From contig NZ_MRCE01000011.1 in the NCBI RefSeq assembly GCF_001904725.1, forward strand, positions 124,001-188,000: a stretch of 64,000 bases of DNA, in the 5' to 3' direction. The DNA comes from Phormidium ambiguum IAM M-71. Its GTDB lineage: Bacteria; Cyanobacteriota; Cyanobacteriia; Cyanobacteriales; Aerosakkonemataceae. Both the position numbers and the translations under genes were made by a program. The stretch's first letter is position 1, and every line of letters starts with the position of its first letter. Under the pieces are notes generated by a model. That model was not told where the DNA came from. It searched no databases and worked only from the letters and a program-made list of their open reading frames with translations. Positions 1 through 64,000 of the stretch are shown here, in pieces.

Positions 1-1618
1 GCATCCCATTATCTAAAGTAAAAGACTCTGGTAATACTGTCTGATTTGGTGTTTCTAAACTACTAGAAATTGGTGGCAAATACTTATTAACTAACGCTGG
101 ATCTACTCGTCCACCGGAATTATAATTTCCCGTAGTTTGACGATTATTTACACTTTGAGGATTTTGTTCTTCCCGTAATTGAGTAGGTTGAAAATAACCC
201 ACTGTACTTTTAGCAGGAGTCAAATATTTTTTCGCTACTCTTTGCACATCTGCCGCAGTCACTTGAGAAATTGCCGCCATCAAAGTATCAGTATAGCGAT
301 AATCTCCTGTTGCTGTTATTGCTTCTCCTAATTGAGTTGCTTGGGAATTAATATCTCGATTTCCTAAAATTGCCCCAGCTTTAAATTGCGCCTTTGCTCT
401 TTTTAATTCTTCCGCAGTAACGCCCTGATTTTGTAAAGAAGTAATTACCTGGCGAATTACACTTTCAACTTTTTGGATTCTTTGATTAGGTGCAGCAGTA
501 GCAGAAAGTCCATACCAACCAATTCCCGCTAAAGTAGAAACTTCCCCTTCTACACTATTAGCAATTCCTGATTCTACCAACGCTTCATACAATCGAGAAC
601 TGCGCCCACCTGTTAATACAAAATCCATTACCTGCACAGCAGCTTCGTCAGGATTACCTGCTTTAGGCAAAGGATACATTATTTGCAATAAAGGCGCACT
701 TCCCGGCTCTTTTAAGACAATTGGTGTCTTCTTATTGCTAGTCGCCAGGGGAGTTGTTTGCTTTTCTAAAATCTTTTTCCTTTCTGCTTCTCCCCGTCGA
801 GGTATATTCCCAAATAATTCTTTAACTGTTTGTAAAGTTGGTTCGGTTTTAATGTCTCCTACAATTAACAAAATCGCGTTATCAGGACTGTAAAAAGTTT
901 CGTAATAATAGCGAACTTGTTCCAAAGTAAACTTTTCTACATCTGCTTTTGCTCCACCTACAGGTAGCCCATACATATTATTAGGAAAAGCCGCTTTAGC
1001 TACGGTACGATACAAGCGATATTCGGGACTATTTTCGTAACCTTGTAATTCGGAAATTACTACTCTTTTTTCCCGTTCTAAATCTTGGGCATCTAAACGA
1101 GAATTTTGCATTCTATCTGCTTCTAATGTGAGTAATGCTGTTAGTTTATCCCTTTCTACTGTGCCATAATAAGCTGTCTGATCGTAGCCTGTAAAAGCAT
1201 TAGAATCACTTCCTAATGCACTAAACAAATGTCCAAATTGAATGGGGCGTTCCTGTGTCCCTTTAAATAACAAATGTTCTAATTGATGGGCAATACCGTT
1301 GACTCCAGGTTCTTCATTGCGCGACCCTACTTTATACCAAACTTGGACTGTAACAACTGGTGCTGTATGTACTTCTTTGGTTAAAACTGTTAAACCGTTT
1401 TCTAGGACAGTTTGGCGAACATTTTCCGTTAAATTAGGTGCTTGTGGAAGATTATTCGCTATCTCAGTGTTAGGTCTAAAATTTGGTGTTGGCAAGTCGG
1501 AACTAATAGTAAATGGGGTAGAAGTTGCGACGCTGGCAAACAATAATGTTGTTCCCAGACAGAGACTAAAAATTAATCCGAATCGGCGATATTTACGCCA
1601 TAAAGTGGAAAAAGACAT
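1..1618 (-). CDS. M16 family zinc peptidase (5' part; runs off left edge)
   Basis: The reading frame starts at ATG 1616-1618 and is still open at base 1, so the 3' end lies outside the window. Residues 1-35 are basic then hydrophobic, like a signal peptide or anchor, which places the enzyme in the periplasm or membrane. The inverted zinc motif HxxEH is seen as H111-Q-L-E114-H115, and the expected third ligand is E190 within an E-x6-E pattern 75 residues later. Both are complete, so the N-terminal peptidase module looks active. The last residues in the window (TLDNGM) resemble the opening of another M16 module, so this is probably a two-module protein of roughly 900 residues. Family members degrade peptides or process exported proteins; the substrate here is unknown. 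Confidence 0.9.
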   Translation of the reverse strand, partial: MSFSTLWRKYRRFGLIFSLCLGTTLLFASVATSTPFTISSDLPTPNFRPNTEIANNLPQAPNLTENVRQTVLENGLTVLTKEVHTAPVVTVQVWYKVGSRNEEPGVNGIAHQLEHLLFKGTQERPIQFGHLFSALGSDSNAFTGYDQTAYYGTVERDKLTALLTLEADRMQNSRLDAQDLEREKRVVISELQGYENSPEYRLYRTVAKAAFPNNMYGLPVGGAKADVEKFTLEQVRYYYETFYSPDNAILLIVGDIKTEPTLQTVKELFGNIPRRGEAERKKILEKQTTPLATSNKKTPIVLKEPGSAPLLQIMYPLPKAGNPDEAAVQVMDFVLTGGRSSRLYEALVESGIANSVEGEVSTLAGIGWYGLSATAAPNQRIQKVESVIRQVITSLQNQGVTAEELKRAKAQFKAGAILGNRDINSQATQLGEAITATGDYRYTDTLMAAISQVTAADVQRVAKKYLTPAKSTVGYFQPTQLREEQNPQSVNNRQTTGNYNSGGRVDPALVNKYLPPISSSLETPNQTVLPESFTLDNGM

Positions 1619-1830
1619 AGTTTATTTGGTGAAAAATACATCTTGTCGTTGGTTTAATTAAGCAATAGGCTATCTGTTGATTTGGGAGAATTTATTTTCT
1701 AACGATTTTGGGCAACAGATGAGTATTTTACCAACTTTATGCCTATTTCTTAATTTCCAGAAACAGCTTTTCACCTTTTAACTAGTAAATTCCTGATTGT
1801 TTTAATGTTTCTTATTCTAGAGGTTGATGG

Positions 1831-2271
1831 TTAGGAAGGACTGAGAACTCTGATAAATTCTAAGGGTAATCCATCAGTATCGGCAATAAATGTTACTTCA
1901 TAAACTCGATCGCCAATGATTTGCTGAGTTGGTTCTAAAAGCACTTTCAGGGGTGGTACTTGTTCGGGTTGTTGGCTAGAAACTTCGGCAAAACGTTCTT
2001 TTAAAGAGGATAACCAACTGGGTAAGTCAGTGGTGGAATTAGTTAAATCAAAAGATAGATGATAATAACCGACGTAATGTTCGTCACCAAAGGCATCTGG
2101 CGCGGGGTGGGGTTCGGGAATTTGAATTAATTCGATGCGTCCGCCTAAACCTTCCATCCAGCAAGCGAGGGTATAACCTGTGGTGAAACGTTCGCAGACG
2201 GTAAAACCTAGCTGTTCGTAAAATGCGATCGCTCGGTGTATATTAGCAGTACGAATTGAAGCATGGTGCAT
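1831..2271 (-). CDS. VOC family (glyoxalase/bleomycin-resistance fold) protein
   Basis: This is a 146-residue protein with the two beta-alpha-beta-beta-beta modules of vicinal-oxygen-chelate proteins. It opens with MHHASIRTANIHRAIAFYEQ, continues with a RIEL strand and a YYHLSFD strand, and ends with LEFIRVL. Histidines and glutamates occur at the usual metal-ligand positions, suggesting a metal-dependent lyase, dioxygenase or isomerase of unknown substrate. The frame is open for 31 more codons to 2364, but that stretch is a purine-rich GCAGAAGG tandem repeat translating to a low-complexity PSAFCPLPSAF-like string, so I chose the ATG at 2269-2271. It lies 105 bp after the next upstream gene. 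Confidence 0.8.
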   Translation of the reverse strand: MHHASIRTANIHRAIAFYEQLGFTVCERFTTGYTLACWMEGLGGRIELIQIPEPHPAPDAFGDEHYVGYYHLSFDLTNSTTDLPSWLSSLKERFAEVSSQQPEQVPPLKVLLEPTQQIIGDRVYEVTFIADTDGLPLEFIRVLSPS

Positions 2272-2279
2272 AGGGCGGG

Positions 2280-2327
2280 AAAAGGCAGAAGGCAGAGGGC
2301 AGAAGGCAGAAGGTAGAAGGAAAAAGT
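2280..2327. repeat. GCAGAAGG-type short tandem repeat
   Basis: Successive GCAGAAGG / GCAGAGGG units sit just upstream of the VOC start codon. Such heptamer-like repeats are common in filamentous cyanobacteria. Here the repeat extends an open frame and would mislead a start-codon choice. Confidence 0.75.
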
Positions 2328-2375
2328 TTCTATTATCTCCGTGTTTGGAAAAGTCCTTCTGCAATGACTCATCAC

Positions 2376-2885
2376 TTACTCAAATAATCGGTAATAAGGG
2401 TAGCGCACTGGGACACCAGGTTCCTTTTCTAAATCAAAATTAATCACTTCCCAGCAGGGTTCCTCTTCCGGGTCTGGGCTAAAATCAACGGGTAAGCCGT
2501 AAAGTCTAGGGCGAGAAGAGTCAGACTGTCCGCGCCAAGGAGTACTTCGTTCTAGATAACCGCCGATCAATTCTTGGTAGCGACGAGCAATAATTACTCT
2601 GGTTGCTCGATAACCTTGAGTATATAAGCGATCGAGAGCTTCGTGAATTTCAAACCTAATTCCATCGGGATGGGTATGCTGACGATACCACTCATTATTC
2701 CATCGCCGCCATTGACGACCAGATTGCAGATGAATCAGTTCCCCATTCGTTGGGTTCGCCTCAAAAGCCCCATGTCGCGGACACAAATAAGTATCCGTCA
2801 GTGTCAACGCCGGAATAGTCTGACGACAGTGGGGACACTGAATTTCAGGGCCAAAAATTGGATATTGCAAACCAGGGCTAATCAT
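2376..2885 (-). CDS. Zinc-ribbon cyanobacterial conserved protein (TIGR02652-like)
   Basis: The 169-residue protein has CPHC near residue 18 and a second cysteine in YLCPRHG near residue 34, which together look like a short zinc ribbon. The rest is a conserved body with GRQWRRWNNEWYRQHTHPDG followed by a possible helical pair. I recognise it as a family confined to cyanobacteria that I believe is TIGR02652; its function is not known. The zinc ribbon suggests nucleic-acid or protein binding, but nothing more specific can be inferred. A plus-strand frame over the same bases is only a shadow. Confidence 0.75.
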   Translation of the reverse strand: MISPGLQYPIFGPEIQCPHCRQTIPALTLTDTYLCPRHGAFEANPTNGELIHLQSGRQWRRWNNEWYRQHTHPDGIRFEIHEALDRLYTQGYRATRVIIARRYQELIGGYLERSTPWRGQSDSSRPRLYGLPVDFSPDPEEEPCWEVINFDLEKEPGVPVRYPYYRLFE

Positions 2886-3069
2886 GAAGTGAATAAGGAC
2901 ATTTTTTGCGATGGAATGGAGTCAATTTAATCCTAATATGAATTACAGAAGAATGTCTCCCTACGGTCGGTTTATTTGTTGCTAGTAATTTGTAGCGGCA
3001 TGACTCTGACTCGATTTAAGATAGCTGACATGAGGTAAACAAGCATTTCATCAGGAACGATCGCAGATT

Positions 3070-3627
3070 GTGGAAAATATCAATCCTTTATTCCCTAATT
3101 TGTCATCCTATTGGCCGAGACCCGATTTGTCAAAGGCAGCTTTTATCGCCCCCAATGCCACAGTTATGGGTTGGGTCAAAATAGAATCGGGAGTAAGTGT
3201 TTGGTACAACGCCGTAGTTCGCGCTGATGTAGAAAAAATTTCGCTAGGTGAGTTTACCAATATCCAAGATGGGGCAATTTTACACGGCGACCCCGGACAA
3301 CCAACAATTTTAGAGGATCACGTTACCGTTGGACACAGGGCGGTAGTTCATTCCGCTCATATTGAACGGGGTTGTTTAATTGGTATTGGGGCAGTAATTT
3401 TGGATGGTGTCAGAGTTGGAACAGGTAGTTTAATTGGTGCAGGTTCTATCGTTACGAAAGATGTTCCGCCTCTATCTTTGGTTGTTGGCGTTCCCGGTAA
3501 ACGAGTCCGCGAAGTTTCCTCAGAAGAAGCATCGGAACTAATTGTCCACGCCCAACGTTATCATAAGCTGGCTCTGGTTCATGCTGGTAAAGGTACAGAT
3601 TTAGGTTTTCCTCCGCCTTTTTTGTAA
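3070..3627 (+). CDS. Gamma-carbonic-anhydrase family hexapeptide-repeat protein
   Basis: The 185-residue protein is built of left-handed beta-helix hexapeptide repeats followed by a C-terminal helix. The three zinc histidines of the gamma class are present: H72 (LHGDPG), H89 and H94 (VGHRAVVH), with the last two five residues apart as in the archaeal enzyme Cam. It resembles YrdA-like or CcmM-N-terminal proteins. With only 185 residues it lacks the RuBisCO-like repeats of CcmM, so it is not the carboxysome scaffold. It may hydrate CO2 or only bind metal. The start is a GTG at 3070. It is transcribed away from the zinc-ribbon gene, with a 184-bp gap between them. Confidence 0.85.
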   Translation: MENINPLFPNLSSYWPRPDLSKAAFIAPNATVMGWVKIESGVSVWYNAVVRADVEKISLGEFTNIQDGAILHGDPGQPTILEDHVTVGHRAVVHSAHIERGCLIGIGAVILDGVRVGTGSLIGAGSIVTKDVPPLSLVVGVPGKRVREVSSEEASELIVHAQRYHKLALVHAGKGTDLGFPPPFL

Positions 3628-3658
3628 CAGGACTTTTACGCAAAGGCTTAACAAAACT

Positions 3659-3784
3659 AGGACTTACGCCGCCAATCAGAGGTGTAGGGGCAGGTTTTGT
3701 TGATGAATAAGGAATTTCAGAGATTATCTGATTTCAAAACCCGCCCCTACAATCCTTGATTTTTCGTTTTTTTGCGTAAGTCCT
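3659..3784. repeat. Nested inverted repeat (MITE-like, 126 bp)
   Basis: The outer arms AGGACTTACGC (3659-3669) and GCGTAAGTCCT (3774-3784) are perfect complements. Inside them are GTAGGGGCAGGTTTTG (3684-3699) and CAAAACCCGCCCCTAC (3735-3750), complementary with one mismatch. Related inner arms recur at 10795 and 18711. The element lies between convergent genes and may also stop transcription. Confidence 0.8.
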
Positions 3785-3823
3785 AAAAACTTAAAACTTT
3801 CCCAGTCCCCAGTTACCTGATAT

Positions 3824-4195
3824 TTAAAATCCGGCAAATTCTCTTGTTTCTAAACCGGAAAGTTGTTGAGCAATGATTAACTTTGCTTCTAGCTTGGCAA
3901 CACTAAATTGATTTCTCAAATATTCTAAGTGACCAATAGCGTTAGTTTTTTCAGTTGTTAATTTGGCTGAGAGTTCTTGTGCTTTTTGGTATTCTTGATT
4001 AATTTGCAGTAATTCAAATTTACGCGCTTTCCTTTGCGTGTCATTTTTGAGGTGGAAATCGCTTCCAACTATTAAGTCTGCTTTGGCTTCAAAAGCAGAA
4101 ATTACTTGACGTAATGCGGACAATTCATAATCTAATTCTGCGATCGCTTGGTTTGTTCTAGCGATCGCTACTGGATAATCACTCAGCTTGAGCAT
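3824..4195 (-). CDS. Coiled-coil protein of unknown function, second gene of LexA-box operon
   Basis: This 123-residue protein is mostly alpha-helical. Heptad-like helices (IAELDYELSALRQVISAFE and EYQKAQELSAKLTTEK) suggest a coiled coil, broken by a basic NDTQRKARKFELLQ segment in the middle. There are no cysteines, membrane segments or signal peptide, so it is probably cytoplasmic. It follows the 101-residue gene on the same strand after 54 bp with no terminator between them, so I infer one transcript from the promoter at 4601-4629. I do not recognise the family. A role in DNA repair or in a mobile element would fit the SOS-type promoter, but that is inference only. Confidence 0.7.
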   Translation of the reverse strand: MLKLSDYPVAIARTNQAIAELDYELSALRQVISAFEAKADLIVGSDFHLKNDTQRKARKFELLQINQEYQKAQELSAKLTTEKTNAIGHLEYLRNQFSVAKLEAKLIIAQQLSGLETREFAGF

Positions 4196-4249
4196 TGACT
4201 CTTATCCTCAGAAACAGCAGCCAGCAAAAATCAAATTAACAATAACTGA

Positions 4250-4555
4250 CTAAGCAACTAATTCTTGTGGTTGAGAATGAGTTGCAAGTTCTGGCAAAGT
4301 AAGTGTTAACTGTTCAGATTGTGGCAAACCCGCTTTATCCAAAACTTCAACTTCAATCTGTACAGAAACTAAGTAAGAACCTGGTTTTCCTCCCACCATT
4401 TCTGCGATCAATTTAGCAAAATCTGGTCGCTTGGCTGTGAGTGGATCTCTTACTGTGCAACGATCCCACTCTTGTTTCGCGTGAGGATTGAGATTGAGAA
4501 TATAGTGCTTATTCATCAGCAAAAACTCACATTCATGCTTAACAACATTTGTCAT
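4250..4555 (-). CDS. Small protein of unknown function, first gene of LexA-box operon
   Basis: The 101-residue protein has a basic, aromatic N-terminal part (MNKHYILNLNPHAKQEWDRC), a middle with KRPDFAKLIAEMVGG, and a strand-rich end (SVQIEVEVLDKAG) followed by an acidic, Thr/Leu-rich tail. The start at 4555 leaves a 5' leader of about 39 nt from the predicted transcription start. Met14 (start 4516) is a possible alternative, and neither has a clear Shine-Dalgarno sequence. The family is not recognised. Its importance comes from the promoter: a perfect cyanobacterial LexA box lies between the -35 and -10 boxes, so it is probably damage-inducible. Confidence 0.7.
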   Translation of the reverse strand: MTNVVKHECEFLLMNKHYILNLNPHAKQEWDRCTVRDPLTAKRPDFAKLIAEMVGGKPGSYLVSVQIEVEVLDKAGLPQSEQLTLTLPELATHSQPQELVA

Positions 4556-4600
4556 TAGCCAATTTCTACAAAAGGTTGGTTTAATGACTCAACTTTGTTT

Positions 4601-4629
4601 ATTATAGTACACTTGTACTAAATTGTCTA
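4601..4629 (-). promoter_or_regulatory. Sigma-70-type promoter with embedded LexA box
   Basis: On the minus strand, TAGACA (4624-4629) and TATAAT (4601-4606) are separated by exactly 17 bp. The spacer region carries AGTACACTTGTACT (4606-4619), which matches the cyanobacterial LexA consensus RGTACNNNDGTWCB at every position. LexA bound there would block RNA polymerase. The expected start of transcription is near 4594, ahead of the gene starting at 4555. Confidence 0.75.
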
Positions 4630-4647
4630 GTCTCTGTCTGTTAAACA

Positions 4648-4682
4648 TAAAAAAAACCTGTCCAATTTACTAGTCAGACAGG
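4648..4682 (-). terminator. Rho-independent terminator after the 70-residue gene
   Basis: On the minus strand a CCTGTC/GACAGG stem with a 14-nt loop is followed directly by eight T residues. It lies about 125 bp after the stop of the gene at 4809-5021 and just upstream of the LexA-box promoter, insulating the two units. Confidence 0.6.
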
Positions 4683-4808
4683 CGGAGAGAGATTGTATAA
4701 CTTTAAGTTTGTCATAGGATTAGCTAATTAGGTAGTAGCTATTTATATATCTCATATAGAAAAATTTAATAATCATTAATTTAGCAGTACTGAAAACTCA
4801 GTAAAATC

Positions 4809-5021
4809 CTAAGAAATACTAGAAATTTCATCTACAATCATTAACTTTCTTTTGTGAATGCCATACAGAATTCGATTTACTGCCATTCTTTGTTCCTCAT
4901 CCAAAGATTCATCCAAAACTGCTGCCATTAATCCATAGCGATCGGCTAAGGTAACTTGCCCAGAATTACTCACTTGAGCGTATAACTCAGAAATTGCGTT
5001 GGGAAGGAGTTGAACTTGCAT
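4809..5021 (-). CDS. Conserved cyanobacterial small protein, unknown function
   Basis: The 70-residue protein is all-helical, with MQVQLLPNAISELYAQVSNS then LADRYGLMAAVLDESLDEEQ and a basic IHKRKLMIVDE end. I have a general recollection of similar 70-80-residue proteins across cyanobacteria. It has no signal peptide, membrane segment or catalytic motif. It stands alone: its terminator is at 4648-4682 and the next upstream gene is nearly 300 bp away. The size and fold would suit an antitoxin-like or regulatory small protein, but no toxin is adjacent. Confidence 0.75.
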   Translation of the reverse strand: MQVQLLPNAISELYAQVSNSGQVTLADRYGLMAAVLDESLDEEQRMAVNRILYGIHKRKLMIVDEISSIS

Positions 5022-5309
5022 GATGAAAACTTGAACTCGATATTTATAATATCGTTTAAATTAATCAGTTTCAAGGTGATTCAAAAGAGCAATTAGATGT
5101 GATTAATAGGAATCATAAATTGTGAGAAAAAAGGATTTTCTCTGTGAGACAAATTAACACTAAACTGTGATACATATCACTTACGTATATGCGGTAACAG
5201 AAATTAGGAATGAAGCAATCATTTACTTAGAAAATTCTGAGTACTATTCAAAAAAATCCGTCCCATAATGGAGACGGAAAATTTGTAAATCTAAAAATTG
5301 GGATTAAAA

Positions 5310-5924
5310 CTAAGGAGTTTGTAGTGGGGAGATGTTGATTGGGTTAGATGCTGGTGGTAGTGGAGGGGTGGTTGATGGAATAACTAATGGTTGTTGTGGG
5401 GGTGCTTCCTGTAATGGGTAATTTCCTGGTGGGTAGAAATCTTGAGGGCGATCGCTACCATCAATGCAGTCTGCCATGACTCCCGCCACTGCTAGATTTA
5501 ACGATTGAACTAAACCAACAACACATCTACCAAAACGGTTTGGCAACAGACTACGACGACAATTATCTAAAATTGCACTTGGAGAACCCCCAGTGGTATT
5601 CAAACTGATATTGGCGACACAGTTGCCTAATTCACGGGGTCGTCGCACTTGTCTGCAAGTAGCTAGCGCATCCCCAGGAGAAATTTCCGTTTGCTTGTAA
5701 ATTGTTAAAACGCAAGTGGTTAAATCTCTGGGATAGAGTGTGCTGGAGCAGGAGTCTGAGGCTACAGATTCAGGAATGCCAGCACGGACTAACTCTTGTC
5801 CACAAGTCTTGAAATCATAGTCAAAGGCGTTTGATTCTACTGCTAGAGATTCGCTGGGAATAGCGATCGCTAACAACAACAGGGTTGCCCAAGATGGGGT
5901 AAAAGAACGAAACAGCATTTTCAT
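5310..5924 (-). CDS. Secreted cysteine-repeat protein, unknown function
   Basis: Residues 1-28 form a signal peptide (basic start, then SWATLLLLAIAIPSESLA). The mature part has eight cysteines at 41, 59, 71, 90, 102, 122, 134 and 153. The spacing is regular: C-x17-19-C-x11-C, repeated four times with a 30-32-residue period. This looks like four tandem helical hairpins, each stapled by one disulfide. Residues 165-204 form a proline/glutamine-rich tail that may be unstructured. The protein probably acts in the periplasm or outside the cell, where disulfides form. I do not recognise a named family. Confidence 0.75.
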   Translation of the reverse strand: MKMLFRSFTPSWATLLLLAIAIPSESLAVESNAFDYDFKTCGQELVRAGIPESVASDSCSSTLYPRDLTTCVLTIYKQTEISPGDALATCRQVRRPRELGNCVANISLNTTGGSPSAILDNCRRSLLPNRFGRCVVGLVQSLNLAVAGVMADCIDGSDRPQDFYPPGNYPLQEAPPQQPLVIPSTTPPLPPASNPINISPLQTP

Positions 5925-6192
5925 GCTAGTTATATAAAAAAATAAGGGAACTCAGAATCAAAGAGAACTATAGTTAGTCTGGGAGAAATTTACAATCTTT
6001 TTTGTGTCCGCGCAAAGCAAAGTCCATTAGCTCAGGGTACAGTTTGTCCCAATTTCAGTGACTAGCCTGAAATCTACAGAAATTTGATCTTCCTTTTGTT
6101 CCTAATTAAGGTAAAATTTATAGTCGCCCAGCTAAACAAATTGTTAATTTAACTATATACTAGAAATTCTGGGTAAAATTTGATCTGGATAC

Positions 6193-6200
6193 AGAGAGGA
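6193..6200 (+). promoter_or_regulatory. Ribosome binding site of rpsD
   Basis: AGAGAGGA lies six bases before ATG 6207 and decides the start against the upstream in-frame codon at 6180. Confidence 0.7.
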
Positions 6201-6206
6201 AGCGAG

Positions 6207-6815
6207 ATGTCTCGATATAGAGGCCCACGCCTCAGAGTGGTTCGTCGCCTGGGAGACCTTCCCGGCTTAACTCGTAAGTCTGCGAGAAAAACCAACCCTC
6301 CAGGGCAACATGGTGCTAACCGAAAGAAACGTTCTGAGTATGCGATTCGTTTAGAAGAAAAGCAAAAACTGCGCTTTAACTATGGGGTGTCGGAAAGACA
6401 ACTCCTGCGTTATGTGCGGAAAGCTCGTCGCGCCACTGGTTCTACGGGACAAGTGTTGCTGCAATTACTAGAAATGCGTTTAGACAATACTGTTTTCCGT
6501 TTGGGTTTGGCTCCTACCATTCCAGCGGCTCGTCAAATGGTAAATCATGGTCACATTACGGTTAATGGTCGTAAGGTGACGATCGCTAGTTACCAGTGCA
6601 AACCAGGGGAAGTAATTAGCGTTAGAGATCGAGATAATTCTCGTCAGTTGGCGCAAGCAAACCTGCAATATCCCGGTTTGGCTAACTTACCAAGCCATTT
6701 AGAATTCGATAAAACTAAGTTGACTGGCAAAGTTAACAGTGTGGTTGAGCGCGAATGGGTAGCGTTACAAATTAACGAACTACTGGTGGTTGAGTACTAC
6801 TCTCGACAAGCTTAA
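6207..6815 (+). CDS. rpsD: 30S ribosomal protein S4
   Basis: The 202-residue protein begins [20 protein letters not shown]. It carries the S4 N-terminal domain followed by the S4 RNA-binding domain (residues about 90-155: [32 protein letters not shown]). It binds 16S rRNA early in small-subunit assembly. Length and sequence are normal for cyanobacteria. The open frame begins at 6180, but the Shine-Dalgarno sequence and family alignment place the start at 6207. In cyanobacteria rpsD usually stands alone rather than in the alpha operon, as it does here. It converges on moaA. Confidence 0.97.
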
Positions 6816-6816
6816 G

Positions 6817-6888
6817 GATTTTAGATTTAGGATTTTAGATTTTGGATTGGAGATAAAATCTGAAATCTAAAATCTGAAATCTAAAATT
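6817..6888. repeat. GATTTTAGATTT repeat forming a hairpin between rpsD and moaA
   Basis: GATTTTAGATTT-like units on the left face AAATCTAAAATC-like units on the right around a short spacer (GGATTGGAGAT). The result is a long A/T-rich imperfect hairpin directly between the two convergent stop codons. It probably serves as a two-way terminator. This word is a frequent dispersed repeat in cyanobacterial intergenic DNA. Confidence 0.65.
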
Positions 6889-6891
6889 GTC

Positions 6892-7878
6892 TTAGCCGCC
6901 AATTTGTGACATGGTACGGGCATAAATGCCTGTGGTTCCAGAGTTACGTTGTTTAAAGTTAATTTCTGGTTTGATATTTAGTAATTCTCTGACTCGCTCT
7001 CTGATTTCGGCAGGGTTGACACCATTGCGGAGGGCGGTTTTTAAATCAATTTGTCCGGTTTCGTTTAATAAGCAAGGGCGCAACCAACCGTCAGCAGAAA
7101 GTCGCATTCGGTTGCACCGATCGCAAAAACATTCCGACATCTGACTGATAAATCCTAGCGTTCCTTTGGCTCCGGGAATTTTAAACACATCAGCAGGGCC
7201 GTTACCACGCACTTGCGATTCTGTCAAGCCCCAGCGAGTGCGAATTTGTTGGCGCAATTCTTCGGAAGCGACCCAACCGCGATCGCCAAATAAATCAGAA
7301 TTTCCGATCGGCATAAATTCAATGAATCGGACGTGCCATTCTCGATCGATCGATAAAGCAGCTAAATCTAAAACCTCATGGTCATTGACCCCTGGAATTA
7401 CCACGACATTAAGTTTTAGAGGGTTAAAATCAACTTGGTAAGCAGCTTGAATGCCTTGCCAAACTTGTTCCCAAAGAGAACGTCCGCGATTACCAATAAT
7501 TTTGTCAAAAATTTCAGGATTAAGAGAATCCAAACTAATATTAATTCGCCGCAAACCTGCATTGTAAAGGTCTTGAGCCAGAGGTGCGAGTAAAAACCCG
7601 TTAGTTGTCATTGATAAATCTTGAGTTTGGGGTAAAGATGCGATCGCGCCTACCAACTCCACCACTCGCGGACGCAACAAAGGTTCACCCCCAGTCAAGC
7701 GAAAACGAGTAAATCCTACAGGAATGAACACTTCCTCAATCAACGTCAGCAGTTCTTCGTAGCTGAGTAATTGTTGCTGCATTATATAGTCAAGTTCTGC
7801 GCCTTCTGGCATACAGTATTGACAACGGAAATTGCAACGATCGATTAAGCTAATCCGCAAATAATCAACTTGGTTCAT
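6892..7878 (-). CDS. moaA: GTP 3',8-cyclase (molybdenum cofactor biosynthesis)
   Basis: This radical-SAM enzyme of 328 residues makes 3',8-cyclo-7,8-dihydro-GTP, the first step of molybdopterin synthesis. The N-terminal [4Fe-4S] motif CxxxCxxC is at C15, C19, C22. The second cluster is bound by C252, C255 and C269 in the CDRC...RPC region. The C-terminus ends in the functionally required Gly-Gly. Length and motifs are complete. No other moa gene lies in the window, so the pathway is scattered here. Molybdopterin would supply, for example, nitrate reductase, and an nrtS-like nitrate transporter lies at 51543. Confidence 0.95.
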
Positions 7879-8113
7879 TCGCCTGTGGGATTTCCAATGA
7901 GACTACTTCCAGTGTACGAAGGCGAGACGGAAGTAGTTACTAATGAGATTTTTTTCTTTTTAAGGCTTATATGGCAGGCTTTGCCAACCATGTATTAGGT
8001 TTTCTGATCGCCTCTCAAGTACGGGAGAGCCGTTTTCCTAGACTGCACACAAAACCCAAGCTGTTTGGTTATAATACGGATATAGCTTACAGCAACTATT
8101 TTGGAGAAAACAA

Positions 8114-8221
8114 ATGTTTATACAACAACTACTGTCAATAAACCAAACATACGCCTATGCCCTTAGTCTTGAAAGATCAAAAACGCAACCTTTATGTCTA
8201 TATATATCCCAACGACCATGA
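8114..8221 (+). CDS. Possible leader peptide overlapping the DUF4160 start
   Basis: An ATG at 8114 with a good GGAGA Shine-Dalgarno sequence (8103-8107) opens a 35-codon frame ending at TGA 8219-8221. It runs out of frame across the first 65 bases of the DUF4160 gene. The DUF4160 ATG at 8157 itself has no good Shine-Dalgarno sequence. The short frame may therefore couple or attenuate translation, or it may be a chance frame. The peptide has no recognisable features. Confidence 0.3.
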   Translation: MFIQQLLSINQTYAYALSLERSKTQPLCLYISQRP

Positions 8222-8459
8222 ACCATCTCATGTTCATGTATTCGTAGGAAGAAAAAAAAGTTGGGATCAGGGGAACATAAAAATAAGCTTAGGGGATAAT
8301 GAAAACGCTCCTGAGATTATAATAGTCGATCCAAATATTGAAACCAAACTCATAAAGGAAGCATTGCTCTTGATTGCTAATAACCAAGACCTATTACTAG
8401 AAAAATGGAGAAGTATACATGACAAAAAAGAAATGGACGATGGAGGATCTGACGGATGA
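8157..8459 (+). CDS. DUF4160 domain protein
   Basis: The 100-residue protein shows the DUF4160 signature NDHEPSHVHVFVG near residues 19-31, here after MPLVLKDQKRNLYVYIYP. The histidine cluster (HEPSHVH) is the conserved part of the family and could bind metal. DUF4160 genes are usually next to DUF2442 genes, as here, and the pair has been suspected of acting as a toxin-antitoxin-like unit, though I know of no proof. It overlaps the DUF2442 gene by 41 nt, implying coupled translation. A possible TATAAT lies at 8070-8075. Confidence 0.8.
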   Translation: MPLVLKDQKRNLYVYIYPNDHEPSHVHVFVGRKKSWDQGNIKISLGDNENAPEIIIVDPNIETKLIKEALLLIANNQDLLLEKWRSIHDKKEMDDGGSDG

Positions 8460-8874
8460 GAAAATAGACGCACAAATTGCTAAAGCTAAAGATGCTTGGA
8501 TTCAAGCATCTTTGGTCGAACCTCGTGCTAAATCAGTTGTATACAACCAATCCGAAGATAAAATCGTCATCACACTAACGAATGGTGATTATTTTGGGTT
8601 AAGTCCCAAATTAATTGAGGGGTTAGGGGAAGCATCACCTAAAGAATTAGAAAACGTTCATTTATCTGGAGGCGGCGATAGTGTTCACTGGGAAGATTTA
8701 GATGTTGACTATAGCATTCCTGGGCTTGTATCAGGAATTTTAGGAACAAAAACTTGGATGGCTGAACTAGGAAGAAAAGGTGGCAAAAAGACCTCTCTTA
8801 CTAAAGCAGTTGCTGCCAGAGAAAATGGAAAAAAAGGTGGTCGTCCTAGAAAGTCCTCTGCATCAACACCATAG
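8419..8874 (+). CDS. DUF2442 domain protein with basic C-terminal tail
   Basis: The 151-residue protein has the DUF2442 core around residues 40-100 (VVYNQSEDKIVITLTNGDYF, then LENVHLSGGGDSVHWEDLDVD and SIPGLVSG). It then has a lysine/arginine-rich tail, KGGKK and KKGGRPRKSS, that resembles an AT-hook or nucleic-acid-binding tail. The ATG at 8419 has GGAG eight bases upstream, which supports a real 41-nt overlap with the DUF4160 gene. The basic tail suggests it is the DNA-binding partner of the pair, possibly autoregulating it. The function is inferred, not known. Confidence 0.8.
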   Translation: MTKKKWTMEDLTDEKIDAQIAKAKDAWIQASLVEPRAKSVVYNQSEDKIVITLTNGDYFGLSPKLIEGLGEASPKELENVHLSGGGDSVHWEDLDVDYSIPGLVSGILGTKTWMAELGRKGGKKTSLTKAVAARENGKKGGRPRKSSASTP

Positions 8875-8998
8875 TAAATATTGAATAAGTTTGGGAGATG
8901 AAGTACCCACTGCTTACTAAAGTTGAGCGTTAGGTAGTTTATCTCAGCGGAACGGGTAGGAAAAAAGAACTCTAGGTTTTAGGTCATAATTTCTTTTC

Positions 8999-10426
8999 TC
9001 AACTAACAACTTTTGATTGCATTCGCCAACCTTGCAAGATTCCTTTTATAGAGTGACTACCTTGTTCCCAAACTAGCAGTAAGGGAAGTAAAGCTAATAA
9101 TCTTAATCCGCTAGTTATGGCAAACAATCCAGGTAAACCGCCTAAAATTGGTTGTTCGGCTAGAAAACCGCCGACTGTTGCTCCGAAAGCGCCACAAATT
9201 CCGGCAACTGCGGAAGCGATCGCAAAATAAGTAGCTTGATTGCGTTTTGGTGCCACACTCATTTGAATATTATTGCTGGATAAGTCGATCGCAGCCCAAA
9301 CGCCCCCACTTAACAAATGTAAAAAGGGAAACCCTACCCAAAGACAAATCGGACTATAACAAGTTCCCAACCAAAGTAAAGGCATTAAACCTACTAAAAT
9401 TCCCACTAAAATTAACAGAGGACGATTGCCAATTTTGTCTGCTAGCTTTCCCCAGAAAACTAACATGAGTAAGTTAGCTCCAGCCGATAAGCTGTTATAC
9501 ACCGTCACCCAAGTAACATTGATATGTAAGTTATCTAATAGATAGAGATTAAAAAAAGGATTGCCGACATTAACCGCAAAAGCCCAAAAACCGAAATAAA
9601 GTAAGAATCTAAAAAAATTATCAGAAACTAAAGACCGCAGGGAGGTAATTAAAGATTGTTGTTCTTTTGCTTCTAACGATCGATCTATTGTGATTAATTC
9701 CGCTTTTGGGTTAACATCGGTTATAAAAAACTGACAGCACAAGCTGATTATGCCAGCTATTACACCCAAAAATAACAGAAAACTGTAACCTTGCAGCATT
9801 CCTCCCGGCCATTTTGATATGATTAAGCTAATTAACGGTACACCGATTAGTGTGACTAGATTAGCAGCACTATTGCGAATTCCAAAATATCGGCCACGTA
9901 ATTTTTCGGGAACTAAATGTGCCATCCAACTAAACCAAGAGGCAGTTCCAAAAGCAGCTAATAAATTACTGGCAAAAACAATTAATAGCGTCAATTGGAC
10001 TAAATTGTAATTATTATTTTTACTAAGATGGGAAAAGGCAATGGCGATCGCTAAAATTAACCAGAGCGATCGGGCTATCCCATATACGAAGAAACCATAC
10101 CAATAGCGACTTGTAACGAATCCAGAAAGATATGCTCCTACAGGTTGGAGTAAATTTACTACCATTGGAACTGAAGACAACATTCCAATTTGTACGGGAG
10201 TAGCGCCCAATTGTAGCAGTAAGTTACTCAACAAAACTCCACTGGTAATACTAGAAAAAATTGCCGCAAAAATCCCATCGTAGGTAGATGCTTTTAGACT
10301 TGTGCGAATTTCTTGTTTAGTAAGCTTCGCTGGAGTGAGTGGCGTTAGTACCGTTTCCGGCACTATTAGATGCTCTGCGATGACTTCGCTCTCTACGGAA
10401 TTCGACAAATTGGAATAGGCAACCAC
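8999..10426 (-). CDS. MFS transporter
   Basis: The 475-residue protein has about 12 membrane segments. They follow a roughly 45-residue hydrophilic N-terminal extension (VIAEHLIVPETVLTPLTPAK) and are divided by a soluble loop near residues 235-260. The GLMPLLWLG, SVPMVVNLLQPVGAYLSG and SWFSWMAHLVPEKLRGRYFG segments are typical major-facilitator helices and the loop 4-5 signature. The substrate cannot be told; similar cyanobacterial proteins are annotated only as MFS. It is monocistronic and faces the DUF2442 gene. Confidence 0.85.
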   Translation of the reverse strand: MVAYSNLSNSVESEVIAEHLIVPETVLTPLTPAKLTKQEIRTSLKASTYDGIFAAIFSSITSGVLLSNLLLQLGATPVQIGMLSSVPMVVNLLQPVGAYLSGFVTSRYWYGFFVYGIARSLWLILAIAIAFSHLSKNNNYNLVQLTLLIVFASNLLAAFGTASWFSWMAHLVPEKLRGRYFGIRNSAANLVTLIGVPLISLIISKWPGGMLQGYSFLLFLGVIAGIISLCCQFFITDVNPKAELITIDRSLEAKEQQSLITSLRSLVSDNFFRFLLYFGFWAFAVNVGNPFFNLYLLDNLHINVTWVTVYNSLSAGANLLMLVFWGKLADKIGNRPLLILVGILVGLMPLLWLGTCYSPICLWVGFPFLHLLSGGVWAAIDLSSNNIQMSVAPKRNQATYFAIASAVAGICGAFGATVGGFLAEQPILGGLPGLFAITSGLRLLALLPLLLVWEQGSHSIKGILQGWRMQSKVVS

Positions 10427-10777
10427 TTATTTCCTCTCAATTGTTAAATAAAGTCCTGTAGAATTTTCTCAGGTTAATAATAACTGAACAATAAACATTA
10501 GGCGGCTTAACTTACAGCACGCTATAGGAATAGGTATTTTTTAAGTTAACGAAACCAAAATCCAATCTTCGGATAGTTGTCTATCATTTTTTTGTTTCGA
10601 GGTTAACAAAGAGTATATGAGCCGGGAAAAGGGTGCGATCGGACATTAATCATTTTTCCGGTAAAAGCATATTTAACTAAATAGTTTTCTATTTTAGAGT
10701 ATTCCCTTTTAACAGCCACAGATTAACAAAATTACAATAAGTTATATAGTTTACCCAAATAATTGATACAAATAGAG

Positions 10778-10902
10778 TCAGGGCAGGTTTAGCTGTAGGG
10801 GCGGGTTTTGTTGAAAGATTATCTGTGGGAAACACAAGGATATCTGTTAAACCCGCCCCTACTATACCTAGTCATAAGATTGAAATCAAAACCTGCCCTT
10901 GA
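10778..10902. repeat. Nested inverted repeat (MITE-like, 125 bp)
   Basis: The outer arms TCAGGGCAGGTTT (10778-10790) and AAACCTGCCCTTGA (10889-10902) are nearly perfect complements. The inner arms GTAGGGGCGGGTTT (10795-10808) and AAACCCGCCCCTAC (10849-10862) are perfect complements. The total length is almost equal to the element at 3659-3784, with different outer arms. Confidence 0.8.
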
Positions 10903-11072
10903 CCAAGCATTTGTAGCCAACATTTAGGTAATCGATATTAGTTTTACCAAATTAGACAACTTGGGATAGCTCTGATTTTAGAATATTATTTAAATAATTA
11001 ACCAGCGAAAAATACAAATAAATAAAACAGTAATAATAAACACTTCAATTTATATAAATCTGCAAATAATTA

Positions 11073-11100
11073 GCCTCATCTATTTGATAATAGATGAGGC
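11073..11100 (-). terminator. Hairpin terminator after the STAS gene
   Basis: A perfect 12-bp stem, GCCTCATCTATT with AATAGATGAGGC, and a 4-nt loop lie 54 bp past the STAS stop codon. The following minus-strand bases are A/T-rich but not a pure T run. Confidence 0.55.
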
Positions 11101-11153
11101 ATAATTAATTAACAGTTAAAAGTTTAGATGTAGTGATTATTATGGGGAAAAAT

Positions 11154-11522
11154 TTAGGCGCAATGACCGTTATACGCAGCTTCAACTGCCGCTTGTGTTG
11201 CTACATCCATAAATCTTAAAGAGAGATTTTTGCCTAAAACAGAGGCTTGTTTTAAGCCTGCAATTAAGCAATTAATTCCCTCAGCTTCAACAAAATCTAC
11301 CCATAAGAGATCGACAACTACGGTATCGGTAGTGAGTTCTAAAGCTTGTTCTAAAGCTTTAGTAAAAGTCGGACTGCTCACACCATCGAGACAGCCATTT
11401 GGTCTAAGTACAACAGTGCGAGGGCGTTTTTCTTCCACGCTAGTGTCTAAGTGAGAGAAATGAGGGATCAAGTCCATGAGAGGTGGCATGGGGGTCTCCA
11501 GTGAGTACACAGAAAGAATCAA
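11154..11522 (-). CDS. STAS-domain protein (anti-sigma antagonist-like) with altered phospho-site
   Basis: The 122-residue protein consists mainly of a STAS domain (residues about 35-115: VVLRPNGCLDGVSSPTFTKA, TDTVVVDLLWVDFVEAEG, GKNLSLRFMD). STAS proteins of this size are anti-sigma antagonists or phosphorylation-controlled switches. The usual D-S-[ST]-G at the start of helix 2, whose first serine is phosphorylated, reads E-A-E-G here, so it cannot be phosphorylated in the normal way. It may be constitutively active or work by another mechanism. The start could also be Met12. The gene is single and ends at a hairpin at 11073-11100. Confidence 0.8.
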   Translation of the reverse strand: MILSVYSLETPMPPLMDLIPHFSHLDTSVEEKRPRTVVLRPNGCLDGVSSPTFTKALEQALELTTDTVVVDLLWVDFVEAEGINCLIAGLKQASVLGKNLSLRFMDVATQAAVEAAYNGHCA

Positions 11523-11869
11523 AGATAAGTTTATGCCTCGTAAAAAAACAACTTATTATCCCTTCCTACTATATAGCGTGAACTAAAAAAAATTTTATGG
11601 GTGACTATTTAATCACAATTAACCTGTGTTTTAAATCACAAGATTCAGATAAGTGACAATTTATAAATTGTCCATCCTAATTTAGGTTGATTAGTCTGCT
11701 CGTAAAAGGTGTGGGAAAACATAGTTAATTAGTTTTGCTTATAAGCATAAGTACCGAAGATATAATTTAATCATGTTGATAATGGTTATTTGAAGTAAGT
11801 ATGCGATCGCATTTCTAGTCATATTATTTTGTTAGCTTCAAATGGCGATCGCCAAATTGCATGATTAAG
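11523..11869. other. 347-bp intergenic region
   Basis: AT-rich DNA carrying HIP1 GCGATCGC-type sites near 11802 and 11845. I see no gene or clear signal. Confidence 0.5.
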
Positions 11870-12244
11870 TTATCTCTTTAGAGGACTGTAATCTGAACAA
11901 TTAACTGCTTCCGAAGTCAAAGCAATAGCAGGATTGACAGCACAGCGAAGATAGGGATTATTCGTAAAGTATCGACAGTTTTTACAGGGAACTTGCTCCA
12001 AATGTTTAATCAGGGAAAATTTGTGTTTAGCAAATTTTAGTATATCAGTAGAAAAAATTAAGTACATTAACCAAAATGTAAAAAAAGCTGTAGGAATGAT
12101 ATATAAAGAGTTAGCAGGAATATCAGAAACTTTTGGTTGATTCACATAATTCTGAGACTGAACTGATTGAATTTCATTTATATTGTTTTTAGTTGTTTGT
12201 ATATATTCAGGAGTAGAGAATTGTAGAGAATTTTTAGTTGACAT
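11870..12244 (-). CDS. Membrane-anchored cysteine-motif protein, unknown function
   Basis: The 124-residue protein has a polar Asn/Gln-rich N-terminal half and one membrane helix near residues 47-65 (LYIIPTAFFTFWLMYLIF). The C-terminal module has cysteines arranged CKNCRYF, then LRCAVNP about 11 residues on, then NCSDYSP. The four cysteines could bind zinc or iron. The CxxCRYF...C...C...DYxP pattern is a conserved C-terminal domain of several cyanobacterial membrane proteins of unknown role. There is no operon partner; both neighbours are more than 300 bp away. Confidence 0.65.
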   Translation of the reverse strand: MSTKNSLQFSTPEYIQTTKNNINEIQSVQSQNYVNQPKVSDIPANSLYIIPTAFFTFWLMYLIFSTDILKFAKHKFSLIKHLEQVPCKNCRYFTNNPYLRCAVNPAIALTSEAVNCSDYSPLKR

Positions 12245-12937
12245 TTTGTTACCTCTGATATTAAAAGTTTATGAAGAAAGGTTATAAACCCAAGCTTAAA
12301 CATTAAAGAAGTATTTAATCCTGGTTTAGGAACTCAAGCAAAATATTCTGCTTGCTGAGCAATAGTCGGCAAGAATTTATCCTAATGACGCTTCAGCAAT
12401 TATTTGATTGAACTTTTTCAGAGAAAAGTTAGAAATAAACTACCTCTTCCCAAAAGTTGATATTAATTCGAGAGCCATTATTTGTTTAGCAAAATTTTCT
12501 GATTTCCTGCACCTGTCTTAAGGACTAACTAATAAGTATAGATTTGCGGGATGGCTCTACTCTACTCAAATAGCTCTTTATTCTTGCACAGCAATTTTAA
12601 AGATTAGTTTTGTTAACACATCATTAGGCATACATAAGCACCTAAACTTTCCAATAAGTTACTACTACTTAAAGTAGAAAATACACTCTATAAGAATCAT
12701 TCTTGAGAGAGATGTTTTATATAGGATTAAGTTTTTCTATCTCAGCAATTTGTAAACCTTTTGAACTGGATATTGCTAATAGGCGCAAGATCTCAGTAAT
12801 AGGAATAATTCCCCCCCAAATCAGGGGGGATAAAATGGGTTCGTTTAGGGAAGCAAAAGCTTAGCCTATACGTTGTGTACTCTCCATCAATCAAAATAAA
12901 AAAAAATAATAAGGAAATTATGAGGTTAAGCAAATTT
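12245..12937. other. 693-bp intergenic region
   Basis: No credible gene was found. A CCCCCC/GGGGGG hairpin lies at 12811-12830, a common dispersed cyanobacterial motif and a possible terminator for the regulator gene at 12938. The rest is AT-rich. Confidence 0.5.
12811..12830. repeat. Short CCCCCC/GGGGGG hairpin
   Basis: CCCCCCC and GGGGGGA are separated by AAATCA. This small palindrome is repeated widely in cyanobacterial intergenic DNA; it lies 108 bp past the stop codon of the response regulator at 12938. Confidence 0.5.
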
Positions 12938-13315
12938 TTATTCCCAGCCTAAAGTTTGGGCAACTTGGCTAGCCAGTTTTAGAGGATCGAATGGTTTGGC
13001 AATTAATCCAGCAATTTTTAATTGAGTATATTCATGTTGGTTTGCCGATTGCACTTTAGCAGTGAGTAAAATAACAGGTATTTCGGCTGTATTTGGGTTA
13101 GCTTGTAGTTTTCCCAGTACTGTTATGCCATCCATATCTGGCATCATTAAGTCTAATAAAATAGCATCAGGTTTTTCGGTTTCTGCTTTGCTGAGTCCTT
13201 CTTTACCAGATTCAGCAGTAACTACTCTCCAACCGCCCAACTTTTGTAAACACATTTGAATTACAATACTTAGGCGTTTTTCGTCATCAATTAACAGAAT
13301 AGATTTGATTGACAT
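12938..13315 (-). CDS. Single-domain (CheY-like) response regulator
   Basis: The 125-residue protein is a receiver domain only. It has acidic residues D10-D11, the phospho-acceptor D55 (ILLDLMMPD), a T/S in ILLTAK and the lysine of AKPF. There is no output domain, so it probably works by protein-protein contact in a phosphorelay. The frame is open upstream to 13423, inside the kinase gene, but the kinase ends at 13321 and the ATG at 13313-13315 starts five bases after it, with GGGAG upstream. It is therefore the second gene of a kinase-regulator operon. Confidence 0.9.
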   Translation of the reverse strand: MSIKSILLIDDEKRLSIVIQMCLQKLGGWRVVTAESGKEGLSKAETEKPDAILLDLMMPDMDGITVLGKLQANPNTAEIPVILLTAKVQSANQHEYTQLKIAGLIAKPFDPLKLASQVAQTLGWE

Positions 13316-13320
13316 ATTTT

Positions 13321-16284
13321 TTACTCCCAAGGTAATGGTAGCGTGAAATAGAAAGTGCTGCCTTTTTCTAAAATACTTTCTACCCAAATTGTGCCACCAT
13401 GTTGTTGTATGATGTTGCGACAAATGGCTAATCCTAATCCTGTTCCACCTTTGCTACGAGAATCAGAAGCATCAACCTGTTGAAAACGGCCAAAAATAGT
13501 TTCGAGTTTGTCGGCTGGAATTCCTCTGCCACAGTCTTGTACTTGAAATAAAACTCGGTCTGATTGTTCTTGAGCAGAAAGTTTTACTATGCTTTGTGGA
13601 GGCGAAAATTTAATCGCATTACTTAACAAATTAACTAAGGTTTGAATAATGCGATCGGCATCAGCCCAAATTTGCATGGAGACAGGCTCTAGTTGCAGAG
13701 TAATTTGACTTTCTTCCGACAAATGACGCAATGCTTGTACAGATTGCTGCATTAAACTATAAGCATCACACCATTGTTTATCAAGAGTAACTTTGTTTAA
13801 TTCCAAGCGTTCTAAATCTACAATATCATTAACTAAACGAACTAAGCGATCGGCTTCAATAGCAGCTATTTCTAACATTTGTTTAGCGGCTTCTGGATCG
13901 TCATCTAATACGCCAGCCGCAATTAATCCCAAAGAGCCACGAATAGAAGCTAATGGAGTTCGTAATTCATGGCTGACAATGGAAATAAATTCGCTTTTCA
14001 TTTGTTCGATCGCCCGCGCTTCGGTAATATCTTCTATAGTTCCAACTTGACCTATAGTTTCCCCGGTTTTGGAAATAATAGGAGCAATTTTTGTCCGCCC
14101 AAATCGCACTGTTCCATCTGGATGACAATAGCAAATTTCTACAGAAAATTCTTGTTGTTTAGTTTTATTTTCTCGCCATTGAGCAAGAATATTATTTAAG
14201 TCATTTGCATCAATAGATCGCATCCACCCATCACCCAAAGATTCTTCCATTTTCAGGCCAGAAATTGGTTGACAACGGGGATTTGCATAAACACAGTTAC
14301 CTTGAGCATCTGTTTTAAAAATTCCAATCGGTGCAGACTCACTTAAGGAGCGAAATAACGCTTCACTTTGTTGTAAGGCAGCTTCGGCGCGTTTACGTTC
14401 TAAGAGTTCTTCTTGCAAAGCTATTTCGGCTTGTTGACGTTGGTTTAATTCATGTTGTAATTGCCGATTAGCTTGGATTAATTCTGCTGTTCTTTGAGCA
14501 ACTCTCACTTCTAATTCAGCTTTAGTACGTTTTAATTCTTCTTCGGCTAAAACGCGATCGCTAATATCAATTGAAACTCCTATAACTCCTGTAATTTCTC
14601 CCCGCTCGTTATAAATAGGTGAATCAATGACAATGCAGGGGAAAACTGTGCCATTTCTTTTTTGTACCCAAAATTCTCCTGACCAGCTAGCTCCTAATCT
14701 TAATTGATTCATAATTTCACTAGCTTGTTGTTGTAAATTGGGTATAGGAATAAGCTCAATAATTGAATTTCCTAATGCTTCTTCTGCCGTCCAACCATAC
14801 ATAGTTTCTGCATAACGATTCCAGTAAATTATTGTGCCTGACAAATCAGTAACAATTACCGCTTGATGCACCGCATCTAATAAGCTAGCTTGAAAATGAA
14901 TTTGTTGTTCTGCTTGCATTCTTGCTGTTTCTAATTCTTTGGCGACAGTCACATCAACCGCCGTACCTAAAATTTGCTCTGGTAAACCGTCAGCAGTGCG
15001 AGAAAAAACTACATCTCTTGTGTGTAACCAACGCCATTCACCATCAAAATTTCTTACCCGAAATTCGTTTTCAATAATTTCTTCATCTGTGAGTCGGGTT
15101 AATTTTTGAAAGTTTTCAAATACTTTCATTACATCATTTGGGTGAGTTACTTCAGTAAAGAAAGTTTCTGATAATTTAATTTCTTCAGTAGGACGACCAA
15201 AAAATTTCACATATTGTTGATTTACATAAACAAATCGTTTTTGAATTGGATTAACAATATAAAGTAAATTTGGTGTTGTATCAGCAATCGTTTCGATAAA
15301 ATGTTGGCTGGCTGCTAAGGCTTCTTCTGCTTGTTTACGTTCTTGAATTTCTCGTTTTAAAAGCTGATTAGTTTCTGCCAATTCAGATGTTCTTAAGATT
15401 ACACGCTTTTCTAATTCATCGGAGGCAATTTTTAATTGCTGTTCCATTTCTTTGCGTTCTGTGATATCAGTATCGACGGAAATCATAATCCAACAATTAG
15501 CTTGTTCATCGCGGCGAGAAGTGAAAACGGCTCTAATCCAACGCCAAGAATTGTCTTTGTGTAAAAATCGATAGTCAACAGTTTGATTACATTGATTAAA
15601 AATTCCTTGAAAGCAGGGAATAATTACGCTTTGCCAATCTTCTAGTAATATTCGTGATGCCCAAAGTTGTTTATCTGCCATTAATTCTTCAGCAGTGTAA
15701 CCAAATATAGTTAAACAGCCAGAAGAATAAAATTCTGCTTGCCAAGTGTAATTTTGGTAAACTCGAAAACTAGCGATCGATGCAGTGGCAGTGTTGAGAA
15801 TATCATTAAGTTTAGTTTGAGAATTGGCTAATTCTTGTTCTAAGCGTAAGCGATCGCTAATATCAACAGTATTTAATGCTATCAAATCAGTCAGAGATAC
15901 TTGTAACTGCTTAGCCATTTGATTCAATGACATTGCTAATTCTTTAAGTTCACTGACTCCAGAAATTGTGATACTTTCTTCTAAATCTCCAGTAGCCATT
16001 TTTTTAGCAGCTATTTTTAATTCTAATATGGGCTTACTTACCCAATGACTAATAATTGTTATGCCTATAGCTGCTAAAATTCCGGCTATAATACAAAGGA
16101 AAATTATTTTTTCTATACTATGGCTTAGGGGAACTAAAAAGTATGATTCTGGAACAATTAAAATGATGCTAATAGAACAAATAATTTGCAATGCTAATAA
16201 AGCAATTAACAAGAATTGGAGCGATATTTCTTGAGGAAATTGCAAAAATCTACGGATATAATTTGGCGATCGCATAACAATCAA
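13321..16284 (-). CDS. Membrane sensor histidine kinase with HAMP and four PAS domains
   Basis: The 987-residue protein has two membrane helices (about 22-45 and 54-76) with almost no extracytoplasmic loop. A HAMP domain follows (about 77-130), then four PAS/PAC modules near residues 165-280, 325-445, 465-580 and 640-755, linked by coiled coils. The HisKA domain has H772 in SHELRTPL, and the HATPase has N, G1 (DCGRGIP) and G2 (GGTGLGLAI) boxes. It should autophosphorylate in response to an internal signal and pass phosphate to the CheY-like protein five bases downstream. No haem or flavin signature can be assigned to the PAS domains by eye. Confidence 0.9.
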   Translation of the reverse strand: MIVMRSPNYIRRFLQFPQEISLQFLLIALLALQIICSISIILIVPESYFLVPLSHSIEKIIFLCIIAGILAAIGITIISHWVSKPILELKIAAKKMATGDLEESITISGVSELKELAMSLNQMAKQLQVSLTDLIALNTVDISDRLRLEQELANSQTKLNDILNTATASIASFRVYQNYTWQAEFYSSGCLTIFGYTAEELMADKQLWASRILLEDWQSVIIPCFQGIFNQCNQTVDYRFLHKDNSWRWIRAVFTSRRDEQANCWIMISVDTDITERKEMEQQLKIASDELEKRVILRTSELAETNQLLKREIQERKQAEEALAASQHFIETIADTTPNLLYIVNPIQKRFVYVNQQYVKFFGRPTEEIKLSETFFTEVTHPNDVMKVFENFQKLTRLTDEEIIENEFRVRNFDGEWRWLHTRDVVFSRTADGLPEQILGTAVDVTVAKELETARMQAEQQIHFQASLLDAVHQAVIVTDLSGTIIYWNRYAETMYGWTAEEALGNSIIELIPIPNLQQQASEIMNQLRLGASWSGEFWVQKRNGTVFPCIVIDSPIYNERGEITGVIGVSIDISDRVLAEEELKRTKAELEVRVAQRTAELIQANRQLQHELNQRQQAEIALQEELLERKRAEAALQQSEALFRSLSESAPIGIFKTDAQGNCVYANPRCQPISGLKMEESLGDGWMRSIDANDLNNILAQWRENKTKQQEFSVEICYCHPDGTVRFGRTKIAPIISKTGETIGQVGTIEDITEARAIEQMKSEFISIVSHELRTPLASIRGSLGLIAAGVLDDDPEAAKQMLEIAAIEADRLVRLVNDIVDLERLELNKVTLDKQWCDAYSLMQQSVQALRHLSEESQITLQLEPVSMQIWADADRIIQTLVNLLSNAIKFSPPQSIVKLSAQEQSDRVLFQVQDCGRGIPADKLETIFGRFQQVDASDSRSKGGTGLGLAICRNIIQQHGGTIWVESILEKGSTFYFTLPLPWE

Positions 16285-16626
16285 ATTGTTAAATTTGTGA
16301 ATAATTACATCTTAAATGTTTCCAATTTAGATTGTTCTGGTTTAGTTATATTTGATTTTTCCGGTTGATGAGAATTTTTTTCCTATCTTTGGTTTTTACC
16401 GCTTTTTCCCCTGGGCATTTACTTGAAAACCAAACGCCAAGTTAAGATTACAGATGCTATTTCTCTCCTTTGTCTGAGCAAAGCACGGATGCGAGCCAAA
16501 AACTCTGGTAAGTCAAAGCGTTTGACTACGCGATCGTCCGCGCCTGCTTCTATACCTATCAAGGCAAGGTCGTGGCAGTAGATACATCATCTTCTATCAA
16601 GAGGATTTTCCTGCCAAGTAGTACCT
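16285..16626. other. 342-bp intergenic region with pseudogene
   Basis: Apart from the response-regulator remnant at 16419-16620, no gene is seen here. Confidence 0.5.
16419..16620 (-). pseudogene. Remnant of a response regulator receiver domain
   Basis: Translation of the minus strand gives LGRKILLIEDDVSTA (the first strand and acidic pair of a receiver). After a frame change it gives IGIEAGADDRVVKRFDLPEF then LARIRALLRQRRE, and a stop at 16419-16421. These are the beginning and end of an OmpR-type receiver; the middle, with the phospho-acceptor aspartate, is deleted. The conserved KPF lysine-proline reads KRF. The output domain is also missing. It lies between the big kinase and the DUF1830 gene. 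Confidence 0.7.
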
Positions 16627-16974
16627 CTAAGAGATATTGACTATATTGGCAGAATTATTGGCATTGTTGTCTTCTTGATGAGGAAAAATGTTATCTTCTG
16701 TAACATAAATTTGTTCTTGTACCCGTAACCGATCGCAATTGATCGTATCTGCCAAAATCGTAGTTACTTTAGCACTAGTATGAACCTCTAACACCCCTTG
16801 AGGCGGTGCTTGAAATAACAAAGCTTCTCCTGGGAAAACCACTTTCTCAAAATACCAGTTAGGGACATTCGCAATTCGCAAAATTTGCAATTTATCAGAA
16901 AAGTTTTTGTAATGACATAAAGTGAGTTGCATTGAATTGGATGGATCTCCTGTAGCATTGTACACATCAATCAT
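16627..16974 (-). CDS. DUF1830 domain protein
   Basis: The 115-residue protein has the DUF1830 core, including LCHYKNFSDKLQILRIANVP and NWYFEKVVFPGEALLFQAPP. It continues with LEVHTSAKVTTIL and a conserved cysteine in DTINCDRLRV. This domain is confined to cyanobacteria and its function is unknown; the strand pattern suggests a small beta-sandwich. An acidic/asparagine-rich tail follows. The gene is single, just downstream (in transcription direction) of a long AT-rich leader and upstream of the regulator remnant. A second frame on the same strand over these bases is a shadow. Confidence 0.8.
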   Translation of the reverse strand: MIDVYNATGDPSNSMQLTLCHYKNFSDKLQILRIANVPNWYFEKVVFPGEALLFQAPPQGVLEVHTSAKVTTILADTINCDRLRVQEQIYVTEDNIFPHQEDNNANNSANIVNIS

Positions 16975-17223
16975 GACGAAATCCCCTGGTTATAAAAAAG
17001 CATCTTTTAAAGTATCTTTACACGAACTTTAGAGCAGAAAAATAAGGATTTTGTGAGGATAAGTGAATCTTATATCCAAACCTTTATTCTTTCGTCTCAT
17101 AAAAATTTTTCGCGCTTTGGATTATATCATATTTTGACAATTAATTATTCTAATTTTATAAACTTTCTTTGAATTTATATCTCAACTATAAGCCTAAACG
17201 ATATCATTAACTGGCCAGACCAA

Positions 17224-18654
17224 TTACGACAATGATTCTTTATTAATTGGTAAGCAAATAGTAAAAGTTGCGCCTTTTCCGGGATAACTGCTAGCAGTAA
17301 TAGTACCGTTATGTGCTTCGACAATTCGTTTGGCGATCGCTAAACCTAGACCTGTACCATTACCGGAACGAGAGCGATCGGCTGTATAAAACTGCTCAAA
17401 AATATGTGGCATATCAATAGGACTAATACCTGGGCCTTGATCGGTAATTTTTATGATAATTTTGTGAAATTCGATGTAGCCAGTAATCCGCACTTCCGAG
17501 TTAGCGGCTGAATATTTAAGCGCATTATCTAAAATGTTTAAAAACGCTTGTAAAAGTCTTTCTGGATCGCCATTTACTTTGGCTTCTGGTAAATCTAATT
17601 TAATTCCTACACTACCAGATTGTAATCGTGTTTCTACTGCCCTAACTGCGCGTTCGATCAGAGATTTTAGGCGAAAATCTTTTTTCTCTAATTGAGTAAC
17701 GCCTGCTTCTAATCTGCCTAAATCTAACAAATCATGAATTAACCGAGATAAACGTTTCACCTCTTCTTGTGCAGTACCAAGAAAGCGATCGCGTATTTCC
17801 GGTTCTTCATCTGCGCCACTGGCTAACGCTTCTAAAGTCACAAAAACATTACTGACCGGAGTTCGCAACTCATGAGAAACATTAGCTAAAAAAGACCGTC
17901 TTTCGCTATCCAACGAAGCCAATCTTTCGCTCATGCGATTTAATTCAAAAGCTAATTGACCTAATTCATCATCTTGCCGAATGGTTAATTTATCTCCAAA
18001 ATTCCCTCCACCCATTCGCACGGCAAAATTGCACATTGATTGAATTGGTCTAGCCATACTGCGAGTCAAATATTCACTAATCACCGCACAAAGTAGGACT
18101 GTGATTATTAATGAAAATAAAACTGATAAAATAAGTTTTTGAAACTGACGCTGAAACTGTTCAAGCGTAATTGACATTCGCAGTACGCCTAATAAGCGAC
18201 CATTGCGAATTATAGGTTTAGAAGCATATAAGCGATCGTCATTAGATAAAAGACCTCTGGCTTTACCTTGAACAGCCTGTCTTTGCAGAGCTTCTTTAAC
18301 TCCGGGAACTTCTAACCAATTAGTTATTTGCTTATCAATATCCGGCGCAGAAGTTGTTAATAATCGACCTTGAGGATCGAAAATTCTTAGAGTAACTGCA
18401 TCTGGTGAACCATAACGTTTTACAATTATGTCTACTCTTTCTACATTATTATTTTCTAATGAATCGGCTACGCTTTCACTTAAAGCCGAAGTCCAAGCAT
18501 CTAAATCTGCTTGCCTGGTTTTCATAAAATAATCATGAAAAGATAACAGAATATAACTAGCTAAAACTGATGTACCTAAAGCGGTAAGTGCTAAATAAGT
18601 AGTGAATAATTTAGTATGAATTGAATTCCATTTAATCCGTTTAATGTAAAGAAT
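17224..18654 (-). CDS. Sensor histidine kinase; likely non-AUG start
   Basis: The first in-frame ATG is at 18525 (433 residues), but coding similarity clearly continues upstream: KLFTTYLALTALGTSVLASY is a membrane helix that kinases of this group normally have. The frame runs back to a TAG at 18658-18660. A perfect Shine-Dalgarno AGGAGGTGA (18662-18670) stands just before it, and the only start-like codon in range is ATT at 18652-18654. Domains in order: helix 1, an extracytoplasmic region, helix 2 (LILSVLFSLIITVLLCAVIS), HAMP, HisKA (His in VSHELRTPV; residue 218 from the ATG, 261 from ATT) and HATPase with complete N, G1 and G2 boxes. It is paired with the regulator at 18782. Confidence 0.8.
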   Translation of the reverse strand: MLYIKRIKWNSIHTKLFTTYLALTALGTSVLASYILLSFHDYFMKTRQADLDAWTSALSESVADSLENNNVERVDIIVKRYGSPDAVTLRIFDPQGRLLTTSAPDIDKQITNWLEVPGVKEALQRQAVQGKARGLLSNDDRLYASKPIIRNGRLLGVLRMSITLEQFQRQFQKLILSVLFSLIITVLLCAVISEYLTRSMARPIQSMCNFAVRMGGGNFGDKLTIRQDDELGQLAFELNRMSERLASLDSERRSFLANVSHELRTPVSNVFVTLEALASGADEEPEIRDRFLGTAQEEVKRLSRLIHDLLDLGRLEAGVTQLEKKDFRLKSLIERAVRAVETRLQSGSVGIKLDLPEAKVNGDPERLLQAFLNILDNALKYSAANSEVRITGYIEFHKIIIKITDQGPGISPIDMPHIFEQFYTADRSRSGNGTGLGLAIAKRIVEAHNGTITASSYPGKGATFTICLPINKESLS

Positions 18655-18661
18655 TAGCTAT

Positions 18662-18670
18662 TCACCTCCT
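18662..18670 (-). promoter_or_regulatory. Strong Shine-Dalgarno AGGAGGTGA before a non-AUG start
   Basis: A perfect anti-16S match sits 7 nt before CTA and 10 nt before ATT (18652-18654), with no ATG, GTG or TTG in frame until 18525. It argues that translation of the kinase starts here, or did before a start-codon mutation. Confidence 0.6.
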
Positions 18671-18710
18671 AGATTTTGGTAACTGGGGAACAAGGGGAAT
18701 TTAAAACTCT

Positions 18711-18777
18711 GTAGGGGCGGGTTTAGCAGACAATCTCTGAATTTCACAAACAATCTCTAGACAAAACCCGCCCCTAC
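18711..18777. repeat. GTAGGGGCGGGTTT hairpin between regulator and kinase
   Basis: The arms GTAGGGGCGGGTTT (18711-18724) and AAACCCGCCCCTAC (18764-18777) are perfect complements around a 39-nt loop. It is the same inner repeat as at 3684 and 10795. It begins four bases beyond the stop codon of the truncated response regulator. Confidence 0.85.
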
Positions 18778-18781
18778 AAAC

Positions 18782-19228
18782 TCAAAACTTTCTGATTTGT
18801 TCCTCTGCATTTGTGTTTCCCTGTTCCCCTGCTATTGAGTTAGCATCTCCTTTTTTTTCATCTGTCCGACGGCGCAGAACAGCTTTAATTCTGGCTAGTA
18901 ATTCACGAGTGCTAAATGGTTTAGTAATGTAATCGTCTGCACCTGCTTCTAAACCCCAAATTTTTTCAATATCCTGGTCTTTAGCTGTGAGCATAACTAT
19001 GGGAATATCGGAAAATGCTCTGAGTCGCCAGCAGACTTCCATACCATCTATTCCAGGTAGCATTAGGTCTAACAAAATAATATCCGGTACTTGTTTGTGA
19101 AACTGTTTGATGGCACTCATGCCATCTCCAGCTGTTGTCACTATATAACCTTCTTTTTGTAAGGTGTAAGTGAGACTTTCCCGCAAAGCTTCTTCGTCGT
19201 CAACTAATAATATGTGTGGCATGAGCAA
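18782..19228 (-). CDS. OmpR-type response regulator lacking its DNA-binding domain
   Basis: The 148-residue protein has a complete receiver: D10-D11, phospho-acceptor D54 (LLDLMLPG), T in MLTAK, KPF lysine, and the linker ELLARIKAVLRRR that normally leads into a winged-helix domain. Instead of that domain there is a 25-residue polar tail (DANSIAGEQGNTNAEEQ) and a stop, directly followed by the hairpin repeat at 18711-18777. Relatives with this linker are about 230-250 residues. The output domain has evidently been lost, so it cannot bind DNA as a normal OmpR protein does. It may still accept phosphate from the downstream kinase. The start could be Met3. Confidence 0.85.
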   Translation of the reverse strand: MLMPHILLVDDEEALRESLTYTLQKEGYIVTTAGDGMSAIKQFHKQVPDIILLDLMLPGIDGMEVCWRLRAFSDIPIVMLTAKDQDIEKIWGLEAGADDYITKPFSTRELLARIKAVLRRRTDEKKGDANSIAGEQGNTNAEEQIRKF

Positions 19229-19404
19229 ATATCTTGACTAAAGTACGCAAAACTGCTATCAAGTTTATTTTTTTAGCAGCAATTATCAAGTGGGAAAAGA
19301 TTTTAAAAGGTTTAACTTCCAATATATAAATGAACCAGATTTAAAACTTCTATCTAAGGAATGAAATTTGTTATTTAACTAATATTATTTCACCTGCTCA
19401 ATAC

Positions 19405-19440
19405 AAAAAAACTGAGTGTAGAATAACTTACTCAGTTTTT
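19405..19440 (-). terminator. Rho-independent terminator of the hli gene
   Basis: AAAAACTGAGT pairs with ACTCAGTTTTT around a 13-nt loop, about 40 bp after the hli stop codon. A tract of T follows on the minus strand, so termination is expected in that direction; the A/T flanks make it symmetrical. Confidence 0.8.
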
Positions 19441-19478
19441 AATGGTTATGGCAAAGATGAACAAACATCAGGATTTGC

Positions 19479-19691
19479 TTAGAGGCTAGTTAACCAACTA
19501 ACGATACCATTTCCGGTAACTACCTCCATGATTAATAGAGAGACAAAACCAATCATTGCTAAACGACCGTTTAATTTTTCTGCATATTCTGTGAAGCCAG
19601 TCCGGGGGGTGCTGTCAACATAAACTTTTGGTTCGATCGCAAAGTTATTTAATCTGCCGCCTTCTTCCATTGTGTAGCTGCGTGAAGTCAT
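19479..19691 (-). CDS. hli: High-light-inducible protein (Hlip/Scp)
   Basis: The 70-residue protein has one membrane helix carrying the chlorophyll-binding signature ExxNGRxAMxGF (E38, N41, R43 in [12 protein letters not shown]). It belongs to the LHC-like family and acts as a homo- or heterodimer in the thylakoid. There it binds chlorophyll and carotenoid and protects photosystem II assembly and chlorophyll recycling under strong light. A GGAGA Shine-Dalgarno sequence lies six bases before the ATG. Two HLR1-like RpaB boxes lie at 19714-19729 and 19735-19750, and a terminator follows the gene. It is monocistronic. Confidence 0.92.
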
Positions 19692-19713
19692 TTTTTATCT
19701 CCTTTTTTATTTA

Positions 19714-19729
19714 TATTAAGAAATGTAAC
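19714..19729 (-). promoter_or_regulatory. HLR1-like box (proximal) of hli
   Basis: The minus strand reads GTTACATTTCTTAATA. The first half matches the HLR1 half-site [GT]TTACA[AT][AT] perfectly and the second half has two mismatches. HLR1 is the binding site of RpaB, the high-light response regulator. Confidence 0.45.
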
Positions 19730-19734
19730 AGATT

Positions 19735-19750
19735 TGTTAAGCAATGTAAA
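19735..19750 (-). promoter_or_regulatory. HLR1-like box (distal) of hli
   Basis: The minus strand reads TTTACATTGCTTAACA, which matches the HLR1 consensus of two [GT]TTACA half-sites with one mismatch. Its centre is 21 bp from the proximal box, two helical turns away. Confidence 0.6.
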
Positions 19751-19818
19751 GATAATTAACAAAAAAAATCGGAGTTCTAGGGAACTCCGGCTGAGAATCA
19801 GTATTAAGTTTTACTTAA

Positions 19819-21705
19819 TTAATGTGAAGTATGGGCAGGATCTCTATGGATAGGTTGAACTTTACTGAGTAATTCGTGTAATTCATTACCTTCAATTACT
19901 TCGGTGTCCAAGAGTTTGGTTGAGATCGTTTCTAGCAAATCACGATTTTCCTTGAGGATATGCAGAGCTTGCTGGTGGGCTGATTCTACGATGTCTTTAA
20001 CTTCTTGATCGATCGCTTGAGCAGTTTCATCAGAAACCATGCGTCGGGGATTCATCATGTCAGCATTTCCCAGGAAGGATTGCTGACTTTTATCGTAAGC
20101 CAAAGGCCCCAAAACCTTGCTCATGCCGTAGGATGTGACCATGCGTTCAGCTAGATCGGTTGCCCGTTGTAAATCATTAGAAGCACCTGTGGTGATGCTG
20201 CCAAAAATGATTTCCTCGGCGGCGCGTCCACCCAAGAGGGTAGCGATTTCGCCGCGCAGTTCGGCTTCATCCATTAAAAAGCGGTCTTCTGTGGGGAGTT
20301 TGAGAGTGTAACCCAAAGCTGCCATACCACGAGGGACGATCGAGATTTTCTCTACCTTCCCGCTACCAGGCATGAGATAACCGACTAAAGCGTGACCAAC
20401 TTCGTGATAAGCGACGATTTTCTTTTCCTTATCATTAAGGACACGGCTTTTCTTTTCCAAACCTGCGACTACCCGTTCGATCGCTTCGTTGAAATCCTCT
20501 TGCGCCACAGCGTCCCGTTTATTTCTGGCTGCCAACAAAGCGGCTTCATTGACTAAGTTTGCCAAATCCGCGCCCGCAAAACCGGGAGTACGAGTAGCGA
20601 TCGCTTTCAAGTTCACATCAGGCCCCAATTTTACCTTTTGGGAGTGGATGTTGAGGATTTCTTGACGACCGGACAAGTCAGGACGATCGACTAACACTTG
20701 ACGGTCAAAACGTCCAGGTCGTAACAAAGCTGGGTCTAAACTTTCTGGGCGGTTAGTTGCAGCCAAAACAATTACGGTTGCGTCACCTGCGGCAAAACCA
20801 TCCATTTCCGTGAGTAACTGGTTCAGGGTTTGTTCCCGTTCATCGTTACCGCCATAGAAACCGCCACTGCTGCGAGATTTCCCGATCGCATCCAACTCAT
20901 CAATAAAAATGATACAGGGAGCTTGTTTTTTCGCTTGCTCGAATAAATCTCTGACCCGTGCCGAACCAACGCCGACAAACAGTTCCACAAACTCGGAACC
21001 AGAAATGCTAAAGAATGCTACACCCGCTTCGCCAGCCACAGCTTTGGCTAATAAAGTTTTACCAGTTCCAGGTGGCCCAACTAACAGCACACCTCTGGGA
21101 ATTCTGGCTCCAATTTGGCGAAACCGACCGGGATTTTTCAAGAAATCGACAATTTCGACTAACTCAGTTTTAGCTTCTTCGACTCCTGCGACATCAGCAA
21201 AAGTGATTTTCGCTGATTCACCTTCGACATAGACTTTAGCTTTACTTTTGCCGATCGAGAGCGCACCTTGAGGCCCACCACCGCTGCGACTAATGAAAAA
21301 CTGCCAAATCGCAACAAAGATTAGTGGCGGGATGACCCAGCCTAACAGACTAGTAAACCAGCCATTTTTCGGTGGTGGGGCGGCAGCAAACTCAATCCCT
21401 TTTTCCTCCAATCGTTTTGGCAATTCTAGGTCAAAAATGGGAGTTGTCTGTAAAACTAAAACTTGTCCAGGTTGTTCGGGGTCTGGTTTCAGTTGATAAC
21501 GAATTTCGTCTTGACCAACAGAAACCCGCGCCACTTTCCCATCTTGCACTTGATCGATAAACAAGCTATAAGGTACTCGTGGTACTGAAGGGCTAAACAA
21601 ATTCGGTAAGAACAAGTTCACCAGTAGGAATAAGCCAGAAATTAGCAATAAAATATTCCCTATCTGGCGAGAACGAGGAGGTTGAGGCTGGTCTTTAATT
21701 GCCAT
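19819..21705 (-). CDS. ftsH: ATP-dependent zinc metalloprotease FtsH (FtsH4-like)
   Basis: The 628-residue membrane AAA protease has helix 1 near residues 17-35, a short lumenal/periplasmic domain, and helix 2 near 118-137. The AAA module follows, with Walker A GPPGTGKT at 210-217, Walker [12 protein letters not shown] and the arginine-finger region RPGRFDR. The zinc site is HEVGH at H434-H438. Length and N-terminus resemble Synechocystis Sll1463 (FtsH4), but that assignment is from memory. FtsH proteases degrade damaged photosystem II D1 and quality-control membrane proteins. A second, different FtsH lies at 62131. Confidence 0.95.
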
Positions 21706-22169
21706 TAATCTTAATACTCCTTTGATGCGAACTGTCGCATAACCTAATGTTTAGCAGCCAGCTACTCAAATTGAGTTAACATGACTCAACTCTGGGGCTA
21801 ATGCCCTGCAACTGAGCAAATTTTTCTCTAACTGTTACAAGCTTAACAGTTGGTTATATTTAGGGAAGGGTGATCATCTTTGCGGAAAACCCCCATTGCC
21901 AGGGGTGGCTTTCTTACCTAATCTTAGTTTCCTTTAGTTCAGATAATAAAAGAAGTACGGGGAAATCCTGATTCACTTTGTAATGCAGAGAATTTAGAAG
22001 ACATATCCCTGTTAATGGAGATTGAAACTTGGACTGGTGGAACTAACTTCGGTTTATGGCAATCCTGTTAACTCAGATAAAAAGTTCCCTGATTTTTTTA
22101 TGTCAAAGTACTGGACAATATTTACCTCACAATCGTCATTAAGTGAGGCGACTGTTTGAGTTGGTAATC
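21706..22169. other. 464-bp intergenic region
   Basis: This is the divergent control region between ftsH and the HTH gene. A short ACCCCC/AGGGGT hairpin lies around 21889-21906. No gene, or promoter that I would defend, is seen. Confidence 0.45.
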
Positions 22170-22379
22170 ATGAAGACCCGCGATAAAATTTTGAACGCTA
22201 TCATTGAGCATCCTGGTTTGACGACAAGAGAGATTATGGCGATCGCCCAACTCTCTCGGACAAACACCCGCGAGCATCTGCAAAAGCTGGAAAGCATGGG
22301 CTTAATCTATTCTGAAGCAGATGACGCAAACGCAAATAAGCACCGTTACTTTGCCGCCAAAGAGAAAGTTGAGTTTTAG
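22170..22379 (+). CDS. Small winged-helix DNA-binding protein
   Basis: The 69-residue protein (MKTRDKILNAIIEHPGLTTR...) is one winged helix-turn-helix. It has helix 1 (residues 2-12), a turn at TTREIMAIAQLSRTNTREHL with the recognition helix, and a wing at GLIYSEADDANANKHRYF. It looks like the DNA-binding part of MarR/ArsR-type regulators, with no sensing or dimer extension. The open frame starts at a GTG at 22143, but the ATG at 22170 gives the normal fold start. It diverges from ftsH and may regulate it; the hairpin repeat at 22384 ends the gene. Confidence 0.75.
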   Translation: MKTRDKILNAIIEHPGLTTREIMAIAQLSRTNTREHLQKLESMGLIYSEADDANANKHRYFAAKEKVEF

Positions 22380-22383
22380 CCAA

Positions 22384-22412
22384 ATCCCCGACTTCTTCAA
22401 GAAGCCGGGGAT
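22384..22412. repeat. ATCCCCGACTTCTT palindrome (convergent terminator)
   Basis: ATCCCCGACTTCTT faces AAGAAGCCGGGGAT with one mismatch. It sits between the HTH gene and htpX, whose stop codons converge. A near-identical copy is at 62036-62066. It probably terminates transcription in both directions. Confidence 0.8.
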
Positions 22413-22433
22413 CTTTAGCGGATCTCTGAGGGA

Positions 22434-23327
22434 TTAAGCGGTAACTGGAGTAGCCACTTCTTGCTGTTGTTTAGCGAGTTCTAAAAGACGGCGAATCCGT
22501 TCGGCGGTAGGGGGATGGGTACGGAAGAGTGATTGTAAACCTTCTGTAGAGAGAGGGTTAATAATTAAAAGTGGAGACATGGCTGGATTGCCATTCATGG
22601 GAATTTGTTTGCCGATTTCTTCTAATTTTTCTAAGGCGTGGGCAAGTGCTTGGGGATTTCCGGTAATTTGTGCTGCGCCTAGATCGGCTGCGTATTCACG
22701 AGTACGGCTGATTCCCATTTGAATTATAGCAGCGGCTAAGGGAGCTAAGATAATCAAGAATAATATTGCTAAAGGATTTCCGCCTCGGCGATTGTCACGA
22801 GAGACAGGATAATATAAAGCTCCAAAAGTGAGAATCCGTCCGAGGAAAGTAATCGCACCTGCGATCGTTCCAGCTACAGCTTGAGTCAAGGTATCCCGAT
22901 TGCGGATGTGGGTTAGTTCATGAGCAATTACACCTGCTAATTCTTCTTGAGAAAGCAGATCGACAATTCCTTGAGTGACTGCTATGGTTGCGTGTTCGGG
23001 ATCTCTGCCTGTAGCGAAGGCGTTCGGGGATTTAGTGGGGACAAAAAATAGCTTTGGCATGGGAATTTCTGCCTTAGCTGACAAAGAAGCTACTAAATCA
23101 TAAAGTTCGGGCGCTTGTTCCCTAGCAAGTGGTTGTGCCTGATAAGCCATTAACGCGGCCCGATCGGAATAATACCAAGAACTAAAACTAGTGAATGCAG
23201 CAAAAGCTAACCCTAAGTAAAGTCCTTGTTCGTTACCGATTAGATAATAGCCAGCTAGAACTAATAAACCGCTAAGTAGTCCCAACAAAGCTGCTGTTTT
23301 AATTTGATTGATTCCCCGCATAATCAA
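22434..23327 (-). CDS. htpX: HtpX-like M48 zinc metalloprotease
   Basis: The 297-residue membrane protease has two N-terminal helices (about 10-30 and 33-52), the zinc motif HELTH at H136-H140, and two further helices near 145-200. The third ligand is in REYAADLGA near residue 214. The active site is on the cytoplasmic face. HtpX cleaves misfolded membrane proteins and works alongside FtsH, which lies nearby here. Length and motifs are complete. The start may be Met3 (23321). The C-terminal RTHPPTAERIRRL is typical of the family. Confidence 0.92.
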   Translation of the reverse strand: MIMRGINQIKTAALLGLLSGLLVLAGYYLIGNEQGLYLGLAFAAFTSFSSWYYSDRAALMAYQAQPLAREQAPELYDLVASLSAKAEIPMPKLFFVPTKSPNAFATGRDPEHATIAVTQGIVDLLSQEELAGVIAHELTHIRNRDTLTQAVAGTIAGAITFLGRILTFGALYYPVSRDNRRGGNPLAILFLIILAPLAAAIIQMGISRTREYAADLGAAQITGNPQALAHALEKLEEIGKQIPMNGNPAMSPLLIINPLSTEGLQSLFRTHPPTAERIRRLLELAKQQQEVATPVTA

Positions 23328-23676
23328 AGTTGCTCTAGATTTTACAATTTTTATTCCAATTGTTATAAACTTCTCAGATTTGCCAGGTACAATGTCTCTA
23401 CCTGATGAAAGAAAGCTCTCTCTTCCTGCTGACAGATAATAAAATAAAAGCTAATTTTGTGTTTTAGTATTTATTTGAATCATCTAATTAAACCCACAAT
23501 TTACTTTTATTTATCATACTTCCTCGTTACTTATACCCTGGTTCTTCTTTCTCTTCTCTTCGCGCCCTTTGCGCTCTTCGCGGTTCAAAAAAATAGTTTA
23601 ATATTAGCCATTATTTACTATAATAATAAAAGCAATTAGACCTTTTGACTAATTGTTGTACAGAGGGAGATTAAAT
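23328..23676. other. 349-bp intergenic region
   Basis: It contains a CTTCGCGCCCTTTGCGCTCT repeat near 23556-23580, of a type dispersed in cyanobacterial intergenic DNA. A plus-strand open frame across it is low-complexity and I do not regard it as a gene. Confidence 0.5.
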
Positions 23677-24246
23677 ATGCCACAATATACTTTAGCTGAA
23701 GATCCTACACTGGTTTTGACTGTGCCAGGTAAAAACGACACCAAAAAAAATCGAGAATCTGCTATAGAACAATTATTAGAATTAATGGATTCAGGAGAAT
23801 TAAACATAGATTTAAAAGATGGTTTTGGGCCAGATCAATTAATTCTGATTAAAGATGGCAAAACCGAGGGAAATGCTAGTTTAAAAGAAAGTACAGGTGA
23901 AGATTCTGGAGTAGTGCAAGCGGTGCAAACTTTAACTCAATTTGCCAGCTTACGCCAGCGGGTTGAGGAGTTACGTCCAGCGGCACAAGAAGCGCGATCG
24001 CAAATTGATTTATTATTTGCTGGAGAAGTCACAGTAGAGCAAATTCAACAAATCAAAGAAGGATTAAAATCCCTGAAAAATTTTGCTCAAGTAAACATTC
24101 AATTTCGGGAATCAATAGGGGAAGCAGAAGCTGCCAGAAAAACTTTAGATGAAGCATTAACAACCGCAGCCTTAGAAAATGCTGCTTTAGAAAAAGCTGC
24201 GATCGAAAAAGCAACATCTACAGAAAAATTAGATTTGCCAACTTAG
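23677..24246 (+). CDS. Cyanobacterial helical protein, unknown function
   Basis: The 189-residue protein starts at ATG 23677 behind AGAGGGAGA; the open frame goes back to 23653 but that part has no support. The N-terminal 70 residues are mixed strand/helix (PQYTLAEDPTLVLTVPGKND, then RESAIEQLLELMDSGELNID). The remainder is a long alanine- and glutamate-rich coiled coil ending in heptad repeats (EALTTAALENAALEKAAIEK). There is no membrane segment or signal peptide. A perfect palindrome covers the stop codon. I cannot assign a family. Confidence 0.7.
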   Translation: MPQYTLAEDPTLVLTVPGKNDTKKNRESAIEQLLELMDSGELNIDLKDGFGPDQLILIKDGKTEGNASLKESTGEDSGVVQAVQTLTQFASLRQRVEELRPAAQEARSQIDLLFAGEVTVEQIQQIKEGLKSLKNFAQVNIQFRESIGEAEAARKTLDEALTTAALENAALEKAAIEKATSTEKLDLPT

Positions 24247-24260
24247 TTAACTAAGTTGGC
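24237..24260 (+). terminator. Perfect palindrome across the stop codon
   Basis: GCCAACTTAG and CTAAGTTGGC flank TTAA, a perfect 24-bp palindrome that contains the TAG stop codon (24244-24246). It may work as a transcript-end hairpin; no T run follows directly. Confidence 0.45.
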
Positions 24261-24354
24261 ATAATGGTAATGAGTAATAAATTAAGGGAAATGTTTTACA
24301 GCTAGGAAAAAGTCGCAGAACTTTTTTTTGTTTAGCTAATGGAGAGAATAGCTA

Positions 24355-25431
24355 TTAACCAATCAGAGAAACGGGAAATCGAGGTTGGCTAAGGGTGAAT
24401 GTATTATGTACAGTGTCTACATTCCCTACAGAAAGTTCGCTAGCATTAACGATCGCAACTAAATCTAGCTGGGGAGTACTTCCTCCATTACCATTAGTAA
24501 TGGCGAATATCTTGGTTTGATATAAATTATCTGCTTTTTGAATCACATAATCTTCCGGTCTTCCTGCTAGTTGAATTACATCAATACCAGGGGAAATGAT
24601 ATCACCTCCTACAAGGTCAAAAACAGAAATTACAGCATAGTCAGCATCTCCTTGACCAACATAAAACTTTTGCCCGTTAGGATTTGTGGCGCTGCGTCCA
24701 ACCCCCAGCAAGAAAATATCGCTAGAACTTGAATCAGCACCAACTAAAGTATCAACTTCACCCACACCAAGACTAGTAGGCACAATAGTGGAAGATTCTC
24801 CAGTAATTACATCAATTCCAACTCCAGCAATTATAGAATAGCCAGAATCGAATGCACTCACTACATCATTACCACCACTTCCGCTAAAAAAGCCGCGCCG
24901 AAGTTCTCTTTGACCATATTCTTGATAATGTTCTAAGGCATTAGCAAAAACACCTGTTTCAACAGCTAACGATACATCAGGATTGAAAGCTAAATAAGCT
25001 TTTTCGTTAAACGCTGAACCCTTACGACCTTCGTTTTTACCAAACTGAATAAAATGAGAAAAGCCAGAGGGTAAAGCTTTGGTTGCTACTGCATTAGCGA
25101 CATCAGGATTAGTCTGCAAATAAAACTCTTCATTGTAGCTACTGTTGGAAATAAAACGTCCTTCTGCTTCGCCATATTGGATAAAATGTGCTAATCCAGA
25201 AGAAAACTTTCCATCAAAAACTGCTTGAGCAACATCAAAGTTTCTCGGTATAAATCCGAATCCAAAATAACTTCCTTCACTCCAAATAGGGGAAACAGAA
25301 GTTCGCTTTTCTTGTAATCCATACAATTCAAAATGCTGTCTACCGGATTGCAAAATACCTGCTTTAACAGCATCTGCTACATCTGGATTTTTGCTCAGGT
25401 AGTACTTTTCGTCAAATATGGCAAAGGTCAT
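24355..25431 (-). CDS. Exported-type protein with NPDVA repeats
   Basis: The 358-residue protein begins with four tandem copies of a unit of about 40-50 residues. The pattern is [FY]-x2-xYLxxNPDVAxAVxxG followed by HFxxYGxxEGR, at residues about 8-45, 55-95, 100-140 and 143-182. The second copy is degenerate. A glycine-rich, acidic C-terminal half (GSGGNDVVSAFDSG, GVGIDVITG) resembles calcium-binding RTX/hemolysin-type repeats that have decayed. Cyanobacterial proteins with this repeat are large exoproteins often secreted by type I systems. There is no N-terminal signal peptide, consistent with that. The function is unknown. Confidence 0.75.
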   Translation of the reverse strand: MTFAIFDEKYYLSKNPDVADAVKAGILQSGRQHFELYGLQEKRTSVSPIWSEGSYFGFGFIPRNFDVAQAVFDGKFSSGLAHFIQYGEAEGRFISNSSYNEEFYLQTNPDVANAVATKALPSGFSHFIQFGKNEGRKGSAFNEKAYLAFNPDVSLAVETGVFANALEHYQEYGQRELRRGFFSGSGGNDVVSAFDSGYSIIAGVGIDVITGESSTIVPTSLGVGEVDTLVGADSSSSDIFLLGVGRSATNPNGQKFYVGQGDADYAVISVFDLVGGDIISPGIDVIQLAGRPEDYVIQKADNLYQTKIFAITNGNGGSTPQLDLVAIVNASELSVGNVDTVHNTFTLSQPRFPVSLIG

Positions 25432-25913
25432 AAGTTTTGAATTTCAACACTGAAAATCAACGCTTACAATACTACAAATCTATAAGAAAGAATTTCGGAT
25501 AAAGCGATCGAGCAAAACCTTAGTTGGGAATAAAATCACTTTTATAGCAGTCACCATAATTGTTAGGATGAATGAAAAGAAGTTTATCATTTGATTGATG
25601 GATTTTATCAATTGCTGGAATTTAATGAGCGGGGTCATAATGCGATCGCGCTTTTAGGTGTAGAGTTAGGATTATGGAAAGAAAACTACCAAAACCAAAA
25701 ATAGATTTAGTTAAAAAATCTTGGTAACTTGTACTTTTCGGCATAATTTAACTTCTGTAATTTGTTCATCGCACTCTCAGCAGTTCGATAGTAGAGTTAA
25801 TCTGGTTAGGTATGAAGGGAAAAGCGTAAGAAATACGATCGCTACCATATCCTTAAATAATATTCGGCAAGTGCGATCGCGTACTGTAGGCGATCGCACT
25901 CTAACAACGGCAA
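25432..25913. other. 482-bp intergenic region with several HIP1 sites
   Basis: GCGATCGC-type octamers occur at several places (around 25504, 25643, 25873, 25889). Apart from the possible Uma2 fragment at 25576-25704, I see no gene. Confidence 0.5.
25576..25704 (+). pseudogene. Possible C-terminal remnant of a Uma2-type nuclease
   Basis: A 42-codon plus-strand frame, bounded by stops, reads FYQLLEFNERGHNAIALLGV then ELGLWKENYQ. This resembles the segment after the nuclease core in longer Uma2 proteins (FxxxGxYxLxxLGVxLGxWxGxYQ). It has no start codon and no nuclease core, so it would be a remnant. The identification is from pattern memory only. Confidence 0.3.
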
Positions 25914-28900
25914 TTAACCCTCAGCTTGACGCAGTTCCTTCAATTCTTCCGGGGTGAAAGGGTTGTTTCCTGCTTTGAGCGCGTCTACCCAACGCTGCCG
26001 TCGCTGCTTCTTATTTTTTGAGTAATTAAAGACACCAGTGTTTAGAACTGTCTGAAAGTCATCTAATGCGCCAGTTAGGTCGCCTGTTAATGCTCTAGCA
26101 AGTCCGTGACTATCTTGATAGCCTTTGTTACCAGGCTCCTGGTTAACAGCTTTTTCGCCAGCGTAGAGTACTTTATCGGCGTAACCGTGTAAAGAGCCAA
26201 ACCAGCAGAGGGTACTCCAAGACTGAGCAGAGATACATAAATTAGGGTCAAGGCTGAGGGCTTGGTTATAAGCCTGAATTGCTTCCTCAACTTTACCTTT
26301 TCTCACCCAACTGATGCCTTGACTTAAGGAAACCGCAGCCGAAAATACTGGTTGTTGCGCCAACTCTGAGGGAGTATTAACTACTTCATGCAAACCTTTA
26401 GCATTTGCCCAATTTGTATTGTTATCCCATATAAGTGATGCAAGGTCGGCACGACTGAGGTTGGCATCACTGAGATTGGCACCACTGAGATTGGCACCAC
26501 TGAGATTGGCACCACTGAGATTGGCACCACTGAGGTTGGCATCAACCAGGTACGCATCACTGAGGTCGGCACCGTAGAGGCTGGTATCAACCAGGTACGC
26601 ATCACTGAGGTTGGTAGTGCCGAGGTTTGCAAGACTGAGGTTTGTACCGAAGAGGCTGGCAGCACTGAGATCAGCACCACTAAGCTTGGCACCACTGAGG
26701 TCGGTAGTGCCGAGGTTTGCAAGAGTGAGGTTGGCATCGGTGAAGTTGGTATCACTGAGGTTGGCACCGTAGAAAATAACACCGTGGAGGTTGGCACCGC
26801 TGAAGTTGGCACCATTGATGAATCTGATCAGAATTTGGTTAAAGAGATAGACACCTAAGCACTGACCATAGCCGATAATTTGGAGCAAGCGTGTTTCATC
26901 AAAATCTTGTGTGTTTGGCTGACCGCAAGGATAGAAGGCTATTCTATCTTTCAGGTCGTCTCTTTGTTGGGCATAGCGATGCAACTCAAACAGCAAAATC
27001 ATCACATTCAACCCAGCACAAATATCCACCTGTCGCAGTCCCAGATGATTTTCTCGCTCTGGCAATTGCTTTCGCAACAGTTGCTTCTTAAACAGAGGCA
27101 AGTTTTCCTTTTCTGGAGGTGCATCAATAAATTCTCCGTTGCACCAACGCAGATAGAAATCTTGGAATCGTTCAAACAGAAGTACCACATCAATATCCGA
27201 ATTTTCAACCAATAACCCACTCAGATATTCGACAATTTCCGGGGTTAAACCTCCATAGCCCAGCAGGTCATAAATCTGCTTATCCATTACCTCTTGTGAA
27301 ACATCGTCTTCCTCACGCCTACCCCTTTTTACCTTCCGCGTCCAATCTTCAAAGCTTTCCAACAGTCGTTCTGCAAATAGAAACTCACCAAAACTTTTGT
27401 GGGTAAACTCCACCGAGCCGCCTTTATCCCCGGAAGCTGGCTTAATGTAGAAAGCAGTCAATAAATTATTGAGAACCTTCTCGTCTTTCACCTTTTCCAG
27501 GGAAGTATCCTGTCTAGCTTTTTGAATTAACTGCGCCACAGGGTCGTTGCTGTCTTTGAGTCGTGCTTCCAACATCGCAACTTTGGCGCATTCATTCCCC
27601 GACTGCACCACGCACAAAGCAGCCTCAGTCATAAACCGTCGCAAATCTTCGTTCTCCAGTCCAGCCAAACGCAAGTTTTCATTCTCACGCTGCTTTTCCA
27701 GTACCCACTTCACCGACTCATCATAAATGCGAATTTTCACTTTAATTTCGTCGTTTGCTTGAGCGAACATCTGGATATTAAGGCGTTGCTCTCGGTGCAT
27801 TCTTCCCAGCAAATAGAGCAGTAAAGGTTCTCGTGCTAAATTATCGTTGATTTCCTTGGGACAAGAATCCAAAAACTGCTTAAAGTTAGCGGCTTCCGTC
27901 GCGCCAACTTTTTTTGCCCAATTATCCAGCCATATTTGCCGAATTGAGTCATCCATTTTTACAAGAGCGACTCGTTCCAAGCTTTTAGTTTGTGACAGCA
28001 ACCGCTCAACTCCTTGCAGCGCCAAAGGACGACCCGTAACCAAAAACCGATGATGGCTATCCTTTTGAAATCTTTCTACCTGCTCCAAAAATTCTTGCAG
28101 TCCGCCGCTAGCTCGTCCCTCCAGCAAAAGTTCGTCAAACCCATCCAACAAAAACAAAAACCGAGTATTTTTATCCGTCAACCAGCCGGAATCAGTTTTA
28201 ACAAAATCAACGTTTTCCAAATAGTTTTCTAAAGTCTCCGTCAGGCTATGCTCTAACGCTCTCAATTGCCGCAACCTAATCAAAATTGGGGTAAAACTTG
28301 GGTGTAATTCTCGCCGCACCCTTTCGGCAAACATCCGACAAAAAACACTTTTCCCCCGTCCTGCTTCTCCCTGCACAAACAATACATTACTCTTTTTTTG
28401 CGGGTCATCGAGCATTGTCTTTACCCACTCCTCAAGCTCGATGGGGTCTTTATCCCGAATTGCTTCACCTTTGTTATCCAGAAAATTGACCTTCAAGCGC
28501 ACATACAAATCCCGAAAGGTAATATCCGTTTCATCAAAAATAGTTTCATCTGGTTTCGGTTTAATTTCCCTTTCCAAATACTCATCAATACTTAAATATT
28601 TCTCTAACTGCTCTCTAGCACCTAAACGATACAACTCTAGCAATGGCTTCACCGTATCACCAGCTTCTACCATTGCTCGTAGCATATACTCATTAGTCTT
28701 CCGCGCCACCCGTTCGGTTAAAGTTTTTGCCTCTGCTTCCGTCAACCCCGCCTGTTGCAACCGTTGCTGTAAAACACCGTTGAAAACCTCTGCTAGTTTG
28801 GATTCATGAAAATAGACAATAGCTTTTCTGGCTTCCAGTTCATCAATTTCCACCTCACCCAATTTCTTGATTTCCCCCGCTACAGGTTCCGAAACTTCCG

Positions 28901-29306
28901 TTTCACCAATGCGCGTTAATAACTCCTGATTCTCTTTAAGAATTGCCTGAAAGCTTTCCAAATAAGCAACCTGACTCACCAGCGCCACGCAATTTTCCAA
29001 ACTTGGCTCTTTCTTGGTGACATCAGCAATCAGTTTTAAAATCGAAATAGCGATTGGCGCAAAGGGAATTACCGAAGCAGCAATTTGACCCAAAGGCGCA
29101 TTCAGTACATCCAGCAACGACGATATTTGTTCTACATAAGGCTTGAGGGTTTGAGCATTAATATTTGATTTTTGCTCCTTAAAAGCTTTCGCCAAATCGA
29201 AAACAGCTTTAGCTGCTTCAGCGCCAGTCTTCGTTCCCTCCGTAAGTTGTTCCCAGTTCAACTCTCGAACATCTGTTGTCAAAAATTTCCACAGCTTTAT
29301 CGCCAT
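25914..29306 (-). CDS. NACHT-family STAND NTPase with pentapeptide and TPR C-terminus
   Basis: The 1130-residue protein has four parts. Residues 1-250 form a helical effector-like region of no recognised family. The NACHT NTPase spans about 310-470, with Walker A GEAGRGKS near 313-320, Walker B FLFLLDGFDELLL near 385, and a downstream winged-helix/helical region. Residues about 829-962 are pentapeptide repeats (ANLSGANLS type). The C-terminal 120 residues contain TPR-like helices (GKVEEAIQAYNQALSLDPN). This is the STAND architecture: an effector, an oligomerising NTPase and a sensor. Bacterial NACHT proteins include proven anti-phage proteins, so defence is a reasonable inference. The gene is monocistronic. 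Confidence 0.88.
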   Translation of the reverse strand: MAIKLWKFLTTDVRELNWEQLTEGTKTGAEAAKAVFDLAKAFKEQKSNINAQTLKPYVEQISSLLDVLNAPLGQIAASVIPFAPIAISILKLIADVTKKEPSLENCVALVSQVAYLESFQAILKENQELLTRIGETEVSEPVAGEIKKLGEVEIDELEARKAIVYFHESKLAEVFNGVLQQRLQQAGLTEAEAKTLTERVARKTNEYMLRAMVEAGDTVKPLLELYRLGAREQLEKYLSIDEYLEREIKPKPDETIFDETDITFRDLYVRLKVNFLDNKGEAIRDKDPIELEEWVKTMLDDPQKKSNVLFVQGEAGRGKSVFCRMFAERVRRELHPSFTPILIRLRQLRALEHSLTETLENYLENVDFVKTDSGWLTDKNTRFLFLLDGFDELLLEGRASGGLQEFLEQVERFQKDSHHRFLVTGRPLALQGVERLLSQTKSLERVALVKMDDSIRQIWLDNWAKKVGATEAANFKQFLDSCPKEINDNLAREPLLLYLLGRMHREQRLNIQMFAQANDEIKVKIRIYDESVKWVLEKQRENENLRLAGLENEDLRRFMTEAALCVVQSGNECAKVAMLEARLKDSNDPVAQLIQKARQDTSLEKVKDEKVLNNLLTAFYIKPASGDKGGSVEFTHKSFGEFLFAERLLESFEDWTRKVKRGRREEDDVSQEVMDKQIYDLLGYGGLTPEIVEYLSGLLVENSDIDVVLLFERFQDFYLRWCNGEFIDAPPEKENLPLFKKQLLRKQLPERENHLGLRQVDICAGLNVMILLFELHRYAQQRDDLKDRIAFYPCGQPNTQDFDETRLLQIIGYGQCLGVYLFNQILIRFINGANFSGANLHGVIFYGANLSDTNFTDANLTLANLGTTDLSGAKLSGADLSAASLFGTNLSLANLGTTNLSDAYLVDTSLYGADLSDAYLVDANLSGANLSGANLSGANLSGANLSDANLSRADLASLIWDNNTNWANAKGLHEVVNTPSELAQQPVFSAAVSLSQGISWVRKGKVEEAIQAYNQALSLDPNLCISAQSWSTLCWFGSLHGYADKVLYAGEKAVNQEPGNKGYQDSHGLARALTGDLTGALDDFQTVLNTGVFNYSKNKKQRRQRWVDALKAGNNPFTPEELKELRQAEG
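26440..26790. repeat. 15-bp tandem repeats inside the NACHT gene
   Basis: The pentapeptide part is encoded by near-identical 15-bp units, for example CTGAGATTGGCACCA in consecutive copies near 26467-26530. Longer 45-60-bp blocks also recur (AGGTACGCATCACTGAGG twice; GTAGTGCCGAGGTTTGCAAG twice). Identity at third codon positions suggests recent expansion. Confidence 0.75.
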
Positions 29307-29387
29307 TGCTGATTCTCCTTGCCTACATTATAAATTTTGGCAAAAAAATCAAGTATCAACAGCTACTTGAAACTTATTCACTTTTAC

Positions 29388-30305
29388 TTAAGGAAACATT
29401 CGGGTAAATGCAGCTAGACTCAAATCTCCATTAATTCGCACGCGATTTAATGTTAACCAACCTTGTTTAGGATTAGCATATCCAGGTTTAGTAGTCACAG
29501 CAAATTTGTAGCGAGCGGCTCCAGTAGCTTTAACAGCTTCATAATTGTAGCGCCCAATAGGGTAAGCAAAAGCAATTACTGGCTTACCTGTATATTTAGT
29601 TAAAATTTGTTTGGAGCCGAAGATTTCTTGGTAAACTTTTTTGCTAGGAACAGTTGTTAAGTCGGGGTGAGTTTTAGTATGAGCGCCAATATCTATTAAG
29701 CCAGAACTTATCATTTCTTTGATTTGTTTTTGGGAAAGATGATTGGCATCATCAACAAAATTAGTAATTACAAATATAGTGGCTTTGAATTTATACTTTT
29801 TTAAAATGGGATAAGCAATTGTGTAATTATCTTTATAGCCATCATCAAAAGTCAGCAAAATTGGTTTGGGAGGTAGCGGTTTTCCTAATTTCCAGTGATT
29901 CTCCAAAATGTTAAAACAAATAGATTGATAACCAGCTTTGTGTAAATGTTTAATTTGACTGGCGAACTTAGCAGGTGCTACTAATAAATTGTTTCTCCGA
30001 TTAATCCCAATTGAATGATACATAAGAATTGGTATCGGTTGGGGAGATGATTTTAAGAAAGCTTGTTTAATTGGTGTTTTAGCTAAAGCTTTTACAGATT
30101 TTTCCTGTAAAAATTTAGATTTTTTGATGTATTTTTTAGCAACTGAGGATATGTTGGAAGGCTTTTCTGTCACTGCCATATTTTTTAAATTCGGAGGAGA
30201 TGCAGTTAATTGAATTGCGGGAGAATGCGATTTGTAGTTTGTGCTGCATCCAAATAAAGTAATGATTGTGATGAGCAATGATAGATTAGCGATCGATTTA
30301 TACAT
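29388..30305 (-). CDS. Polysaccharide deacetylase lipoprotein
   Basis: The 305-residue protein starts with a lipoprotein signal peptide whose lipobox is L-F-G-C20, so it should be anchored in a membrane on the periplasmic side. After a basic linker comes the NodB homology domain of carbohydrate esterase family 4, with ILMYHSIG, LTFDDGYKDN (catalytic and metal aspartates) and GAHTKTHPDLT (metal histidines). Late motifs include FAYPIGRYN. The family removes N-acetyl groups from peptidoglycan or exopolysaccharide. All expected motifs are present. The gene is single, with about 80 bp on each side. Confidence 0.9.
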   Translation of the reverse strand: MYKSIANLSLLITIITLFGCSTNYKSHSPAIQLTASPPNLKNMAVTEKPSNISSVAKKYIKKSKFLQEKSVKALAKTPIKQAFLKSSPQPIPILMYHSIGINRRNNLLVAPAKFASQIKHLHKAGYQSICFNILENHWKLGKPLPPKPILLTFDDGYKDNYTIAYPILKKYKFKATIFVITNFVDDANHLSQKQIKEMISSGLIDIGAHTKTHPDLTTVPSKKVYQEIFGSKQILTKYTGKPVIAFAYPIGRYNYEAVKATGAARYKFAVTTKPGYANPKQGWLTLNRVRINGDLSLAAFTRMFP

Positions 30306-30394
30306 AAAATTATCTCAGGTTGCAGTTTTTTAGAACAAAGTTAGTAATTATCTTCTCAAATTATCAAGATAAAAATCTTCAGCAACCATAAAAT

Positions 30395-32908
30395 TTAAGA
30401 AATATTTAAAGTTGCTTTTATGGGAATTTCAATAATAAACTCTGCTCCTTTACCTTGCACAGAATTACAAGTAAGATTACCTTGGTGTTTTTCCACGACA
30501 ACTGCATAGCTAATGGCTAATCCAATTCCCGTACCTTTACCTACGGTTTTAGTAGTAAAAAATGGATCGAATAAGCGGTTTTTCATTTCTTCTGTGATGC
30601 CGGGGCCATTATCTTTAATGCTAATAGTTACATAATTATTAGCAATTGCTTTAGTGCTAATTTCGATCGTAGGTAATGAGTATTTAGAATCTGGTTGTTC
30701 CCAATCTACTAATGAAGTATTTTCAAGTCCTTCTTCTAAAGCGTCAATGGCATTAGCTAAAATGTTCATAAATACTTGATTGAGTTGACCTGCGTAACAC
30801 TCTACTTTAGGGAGTTTGCCATATTTTTTAATTATCTCTATTCCTGTACGATTCGGACTAGATTTTATGCGATTACTCAAGATTAACAAAGTGCTATCTA
30901 TTCCCTCATGAATATCGACAAATTTCATTTCGCTTTCATCAAGCCGGGAAAAATTCCGCAATGCTAAAACAATTTCTCGAATCCTTTCTGCTCCCAGTTT
31001 CATAGAAGCTAGAAGTTTCGGCAAATCTTCTACCAAAAAATCTAATTCAACTTGTTCAGCCTTTTCCTTAATTTCTTTTCCAGGTACAGGGAAATGTTTC
31101 TGATACAAACTCAGAAGTTCTAACAAATCTTGGGTGTATTCATCAGCGTGACTTAAATTACCATAAATAAAGTTAATTGGGTTGTTAATTTCGTGAGCAA
31201 TTCCGGCTACCATTTGTCCCAAGGCTGACATTTTTTCACTTTGCACTAACTGAGTTTGGGTACGCTGAAGTTCTTTAAGTGCTTGTTCTAATTGAGCCGC
31301 TTTTTCTCGTTCTCTAGCTTCTGATTTTTGCAACGCTGCATTTAATTTGGCAAGTTCATCTGCTTGACGCAGAACAATTTTAATAATGGCGTTTCTGAGT
31401 TCTTGTACAGCTTCTATTTCACACTGTTTCCAAGGTAAGGATTTAAATTTAACGATTTCTTTCCACAATTCAAAGGATTTACGTGGGGAAAGACGCAAAC
31501 TGCCATCTTCCATAACTTTAGTGATTTCTGCTGGTTCGTGGGGATTACCTGCCCAATTTACAGTTTGCACAACTTCTGGTCGAAAACATAACACATAATG
31601 ATTCTGAGTTTGGGAAAGGGAAATTCCAATTAAGCCACTAGCAACATCCTTATATTTTTCGGCTTCGGGATGAAGTTTTGGTAAGGAATCTGTATAAAAA
31701 ACATCTTGTTTAAAGTTATTGCCTATCCACTCAATTAAGCTGCTAAGTTCGCTTAAGGATGGAGTTTTACCAATAACTCTACATTCATTTTCTAAACAAA
31801 CTGCGGCTCCTTCCGCACTGACTAATTCTAGTAGATTCGGATAGTGTTTCAGTAATCCATCTACCACATTTTGTTCACTGGACATATATTCAATGAATCT
31901 AGAAATTAGGGATTTTAGTTTAATTTGATAATCATAATTTTCCGTGTCTGCTTTTGAAGAAAGTTCGACTGACATTACTTGTCCTAAAAATTTACAAGCT
32001 GTCCGAGCTTCATAACTAATATATTTTGGTGAATAATGATGGCAAGCGACTAACCCCCAAAGTTGTTGATCTTTCATTAAAGATATAGACATAGAAGCGC
32101 CAACACCCATATTTTGTAAATATTCTATGTGTAGAGGAGAAACACTTCTTAAACCTGTGAAACTTAAATCTATTGGGTCATTAGTTAAAGGATTATTGGA
32201 GGGTATAATTGGAACTGGTTGATAATTAACATCAGCAATTAATCTAATCCAATTTAAACAATATAGCTTTCTGGCTTGTTTAGGAATATCTGAAGCTGGA
32301 TAGTTTAATCCTAAATACGTGGTTAAATCTTCTCGTTTATCTTCGGCAATTACTTCTCCATGACCATCAGTACTGAATTTGTATACCATGACTCTATCAA
32401 AGCCTGATAGATGACGTACTTCTGTGGCTATATTTTGGCATAGTTGCTGTAAATTAGGTGATTCTTGAATTTTAGAAGCTGCGGTTCTAATATAATGATA
32501 AAAACTAAAAAATGGCATATATTCTAGAGAAGTTGTTGATTCTAATTCCAGAATTAATAATCCATTGATCCGATGAATTATCCCGTCAAAAGAAACAGGG
32601 ATTAAGTTAGTTTTTATAGATAATTTAATAGGATTAAATGATTGAAGTTCTTCATTTAACAAGCATTCTTTAAGGCATTTTATTTGCAATGTGTCAAGTA
32701 ATATATCTAAGTTATTATCGATCAAGGTTTCAGCTTGGATTCCAATAATTTCTTTTGTATTTTCACTGGCTTGCAAGATGGTTAAATCAGGTTCTTTTAA
32801 GACTAATAAAATACCATGAGGTTGAATTGAGCCTGGAGTGTGGATTGGTTCTATTTCGCAGTTAGTTAAACTAGCTTCTTCTGCTGTAATAATTCGACTT
32901 TGAGTCAT
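30395..32908 (-). CDS. Bacteriophytochrome-type histidine kinase (CphB/AphB-like)
   Basis: The 837-residue protein has PAS (about 18-125), GAF (140-310), PHY (320-510, with LSPRKSFELW), a coiled coil, HisKA (H572 in AHEINNP) and HATPase (NGPGIT, GKGTGIGLAI). The GAF domain has the phytochrome PASDIP motif. The bilin-attachment cysteine of Cph1-type proteins (position 259, SPCH) is leucine here (L259, SPLH). The alternative cysteine near the N-terminus is present as C17 in NCEIEPIHTPG. That combination marks a biliverdin-binding red/far-red sensor like Calothrix CphB. No response regulator gene is adjacent, so its partner is elsewhere. Confidence 0.9.
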   Translation of the reverse strand: MTQSRIITAEEASLTNCEIEPIHTPGSIQPHGILLVLKEPDLTILQASENTKEIIGIQAETLIDNNLDILLDTLQIKCLKECLLNEELQSFNPIKLSIKTNLIPVSFDGIIHRINGLLILELESTTSLEYMPFFSFYHYIRTAASKIQESPNLQQLCQNIATEVRHLSGFDRVMVYKFSTDGHGEVIAEDKREDLTTYLGLNYPASDIPKQARKLYCLNWIRLIADVNYQPVPIIPSNNPLTNDPIDLSFTGLRSVSPLHIEYLQNMGVGASMSISLMKDQQLWGLVACHHYSPKYISYEARTACKFLGQVMSVELSSKADTENYDYQIKLKSLISRFIEYMSSEQNVVDGLLKHYPNLLELVSAEGAAVCLENECRVIGKTPSLSELSSLIEWIGNNFKQDVFYTDSLPKLHPEAEKYKDVASGLIGISLSQTQNHYVLCFRPEVVQTVNWAGNPHEPAEITKVMEDGSLRLSPRKSFELWKEIVKFKSLPWKQCEIEAVQELRNAIIKIVLRQADELAKLNAALQKSEAREREKAAQLEQALKELQRTQTQLVQSEKMSALGQMVAGIAHEINNPINFIYGNLSHADEYTQDLLELLSLYQKHFPVPGKEIKEKAEQVELDFLVEDLPKLLASMKLGAERIREIVLALRNFSRLDESEMKFVDIHEGIDSTLLILSNRIKSSPNRTGIEIIKKYGKLPKVECYAGQLNQVFMNILANAIDALEEGLENTSLVDWEQPDSKYSLPTIEISTKAIANNYVTISIKDNGPGITEEMKNRLFDPFFTTKTVGKGTGIGLAISYAVVVEKHQGNLTCNSVQGKGAEFIIEIPIKATLNIS

Positions 32909-33176
32909 GTTAGCAAATTCCTTGTAAAGAAAAAAAAGATGGTCGGTATGATGTGATTAAGTATAGATCTTTCTTCTTGATATTGTTGATGATTGTAGCG
33001 ATCGCACTCGCAAGTCAATTTTGGTTGAGAAAAACTACTTCTATCATTAAATTTTAGTAAGCTAACTGACACTAATATGCCCAAAAAAAATTATTATTTA
33101 CGCAAAATTTGAAGATAATTAATATTTTTTAATATTTCTGAAATAAACTTTTAAGAAATACAACTTATTTACAATT

Positions 33177-33761
33177 TTATGCGGATTTACCACTTTCACC
33201 TTGAATTACAGCTGCACCAATTAAATGTGCAAGGCGTAGAGCTTCGGGAACATTACCGCAGTCGGTTAATCTTTGTAGTACCGCAGTGGTAACTTCTGGA
33301 GTTTCACCACAAACTTGAAAATAAAAAGGTGGAAAAGCATTAATTGTTCCTGCACGTTGCAATATTTTCCAGCGTTTTTCTGATTGGGGAAGACGACGCA
33401 AAGCTGTTTCCATTGAACTTAGGTTTGGTGGACGGCGCATGACAGAAACACAAGGAATTCCTAATCGTTGGGAAAGTAACGGTAGGTCTATGATATTGAA
33501 GCCTCCAAAGGCTATGCCATCAAGTAGCAAAATATGTAATTGCGGTAAAAATTTACTGCCAATAAGTAACTTACAAATTGTGTCGGTAGCATTCCAGCCA
33601 TCTTGTCGGACATATCCCCAAACCATTCCTTCAAAACGAGTATTTGCACAAACAATTCCCGAAATTGCGACGCGACTTCCTCGACGACGCACAAAAGGTG
33701 CATCATCAAACCCAATGACACGAATTGTGCGGTTTAATCTTAATAAAGATGCCAAATCCAT
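33177..33761 (-). CDS. DUF99 family protein
   Basis: The protein of 194 residues (start Met at 33761; an ATG 14 codons earlier at 33803 overlaps the next gene) has the DUF99 core: RVIGFDDAPF, VAISGIVCANTRFEG, LLDGIAFGGFNIIDLPLL and LGIPCVSVMRRPP. DUF99 shares its fold with endonuclease V, and IGFDDAPF holds the acidic position of that active site. Whether it cuts nucleic acid is unknown. It lies 30 bp downstream of the J-domain gene on the same strand and is probably co-transcribed with it. Confidence 0.8.
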   Translation of the reverse strand: MDLASLLRLNRTIRVIGFDDAPFVRRRGSRVAISGIVCANTRFEGMVWGYVRQDGWNATDTICKLLIGSKFLPQLHILLLDGIAFGGFNIIDLPLLSQRLGIPCVSVMRRPPNLSSMETALRRLPQSEKRWKILQRAGTINAFPPFYFQVCGETPEVTTAVLQRLTDCGNVPEALRLAHLIGAAVIQGESGKSA

Positions 33762-33790
33762 GATTGACGATCGATTCTCAAAAAATATTT

Positions 33791-34186
33791 TTAATCTAGC
33801 CACATAAACATATCCTTGCGATTGAAATTACTAAAATGTAAACGATCGTCAATGTCTCGATACTTATTGCCAGTTTCAGGTTGAGTTTTAGGATCTTGGT
33901 AAAAGTTATTACCGTTTTTTTGAATGGAGCAATAAGGCGCATTTGTAAAATCTGGATTGGCTGGGGAAGAAAGGGAAACGGAAGTGTCTGTATGGGAACG
34001 TAAGTGCTGATGAGCTTCGTTGATTTCTTGCAATTTTTTATGTGCTTTTTGTTGCAGTCTGGGATGATTGGGAAAACGGTCAGGATGCCACACCATCGCT
34101 AAATCTTTGTACCCCTGTTGAATTTCTTCTAAGGAGGCTCCCGGCTCTAGTTCAAGTACTTTATAGCATTCTTCTAGTTTATTCAT
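33791..34186 (-). CDS. J-domain (DnaJ-like) co-chaperone
   Basis: The 131-residue protein has a J domain at residues 4-65 with the HPD triad at 34-36 (MVWHPDRFPN). A polar linker without glycine/phenylalanine-rich or zinc-finger regions follows, then an aspartate- and phenylalanine-containing tail. It should stimulate the ATPase of an Hsp70 (DnaK) partner. The open frame extends back to 34264, but the J domain begins at Met 34186, which has AGGGAG upstream. It is the first gene of a probable operon with DUF99. Confidence 0.85.
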   Translation of the reverse strand: MNKLEECYKVLELEPGASLEEIQQGYKDLAMVWHPDRFPNHPRLQQKAHKKLQEINEAHQHLRSHTDTSVSLSSPANPDFTNAPYCSIQKNGNNFYQDPKTQPETGNKYRDIDDRLHFSNFNRKDMFMWLD

Positions 34187-34506
34187 TGCTGACTCCCTAC
34201 AGTCACTCCAAAAAGGGTGTACGCAAAAATAGTTGGTTGAGGCTGACGTGGGAAAATGGGACACGGAAAATTTAGATAGGAAATCTTAATAGGTTCTAAC
34301 CGCACCCCTGAAAAAATAGCGATCGACCCACGTATTTTTAGTTTGAAGTGAGTTGCCAATAAAGTGGTATTTTTGAAGACATAGTTTCAAAAAAATATGT
34401 TTGGATATTTTCCTTAACTTAAATTAATTTTTACTAAAGCAACTACTCTATTTCACTACGTTATTAAATTTAGCTAGAAAATCCGTTAAATAAGTTACAT
34501 TCTCAC
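34187..34506. other. 320-bp intergenic region
   Basis: AT-rich DNA with one CGATCG-type site. No gene or clear signal is seen. Confidence 0.45.
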
Positions 34507-34794
34507 CTACCAATCTCGTCCTTTAATTTCAAAACTGGTTAAACCTTGAAACGGTTCATATTCAATAGCTACGTTTTTCACTTCAGCGGAACGGCTTCCT
34601 TGATGACACCACCTAAGTATTTGTTCAACTTCTGCTTTTTTTCCTTCAAAAACAGCTTCTACTCGACCATCTGGTAAATTGCGTACCCAGCCATTAATAT
34701 CTAGCTGTTTTGCTTGATTGTAAGTAGAGTAGCGATAACCTACTCCTTGAACAGTTCCCGAAACAAAAACATGAGCGCGAATAAGATTTGTCAT
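34507..34794 (-). CDS. acyP: Acylphosphatase
   Basis: The 95-residue enzyme hydrolyses acyl-phosphates such as acetyl-phosphate or carbamoyl-phosphate. The phosphate-binding loop GTVQGVGYR ends in the catalytic arginine R21, and the catalytic asparagine N39 is in GWVRNLPDG. Both are at the normal 18-residue spacing, and the length is normal. It is cytoplasmic. It lies six bases downstream of the larger acylphosphatase-hydrolase fusion gene, with strong sequence similarity to that protein's first domain, so the pair arose by duplication and is one operon. Confidence 0.9.
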   Translation of the reverse strand: MTNLIRAHVFVSGTVQGVGYRYSTYNQAKQLDINGWVRNLPDGRVEAVFEGKKAEVEQILRWCHQGSRSAEVKNVAIEYEPFQGLTSFEIKGRDW

Positions 34795-34800
34795 GATTTT

Positions 34801-36165
34801 CTAACTTACAACTCTACGATTTAAAAGTTCAGCTACTTGAGTATGAACAACTTCATTTAGCCAATAATTATGATAGTTAGTGTAATTATTATTGATTTCA
34901 ATGGCAATATCCTGAATTGCTGGGTGATTACCAAATAAAGGATTGATGGGAAAAGCCGATAAATCATCCATACTATAAAACACTTTCCAAATAATTTCTG
35001 TACTTTGTTCGGGAATACCTATTTCATCAACTGATAAAGTTTGTTCATTGGCAAAAGTATTTACTACTCTCTGAGAGTTTAGTAATAAAATTGGTAGGGA
35101 GGATGCCATACTGACGATCGATCCTAGTTCTAAATATTTTTTCTGGGCAGCAAGCCGCCAAAATAAATACTGTTCTACAGTTTCTTGTTTCTCGTCTGCC
35201 AAAATTGGACTGCTAATAATTGTTGGTTCTTTAGCTTGCTCAGGATCGTTTTTGATTCGTTCACTAGTTTGGGAAAATAATCCGTGTAAGAAATCGTTAA
35301 CTATATTTGTGCCTAAACCGCTGCTAACTGTGTGTAACCTGAGTTTGATGTTTGCTTCTTCTCTAGATATTGATTTTTCGATTTGATGATGATATTTTTC
35401 TAATAATTCAAATATTTGTCGGTAAACTGCTAATTGGAGGGCAATTTTTCCTTCTATTCCACTATAGTAAATAACTTCACCAATACCTTGTAACCAGATT
35501 AAGTTTTGTAGGGGTTGGACTAGCGATCGCCACCAAGGTTGTAAGCTAGTATTATTAGTTAAAATATGCGAAGAATTTTGTGTTTTCACTCTAAAATTTA
35601 ATTGTTGAGCAATAAAAAATTCAGCTTTACTCAATCTCTCGTCTAATCTTGCTTCATCTGTATTTTCCTGATAATGTCCCCAATTTACTGAGATAATTTC
35701 ATCAATTCGCTCAGCTAATTTATGCTGTTTTTTAACTGGTTCCCACAGTAAATCATACAGTCTCGTTTCCGCAAAGTTATCATTACTGGGAATTACACCA
35801 TGTACAAACAGCAAGATATTAATAGTTTTAGTTTTGACATTTTTCGGTTCATTTTTAATACTAAATTCACTAGGTCGTCGGATGATAAAATCTTTTAATC
35901 CCTCTGGTTCTTCGTATTCAGTTGTTACAGTTTTGACCACAGCATCAGGACTGCCTCGGTAACACCAACGAATTATTGCTTCAACAAGTTCCTGGTTTCC
36001 TTCAAACACAGCTTCTACCCGTCCATCCGGTATTTCTTCTACCCAACCGCCAATTCCCCATTGGTTTGCTTTGTCCCAAGTGGCTAGGCGATAACCGACT
36101 CCATGAACGGTTCCGGTAATGAAGACGTGCGCTCTGACTCTTTCTGATGGTGACTGTTTTTCCAT
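34801..36165 (-). CDS. Degenerate acylphosphatase fused to alpha/beta-hydrolase-like domain
   Basis: The 454-residue protein has an acylphosphatase domain at 8-98 and an alpha/beta-hydrolase-like domain at about 115-450. In the first, the arginine is kept (R26) but the catalytic asparagine is glutamate (E44, GWVEE). In the second, the oxyanion segment FVHGV is kept. The nucleophile motif, usually GHSLG, reads SSGLG at 281-285, so the serine position is glycine. Later aspartate (MDDLSAFPI) and histidine (NYHNYW) candidates remain. Both domains therefore look catalytically inactive, perhaps acting as a binding or regulatory partner for the normal acylphosphatase six bases downstream. Confidence 0.75.
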   Translation of the reverse strand: MEKQSPSERVRAHVFITGTVHGVGYRLATWDKANQWGIGGWVEEIPDGRVEAVFEGNQELVEAIIRWCYRGSPDAVVKTVTTEYEEPEGLKDFIIRRPSEFSIKNEPKNVKTKTINILLFVHGVIPSNDNFAETRLYDLLWEPVKKQHKLAERIDEIISVNWGHYQENTDEARLDERLSKAEFFIAQQLNFRVKTQNSSHILTNNTSLQPWWRSLVQPLQNLIWLQGIGEVIYYSGIEGKIALQLAVYRQIFELLEKYHHQIEKSISREEANIKLRLHTVSSGLGTNIVNDFLHGLFSQTSERIKNDPEQAKEPTIISSPILADEKQETVEQYLFWRLAAQKKYLELGSIVSMASSLPILLLNSQRVVNTFANEQTLSVDEIGIPEQSTEIIWKVFYSMDDLSAFPINPLFGNHPAIQDIAIEINNNYTNYHNYWLNEVVHTQVAELLNRRVVS

Positions 36166-36232
36166 GTAATTTATATTAACTAACTCCGAGCAATTAGTTG
36201 TTTTTTCACTTTAGCATTAAGAGGTTACATTA

Positions 36233-36793
36233 ATGTTTTCTTTAGATTTTCTGAATTTTTTTCACAAGCTGACTTGGCGTATTTATACAGCTTTCTTCAC
36301 ATTCCCAACAATTCAAGAGTGGCTAACTGTGATTATATTCTTACTCATCCTAACTCTTTTTTCTTTACCTATTGGTTTATGGTGTAACTTCCTAAAATTT
36401 GAAAGATTGAAAGCATCAAAAAAAATAATTTTCAGTATTGTAGCAGGTTCTCTATTAACACCTGCTATTTCCGAAGAGCTATTTTTTCGAGTTTTACTAA
36501 TTCCTCATCCCCAAGAAAATCTGACAACAACAGCAATCTGGTTATGGGGAAGTATGAGTTTAGTACTTTTTATTATTTATCATCCACTAAATGGTGTAAC
36601 TTTCTTTCCTGCTGGGCGCGAAACATTTTTTAATCCTGTTTTTTTGTTACAAGCGGCAGTTTTAGGAATAGTTTGTAGTGTTGTTTACTTACAAAGTGGT
36701 TCTCTGTGGTTGCCAGTAATTATTCATTGGTTAGTTGTAGTAGTTTGGTTACTATTTTTAGGAGGATATAAACAATTGCATGGCGAAGTTTAA
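36233..36793 (+). CDS. CPBP intramembrane glutamic endopeptidase
   Basis: The 186-residue membrane protein has about five helices. The catalytic EExxxR motif is at E81-E82-R86 (SEELFFR) and a second motif with histidine is in VIIHWLVVV near residue 168. It belongs to the CPBP/Rce1 family, which cleaves within membranes and includes CAAX prenyl proteases, bacteriocin-immunity proteins and, in cyanobacteria, several uncharacterised members. The substrate is unknown. It diverges from the acylphosphatase fusion gene with 67 bp between the starts. Confidence 0.85.
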   Translation: MFSLDFLNFFHKLTWRIYTAFFTFPTIQEWLTVIIFLLILTLFSLPIGLWCNFLKFERLKASKKIIFSIVAGSLLTPAISEELFFRVLLIPHPQENLTTTAIWLWGSMSLVLFIIYHPLNGVTFFPAGRETFFNPVFLLQAAVLGIVCSVVYLQSGSLWLPVIIHWLVVVVWLLFLGGYKQLHGEV

Positions 36794-36854
36794 TTAGCTA
36801 AAATCAGAGTCATAGAATTTCCTATTAACCCATTACATTTTTAACTACATCACT

Positions 36855-37499
36855 ATGATGACTACTACTTTCAACAAAAGTGCTAACCGAGTTTTGCTAG
36901 AGAACATTAGCTGGCAAACATATCAAGATCTGTTGCTAGATTGTGCAGAACAACCAGGAATTCGCTTGACTTATGACCAAGGTAAATTAGAAATTATGAC
37001 ACCGTTAGATCCTCATGAAAGTTCCAAAAAGCTGATGGGTAGGTTTGTGGAAGCAGCAACAGAAGAATTAAATATAGAAATTCGTAGCTTGGGGTCAAGA
37101 ACTTGTCAAAGGAAAGATTTAGCGAGGGGATTAGAACCAGATCAATGTTACTACATTCAAAATGAACGAATTGTTAGAGGTATAGAGCAAATCGATCTGA
37201 ATGAATACCCACCTCCTGATTTAGTAATTGAAATTGATATTACCAGTAGTTCAATGAATAGATTAGGAATTTATACAGCTTTAGGTGTTCCTGAAATTTG
37301 GCGTTATGATGATGGGCGGTTGATAATTTTGCGGTTAGAAGATGGGGAGTATATGGAGTGCGATCGATCTCCCAGTTTATCTCTGTTAACTCCCTCAGAA
37401 ATTATGCGGTTTTTAGAATTAGGAAAAACAATGGGAGAAACAAGTTTAATTCGGTTGTTTCGGGAATGGGTGAGAACTCAGGTGAAGGAAGGGGAGTGA
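36855..37499 (+). CDS. Uma2 family PD-(D/E)XK nuclease-like protein
   Basis: The 214-residue protein shows the Uma2 pattern abundant in cyanobacteria: LTYDQGKLEIMTPLDPHE, then RSLGSRTCQRKDLARGLEPD with the conserved EPDQCYYI, PPDLVIEIDI, and YTALGVPEIWRYD. The acidic residues of EPD and EID form the likely metal site of a restriction-endonuclease fold. The target is unknown; most genomes carry many copies and the biological role has not been settled. The start may be Met2. It follows the CPBP gene by 61 bp. Confidence 0.88.
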   Translation: MMTTTFNKSANRVLLENISWQTYQDLLLDCAEQPGIRLTYDQGKLEIMTPLDPHESSKKLMGRFVEAATEELNIEIRSLGSRTCQRKDLARGLEPDQCYYIQNERIVRGIEQIDLNEYPPPDLVIEIDITSSSMNRLGIYTALGVPEIWRYDDGRLIILRLEDGEYMECDRSPSLSLLTPSEIMRFLELGKTMGETSLIRLFREWVRTQVKEGE

Positions 37500-37523
37500 C
37501 AGTGACAGGCAGCGGAATGTAGA

Positions 37524-37640
37524 TTATAAATCTGGCTCATTCAATGGAGAAAAATATTTTGTTTCCTCGCAATATATCCAAGCAATACCATCTGGATCTT
37601 TTTCCTTCCTACCAGGTCTACTAAATAGGTAGTTGATATT
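37524..37640 (-). pseudogene. Possible C-terminal fragment of an unknown protein
   Basis: The minus-strand frame reads SRPGRKEKDPDGIAWIYCEE and ends TKYFSPLNEPDL before a stop at 37524-37526. The amino-acid composition looks protein-like, but there is no start, and it runs into the promoter of the M28 gene. I do not recognise the family; it could be a relic cut by the arrival of the neighbouring gene. Confidence 0.25.
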
Positions 37641-37657
37641 AATTTGGTATAAATCTG

Positions 37658-38503
37658 ATGAATTTAAAAGAACAATTACAAGAACATTTGACTCAAATTG
37701 TGCGCGATCGAGATCCTTACATTTCTTCAGCAGGTCATTTTTTTGTCCAGCAATATATCCGCGAACAATTCCAACAATGGGGAAATGTGGAAACTCACGA
37801 ATTTGCTGTTAGAGGTCAAACTCATCAAAATTTGATTTTAAATTTACCATCTTTAAGTAAGAATCAAGATAAATCTCCACCAATTTTAATTGGCGCACAT
37901 TATGATGCTGTGCCAAATTGTCCGGGTGCAGATGATAACGCTACAGGTGTTGCTGTATTGTTGGAATTAGCGAAAGCTTTTGCTGCTAAACCTTTGAAAT
38001 ATCCTGTGCGATTAGTTGCTTTTGATATGGAAGAATACGGTTTACTTGGTAGTCAGGAATATGCTGCTAAATTAAAGCGAGAAAACCAACGTTTGCGGCT
38101 GATGATTTCTTTGGAAATGTTGGGTTATTGTAATCATGCGCCTAACTCTCAACGTTACCCTGCGGGACTAGAAAGGTTTTACCCAAACACAGGTAATTTT
38201 ATTGCTTTAATTGGGAATTTAACAACTATTCCCGATTTAATTAAATTGAGTCGAAATATCCGCAAAAGTGGTACTCCTGCGGAATGGTTGCCTGTTCCAA
38301 ATCAAGGTAAAATTGTGCGGCAAACTCGCTTGAGCGATCATGCTCCTTTTTGGGATAATGGTTATCGCGCGATGATGATTACGGATACAGCTTTTATGCG
38401 AAATCCTCATTATCATCAAGTTAGCGATCGCATTGAAAATCTCGACCTAAATTTCCTCACTGGAGTTTGCCTGGGTTTAGAATTTGGCTTAAGAAAACTA
38501 TGA
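37658..38503 (+). CDS. M28 family zinc aminopeptidase-like protein
   Basis: The 281-residue protein has the two-zinc site of M28 peptidases: H81 and D83 (GAHYDAVP), D93 (GADDNATG), catalytic E125-E126 (DMEEYGLLGS), and a final histidine near residue 255 (NPHYHQVSD). It lacks a signal peptide, so it is cytoplasmic unless it has a longer start. It likely releases N-terminal amino acids, or acts like glutaminyl cyclase, which shares the fold. Its last Leu codon and stop overlap the convergent gene by six bases. Confidence 0.88.
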   Translation: MNLKEQLQEHLTQIVRDRDPYISSAGHFFVQQYIREQFQQWGNVETHEFAVRGQTHQNLILNLPSLSKNQDKSPPILIGAHYDAVPNCPGADDNATGVAVLLELAKAFAAKPLKYPVRLVAFDMEEYGLLGSQEYAAKLKRENQRLRLMISLEMLGYCNHAPNSQRYPAGLERFYPNTGNFIALIGNLTTIPDLIKLSRNIRKSGTPAEWLPVPNQGKIVRQTRLSDHAPFWDNGYRAMMITDTAFMRNPHYHQVSDRIENLDLNFLTGVCLGLEFGLRKL

Positions 38504-38986
38504 TTGATTTTGTTGAGATTTTTTCTCTATTTCCTCCCGATATTTTTCCAAATATAGCCGGATTCGATATAAACTTGTACCTTTAGCTAAGACGTTTTTC
38601 CAAATTTCTAGATTTTTTTTATCGACATTCCGGCCTAGCACTTCTTGATACATTTGGTTAATCGCTGCTTCTGCTTCTCGACTATAAGCAATATCACGGC
38701 GAATATCGCAAATAGTCCTGTATCGATCGAGTTCTTTTGTCCAAGTAACAATCCCGGAAAAATCAACTTCTCTCCCCAATACTTCAATGTAAATTTGATT
38801 AATTTGTTCAATGTCAGAAAGTTTTCCTAAATGACTTTGACGTTGCCGTTCTGTATTTCCTCTTAATATTGGAGAAAACAATTCTTGCCAACCGCAGTCC
38901 AGGGCTTGTACTGGGTTGGCTAAATTAATTGTTAACAAAAATGCAGAAGTAGCTATTATTAAGTGTGTAAATTTTTTCACTTTCAT
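38498..38986 (-). CDS. Secreted DUF4214-type protein, two repeats
   Basis: The 162-residue protein has a signal peptide (residues 1-28, ending VQALD). Two copies of the DUF4214 unit follow: IEVLGREVDFSGIVTWTKEL and YQEVLGRNVDKKNLEIWKNV, each followed by a helix with R and YSRE/YLEK. DUF4214 modules occur in exported, often glycan- or phycobilisome-linker-like proteins; their role is unclear. It lies 17 bp downstream of a paralogue on the same strand, so the two form an operon from tandem duplication. Its stop overlaps the M28 gene. Confidence 0.78.
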   Translation of the reverse strand: MKVKKFTHLIIATSAFLLTINLANPVQALDCGWQELFSPILRGNTERQRQSHLGKLSDIEQINQIYIEVLGREVDFSGIVTWTKELDRYRTICDIRRDIAYSREAEAAINQMYQEVLGRNVDKKNLEIWKNVLAKGTSLYRIRLYLEKYREEIEKKSQQNQS

Positions 38987-39003
38987 TTGTACTTCTGTTT
39001 AAT

Positions 39004-39558
39004 TTAATATCTTCTGCCTCTGGCTTCTGGACTGCGTTCAATTGAACGTTGCACATCACGCAAGCTTCTGCCTCTAGCTAATTCTGATTGCCAAGTTCTT
39101 AACCCATTTCGGTCTACATTTCTTCCCAACACTCGCCGATAAATATTGTTAATTTCATCTGCGGCTTCTCGACTGTAGGCAAGTTCGCGGCGAACATAAC
39201 TCAACGATCTACCTCTTTGTAGTTCTCTTGACCAAGTTCTTAGCCCTTCATTATCAGCATTTCTGCCTAAAACTTGGCGATAAAGTCGGTTAATTTCATC
39301 ATAATACTGAGAACGTCGTCCGCGATCGTCCCAATCCCGATCGTACCTGTCTCGATTGTATCTATCTCGATCGTATCGATCGTAATCATATCTTTGTTTA
39401 TTTCTTAATTCTGAATTGTTGCTCTTTTGATCGTGCAAACTGACATAATTTTTTTCTTTCTTAAGAATATCTTGAGCATTAACTGATTCTGCTAAACTAA
39501 AATATGTTAATGAAATCATAATTGCTAATGCTACTCTAGTAACTAACGTTAATCTCAT
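39004..39558 (-). CDS. Secreted DUF4214-type protein with Arg-Asp-Tyr-rich linker
   Basis: The 184-residue protein has a signal peptide (residues 1-29, ending ESVNA). A low-complexity linker near 50-85 is made of Y-D-R-D-R repeats. Two DUF4214 units follow: YRQVLGRNADNEGLRTWSRE and YRRVLGRNVDRNGLRTWQSE, each with a following R-S helix. The linker carries many CGATCG sequences and may have grown by repeat slippage. It is the upstream member of the operon with the gene at 38498. Confidence 0.8.
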   Translation of the reverse strand: MRLTLVTRVALAIMISLTYFSLAESVNAQDILKKEKNYVSLHDQKSNNSELRNKQRYDYDRYDRDRYNRDRYDRDWDDRGRRSQYYDEINRLYRQVLGRNADNEGLRTWSRELQRGRSLSYVRRELAYSREAADEINNIYRRVLGRNVDRNGLRTWQSELARGRSLRDVQRSIERSPEARGRRY

Positions 39559-39743
39559 GCTTCTATCCTTCAGAAATCAGAATTATCTAATTTGAGTTTA
39601 AATTATTTGTGTGAATCAGACTGTTTTCTTTTAGATTCTTATCAGCATCTAACCAGTTGCCTGAAATTCAGTTGCGACTTGACTTTCTTAAAAATAAATC
39701 GTATGCTTACATTAAGCACGCTAAGTAATTCTTAGGAGGCTAA

Positions 39744-40211
39744 ATGCCTACTCCATTTGTGGAACAGAAATTATCAAGGGGGTGGCAAGAGGTTTTAGCG
39801 CCGCACGGTATGGGCTACCGAATCAAGCTACTATCTCAACTGCTAGCACGTAAATTTCAAGAACGACTGGAACCTTACGGTTTAACGCCCTTTCACTGGG
39901 TTGTGTTGTGTTGTTTATGGCAGGAGGATGGTTTAGCAACTTCCAGCATAGGTGAAAAGCTGCAACAGGTGGGAGGGACTTTGACGGGAGTGCTCGATCG
40001 CATGGAACAGAGGGGATTAGTGCGTCGAGAACGAGACACCCGCGATCGTCGAGTTTGGCGAATTTGGTTAACGGATGCGGGAAAAGAGTTAATGCTGGTC
40101 TTACCTCCAATCGCTGTAGAATTGCGAGAAGAAGCTTTTCAAGGCATCTCCGACTCTCAGCGCCAACAACTTTCCGATATGCTGGATTTAGCGATCGCAA
40201 ATCTTTCCTAA
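39744..40211 (+). CDS. MarR family transcriptional regulator
   Basis: The 155-residue protein has the MarR winged helix: LLSQLLARKFQERLEPYGLT as helix 1, then helix-turn-helix SSIGEKLQQVGGTLTGVLDR and the wing LVRRERDTRDRRVWRIWLTD. A C-terminal helix allows dimerisation. It probably represses a nearby gene and responds to a small molecule. The aldo/keto reductase gene 170 bp downstream, on the same strand, is the nearest candidate target. Confidence 0.9.
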   Translation: MPTPFVEQKLSRGWQEVLAPHGMGYRIKLLSQLLARKFQERLEPYGLTPFHWVVLCCLWQEDGLATSSIGEKLQQVGGTLTGVLDRMEQRGLVRRERDTRDRRVWRIWLTDAGKELMLVLPPIAVELREEAFQGISDSQRQQLSDMLDLAIANLS

Positions 40212-40381
40212 ATATATTATCGGAAGATTGGTTAAATTCATTGAGAAATAATGCTCTTGCCATTTATTTTTTGTCAAAAATTACGTATATAAAATAAATT
40301 AATTTTTAACTAAAACATAATAACTATAAGTAAAAAATTTATTTTTTCGTTACCCTCTAATTAGTAGCGATTTCTAGAACT

Positions 40382-41371
40382 ATGAAATACCATCAATTAG
40401 GCAAAAGTTCTTTGAATGTTTCCACTATCGGACTAGGGTGTATGGGAATGTCCGAATTTTATGTGGGTGGCGATGAACAAGAGTCAATTGCTACCATCCA
40501 TCGGGCGCTAGATTTGGGAATAAATTTCCTCGACACTGCTGATATGTATGGGGTAGGAAAAAATGAAGAATTGGTGGGAAAGGCAATTAAAAATCGGCGG
40601 GACGAAGTAATTTTAGCTACTAAGTTTGGTAATGTGCGATCGCCTGATGGTGGTTTTTTAGGAGTTAATGGCACACCGGAATATGTCCGCCAAGCTTGTG
40701 ATGCTAGTCTGCAACGTTTGGGTATAGATGTCATCGATCTTTATTATCAACATCGAGTCGATCCAAACGTACCAATTGAAGAAACTGTTGGCGCAATGGC
40801 AGAGTTAGTGCAAGCAGGAAAGGTACGTTTTTTAGGACTTTCGGAAGCTGCGCCGGGAACAATTCGACGGGCAAATTCGGTACATCAAATCACAGCTTTG
40901 CAAACAGAATATTCTCTTTGGACACGCGATCCTGAAGACGAAATTTTACCAACTTGTCGAGAATTAGAAATTGCTTTTGTTGCTTATAGTCCTTTAGGTA
41001 GAGGTTTTTTAACCGGACAAATTAAAAGTATCGATGATTTAGCACCTGATGATTGGCGACGCTTTTCTCCTCGCTTTCAAGGAGAAAACTTTCAAAAGAA
41101 TTTAGACTTAGTGCAGAAAATTACAGAATTAGCTAAAGAAAAGGGTTGTCAACCTTCTCAAATTGCTTTAGCTTGGCTGTTAGCCCAAGGAGAAGATATT
41201 GTGCCGATTCCAGGTACAAAAAGAGTCAAATATTTAGAAGAAAATGTGGCAGCGGCGGAAAAAGTTGTTTTAACTTTAGGTGAGTTGGAGACGATCGATC
41301 GCATTGCGCCCAAAAATGTTGCTTCAGGAGAACGTTACCCAGAATCGTCCATGAAAGCTGTTAACCTCTAA
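40382..41371 (+). CDS. Aldo/keto reductase
   Basis: The 329-residue NADPH-dependent oxidoreductase has the AKR tetrad D51, Y56, K81 and H124 (DTADMYG, TKFGN, YQHR). The late segment [18 protein letters not shown] is the phosphate-binding loop. It is an (alpha/beta)8 barrel of the YajO/YakC-like subgroup acting on aldehydes or ketones. Length and motifs are complete. A clear terminator follows at 41410. It lies downstream of a MarR gene and could be under its control. Confidence 0.93.
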
Positions 41372-41409
41372 CCTAAGATATAATATCTTCTTTCGTTAAT
41401 TAGACATAA

Positions 41410-41447
41410 TGTAGAGATGTTATATTTGACATCTCTATATTTTTTTT
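41410..41447 (+). terminator. Rho-independent terminator of the aldo/keto reductase gene
   Basis: TAGAGATGT (41412-41420) pairs with ACATCTCTA (41429-41437), followed by TATTTTTTTT. It is about 40 bp past the stop codon. Confidence 0.9.
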
Positions 41448-41539
41448 ATTCTAACTAAAGTCATAAATTAGCTTTTAGACTGCTCACAAAAACTGACTTT
41501 TAAGTAATAATTGAAGAAATATTAAGCTAACAAACAAGC

Positions 41540-42820
41540 ATGACTATTATCGCCAAAAAGCTAATTCCTAATTTACCAGCTTTTAAGTCACGAAATTATC
41601 GCCTGTTCTTTAGCGGACAAGGTTTATCATTAATTGGTAGTTGGATGACTCAAGTTGCCTCAATTTGGCTAGTTTATCAGCTATCAACATCACCTTGGTT
41701 ATTAGGAATAGTCGGATTTGCTAGCCAAGTACCTAGTGTAATATTCCTCCCAATTGCCGGGGTATTTGTCGAAAAATGGAATCGCCATCGCGTGATTATT
41801 GCCACACAAATACTATCAATGATTCAATCTTTAACTTTGGCAGTTTTAACCCTAACGGGAGTGATTAATATTTGGCAATTAATTTTTCTCAGTTTATTTC
41901 AAGGTACAGTAAATGCTTTTGATGCGCCAGCACGTCAGGCTTTTGTATCAGAGATTGTGGAAAAGAGAGATGATTTAGCAAATGCGATCGCTCTCAATTC
42001 TGCTATGTTTAATGGAGCCAGATTAATCGGTCCCGCTATTGCCGGAATCATCCTAGCAACAATTGGAGCAGGTTATTGTTTTCTCATCGATGGACTTAGC
42101 TACATTGCCGTAATTTTTGCCTTATTAGCAATGAAACTAAAACCCCATACTGTCGCCTTAAATCTGAAGGGTAACTCCTTGCAAAGATTAAAAGAAGGAT
42201 TTGTTTATACTTTCAGTTTCCCTCCGATTCGAGCAATCATTTTACTATTAGCCTTAGTCAGTTTCATGGGAATGCAATATACAATTTTAGCACCCATCTT
42301 TGCTACAAAAATTTTAAATGGCGGCCCTGATGCTTTAGGATTTTTAATGGCAGCATCGGGAATTGGTGCATTAGTAGGTGCTGTATATCTCAGTATGCGA
42401 AAAAGTGTAGTTGGACTTGGTAAAATCATTGCCTATTCTCCCACAATTATGGGAATTGGTTTAGTTGCATTTGGCTTATCCCGTGTCTTGTGGTTTTCCC
42501 TACTCATGATGTTTGTAATTGGGTTAGGTTTTATTTTGCAATTCGCCTCCAGCAATACCTTACTACAAACAATTGTTGAAGATGACAAAAGAGCCAGAGT
42601 CCTCAGTATTTACACATTAGCATTTTTTGGTGTGATACCTTTTGGTAACTTATTTGCTGGCGGATTAGCCAATTATATTGGTGCGCCTAATACAGTCATA
42701 ATCAGTGGAATATTTTGTATTTTAGGTTCGTTAATTTTTGCGCGACAATTACCCCAACTTAAACCATTTGTACATCCAATCTATGTAAGGATGGGTATCA
42801 TTCCTCAGCCTAAAAATTAA
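41540..42820 (+). CDS. MFS transporter (MFS_3/EntS-like)
   Basis: The 426-residue protein has 12 predicted membrane helices and opens FKSRNYRLFFSGQGLSLIGSW, typical of the EntS-like exporters. It also has VEKWNRHRVIIATQ (loop 2-3 signature) and FDAPARQAFVSEIVEKRDDL, a marker of this subfamily. It probably exports a small molecule such as a siderophore or drug; the substrate cannot be named. It stands between two terminator-bounded genes and appears monocistronic. Confidence 0.88.
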   Translation: MTIIAKKLIPNLPAFKSRNYRLFFSGQGLSLIGSWMTQVASIWLVYQLSTSPWLLGIVGFASQVPSVIFLPIAGVFVEKWNRHRVIIATQILSMIQSLTLAVLTLTGVINIWQLIFLSLFQGTVNAFDAPARQAFVSEIVEKRDDLANAIALNSAMFNGARLIGPAIAGIILATIGAGYCFLIDGLSYIAVIFALLAMKLKPHTVALNLKGNSLQRLKEGFVYTFSFPPIRAIILLLALVSFMGMQYTILAPIFATKILNGGPDALGFLMAASGIGALVGAVYLSMRKSVVGLGKIIAYSPTIMGIGLVAFGLSRVLWFSLLMMFVIGLGFILQFASSNTLLQTIVEDDKRARVLSIYTLAFFGVIPFGNLFAGGLANYIGAPNTVIISGIFCILGSLIFARQLPQLKPFVHPIYVRMGIIPQPKN

Positions 42821-42900
42821 AAAAATTGTGTGAAAATCATTGACGGATTAAAGCCTTGCTTATAATCATCAATGATTTTAATTGGCGACACATAAATAAT

Positions 42901-43650
42901 ATGGAAAGTTCTGTAAATTCATCTCCAGTCTTTCAACGTCACTTACCTTTAGAAGGTAGTTACAATATTCGGGATATTGGCGGTTATATTACTTTTGATG
43001 GTTATCAAACACGCTGGAAAACAATTCTGCGTTCAGATAGTTTGCATCGTCTCACACCAGAGAGTCAACAAACATTAATTGATTATGGGGTGAAAACCAT
43101 TATTGACTTACGTTATAGTTCTGAAGTGCAGCAAAAACCTAGTGTGTTTGCTGAATCAAGCCAAATCAAATATCTGAATATTCCTTTGTTTGGTGATGAA
43201 CTTTTAGAACGGTTAAAACTGCTCAATAATCAAGCAGAACAATATTATGTTTGGTTAGATAGCTGCCAAGAACACTTTCGGAAAATTATCGAAACTATTA
43301 TCCAAAATTTCCCATCACCAACTCTAATTCATTGTACTGGAGGAAAGGATCGCACTGGTTTAACTATTGCTTTATTACTGAGTGTGGCAAAAGTACCAGT
43401 AAATACTATTGTGGAAGATTTCGTTTTAAGTGGAGATTATCTCGCACCAATGTTTGCGCCTTTTTTACCGAAAGCGAGAGAACTTGGTTATGCTTATATG
43501 TTTGAATGTCGTGCAGAAACTTTGTTAGATACTTTTAAATATTTAGACCAAAAATATGGGGGAGCAATTGGTTATTTGCAGACAATTGGGTTAACAAATG
43601 AGCAAATAAGCATCTTGCGCGATTTTATCGTGGAAAAGCAGCTAAATTAG
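42901..43650 (+). CDS. Tyrosine-protein phosphatase (IphP/SIW14-like)
   Basis: The 249-residue protein has the dual-specificity/tyrosine phosphatase active site H-C145-x5-R151 (HCTGGKDRTG) and the N-terminal conserved NIRDIGGY. The general-acid region is in IPLFGDELLE. The open frame begins at a TTG at 42856, but the ATG at 42901 is the normal start for this family. It resembles lipid- and protein-phosphatases of the IphP type, first described in cyanobacteria. No signal peptide is seen. Confidence 0.88.
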   Translation: MESSVNSSPVFQRHLPLEGSYNIRDIGGYITFDGYQTRWKTILRSDSLHRLTPESQQTLIDYGVKTIIDLRYSSEVQQKPSVFAESSQIKYLNIPLFGDELLERLKLLNNQAEQYYVWLDSCQEHFRKIIETIIQNFPSPTLIHCTGGKDRTGLTIALLLSVAKVPVNTIVEDFVLSGDYLAPMFAPFLPKARELGYAYMFECRAETLLDTFKYLDQKYGGAIGYLQTIGLTNEQISILRDFIVEKQLN

Positions 43651-43724
43651 TCAAACTGGTTTAATGATTACTTGTTTTCACCTCTAAAATATAATTACTA
43701 ATACTCGAATGAGTGACGTAAGCC

Positions 43725-44042
43725 ATGACTCAAACACCAAGAAAAATTCCCCGTCGTCGAGGCAGACTATTCCCAGAATTCACAATACCGCCAGAAGAAC
43801 TAGCCAGACGTAAAGCCGAAAAAGATGCGCGATGTCAGAAAAGTAGGGTAATTTTTGAACAAGTTCGCCCTCAATTGATAAATGACCATTACAATTGGTT
43901 CATTATTATTGAACCAAATAGCGGTGATTATTTTATCGATCCTGATGAAGAAGTAGCGGTTCAAAAAGCGCGTCAAAAGTATTCTAGTGGCTGGCTTGTG
44001 ACTTTCCGAATTAATGAGACAGGAGCCTGTGGCATGATATGA
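43725..44042 (+). CDS. Small basic protein paired with an aspartyl-protease gene
   Basis: The 105-residue protein has a strongly basic N-terminus (RKIPRRRGRLFP), a helix (EELARRKAEKDARC) and a core WFIIIEPNSGDYFIDPDEEV with QKARQKYSSG. I do not recognise a named domain; it resembles small cyanobacterial proteins always found upstream of a retropepsin-like gene. It overlaps that gene by four bases (ATGA), which implies translational coupling. The pair could form a toxin-antitoxin-like or protease-partner module, but that is inference. Confidence 0.75.
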   Translation: MTQTPRKIPRRRGRLFPEFTIPPEELARRKAEKDARCQKSRVIFEQVRPQLINDHYNWFIIIEPNSGDYFIDPDEEVAVQKARQKYSSGWLVTFRINETGACGMI

Positions 44043-44407
44043 TTTCGGGCAAGTTCGGTGAGATTGGAGAGCTAATTTTTGAAATTGATTTAATTACTGT
44101 TGATGGAGAAAAATTTCCTGTCGAGGTTTTACTAGATACGGGGTTTACTACAGGCTGGCTAGCACTTGATACTCAAGATGCAGAAAGTTTAGGATGGTCT
44201 GTAATTGAACGGAATCGGACAATGCAGACAGCACGAGGCTGGGAGTATTTTGACATATATGAAGGAAGAGTTGTAATGGATGGACAAGAGTACATAATTC
44301 CTGTCTTAGCTGGGGATGGAATTCCTGAATCTTTACTAGGTTTGCAATGGTTGAAAATGCTGCCGTTAATTGTAAATTTTGCCGATGGATTGTTGACTTT
44401 GGGGTAA
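44039..44407 (+). CDS. Retropepsin-like aspartyl protease family protein
   Basis: The 122-residue protein has the single aspartyl motif LLDTGFTTGWLAL near residues 32-44. It then has a hydrophobic strand pattern and LLGLQWLKMLPLIVNF, which matches the hydrophobic-hydrophobic-glycine element of the retropepsin fold. A protein this small must dimerise to form an active site. It is the downstream partner of the basic gene (four-base overlap). Such cyanobacterial proteins are common, yet their substrates are unknown. Confidence 0.8.
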   Translation: MISGKFGEIGELIFEIDLITVDGEKFPVEVLLDTGFTTGWLALDTQDAESLGWSVIERNRTMQTARGWEYFDIYEGRVVMDGQEYIIPVLAGDGIPESLLGLQWLKMLPLIVNFADGLLTLG

Positions 44408-44435
44408 ATAGGAAAATCCGATCGCTCCTATTAAA

Positions 44436-44687
44436 TTAATACCCAGCTAAACCTTTTTTTTCAGGATGATAAGCGGTAATAGCTACTTTTTGATCCGGCG
44501 TGTAAATCGCTTCAACTTTTGGCCATTTATAGTGATACCAATCTACTTTAATTCTGTCACCCTCAGCTGGCTGGCTACTAATGCGTCTGTAGCCAGCCAT
44601 CTGCATAATCTCTTCAAATTTATGGGTAGGTAATGTTTTGCTAGTAATCTTACCTATTCCGTCAATTTGATGTTTATCGAGGGTCAT
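44436..44687 (-). CDS. Small protein of unknown function
   Basis: The 83-residue protein (MTLDKHQIDGIGKITSKTLP, then KVDWYHYKWPKVEAIYTPDQ) is mixed alpha/beta with many aromatic residues in the second half. It has no signal peptide, membrane segment or motif. Its start overlaps the end of the upstream gene by 14 bases, which indicates a translationally coupled pair. It may be part of a mobile or small accessory unit; I cannot assign a family. Confidence 0.55.
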   Translation of the reverse strand: MTLDKHQIDGIGKITSKTLPTHKFEEIMQMAGYRRISSQPAEGDRIKVDWYHYKWPKVEAIYTPDQKVAITAYHPEKKGLAGY

Positions 44688-44973
44688 AGTCTCCCTGATA
44701 GGTGCTGTATATCCGGTATCCCGGTAATACTAGCGCCAAACCAGCGAAACTATGTACTGTGCCGGGATAGCTTATTTCTGCTCTGCTACCACCAAGGCGT
44801 AAATTCCATGAACCAAACCAAAAATATATCCCTGGAACTAGAGCGTCCATACTATAGGCGATCGCTCTTTTATTTTCTCCTGAAATTGGTTCTATTTTTT
44901 TAAATGAACGCTGGTGATCTTTGTAGCGATAGGCGTTATTTAAAGCCAGCATTCTCAGTCCCTCTTTGTTCAT
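44674..44973 (-). CDS. Small protein of unknown function, possibly membrane associated
   Basis: The 99-residue protein has a basic N-terminal half (DHQRSFKKIEPISGENKRAI) and two hydrophobic stretches (LVPGIYFWFGSWNL and VHSFAGLALVLPGYRIY). The family is not recognised. A start at Met8 is possible. It is the upstream member of the overlapping pair and has no homologue elsewhere in the window. Confidence 0.5.
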   Translation of the reverse strand: MNKEGLRMLALNNAYRYKDHQRSFKKIEPISGENKRAIAYSMDALVPGIYFWFGSWNLRLGGSRAEISYPGTVHSFAGLALVLPGYRIYSTYQGDYDPR

Positions 44974-45220
44974 TAATTAACGATATCTTAATCTTCTTAG
45001 ATTCAGAGAACCTAAATGTTTCTCTCAGTTGTTTACATTTTCAACATAACACAGCGTCACACACAATTAAACAAATATTTGCAATCTTTAGGAAAAGTTT
45101 CCTCCTCTTGACATAGTTAGCACTTAAAATTATTAAACTTTATCAATATATTAAGGAAAAAATAAGATCGCACATAGTTTAGAGTCCGCACGACCTTAGA
45201 TTTTCGTCTAGTTTAGAAGA

Positions 45221-46216
45221 CTACAAATGACGACTTCCATCTGGCATAGTTGCTCCGGTTAAAATAGCCTCTTGCCATCTATTTGCAGTAACTTCCATGA
45301 ATGCACCACGCAAGCTTGCACCACGCAAATCGACTTTACTCATTTGAGCTACACAAAGATTAGCTCCCCATAAATAAGCATCTCGGAAAGAAGCTTCCGT
45401 TAAATCAGCATCATGTAAATTAGCCATATTTAAGTTTGCGCCTGTTAAGTCAGCTTTGTTTAAATTTGATTGACTTAAATCAGCTTTACTTAAATTAGTT
45501 TCACATAAATCAGCTTTAGTTAAATTTGCCGCAGTTAAATTAGCTGCATGAAGATTGGCTCTAGCTAATATAGACACGCGCAGTTGAGTATTACTTAAAT
45601 TACTAGCTAATAAATTAGCTCCACTTAAGTTAACTCCACTTAGTTTTGCTTCACTGAAATTAACTCCTTCCAAATCTGCACTATTTAGATCTACACCATT
45701 TAACCAAGCATTACTGAATTTAACGCCGTTGAGTATTACGCCCCGCAATATTGCGCCACTCAATCTGGCTCCAGTCATATTAGCCCAGCTTAAGTTAGCA
45801 TCTACTAAATTGGCAGAACGGAAGTTAATTCCTCGTAAATCTGCGCCACAAAAATTTACACCTTGTAAGTTGGCTAAACGCAAATTAACTGCTGTGAGAA
45901 TCGCACCGCTTAAGCTGGCTCCTTTGAGTACAGATTTCACCAAATAAGCACCTTGAAGATTAGCTTTTGTTAAGTCAGCATTTGTTAAGAATGTTTCATT
46001 AACTTTGGCAAAGCTTAAGTTGGCTCTGTGAAGGAAAGCACCACTTAAATTGCTGCCTGTTAAATGCGATCGCTTAAAGTTAGCTGCTGCTAAGTATGCA
46101 CCGGAAAGGTTAATGCCTGTTAGATCAGCACCTTCTAAGTTAGCACCAATTAAATTGGCTCCTGTAAAATCCCTTTCTCCTGCTGCATAACGTCTCAGTA
46201 ATTCATGAACTTCCAT
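45221..46216 (-). CDS. Pentapeptide-repeat protein
   Basis: The 331-residue protein has a 20-residue helical head ([20 protein letters not shown]) and then pentapeptide repeats A-[DN]-L-x-x through to near residue 300. This gives a right-handed quadrilateral beta-helix. Some pentapeptide proteins mimic DNA and block gyrase, but most cyanobacterial members have no known role. It is paralogous to the protein at 54553: both start with a related head and end [12 protein letters not shown]. This copy has a divergent segment [14 protein letters not shown] near the C-terminus. Confidence 0.88.
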
Positions 46217-46591
46217 TATGTTAATGTCCTATATTGCTAAAAATAGTCTCTATTTATAGATTGCCCAATAAATACCAAAAAAAATATTAAATTTCTTGCT
46301 GTAAGTTACAACTTTACTTGCTGCTACATGAAGAATTCTTGCTTTTGTTGCGGTTACTAAATAAAGTAAGTAACTTTTAGGAAAATTTTAGTTAATAGGG
46401 CTTACGCAACTGGCACAATTAGTCAGGTGCGCCACACATTAAAATTGAAGATAAGCATCAAAGTTTGAAGTTCTGACGCACCCTACAACCATATTTCAAT
46501 GTGACACTTGCCTAAGTGCTAGTAAATCAGGTAGAGAATTAGCTAATTCATTAAAATTCTTAATTACTAGCCATTTTGATCGTCGAAGGCA
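46217..46591. other. 375-bp intergenic region
   Basis: Apart from the imperfect inverted-repeat element at 46397-46520, nothing recognisable is seen. Confidence 0.5.
46397..46520. repeat. Imperfect inverted-repeat element, 124 bp
   Basis: AGGGCTTACGC on the left faces GCCTAAGTGCT on the right, and inside them CAGGTGCGCCA faces TGACGCACCCT. The left arm is close to the AGGACTTACGC arm at 3659, and the total length is similar to the other MITE-like elements. It looks like an older, degraded copy. Confidence 0.6.
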
Positions 46592-48862
46592 TTAAAGTTG
46601 GGAAACGACGATCGCATTTACATCCTGATTTTTGCCAAATAAAGCACGAGGTCTGAGGAATATCTTAAATAAGAGCAATAAAGATTGAAACTCTCCAGGT
46701 GTTTTTGAATGCCGCCACTGTCCGGGACGACAGAATAACATTTCTACTAATTGACGATATTGATTTAGCTGCACTTGTTCAAAAGCGATTCGCACTGTAG
46801 GATGCTCATTTTTTATGCCTATTTGAATGATTTTGCCTACTAGTTCTAATTTTTCTCCCATAATCTCTAGTTTTACTGGAAGAGATTCACCAAGGGAAAA
46901 AATAGGTTTTTGAGTTAAGGCAATCTCTGCACCTATTTCAGAAATCATGGTAGTTACGCCCCAATAATTATCTTCTCCCACTGTTATTTTTACTACTCGT
47001 CGTAAGTTAAACCATTCATATAAATCCGGCTTGGGAACATCTAACAAAATTAACAGTGCGATTCCTAAAATTAACAAATTGTAGCCACTCCAAAGCCAAC
47101 CTAAACTCAAACCTTTATGCTGTGTCAAGACTGTATCTGTGACTGATTGCCCAGTATTTGTTAATAAACACATCCCTAAATTACACCATAAACTAATTGC
47201 GGTGGCGATAAATAAAATGATTAATGGCCAAGCTAATGACCAGTTGAAAGAATAGCGATCGCTTGCCATACCTTTTGGCGTAACCTTAAATCCTTTACTA
47301 AAGGGATTAAGCATTACCTTAATTACCGTAATTGCTAAAGGAAAGCATATAACTATGGAATAAAGGTCTGACAATAATGCTGAACGAGAATGGGAATTTA
47401 ACCAAGAAAAAACAGTCAAAGAAATTAGATAATAGGGCAAGAAATAATACAACAATTCTTCAAGAGTGGCGCTAACTGGAATTACGCCTAAAAAGGAATA
47501 TGCCAATGGCATAAATAAAAATCCGACACGAGAAATGCTAGTAAACCAATGCAATAATCCTTCTAAATGAGCTAGCCTTTGTAAAGGTCGAAGTCCACGA
47601 ATTGTTAAAGGGTTAGCTTGAATAAAAAATGCTTGTAATGTACCTTGTGCCCATCTTAATCTTTGACTAGCATGAGCAGCAATATTTTCTGTTGCTAGTC
47701 CAGCACTTAACTTTTCATTTAAATAAATTAACTGATGACCTTGAGCAGATATGCTAATTCCTGTAAAATAATCCTCACTCAAAGAGTCAATAAAAAACCC
47801 ACCTGCTGCTTCTAAAGCGCTCCTTCTAACTACAAAAGAAGTTCCCGAACAAATTACACTGCCTGCGGCATCTCTAATTGGTTGAACTTGACGATAAAAG
47901 ACTTCTTCTTCAGGAGTTAAAACATCTTCTAACCCTAAATTTCGGGCGATTGGATCGGTATTGTAAAAAGTTTGCGGTGTTTGGACTAAGGCAATTTTTT
48001 GATTTTGAAAAAAGCCAACCGTCCGAGTTAAAAAGTTTTTTGTTGGCACAAAATCAGCATCAAATACTACGATCAATTCTCCATGAGTTTGGGAAAGAGC
48101 ATTATTCAAATTTCCAGCTTTAGCATAAAAATTGTTTGCTCTAGTAATATATTCACAACCTAGTTCTACTGCTAATTTTTTCATTTCTGGACGATTTGTA
48201 TCATCCAATAGATAAATTGTTTTATTTGGGTAGTCTAATGCTTGGCAACCAATAATAGAGCGGCGTAAAATAAAAACAGGTTCGTTATATGTGGGAATTA
48301 AAATATCCACAGATGGGGTAAATGTACCATTAATAACATTTACGGCATACTTGTCTGCTTCTCGCCGACGATCGGTAACTTTGAGCATGAGGAATAGTTG
48401 AATACTACTGCTAATAAGCATCAACATTTCCAAAGTAAATAATCCTAAACTAAAAACTCCATTTAGAGGAGTATTTAAATTTAAGGTGGAAAGCGATCGC
48501 CACAGTATATACCGCCAAGTTAGAAATGATAAAATGACCACGATCGCTATGCGTGACCAAGTTTTAGGCACAGGTGAAACTTTAGTAATTGCCCAAGAAG
48601 TTAAAAACAATATTGCTGTGGGTACAAGTAGATAACCGCTTGTAACTTTGGGAACTTTTAACCATATTGGTGGGTTTTCTTGCATTGCTTGAATGTGAGT
48701 AAAAATTTTTACAATTGTGCCTTCTCCGGTAAACCATGCTGCCACTACAATGCTAGAAAAAAGTACAATACTCACCATAACTAATGTGGCTATTCGTAAT
48801 CGGTTTACCCGCTTTCTCTTGTGCTTTTTGGCTAACTGAACATCAAGTTTCACTGTTTCCAT
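46592..48862 (-). CDS. Cellulose-synthase-like family 2 glycosyltransferase with PilZ-like domain
   Basis: The 756-residue membrane protein has four N-terminal helices (about 25-165), then a GT2 domain. Its motifs are LLDDTN near residue 215, DADF near 267, SEDYFTG near 350 and QRLRW near 400. Further helices span about 425-610, and a C-terminal PilZ-like domain covers 615-735. It belongs to the BcsA group that polymerises glucose or a related sugar across the inner membrane. The PilZ c-di-GMP contacts look weakened: RxxxR reads RRVVK and D/NxSxxG reads MISEIG. No BcsB-type partner gene is adjacent. Confidence 0.88.
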   Translation of the reverse strand: METVKLDVQLAKKHKRKRVNRLRIATLVMVSIVLFSSIVVAAWFTGEGTIVKIFTHIQAMQENPPIWLKVPKVTSGYLLVPTAILFLTSWAITKVSPVPKTWSRIAIVVILSFLTWRYILWRSLSTLNLNTPLNGVFSLGLFTLEMLMLISSSIQLFLMLKVTDRRREADKYAVNVINGTFTPSVDILIPTYNEPVFILRRSIIGCQALDYPNKTIYLLDDTNRPEMKKLAVELGCEYITRANNFYAKAGNLNNALSQTHGELIVVFDADFVPTKNFLTRTVGFFQNQKIALVQTPQTFYNTDPIARNLGLEDVLTPEEEVFYRQVQPIRDAAGSVICSGTSFVVRRSALEAAGGFFIDSLSEDYFTGISISAQGHQLIYLNEKLSAGLATENIAAHASQRLRWAQGTLQAFFIQANPLTIRGLRPLQRLAHLEGLLHWFTSISRVGFLFMPLAYSFLGVIPVSATLEELLYYFLPYYLISLTVFSWLNSHSRSALLSDLYSIVICFPLAITVIKVMLNPFSKGFKVTPKGMASDRYSFNWSLAWPLIILFIATAISLWCNLGMCLLTNTGQSVTDTVLTQHKGLSLGWLWSGYNLLILGIALLILLDVPKPDLYEWFNLRRVVKITVGEDNYWGVTTMISEIGAEIALTQKPIFSLGESLPVKLEIMGEKLELVGKIIQIGIKNEHPTVRIAFEQVQLNQYRQLVEMLFCRPGQWRHSKTPGEFQSLLLLFKIFLRPRALFGKNQDVNAIVVSQL

Positions 48863-49243
48863 AAAACCACTCTCAATTCTTGGTTAGATAAGTTTTTGTG
48901 ATTGATTGGAAGGAAGTATTACAATTTGTTAACAATCTATTTTAACTTAGCATAAATTATTTATTTCTAGAGGCAAGTGCAGTGTGACTAAACTTAGGAG
49001 ACAAGTTTGTAGCAGAAGGAGTGCCTTAACAAAAGGTATACAGTCGATCGAGTTTTCCTGTGGCCAAAAACTTCCGACCCAAGGAAGGCTTTAAGGTTAC
49101 TTTCTTCTGAAACAATATATTTTTGCTCCTAATCAATTGGAGCAAAGTGAGGAAAATAATTAACTATCTAGAAATAAAATTCTAGTTAAAACTTATGTGA
49201 CCTGGTTGAGTTAACTACAAAATTTAGTTAAATTTAAGCAAGG
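48863..49243. other. 381-bp intergenic region
   Basis: This is the control region upstream of the glycosyltransferase and beyond the end of the anti-sigma gene. I see no gene and no clear signal. Confidence 0.45.
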
Positions 49244-50152
49244 TTAGATATATTCTACATTAGCCGCTATTTGTTCTAATTCTTGTTTAGATAAAGGAGC
49301 AATTAAAACATAGAAAAAATCTTTATCATCCCAAAGCAAAATTGCTGGACTATCTTTATGTCCGATGTAAAGACGTTCTCCATTCAATTGAGGAACGGAC
49401 ATATTATTTGCTCGTTTGATTTGATATAAAGACACCATTTCTCCGCTTCTTAATTTATATGTAAAACGAATTCCTTGCGTTTCGCCAAAATCACAAAAAC
49501 TACCTCCCATCAGCTTGGCTGTGCTGTTGCTGACATAAGGAACATCGGTGGTAAAAGTTAATTGATTTTGAAATTTTTTCACAATCTTCATCGGATTAGA
49601 AGAGGAAAAATCTACAGGGCCTTTTTTCTGGGAAACAGAACGAAGATGGTCTTGAAAAATTTTATTAATTCCCTGCCAATTTTTTTGCAAAAAAGCTTCT
49701 GAAGCCATGACTAGTTTTGTCGAATTGGATGCAGCGTCAGTTTCTTGAAGTTTGGCGATTACCTCTTTTTGTTGGCTTAGCTGTGTTTGAGCAATGTTTA
49801 GTTGTTGGCGTAAATAGTAATTATTTAAACCGAAGGCGATCGCCACTAACGCAGCAATCCCAGTTGCTAAATTATTCCAACGAAAAACCGAAAGTTTTAA
49901 TTTACTAATTTTTGATTTATCAGTAGTTTGAGTTGCAGCTAAAATTTTATTTCGCAAATGTGGTGGAGGTGCAACTTCTGGTAAATAAGCCATCATTTCC
50001 CGCACTTCTTGGAGGCTATCAACTTCTGTAGCGAGTTCAGGGTATTCTGCTAATAGTTGGTGAAATTCGGCGGCTTCTTCTGAAGAAAGATCGCCTAAAA
50101 CATACCCAGCTGCTAATTCTTGAATGCGTTCTGAAGGAAAAGATTTAGACAT
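49244..50152 (-). CDS. Anti-sigma factor (RskA/ChrR-like, membrane-anchored)
   Basis: The 302-residue protein starts with a short helical sigma-binding region (RIQELAAGYVLGDLSSEEAA, then FHQLLAEYPELATEVDSLQE). It lacks the HxxxCxxC zinc motif. A single membrane helix lies near 93-113 (LATGIAALVAIAFGL), then a coiled coil and a C-terminal extracytoplasmic domain. It should hold the ECF sigma factor, encoded 12 bases upstream, inactive at the membrane until a signal releases it. The gene order (sigma, then anti-sigma) resembles the cyanobacterial SigG pair. Confidence 0.85.
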   Translation of the reverse strand: MSKSFPSERIQELAAGYVLGDLSSEEAAEFHQLLAEYPELATEVDSLQEVREMMAYLPEVAPPPHLRNKILAATQTTDKSKISKLKLSVFRWNNLATGIAALVAIAFGLNNYYLRQQLNIAQTQLSQQKEVIAKLQETDAASNSTKLVMASEAFLQKNWQGINKIFQDHLRSVSQKKGPVDFSSSNPMKIVKKFQNQLTFTTDVPYVSNSTAKLMGGSFCDFGETQGIRFTYKLRSGEMVSLYQIKRANNMSVPQLNGERLYIGHKDSPAILLWDDKDFFYVLIAPLSKQELEQIAANVEYI

Positions 50153-50164
50153 AATAAATGTTAA

Positions 50165-50887
50165 CTATTCGATTAATTCTTTAAGGTTTTGTCTGAGTGT
50201 AAGTAAGCCTTTACGCGCCCAAGTTTTTACTGTCCCTAAAGGGGTATCCAATTGTTGAGCAATTTCTGAATGAGAATGTCCTTGAAAATAAGCTAATTCT
50301 AAAACTTGACGCTGTTTAAGTGGGAGTTTTTCTAAAGCTTGGCGAACAAATTCTCGACGTTCGCTTAAAGAAATTTGTTCAAAAGGTGCATTATTATCAG
50401 TTTCAATTGTCATAGTTTGTTGCGATCGCTGAAGAAATTTTAGTTTGCTGCTACGCGATCGCAGTCGATCGAGCGCACGCGATCGAGTAAGCACTGACAA
50501 AAAACTACTCAAAGACCCTCGATTTGGATTATAAGTATTACTACGCCAGAGCAACAAGAAAATTTCTTGAGTGAGATCTTCAGCTTCTTGAGCATTAGTT
50601 AAGATTCTCAATGATAAACCATAGACAAGGCTGGAATAGCGATCGTAAATAACAGCTAATGCAGAAGTTTCCCCCGCTTGTAAAGCTTGAAACAATGCCG
50701 CATCTGTTGCTTGTGCTAGATTTTTTGTAGGATTAGAGTCAGTGTTTTTCACGAGGTAGTTACTAACAGAGAGCTTTAATGCTAATTTTGGTTTACATTT
50801 CACAGCGTCTTGATTCAAGAATAGCAGAGTGTTATTCATATTACGGATTAGAAAAGAATTTGGATGTTTTTTGCGATACCATACCAA
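50165..50887 (-). CDS. ECF-type RNA polymerase sigma factor (SigG-like)
   Basis: The protein is 240 residues by the first ATG; Met17 (start 50839) may be the true start because the first residues are not conserved. Region 2 is at about 85-150 (IYDRYSSLVYGLSLRILTNA, then QEAEDLTQEIFLLLW). Region 4 is at about 185-235 (EKLPLKQRQVLELAYFQGHS, then HSEIAQQLDTPLGTVKTWAR). It recruits RNA polymerase to specific promoters and is controlled by the anti-sigma factor that follows by 12 bases. Such pairs are often autoregulated; I could not identify the promoter with confidence. Confidence 0.9.
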   Translation of the reverse strand: MVWYRKKHPNSFLIRNMNNTLLFLNQDAVKCKPKLALKLSVSNYLVKNTDSNPTKNLAQATDAALFQALQAGETSALAVIYDRYSSLVYGLSLRILTNAQEAEDLTQEIFLLLWRSNTYNPNRGSLSSFLSVLTRSRALDRLRSRSSKLKFLQRSQQTMTIETDNNAPFEQISLSERREFVRQALEKLPLKQRQVLELAYFQGHSHSEIAQQLDTPLGTVKTWARKGLLTLRQNLKELIE

Positions 50888-50984
50888 AAAAGTTATGAGT
50901 AATATTGATTACTTAAATCTGTACTACATTTATAGAGACCTTTGAAAAAACGTCTCTTATAGTATCTCCTAGAAAGTCCTAATA

Positions 50985-51344
50985 TTAACCTTTGCTCAAA
51001 CTGCGGAGTTCATCTTCTACGGCGTTGAGATATCCGCGATCGGATAATACATCTTGAGTAAGCCGATTGCTATTAACTGCTAATTGCACAATATCTATAG
51101 CACTAATTCTTCCAGATTGATAAGCAGTAATTAATGCTCCATAACTGGGAATACCATGATTATTCAAATTACCTTGATAAGCAAGGGAAACCAGTTGAAA
51201 TGGAGTGATTCGTTGCATAATAGAAGGTGAAGAAACAGCTTTTTTAGACTCAGACTCAGGATTTATAGTTTCGCTTTGAGCTTTAGGCACGATCGCTACC
51301 AATATTAGTAAACAAAAGAAACTATTGGAAATTAACTTCTGCAT
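50985..51344 (-). CDS. Secreted small protein of unknown function
   Basis: The 119-residue protein has a signal peptide (NSFFCLLILVAIVPKAQS, residues 7-24). The mature part is all-helical with ITPFQLVSLAYQGNLNNHGI, then SYGALITAYQSGRISAIDIV and a final helical pair ending DVLSDRGYLNAVEDELRSLS. It probably acts in the periplasm. The helix arrangement is conserved in cyanobacteria according to general memory, but no function is known. It is separated from the sigma factor gene by about 100 bp. Confidence 0.7.
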   Translation of the reverse strand: MQKLISNSFFCLLILVAIVPKAQSETINPESESKKAVSSPSIMQRITPFQLVSLAYQGNLNNHGIPSYGALITAYQSGRISAIDIVQLAVNSNRLTQDVLSDRGYLNAVEDELRSLSKG

Positions 51345-51542
51345 TTTGATTAAACCTCAATCAATTCATTTATTGGTAATTTATGTTGTTATATAAAATA
51401 CGAATTACTCACGATAATGGATTTAAGAAAAACACTTAAAAAAAATCTCCTACCTTTAAATAGGAAAATAAATAGTGCCGCATAACTGAATATTTTGAGT
51501 TACAATATTAAACTTAATAGCGTTCATTAGATTGATGGGTAT

Positions 51543-51773
51543 ATGAATTCTGTTAAGCAGTATTGTCTTTGTCTTCTCGATCAAGAGTTAATGCCAACAG
51601 CTGTAAAAGTTGCTGTCATAGTTGGCACAATTTTATTTATCATTAATCATGGATCTGCGGTAATTAAAGGAGAAATGAACCGCGATCGCTGGATTTCGGC
51701 TGGTTTAACTTACATAATTCCTTATTGCGTGAATATTCATGGTCAATATGTCAGTCGGAGACGGAGGCGCTAA
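51543..51773 (+). CDS. nrtS: NrtS-like nitrate/nitrite transporter subunit
   Basis: The 76-residue protein has two membrane helices (VKVAVIVGTILFIINHGSAV and ISAGLTYIIPYCVNIHG) with the conserved INHG-x4-G-x-MNRDRW pattern. I recognise this as the NrtS family, a tiny bispecific nitrate/nitrite transporter first reported in Synechococcus PCC 7002. It would work as an oligomer because each chain is so small. No nitrate or nitrite reductase gene lies in the window. The last codons overlap the left arm of a hairpin terminator at 51764. The assignment is from family recollection. Confidence 0.75.
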   Translation: MNSVKQYCLCLLDQELMPTAVKVAVIVGTILFIINHGSAVIKGEMNRDRWISAGLTYIIPYCVNIHGQYVSRRRRR

Positions 51774-51799
51774 AGAAATTTGCGCCTCTTAAATTTTTC
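51764..51799 (+). terminator. Hairpin terminator overlapping the end of nrtS
   Basis: GAGGCGC (51764-51770) pairs with GCGCCTC (51782-51788), followed by TTAAATTTTT. The left arm lies in the last codons of nrtS. It separates nrtS from the convergent ccdA-like gene. Confidence 0.7.
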
Positions 51800-51800
51800 A

Positions 51801-52652
51801 TTAAAAAAACCAGCGCGTTCCTTCAATTAAGTAATAAATTCCAGCAATTATTAAAGCAATACTACCAACTCGCACAATTAACTCAGAATAATTTAGTAAT
51901 ACTCTTGTTTGCTTGGCTAAACCTGTCAATAAACTGGCTACAAAGATAATTATGGTATAACCTAAACCATAACTAATCATTGTAATTGTTCCTAAAATTT
52001 GAGAACCAGTCGCCGCACTTGCTGCTAACACAGCAAATAGTACTGGACTAGCACATGGAGAACTTACCAAAGCAAAAGTTACACCCACTCCTAAAGGGCC
52101 TAAATTAGAAGCATTTATATTTATTTGCGGTAAAGGTAAACGCATAATTCCAATTAAACTTAATCCCATAATTAAGATAATAAATCCCACGATTATATTG
52201 ATATAACCGCGATACTCAACCATCACTGCACCAGCGAAAGAAGAAGCTAATCCAAACAAACTAAGAACGGTTACAACTCCTAAAACAAATAAACTTGCTT
52301 TGACAAACGCATCTCGACGAGAAGTAATATTGCGGGTACCAATGTAGCTGAGGTTAATTGGTAAAAGTGCCAAAATGCAAGGGGAAATACTAGCCAGTAG
52401 CCCACCGAAAAATGCTAAAAAAACTAATACTAATGGATTAGCTGTATTTTGATTTTTAAGCCATTCTTGGTAGCTATTTTCTACTACCGCTACTAGACGA
52501 TCGATTTGTTCGGAAACAGGCCCAGTAATCATCATTGCTAGGATAAAACCTAGTAGTGCTAAACCGCCAAAAAATAGCCAAGGTTTGGAAATTTGCAACC
52601 TGTTAGTTTTAGTAATAGTAGTTTGGCGATCGGATTTTTTAATCTGTGTCAT
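51801..52652 (-). CDS. ccdA: CcdA/DsbD-type thiol-disulfide transporter
   Basis: The protein of 283 residues (start at Met 52652; an earlier in-frame ATG at 52670 is possible) has about six membrane helices after a polar N-terminal region. There are two Pro-Cys pairs, SPCI and SPCA (Cys 92 and 200 from Met 52652), at the positions used to carry electrons across the membrane in CcdA/DsbD. It takes reducing equivalents from cytoplasmic thioredoxin and passes them to a lumenal or periplasmic thioredoxin-like protein. The secreted thioredoxin encoded 166 bp upstream is the evident partner. Confidence 0.88.
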   Translation of the reverse strand: MTQIKKSDRQTTITKTNRLQISKPWLFFGGLALLGFILAMMITGPVSEQIDRLVAVVENSYQEWLKNQNTANPLVLVFLAFFGGLLASISPCILALLPINLSYIGTRNITSRRDAFVKASLFVLGVVTVLSLFGLASSFAGAVMVEYRGYINIIVGFIILIMGLSLIGIMRLPLPQININASNLGPLGVGVTFALVSSPCASPVLFAVLAASAATGSQILGTITMISYGLGYTIIIFVASLLTGLAKQTRVLLNYSELIVRVGSIALIIAGIYYLIEGTRWFF

Positions 52653-52734
52653 AAGAATATCTCTGTGCATTCAAAAATTGGCAAAAAACTTCTGTAGGCG
52701 CAAGTTTTTCTTCAACTAGCTCCCTTAATAAAAG

Positions 52735-52784
52735 GCTGTTCTCCATCAGCTATAATGCAGTGAAATATTTCTGATGGAGAAGCC
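52735..52784. promoter_or_regulatory. Large hairpin between the thioredoxin and ccdA-like genes
   Basis: GGCT followed by TCTCCATCAG faces CTGATGGAGA followed by AGCC, almost perfectly, around a 21-nt loop. It lies in the transcript between the two redox genes. It could attenuate read-through or protect the transcript end. Confidence 0.55.
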
Positions 52785-52818
52785 TAAATTAACAAGTAAT
52801 CTGATAGCTTTTTAACAA

Positions 52819-53328
52819 CTAATTTCTCGCAATCGCCGAATTTAGTACAGATGTATAAGCAGCTTTATCTGGATTTTTTCTGTGTTGCACTAAGATATTT
52901 CCTGTAGCAGGATCGATAATGGCAACTGTTGCAGTTTTCGACTTATTAGCAGCAAAGAATTTATCTAATCCTAGTTGTCTGGCTTTAGCTTCTGAGCGTG
53001 TAGTTTTCGCTTTATCAGTAACATCAAAAATTACAAAATTAGCTTTTCCTGCATATTCTTTACGTAACTGAGATAAGGTAGGTTCAAGTGTTTTGCAAGC
53101 CGGACACCAAGTAGCATAAATATCTACAACAACAGGTTTTCCTTGCAGTTCTTTTGCTAATGGGCCGCCGACATTTTTTAATTGACTAGTATTAGGATTT
53201 GCTTGCGCGATCGCATTATCACTTTTCACAAATGTTCTAGCTGAAGTTGCAGTTACTAAAGAAGCACTGAAAACCAAGCTGCTGATAGACAAACCAAGCA
53301 GCAATGCTGAAGTTTTACGCATATTCAT
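52819..53328 (-). CDS. Secreted thioredoxin-like protein (TlpA type)
   Basis: The 169-residue protein has a signal peptide (residues 1-30, ALLLGLSISSLVFSASLVTA) and a thioredoxin domain at 50-165. The active site is W-C75-P-A-C78 (YATWCPACKT) and the fold markers PVVVDIYATW and TVAIIDPATG are present. It acts in the thylakoid lumen or periplasm, reducing disulfides for cytochrome c assembly or oxidative repair. It is followed, on the same strand, by a CcdA-like electron supplier, which fits a two-component redox relay. Confidence 0.9.
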   Translation of the reverse strand: MNMRKTSALLLGLSISSLVFSASLVTATSARTFVKSDNAIAQANPNTSQLKNVGGPLAKELQGKPVVVDIYATWCPACKTLEPTLSQLRKEYAGKANFVIFDVTDKAKTTRSEAKARQLGLDKFFAANKSKTATVAIIDPATGNILVQHRKNPDKAAYTSVLNSAIARN

Positions 53329-53729
53329 CCTCTCAGTTGTATTTGTAGTCCAAGGAAGCTAATACCGTCTGCAAGCTTATTTAATAGCTCAATTTTTGTA
53401 GTAGCTACTCTTAATACGCAGCAACTGCAAATTTGGATTTATTTAAATCCAAATTTAGATGGGAAACGTAAATAAGGTAGAGCGTATCAGCAATTTACTC
53501 GCTCTTTGGGTTAACGGGACGGGAAAGATCTCCATCACACAATATATATTGTGTAATGGCTATCTTATCCGCCCATTTGTTTGCTGCAATATTGTCGAAA
53601 ACTAATCTAAGCAAATACGAATTAAGAATTTCTAATCGATTTCTTAGCTAAATCTCATTCAGTTGCTAAGCTAGACATTTAAAATATTACCAGAATAATC
53701 TCAAACCACTTATTGCCAAGAGGTCTGCT
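53329..53729. other. 401-bp divergent intergenic region
   Basis: This is the control region between the thioredoxin and DUF4079 genes. It contains the palindrome at 53537-53554. No gene is seen. Confidence 0.45.
53537..53554. promoter_or_regulatory. 18-bp perfect palindrome, possible operator
   Basis: ACACAATATATATTGTGT is a perfect palindrome 209 bp from the thioredoxin start and 176 bp from the DUF4079 start. It could bind a dimeric regulator, but A/T-rich palindromes also occur by chance. Confidence 0.35.
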
Positions 53730-54455
53730 ATGGAATTGAATGATTTTTTGGCGTTGGTTCATCCAGCGATCGCAATTATTGTCGTTTTCCCGATCGTTGG
53801 TATTGTCGTTTACTTTGCATGGCAAACTCGCCAGCGTCGCTTACAAACAGTAGAGGGAAACAAAAGTAAAATTCCCCCTACTGTAGGTTTAGATCACGTT
53901 AATATAGGACGGGTTCTTTCGGGATCTGTAGTCGGTGTAACATTGGTGGGATTGGCATATCCCATTTTTAACCATATTTACCGAGAAAATGTTTGGGGAA
54001 ACAATTCTTTCCAAGTCATTTTTATTGGGTTGATGTTTGCAGCTGCGATCGCTTCTTTTGTCTTTCTTTACCAAGCCAAAACCAAACTTTGGCGCGGAGT
54101 TTTTGCCACCTTAACAGGTGTTGCTGTAGTAATTCTTGGCTGTCAAGACGGCGTATTTCGCCGGACAAATGAATGGTATTGGTCACATTACTACATCGGT
54201 ATTGCTGCAACACTACTAATGATTTTTGCCTTAGCAATTTTACCGAATATTTATCAAGATCGGTCTAATCGTTGGCGAAACATTCATATAGTCTTAAGTT
54301 GCATTGCTCTCTTACTTTTTGCTGGACAAGGAATGACAGGAACCAGAGATTTATTAGAAATTCCCTTAACCTGGCAAAAACCTTACATTTTTAGTTGTGA
54401 TTTCGCTAACAAAACTTGCCCCAAACCTGCTCCTCCACCCGAAAATAATCCGTAA
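53730..54455 (+). CDS. DUF4079 membrane protein
   Basis: The 241-residue protein has six membrane helices, near 8-30, 62-82, 93-113, 120-138, 150-172 and 184-204. Conserved histidines (LVHPAIAI in helix 1, WSHYYIG in helix 5) resemble those of cytochrome b561-type haem proteins. The last part has two cysteines (SCDFANKTCPKP) and a proline-rich end. DUF4079 is found in cyanobacteria and plastid-bearing organisms; a haem-binding role is my inference. It is transcribed divergently from the thioredoxin/CcdA pair. Confidence 0.82.
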   Translation: MELNDFLALVHPAIAIIVVFPIVGIVVYFAWQTRQRRLQTVEGNKSKIPPTVGLDHVNIGRVLSGSVVGVTLVGLAYPIFNHIYRENVWGNNSFQVIFIGLMFAAAIASFVFLYQAKTKLWRGVFATLTGVAVVILGCQDGVFRRTNEWYWSHYYIGIAATLLMIFALAILPNIYQDRSNRWRNIHIVLSCIALLLFAGQGMTGTRDLLEIPLTWQKPYIFSCDFANKTCPKPAPPPENNP

Positions 54456-54552
54456 TTAAAGGGTGAAATTTTATATAGCGTGCTATTAGCATTATGGCAA
54501 ATAACTTTGGGTTAAATAACAAATTATTGCTAAAATGCTAATGTTGACGCTG

Positions 54553-55542
54553 TTATTCATGTAAACTACCGTCTGGCATTGTGGCACCAGTTAAAATTGC
54601 ATCTCGCCAGTCTGCGCCATGTAAATAAGCACCCCGAAGACTAGCTCCTCTTAAGTCTGCACCTCTCAATTCTGCTACTTTTAAATTAGCTCCCCAAAGG
54701 TAAGCTTTCCGTAAACTAGAATCTGACAAATCGGCTTCATTTAAATTAGCCATATTTAATTTAGCTCCAGTTAAGTCAGCTTCAATTAAAGTTGCCGTAG
54801 TTAAATCCGCCTTGCTCAAATCTGCCTCGCACAAATCTGCTTTAGAAAGCACTGCTCCTGTTAAATTTGCGGCGTGTAAATTCGATCGCGCTAATAACGA
54901 AACACGCAATTGGCAATTAGTCAAATTACTTGCTGATAAGTTACTTCCAGTGAAATTAGTGCCACTTAACTTAGAGTCACTAAAGTTAACTCCTTCTAAT
55001 TCCATACCACTCAAATCTACACCGTTGAGTAGAGCTTCGGATAATTTAACTCCATTGAGTAACGCTCCTTGCAGTATCGCGCCACTTAATCTGGCTCCAG
55101 TAAGATTAGCCCAATTTAAATTAGCATAGCTGAGATTAGCAGAACGTAAATTAACTCCTCTTAAATCGGCTCCACATAAATTTATACCTTCTAAGTTAGC
55201 TAAACGCAAATTAACTGCGGTTAATATGGCTCCACTTAGTTTGGTTCCTTTAAGTACTGATTTAATTAAATATGCGCCTTTCAAATTAGCCTTGGTTAAG
55301 TCAGCATTTGTTAGTACAGCTTCATTAAGTTTCGCAAAGCTTAAGTTGGCTCGATGCAAGAAAGCACCTGCAAAATTTACTCCAGTTAAGTGCGCTCGAC
55401 TTAAGTTAGTTGCTGCCAAATATGCACCGGAAAAGTTGGCTTTGTCTAAATTAACATTTTCTAAATTTACTCCGATGAGATTAACACCACTAAAGTTTCT
55501 CTCTCCCAGTGCATAACGTTCGATTAATTCATTAGCGTCCAT
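54553..55542 (-). CDS. Pentapeptide-repeat protein (paralogue of the one at 45221)
   Basis: The 329-residue protein has the head MDANELIERYALGERNFSGV and then continuous pentapeptide repeats to about residue 300, ending [20 protein letters not shown]. It is alignable to the 331-residue protein at 45221 along its whole length, so a gene duplication is clear; the two copies lie about 9 kb apart. The terminal block is intact in this copy. The function is unknown. The head may mediate oligomerisation or partner binding. Confidence 0.88.
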   Translation of the reverse strand: MDANELIERYALGERNFSGVNLIGVNLENVNLDKANFSGAYLAATNLSRAHLTGVNFAGAFLHRANLSFAKLNEAVLTNADLTKANLKGAYLIKSVLKGTKLSGAILTAVNLRLANLEGINLCGADLRGVNLRSANLSYANLNWANLTGARLSGAILQGALLNGVKLSEALLNGVDLSGMELEGVNFSDSKLSGTNFTGSNLSASNLTNCQLRVSLLARSNLHAANLTGAVLSKADLCEADLSKADLTTATLIEADLTGAKLNMANLNEADLSDSSLRKAYLWGANLKVAELRGADLRGASLRGAYLHGADWRDAILTGATMPDGSLHE

Positions 55543-55732
55543 TTCTTTGATCCCTAATCATGTCTATATTAATAAGTCTAGTTTTATTTACACTTAATCT
55601 CCACCGTAAACCTACGTTAAAGTTTTTTTTACACAATTTTCAATATAGTTTTTTAAAAAATTATAAATTTTTCTTAATTCTAGATAATCGATACCGCTAA
55701 TATGAATATAACCATTGTCAATAATTAATCGT

Positions 55733-57112
55733 GTGAATAAAGTTACTTTTACTGCTACCATAATTTATGGAACTAGATTTTTGCTATTTCTTGTATTGAT
55801 GAATTCTTCTGCGATCGCTCCAGTCCAATTCCTCCAACGTCAAGCAGCTTCTCTATTGCTGTACCAATCAGTTTTGAATGATTCCCCAGGTAAAGCGTTT
55901 CTCAACTTACTGCAAGCACTAAGACATCGTGACGCAGATGGACTCAGTTACTTACAAGCTTATGGGCAATGGGTAAAAGCTTTAGCGAACAAAAATCAAA
56001 GTTGGCAAGAATATTTATTAACCAAAATTATCCGCGATCGAAATCCTTTTAGTCAACAAGCACAATATCATAATTTAGCAGACTTACCACCCGCTTTAGT
56101 AGCTGCCGCTAGTCAAGATTTACAAGCATTACAAAGTCTTTATGAATGTAGTGGCGCAGATATTAGTTACTGGATTCAAGAAGCCGCTCAATTACCTTTG
56201 GCTCCTGTAGTTTGGTATTTAGACTCTGAGCCGATAATTCCTCGTTCAGCACAAGAGAGCGAGTTAATTGCTACTTGGCAAGAATTAGAAGATTGGACAG
56301 AAATTTTACCAAGTTTGGCTAATTATTATCGAGAATTTGGCACGGGAATATTTGCCGAACATCAAGCTTTTCGGTGGCAATCTGGAGAATTAGTAGGTAT
56401 TTTATATCCCGATCCAATTAATTTAAAAGAGCTAGTTGGCTATGAGTTACAGCGAGAAGCATTAATTAAAAATACTGAATTTTTACTGGCAGGTTATCCA
56501 GCGCTTCATGTGTTACTTTATGGCAGTCGAGGAACTGGAAAATCTTCTTTAGTGAAAAGTTTATTGAATGAATATGGCGATCGCCACCTGCGTTTAATCG
56601 AAGTCGGCAAAACCGAACTCAAAGATTTACCGTTAATTGTGGAAAAGTTGCGAAATCTACCCCAAAAATTTATTATTTTTGTTGATGACCTTTCCTTTGA
56701 AGAAGACGATGATGCCTTCAAAGCTTTAAAAGTAGTTTTAGAAGGCAATTTAACTGCTAGACCACAAAACGTCGTAGTTTATGCTACCTCTAATCGACGA
56801 CATTTAATTCGAGAATTTTTTGCTGATAGACCTCGACCAAGCGATAACGATGAAGTTCATGCTTGGGATACCATGCAAGAAAAACTTTCCTTTAGCGATC
56901 GCTTTGGCTTAACCTTAACTTTTGAACCAACAGACCAAAAAACTTATTTAACAATCGTCCAGCATTTAGCCAACCAAGCAGCAATTAAATTACCCCCAGA
57001 AGAAATAGAACAACGGGCGTTACAATGGGCAACTCGTCATAATGGCAGATCGGGGCGTACCGCACGCCAATTTGTAGATTTTTTAAGAGCAGATTTGGCA
57101 ATTTCGGGTTAA
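55733..57112 (+). CDS. DUF815-family AAA ATPase
   Basis: The protein of about 459 residues starts at GTG 55733, with a TTG at 55715 as an alternative; neither has a strong Shine-Dalgarno sequence. Residues about 30-220 form an alpha-helical N-terminal part with a hydrophobic segment at the very start. The AAA ATPase has Walker A (LYGSRGTGKSSLV) near 265, Walker B (IIFVDDLSFE), a sensor with ATSNRRHLI and an arginine-rich region. DUF815 proteins are moderately conserved in bacteria with no established partner. It precedes the TerB gene by 75 bp. Confidence 0.85.
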   Translation: MNKVTFTATIIYGTRFLLFLVLMNSSAIAPVQFLQRQAASLLLYQSVLNDSPGKAFLNLLQALRHRDADGLSYLQAYGQWVKALANKNQSWQEYLLTKIIRDRNPFSQQAQYHNLADLPPALVAAASQDLQALQSLYECSGADISYWIQEAAQLPLAPVVWYLDSEPIIPRSAQESELIATWQELEDWTEILPSLANYYREFGTGIFAEHQAFRWQSGELVGILYPDPINLKELVGYELQREALIKNTEFLLAGYPALHVLLYGSRGTGKSSLVKSLLNEYGDRHLRLIEVGKTELKDLPLIVEKLRNLPQKFIIFVDDLSFEEDDDAFKALKVVLEGNLTARPQNVVVYATSNRRHLIREFFADRPRPSDNDEVHAWDTMQEKLSFSDRFGLTLTFEPTDQKTYLTIVQHLANQAAIKLPPEEIEQRALQWATRHNGRSGRTARQFVDFLRADLAISG

Positions 57113-57187
57113 ATTTTTTTACAAAACTAACTCAATAAGTAATATAAAAGCTTTACTAAAAAAAGCTTTTTCGCAAGGAAAACGATA

Positions 57188-57634
57188 ATGGGATTATTTG
57201 ATAAAATCAAAGGCAGTCGTAAGCAGAGTGAAACCAAACTAGGCCCAGCAGAAGCCTTTGCAGCGATCGCACTTGTTGCTGTAGCCGCAGATGGTTACAT
57301 TACAGATTCAGAAGCTCAAGCAATCGTTACCATTCTATCAAGAATGCAACTATTTAGAAGCTATCCTGGCGACGTAATGAGAAAAATGATCGATCGGCTG
57401 TTGGGTATTCTTCAAAGAGAAGGAACAGATGCCTTATGTAATTCAGCCATTGCTAGTCTTCCCCACGAACTAAGAGAAACATCCTTCGCTGTAGCAACTG
57501 ATATTGTGTTGGCGGATGGAGAAGTAACAGAAGAAGAAGAAACTTTATTAAACGATCTTTGCCGACTATTAGAAATAGAAGAAGAAACAGCAATTAAAAT
57601 TATTGATGTCATGATGATTAAAAACAAAGGCTAA
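57188..57634 (+). CDS. TerB family protein
   Basis: The 148-residue protein is all-helical with two acidic motifs that typify TerB: VAADGYITDSEAQAI near residues 32-46 and VLADGEVTEEEETLL near 104-118. Each can bind a divalent metal. TerB proteins are linked to tellurite resistance and to stress-sensing membrane complexes. No ter operon partners are in the window. A hairpin terminator follows at 57656-57695. Confidence 0.85.
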   Translation: MGLFDKIKGSRKQSETKLGPAEAFAAIALVAVAADGYITDSEAQAIVTILSRMQLFRSYPGDVMRKMIDRLLGILQREGTDALCNSAIASLPHELRETSFAVATDIVLADGEVTEEEETLLNDLCRLLEIEEETAIKIIDVMMIKNKG

Positions 57635-57655
57635 GTCAATTCAGCAAGTTTTAAA

Positions 57656-57695
57656 TTGAGATTTTTCAACGATTACATCAAATGAAAAATCTCAA
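57656..57695 (+). terminator. Hairpin after the TerB gene
   Basis: TTGAGATTTTTCA (57656-57668) pairs with TGAAAAATCTCAA (57683-57695), a 13-bp perfect stem with a 14-nt loop, just after the stop codon. It serves as terminator. Confidence 0.65.
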
Positions 57696-57839
57696 AATTT
57701 CTGCTTTGGACTGCCAAAAAAGAGTATTAAAGGTATTATTTCCCAAATCTACAAAAAAAGTTCTATCCCTGGTTAGTGTTAAAAACTCATCAATTCATGT
57801 AAATTGCTATAATTCCAATTAGCGTGAGCAAGATTTGCC

Positions 57840-60800
57840 TTGAACAACGGTTCCAGCTGGAAAACAACCTATTGGAAATACCATCCCTATCTGGTGGCTA
57901 TCGTTGCTAATACGATCGTCTTAATTTTTACACTGCTTTTACAACCCATACTTACACCAACGCTTTTTGCTTTGTTTTATGCTTCGATTACACTCACTTC
58001 ACTTTATGGGGGAAAAAAAGCCGGGATACTAGCCACAGTATTAGCAGGAATCAGCTTCAAATTCTTTTTTATTGCGCCAATTTACTCCTTAGCTATTTTT
58101 TCAGCAAAAGAGTTATTTCGACTAATTATACTTTTATCTGTAGCTTTGTTATTGGTGTTTGTTAGTAGCAGTTTGCGAAGTGCTAAGTTACGAGTAGAAA
58201 AAAACTTTCAAAAGCTTCGAGAAACTCAGCAAATGTTTGAAAGTTTTATGAATCATACTCCTGGTCCAGCATATATTAAAGATGAAGCGGGGCGTTATAT
58301 CTATGTTAATCAAACAGCTGAGCAAATATTTAAGCGTCAATTAAAAGATTTTTTAGGAAAAACTGATTTTGACTTTTTCCCCGCAGATATAGCCCAACAA
58401 TGGAGTGATAATGATTTAGCCGTTTTATCCGCAAATCAAGCCATAGAATTTATTGAAACTGCTTTACAAACAGATGGCGAACATATATATACTGCGTTCA
58501 AATTTCCCCTTCCTGGTACTCAAGGTAGAAAGCTATTAGCAGGTATATCATTAGATATAACGGAATCCCAGCGGATTAAGGAAGCATTGCATGAAAGTAA
58601 CGAACGCTATCGCTTATTAGCAGAAGGTTTGCCACAATTTGTGTGGATTTCTGATAATAATTACCAACTAGAATATTGCAATCAATATTGGTATGAATAT
58701 ACAGGTTTAAATAGAAAACAAACTCTTAATTCTGGTTGGTCTACGGTTGTTTATCCTGATGATGTAGAACGGTTAATTCAGCGATGGAAGGTAGCCGCAG
58801 CAGTTAATGAAAGCTACGAAATAGAGTATCGAGTTCGCCAAATTAATGGGGAATATCGCTGGTTTTTAAGTTCTGTTGCTCCGATTCATGATTCTCGCGG
58901 TAATGTGATTAAATGGGTGGGAACTGCGATCGATATTCACGATCGCAAACAAGCAGAAGCACAACGTACACAACTTTTAACCGCCGAACAAACAGCACGT
59001 CAAGAAGCAGAACTAGCAAAAACTCAAGCAGAAGTAGAACGTTCTCGACTGCAAGAATTTTTTCGTAAAGCCCCAGCATTAATTGCTGTTACTAAAGGAC
59101 GCGATCATGTTTATGAATTTGTAAATACTGCTCATCAACAAGTAGTTGGTCGTTCAGAAGTGGAATTAATTGGTAAACCAATGAAAGAAATTTTTCCCGA
59201 ATTACAGGGACAAGGTTTTTTTGAAGCAATCGATGAAGTTTATCAAACAGGAAAAACTTTTGTGGGTAATGAAATGCCTGCTACTTACGATCGCTACAAT
59301 AATGGCATTATTTACCAAGGATTTTTCAATTGTGTTTACCAACCTTTGTGGAATACGGCTGGTGAAGTAGAAGGTATATTGCTTCATGCAGTAGAAGTAA
59401 CAGAACAAGTATTAGCTAGACAACAAACTGAGGAATTACTAAAACAATTAGAGTCAGAAAGGGCACTTTTAGAAGCAGTTTTACAACAAATGCCAGGAGG
59501 AGTAATTATTGCTGAAGCTCCTTCCGGTAAGCTAATTTTAGGTAACAAACAAGTAGAAGAAATTTGGCGAAAACCGTTTATTCCTTCTGATAATGTAGAA
59601 CAATATCGTGAATATTCAGGGTTTCATCTTGATGGTAAATTATATCAAATCGAAGAATGGCCTTTAGCTCGATCGCTCAGTACAGGTGAAATTATTACAG
59701 GCGAAGTAATTAAGATTTTACGGGGTGATGATAGTTATGGTTTCATTGAAGTAAGTTCAACACCAATTTGCGATCGCACAGGAAACATTGTTGCAGGTGT
59801 TGTAACTTTCCATGACATTACAGAACGGAAACAAGTCGAAAAAGAGCGCGAACAACTTTTAGCGCGAGAGCAAGCCGCCAGAGAAGAATCCGAAGCCGCC
59901 AACCGCACCAAAGACGAATTTTTAGCCGTACTTTCTCATGAACTGCGATCGCCTTTAAACCCGATTTTAGGCTGGGCAAAACTATTAAGAACTCGGCAAT
60001 TAAATCCGACTAAAACTGCTCAAGCATTAGAAACTATTGAGCGTAATGCTAAATTACAAGCACAGTTAGTTGAAGACTTATTAGATGTTTCCCGAATTTT
60101 ACGGGGAAAACTCAGTTTAAATATTGCTCCAGTAAATTTAATCAATGTTATTGAAGCCGCAATAGAAACAGTCCGGTTAGCTGCACTTGCTAAATCTATC
60201 CAAATTGATACAATTTTTTCCCAAAATATTGGCTTAGTTACAGGTGATGCAAACCGACTCCAACAAGTAATTTGGAACTTATTATCCAACGCAGTTAAGT
60301 TTACTCAAATTGGTGGCAAAGTAGAAATCAGATTACAGGAAGTTAATCATCAAGCACAAATTGAAGTTATTGATAATGGTAAAGGGATTCAACCTGAATT
60401 TCTCCCTTATGTTTTTGATTATTTCCGCCAAGCTGATAGTAGCACAACTCGTAAATTTGGTGGCTTAGGTTTGGGATTGGCGATCGTCCGTCAAGTAGTA
60501 GAATTGCACGGCGGCACTGTATTGGCAGCTAGTGCTGGAGAAGGTGAAGGTGCAATTTTTACGGTTACATTGCCCTTATTAAAGGAAGAAAATAAAATTT
60601 TAAAGTTAGAAAATAACGGCAATTATTCTCTTAAACCTAGTACCTTACCTTTGATTGGTTTAAAAATTTTACTAGTAGATGATGAGCCAGATGTTAGACA
60701 ATTAATTAGTTTTATTTTAGAAGAATATGGCGCAACAATTACCGTAGTATCGTCAGCCAAAGAAGCATTATCAGCATTAAATAAGTTTCTTCCCGACCTT

Positions 60801-61058
60801 TTAGTTAGTGATATTGGAATGCCAGAAATGGATGGTTATATGTTGATTGAAAACGTTCGTTCTTTTCCAATGGAAAAGGGAGGAACCATTCCAGCGATCG
60901 CACTTACCGCTTACGCCGGAGAATATAATGAACAAAAAGCACTCTCTAGCGGATTTCACAAACATATTGCTAAACCCGTAGAACCAGAAACCTTAATACA
61001 AGCAATTACCAGTTTAGTTCAACCAAAAAATCTTAGCCAAAATCTCACAGAAAAATAA
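57840..61058 (+). CDS. Hybrid sensor histidine kinase with DUF4118-like membrane part and PAS domains
   Basis: The 1072-residue protein has four membrane helices at about 12-120 resembling the DUF4118 region of KdpD. Four PAS modules follow near residues 130-245, 250-370, 400-520 and 540-660. Next come HisKA (H700 in SHELRSPL), HATPase (DNGKGIQ, GGLGLGLAIV), and a C-terminal receiver with D991 (VSDIGMPEMDG). It is a hybrid kinase passing phosphate first to its own receiver, then probably to an unlinked phosphotransfer protein. The start is TTG at 57840, with GTGAGC nearby; no better start fits the conserved N-terminus. It is monocistronic. Confidence 0.9.
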   Translation: MNNGSSWKTTYWKYHPYLVAIVANTIVLIFTLLLQPILTPTLFALFYASITLTSLYGGKKAGILATVLAGISFKFFFIAPIYSLAIFSAKELFRLIILLSVALLLVFVSSSLRSAKLRVEKNFQKLRETQQMFESFMNHTPGPAYIKDEAGRYIYVNQTAEQIFKRQLKDFLGKTDFDFFPADIAQQWSDNDLAVLSANQAIEFIETALQTDGEHIYTAFKFPLPGTQGRKLLAGISLDITESQRIKEALHESNERYRLLAEGLPQFVWISDNNYQLEYCNQYWYEYTGLNRKQTLNSGWSTVVYPDDVERLIQRWKVAAAVNESYEIEYRVRQINGEYRWFLSSVAPIHDSRGNVIKWVGTAIDIHDRKQAEAQRTQLLTAEQTARQEAELAKTQAEVERSRLQEFFRKAPALIAVTKGRDHVYEFVNTAHQQVVGRSEVELIGKPMKEIFPELQGQGFFEAIDEVYQTGKTFVGNEMPATYDRYNNGIIYQGFFNCVYQPLWNTAGEVEGILLHAVEVTEQVLARQQTEELLKQLESERALLEAVLQQMPGGVIIAEAPSGKLILGNKQVEEIWRKPFIPSDNVEQYREYSGFHLDGKLYQIEEWPLARSLSTGEIITGEVIKILRGDDSYGFIEVSSTPICDRTGNIVAGVVTFHDITERKQVEKEREQLLAREQAAREESEAANRTKDEFLAVLSHELRSPLNPILGWAKLLRTRQLNPTKTAQALETIERNAKLQAQLVEDLLDVSRILRGKLSLNIAPVNLINVIEAAIETVRLAALAKSIQIDTIFSQNIGLVTGDANRLQQVIWNLLSNAVKFTQIGGKVEIRLQEVNHQAQIEVIDNGKGIQPEFLPYVFDYFRQADSSTTRKFGGLGLGLAIVRQVVELHGGTVLAASAGEGEGAIFTVTLPLLKEENKILKLENNGNYSLKPSTLPLIGLKILLVDDEPDVRQLISFILEEYGATITVVSSAKEALSALNKFLPDLLVSDIGMPEMDGYMLIENVRSFPMEKGGTIPAIALTAYAGEYNEQKALSSGFHKHIAKPVEPETLIQAITSLVQPKNLSQNLTEK

Positions 61059-61329
61059 GCAGGTCGTTGGAAACAGACGATCGCTACAGTTAATAAAAAA
61101 TCTTTTAAATATACTGAACACCTCTCGTAGATTGCGTTTCGTCTTCTTTAAGAAAATTATCACTTGAATTTTTACCACAACAGAGTTTTGCGGTGCTACT
61201 ATGGTGAAAGAGATTTAAATATCGGTTGCAGCATTTGTTTTTAGCATTAACTAGTTACTACGTTTTTCCATTGACAGACTTCTCTCCGAAATTTCACTCT
61301 CCTCATTCCTTAAATTTTGGAGAAAATTT

Positions 61330-61632
61330 ATGTCAATCTATGTAGGTAATTTGTCCTATAACGTTACAGAAGCCGATCTAACTTCTGTATTTGGAGAATA
61401 TGGCTCGGTAAAACGAGTTCAGTTACCAACTGACCGCGAAACAGGTCGGGTACGCGGTTTTGGTTTTGTAGAAATGGGTGCCGATGCTGAAGAAACAGCA
61501 GCTATTGAAGCACTTGATGGCGCAGAGTGGATGGGTCGTGATTTGAAAGTCAATAAAGCAAAACCTCGTGAAGAACGCGGTAGCTCATTTGGCGGTGGAC
61601 ACAGAAATAACAACTCTTCCCGTCGCTACTAA
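61330..61632 (+). CDS. rbp: RRM RNA-binding protein (cyanobacterial Rbp)
   Basis: The 100-residue protein has one RNA-recognition motif at 1-78 with RNP2 (IYVGNL) and RNP1 (RGFGFVEM) intact. A short glycine/asparagine/arginine-rich tail follows (GGGHRNNNSSRRY). Cyanobacterial Rbp proteins accumulate in the cold, and some bind photosynthesis mRNAs near the thylakoids. The Shine-Dalgarno TGGAGAA stands before the ATG. A long 5' region of about 270 bp without another gene fits the cold-regulated leader known for rbp genes. Two hairpins follow the stop codon. Confidence 0.92.
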   Translation: MSIYVGNLSYNVTEADLTSVFGEYGSVKRVQLPTDRETGRVRGFGFVEMGADAEETAAIEALDGAEWMGRDLKVNKAKPREERGSSFGGGHRNNNSSRRY

Positions 61633-61637
61633 ATCTG

Positions 61638-61661
61638 AAAAGCTAATTACTATTAGCTTTT
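61638..61661 (+). terminator. First hairpin after rbp
   Basis: AAAAGCTAAT pairs perfectly with ATTAGCTTTT around a 4-nt loop, a few bases after the stop codon. It is A/T rich and may protect the 3' end or help terminate. Confidence 0.55.
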
Positions 61662-61684
61662 AAAAATAGACTACATATAAGTTT

Positions 61685-61716
61685 AAAAGAGTCAGATAGA
61701 AATACCTGACTCTTTT
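61685..61716 (+). terminator. Rho-independent terminator after rbp
   Basis: AAAAGAGTCAG (61685-61695) pairs with CTGACTCTTTT (61706-61716), followed by T-rich runs (TTAGTTTTTTTAG). It is the main terminator of rbp. Confidence 0.88.
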
Positions 61717-61771
61717 TAGTTTTTTTAGTTTTTTAGTAACAAGTTACAAAAACTATATACAAGACGCTGAA

Positions 61772-61978
61772 TTAATTTAATTTCAAAGCACTAACTGGCA
61801 CGTCATCCCATGATTCTACAGTTCGCAGACTTACTACCCAACCTGCGGTTTTTTGCTCTTCTGTCAAATTTTGTTGAAATGATTCCTGGCAAGCTTTTGC
61901 TTGTTCCTCGTTACAAGTAGCAATACAAGAGTAAATAATACCTGACGGATCGATTTGTTCATTTACCCAAATAGTCAC
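61772..61978 (-). CDS. Small cyanobacterial conserved protein
   Basis: The 68-residue protein (MTIWVNEQIDPSGIIYSCIA, then TCNEEQAKACQESFQQNLTE, ending VSLRTVESWDDVPVSALKL) has two cysteines in the first half and an alpha/beta pattern with a helix in the middle. There is no signal peptide or membrane helix. A Shine-Dalgarno AGGAGC lies seven bases before the ATG. The function is unknown. Confidence 0.68.
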   Translation of the reverse strand: MTIWVNEQIDPSGIIYSCIATCNEEQAKACQESFQQNLTEEQKTAGWVVSLRTVESWDDVPVSALKLN

Positions 61979-62035
61979 GATTTAGCTCCTGTAAAGTTTC
62001 ACAAGCATTTTATCCCAAAACCTGAATTAAGATAA

Positions 62036-62066
62036 GATCCCCGACTTCTTGAAGAAGTCGGGGATC
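62036..62066. repeat. Perfect 31-bp palindrome of the ATCCCCGACTTCTT family
   Basis: GATCCCCGACTTCTT and AAGAAGTCGGGGATC flank a single G. It matches the copy at 22384-22412 and probably ends the ftsH transcript from the minus strand. Confidence 0.85.
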
Positions 62067-62130
62067 TAGAAAAAAAAAAGGGTAACTCAGGAAAACCCCA
62101 ATTACCCCAATTAAATTAATCTCAAACTAA

Positions 62131-63978
62131 CTAAGCTAAAGAAGCCATTGTGACATCACTGTTTGCCAAGATTTCTTGTAATTCATCAGCGTCTACAGTT
62201 TCTTTTTCAATTAACAAAGCTGATAACTGATCCAGCAAAGCACGGTTACTAACTAACACATCCTTAGCTCGTTTATAAGCTTCATCAACTAAAATCCGAA
62301 CTTCTTCATCTACCAACGCTGCTGTTTCTTCCGAGAAATCACGCTCTGACATGATATCTCTGCCTAAGAACATATTACCTTGCTGACGACCGAGAGCAAC
62401 TTGTCCGACACGATCGCTCATTCCAAAGCGCATCACCATCTGACGTGCTACTCTCGCTACTTGCTGCAAGTCACTCGAAGCACCAGTAGTAACCTCTTCT
62501 TCACCAAAGATGATTTCTTCTGCGACTCGACCACCCAACAGCATCGCCATCCGGTTTTGCAAGTAAGAACGGCTCAATAAACCAGAATCTAGTCTATCTT
62601 CGCTGGGAGCAAACCAAGTAATCCCACCAGCTTGACCGCGAGGAATAATGCTAATCTTTTGTACTGGGTCAAAGTCAGGCATTAACGCACCAACTACTGC
62701 GTGACCAGCTTCGTGATAAGCTACTACCGCTTTGCGTTTTTCGCTCATCATCCGGTCTTTCTTTTCGGGGCCAGCTAATACGCGATCGATCGCGTCATTG
62801 ACTTCATCCATTGAGATTTCCGTCAAATTACGACGCGCTGCCAAAATTGCCGCTTCGTTGAGCAAGTTAGACAAGTCTGCACCAGTAAAACCTGGAGTCC
62901 GACGCGCAATTCTTTCCAAGTCTACATCTTGCGCCAAAGTCTTGCCCCGAGCATGAACGTTCAGAATTTCCAAACGTCCCGCAAAGTCAGGACGGTCTAC
63001 TACTACCTGACGGTCAAAACGACCTGGACGTAACAACGCCGCATCTAATACATCAGGACGGTTGGTAGCTGCAATAATAATGATTCCGGTGTTACCTTCA
63101 AAACCATCCATTTCGGTTAGTAGTTGGTTTAAGGTTTGTTCCCGTTCATCGTTACCACCGCCTAAACCAGCACCACGCTGACGACCTACCGCATCAATTT
63201 CATCAATAAATACGATACAAGGTGCATTAGATTTAGCTTGTTCAAACAAGTCGCGCACGCGGGAAGCACCCACGCCGACGAACATTTCCACAAACTCAGA
63301 ACCAGAAATACTGAAGAAAGGTACGCCTGCTTCCCCAGCTACCGCACGGGCTAATAAAGTTTTACCAGTTCCCGGAGGGCCAACCAAGAGTACGCCTTTA
63401 GGAATTTTCGCACCGACTGCGGTAAAGCGATCGGCATTCTTCAAAAAGTCTACAACTTCGTTAAGTTCCAGTTTCGCTTGGTCAATACCCGCCACATCCC
63501 CGAAAGTTACTTGGGTTTGTGGTTCCATTTGCACCCGCGCTTTCGACTTCCCAAAGTTCATCGCCTGCGAACCCGGGCCATTCTGAGCGCGTCTGAGTAA
63601 AAAGAACAGTCCCACTAAAAGTAAAATCGGGAAAAATAAACTGCTCAGTGCTCTTAACCAGAAAGCATCATCACTTGGGGGTAAAACTGAGATGTCAACT
63701 TGATTTTTGGTTAAAGTGTTGATTAATTCGGGATCGTTGGGGAGGTTAACTATAACGGTTTTGCCTTTAGGATCTTCTGGATCTGTCAGACGAGCAAACG
63801 ATCGATCTGCACTAATACTAACTTTGGCTACTCGTTTGCTTTCAACTGCCCGGATAAACTGGTCGTAGCGCCAAGTTTCTCTCGTTTGTGGCTGTTTGTC
63901 AAAAAAGGCGGTTGCTAATGCAACTACTACTAAGGCTAGCAGTGCATATAGCCCTGCGTTTCTCCACTGCTTATTCAC
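62131..63978 (-). CDS. ftsH: ATP-dependent zinc metalloprotease FtsH (FtsH3-like)
   Basis: The 615-residue membrane protease has helix 1 at about 8-26 and helix 2 at about 110-128. The AAA module has Walker A GPPGTGKT at 200-207 and Walker [12 protein letters not shown]. The zinc site HEAGH is at H422-H426. The N-terminus ([20 protein letters not shown]) resembles Synechocystis Slr1604 (FtsH3, an essential subunit of heteromeric FtsH complexes), from memory. It degrades damaged photosystem II and regulatory proteins. The protein at 19819 is a different FtsH type, so the two are not recent duplicates. Confidence 0.95.
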
Positions 63979-64000
63979 TCTTGGTCAATCCTCCAAGGTT

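Follow-up and report, generated by a model that had tools for sequence, protein, structure and literature searches.

Translation starts at AUU are described as very rare; in E. coli they are confined to two genes, namely infC and pcnB, and the AUU start of infC is discriminated against by IF3 (PMC9410913). Both genes share their start codon with the one that we propose here for a cyanobacterial sensor kinase, although neither encodes a sensor kinase. That strong Shine-Dalgarno (SD) pairing can sustain a weak start is established. In S. aureus, cvfC1 (AUU) and ccpN (AUA) have conserved non-canonical starts with an extended SD sequence, from which reporters in poor medium were expressed at about 10% of what AUG gave (PMC13009471). 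The likeness lies in a non-canonical start beside a strong or extended SD sequence, in other genes and in another phylum. However, the S. aureus starts were shown by Ribo-Ret and luciferase, whereas the kinase start is proposed here from sequence; furthermore, the S. aureus start is conserved, whereas that of the kinase is scattered over several lineages and is not family-wide. In Yersinia pestis, the phosphorelay protein RcsD-Hpt is started at an AUU with a predicted ribosome binding site (PMC10191623), but this is an internal start in a frameshifted gene and yields a small Hpt protein, in contrast to the full-length kinase considered here. Two further reports, in the portions available, name AUU in general terms only (PMC13339759; PMC9845219). 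Among the papers listed by a literature search on AUU or ATT starts in cyanobacteria or in kinases, there was no cyanobacterial kinase case.

The window, by which we mean the whole stretch of 64,000 nt that was analysed, lies on contig C11 of a 7.4 Mb genome (G000) assembled as a 90-contig draft. Its minus strand carries, in this order, a receiver gene, a palindrome, a Shine-Dalgarno sequence and a histidine kinase frame, near frames that we take to be Hlip-like and FtsH. Our reading, to which we give a probability of roughly 0.75, is that this is an ordinary receiver/kinase pair in which a strong SD sequence would rescue AUU initiation of the kinase, here and in several lineages. The anomaly is real and is mostly explained as a rare but precedented start that recurs in one gene family. 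The relevant features of the window are:

17224 to 18654, minus strand: sensor histidine kinase, 476 aa counted from the ATT (Pfam, 12-row alignment)
18532 to 18615, minus strand: likely first membrane helix (roughly residues 14-41), ahead of Met44 (hydropathy, conservation)
18652 to 18654, minus strand: putative AUU start of the kinase, with AGGAGG 10 nt upstream (orthologue comparison)
18658 to 18661, minus strand: ATAG, which by eye lines up with codon -7 of the congeneric kinase L010, its ATG start
18662 to 18670, minus strand: strong, perfect Shine-Dalgarno sequence AGGAGGTGA (sequence inspection, duplex energy)
18711 to 18777, no strand: dispersed perfect palindrome of 67 nt, GTAGGGGCGGGTTT...AAACCCGCCCCTAC (exact arms at 18711-18724 and 18764-18777)
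18782 to 19222, minus strand: stand-alone OmpR/PhoB-type receiver, 146 aa (Pfam, residue conservation, NCBIfam)
18785 to 18865, minus strand: residues 120-146 of the receiver protein, its C-terminal tail (length against relatives)

The kinase consists of a hydrophobic N-terminal segment, a sensor region, and HAMP, HisKA and HATPase_c domains, the last three above the Pfam cut-off; the sensor region gives a weak dCache match (25.5 bits against a cut-off of 45), and the H-box (SHELRTP) and the ATP-binding residues are invariant in the 12-row alignment. Its frame is open from 18657 to 17224, with no ATG, GTG or TTG before Met44 (18523-18525), the first in-frame ATG. As the initial annotation had noted, the part of the frame before that ATG encodes a hydrophobic segment, probably a membrane helix: within residues 10-43, hydropathy averaged over 19 residues peaks at 1.8 in the window, and the peak ranges from 1.17 to 2.16 (median 1.67) in the 72 tree rows. 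The perfect SD sequence ahead of the kinase had likewise been recognized correctly, with ATT as the only plausible start before residue 44; its duplex with the 16S tail, upstream of the ATT, has a computed energy of -16.1 kcal/mol for an assumed tail sequence. A gene finder limited to ATG, GTG and TTG would cut the kinase at an internal codon, losing the first membrane helix of the sensor.

To place this start among its relatives, we compared orthologous loci. With the kinase as query, matches at E <= 1e-60 were obtained in 48 of the 388 genomes sampled from the order and in 29 of the 388 sampled from the class, the two samples overlapping, and a contig scan of named records gave 80 loci, from which the six that were cyanobacterial by title were added. 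The named loci encoding close kinase relatives include those of Nostoc, Fischerella, Scytonema and Nodosilinea, which, together with the Hlip-like and FtsH frames, suggest that the window is cyanobacterial. From the total of 81 loci, L028 and L145 (without the N-terminus) and L054, L056 and L169 (duplicate contigs) were dropped to leave 76 rows, and 75 were scored for the start codon, L144 being N-masked at the kinase start. Kept among the scored rows were L029, with a broken frame, and the second copies L172 and L173, all three with an upstream ATG or GTG. Codon numbering is relative to an invariant Asn codon, which is N10 in the kinase of the window.

An ATG or GTG is present in codons -25 to -1 in 64 of the 75 scored rows, at -9 or -10 in 38 of these 64, and only in L133 among them is it directly preceded by AGGAG or GGAGG. 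The N-terminus lacks both codons in 11 of 75 rows, ten of which carry an in-frame ATT with AGGAG 9-11 nt upstream, an arrangement found in 0 of the 64 ATG/GTG rows even at 7-12 nt (Fisher p 1.3e-11 for SD-ATT against absence of ATG/GTG, with phylogeny ignored). This zero hinges on the 12-nt limit, since the nearest miss, L132, with an ATG at -16, has AGGAG 13 nt before an ATT and so falls just beyond the counted range. The eleventh row, L019, has neither ATG/GTG nor SD-ATT, and a TTG in it overlaps the TGA of the receiver. The ten SD-ATT rows are the window (L009), L014/L015 and L017/L018, which belong to one family (f12) and two genera, L023-L025 from one genus (g25), L030 and L039. The window is the sole row of its genus among the ten, and the nine others come from other genera. 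On the kinase tree the four f12 rows cluster together (SH-aLRT 96), as do the three g25 rows (100), and at least four changes of state are required for nine SD-ATT rows, with L039 left out. The ATG form would appear to be older than the SD-ATT form because it is widely spread among relatives, a judgement from distribution and not from a rooted reconstruction.

The spacing of 9-11 nt is itself normal. In a background sample of 444 kb from three genomes, with 292 long frames, putative SD-ATG starts were seen in 27 frames, and in 14 of these 27 the gap between GGAG and ATG was 8-12 nt. AGGAG lies 4-12 nt before an early in-frame ATT in seven of the 292 frames; five of the seven have an early ATG or GTG, and the remaining two are this very kinase, in the window and in G047 (where a TTG is present). 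Predicted local folds leave the SD sequence partly unpaired (0.21-0.66), and consistent SD occlusion was not seen in the local RNA folding.

We propose that translation of the kinase would begin at the in-frame AUU, 9-11 nt downstream of AGGAG, where strong pairing with the 16S tail would keep the 30S subunit in place despite poor reading of the AUU by the initiator tRNA. With so firm a hold and so poor a reading, the full-length membrane kinase would be made at a low rate, and this rate of synthesis should be IF3-sensitive. In several lineages the SD sequence occupies the place of the relatives' ATG, and the AUU matches an internal Ile codon of the relatives, left as a near-cognate start. Read in frame and by eye from codon -10 onward, L041 has ATG GGT TTG TTA CCA ATT, L017 has AGG AGC TGG TTA GCA ATT, L039 has AGG AGT TAG TTG CCA ATT and L023 has AGG AGG TGA GTT ACC ATT. 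The history of the window appears to differ from that of the other lineages, with a one-base difference, ATAG against the ATG of L010, and its ATT stands at codon -9 as against -5 in the other SD-ATT lineages. The sequences show the arrangement itself, its recurrence, its link with the absence of ATG/GTG and purifying selection on the segment ahead of the internal ATG; that ribosomes do initiate at the AUU, that dosage is low and depends on IF3, and which way the change went are what we infer.

Recurrent SD-plus-AUU in one gene family offers a natural test of how SD strength offsets a weak start, and of whether such compensation is neutral or regulatory. The regulatory version, in which a weak AUU start would have been selected repeatedly, conversion of the AUG region to an SD sequence with a shift of initiation to an Ile codon downstream being a recurrent route, tying kinase dosage to IF3 or the translation state and making the kinase-to-receiver ratio a readout of growth, seems to us unlikely, though by no means far-fetched.

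A decidedly unlikely explanation for the missing ATG of the window is an assembly error of one base, or else a recent loss as the gene turns into a pseudogene, with separate cases in the other lineages. The congeneric L010 has an ATG at codon -7 where the window reads ATAG, a one-base difference that removes the ATG in the window relative to L010; the assembly is in 90 contigs; and the window's ATT is at -9 where the others' is at -5. However, the ATG of L010 stands behind the weaker AGGAAGTAG, whereas the window has the perfect AGGAGGTGA and 12 extra bases downstream, and the greater strength of the SD sequence in the window fits compensation. The kinase frame is intact, with 31 synonymous and 11 non-synonymous changes assigned to the window's own branch after the internal ATG, and nine other genomes have SD-ATT. 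The initial annotation had left it that the kinase either uses its ATT or has lost its start codon. Use of the AUU is favoured by the nine other SD-ATT orthologues and by the conserved segment, and loss of the start persists as the rival just described.

Initiation at some other non-AUG codon near the SD sequence (UUG, UUA, GUU or AUA, at -7 or -8), and not at AUU, has a slight chance. L039 has a TTG at codon -7, 4 nt after AAGGAG, which is the best placed TTG among the SD-ATT rows and may be its start. In L014/L015 a TTG falls at codon -8, inside the SD sequence, and in L017/L018 one falls at -14 without an SD sequence, both being badly placed. Five SD-ATT rows (L009, L023, L024, L025 and L030) have no TTG either, and in L023-L025 and L030 there is no ATG, GTG or TTG between the stop codon and the invariant Asn. 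Against a shared alternative start, codon -7 varies, being TTG in L039, GTT in L023-L025, TTA in L017, L018 and L030, and ATA in L014 and L015, and it lies 3-5 nt from the SD core, whereas an ATT 9-11 nt after AGGAG is common to all ten rows.

We reject translation from the internal ATG (Met44), with the frame upstream untranslated, as barely tenable: although Met44 is the first in-frame ATG in the window, no AGGAG precedes it in the sequence inspected, and the segment upstream is conserved, hydrophobic in 72 rows and under purifying selection. In that segment, L014 and L017, both without ATG/GTG and from two genera, differ by 19 synonymous and three non-synonymous changes, and L017/L018 by seven and one. 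The pairs among L023, L024 and L025 show two to three synonymous changes and L014/L015 one, with no non-synonymous changes in either set, small counts that say little on their own. For L009/L010 the figures are 7.5 and 2.5, counted over the 12-nt length difference, and on the window's own branch two synonymous changes and no non-synonymous ones could be assigned in the segment. There are TTG codons within the segment in L014/L015 and L023-L025, but they lie within or past the hydrophobic stretch. The counts point to purifying selection in this segment, an indirect sign that it is translated. For the group they weigh strongly against initiation at the internal Met, and they support the AUU itself indirectly.

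The likely start of the receiver protein is the ATG at 19222 and not the TTG at 19228 that the open-reading-frame list gives, and its stop codon is at 18782-18784. Pfam sees Response_reg alone (PF00072, E 2.5e-32; no second family at E 0.001), with no winged helix at the C-terminus, which bears out what had been said of this protein from its sequence, and in the 25 NCBIfam models shown the matches are confined to the receiver part. Residues D8, D9, D52, T79 and K101 are kept in the window and are invariant across 75 receiver rows (three of them duplicate contigs). Judged by its domains and residues, the protein is a single-domain response regulator, a receiver alone with its phosphorylation residues retained. 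Stand-alone receivers are known, of the Spo0F, DivK and CheY kind. Like these, the window's protein has no output domain, and here it stands beside a kinase, but its sequence differs in being OmpR/PhoB-type (Pfam, NCBIfam).

A receiver gene is found upstream of the kinase in 74 of the 76 rows, the exceptions being L010 (contig end) and L152 (a different long frame there). Two of the 74 receivers stand apart: L144, N-masked with an apparent length of 182 aa, and L172, a second copy truncated to 110 aa. In all 72 fully readable loci, the window included, the partner is receiver-only, and at 118-146 aa it is too short for a winged helix; the spacing between receiver and kinase in these rows is -23 to 264 nt. 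Thus, receiver-only is the usual state of the family in this sample, and by this comparison the short partner is normal for the family and is not a broken regulator. The congeneric genome G001 gave no receiver match at E <= 1e-40, and its kinase sits at a contig end, so that receiver loss and an assembly gap are indistinguishable there. As far as the short flanks reach (at least 600 nt before the receiver in 74 of 79 rows), the end of ftsH was found in four of the 79 and the Hlip gene in the window alone.

The proposal that an insertion or deletion at the repeat had removed the winged-helix domain of the regulator, suggested by the palindrome 4 nt past the stop codon and by a receiver tail longer than that of relatives, has virtually no chance and is rejected, as alignment with orthologous loci gave a full regulator in 0 of the 72 fully readable partners and the short receiver is shared by orthologues without the palindrome, which occurs between receiver and kinase in the window alone (74 rows with a receiver, up to two mismatches). 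The initial annotation had set against itself the case of orthologues with the same short regulator, a kinase started at the internal ATG and no conserved membrane helix; of these, the short regulator is indeed found in the orthologues, but conservation and purifying selection extend to the part of the frame ahead of the internal ATG.

The hairpin itself, four bases beyond the receiver stop, is as described, with exact reverse-complement arms found at 18711-18777. With up to two mismatches allowed, the palindrome word is found six times in the window, as the arms of three palindromes, where 0.17 occurrences would be expected. The three GTAGGGGCGGGTTT copies in the window are at 3684-3750 (one mismatch), 10795-10862 and 18711-18777. 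Across the genome, both arms are perfect at eight places, with 20-50 nt between them and variable centres. A literature search on the palindrome sequence found no paper. At 146 aa, no receiver protein among the 72 is longer than that of the window, the remaining 71 having 118-135 aa, and its extra tail and stop codon probably derive from intergenic sequence flanking the repeat, because the palindrome copy L033 has a similar AGTTTTGAGTT flank; by eye, this flank is common to the copies L032 and L033.

Separately, we considered whether AUU for infC is a general habit of these genomes, and rejected it: 0 of 30 IF3 loci of these cyanobacteria show an in-frame ATT with AGGAG 7-12 nt upstream, and of the 30, 16 have ATG, 12 GTG only and two neither (for one of these, L203, the identity as infC is uncertain). 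Three IF3 N-domain matches fall in the window's genome (L187 and two more, on contigs C34, C6 and C5). One match is seen, with relatedness ignored, in nine of the ten genomes with an SD-ATT kinase and in eight of the 20 others searched. The infC genes of L180, L181, L184, L188-L190, L192 and L197-L200 have ACG, CTG, ATA or ACA at the position of the relatives' ATG (codon -14 or nearby). With this non-ATG codon and a GTG two codons further on, these cyanobacteria do not seem to have a settled infC start.

Two further loci deserve mention. L172 (G565:C2:217000-221000) is a second, decaying receiver/kinase copy in which the receiver is truncated and the kinase has stops, and between the two lies a frame that we take to be transposase-like. 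In G030 the kinase is interrupted, at the end of L030 (contig C49) and the start of L028 (contig C64); the insert begins with GTGCGAC and ends with a domain-V-like hairpin followed by AC, which would make it a putative group II intron. By eye, exact splicing of this insert would restore an open kinase frame.
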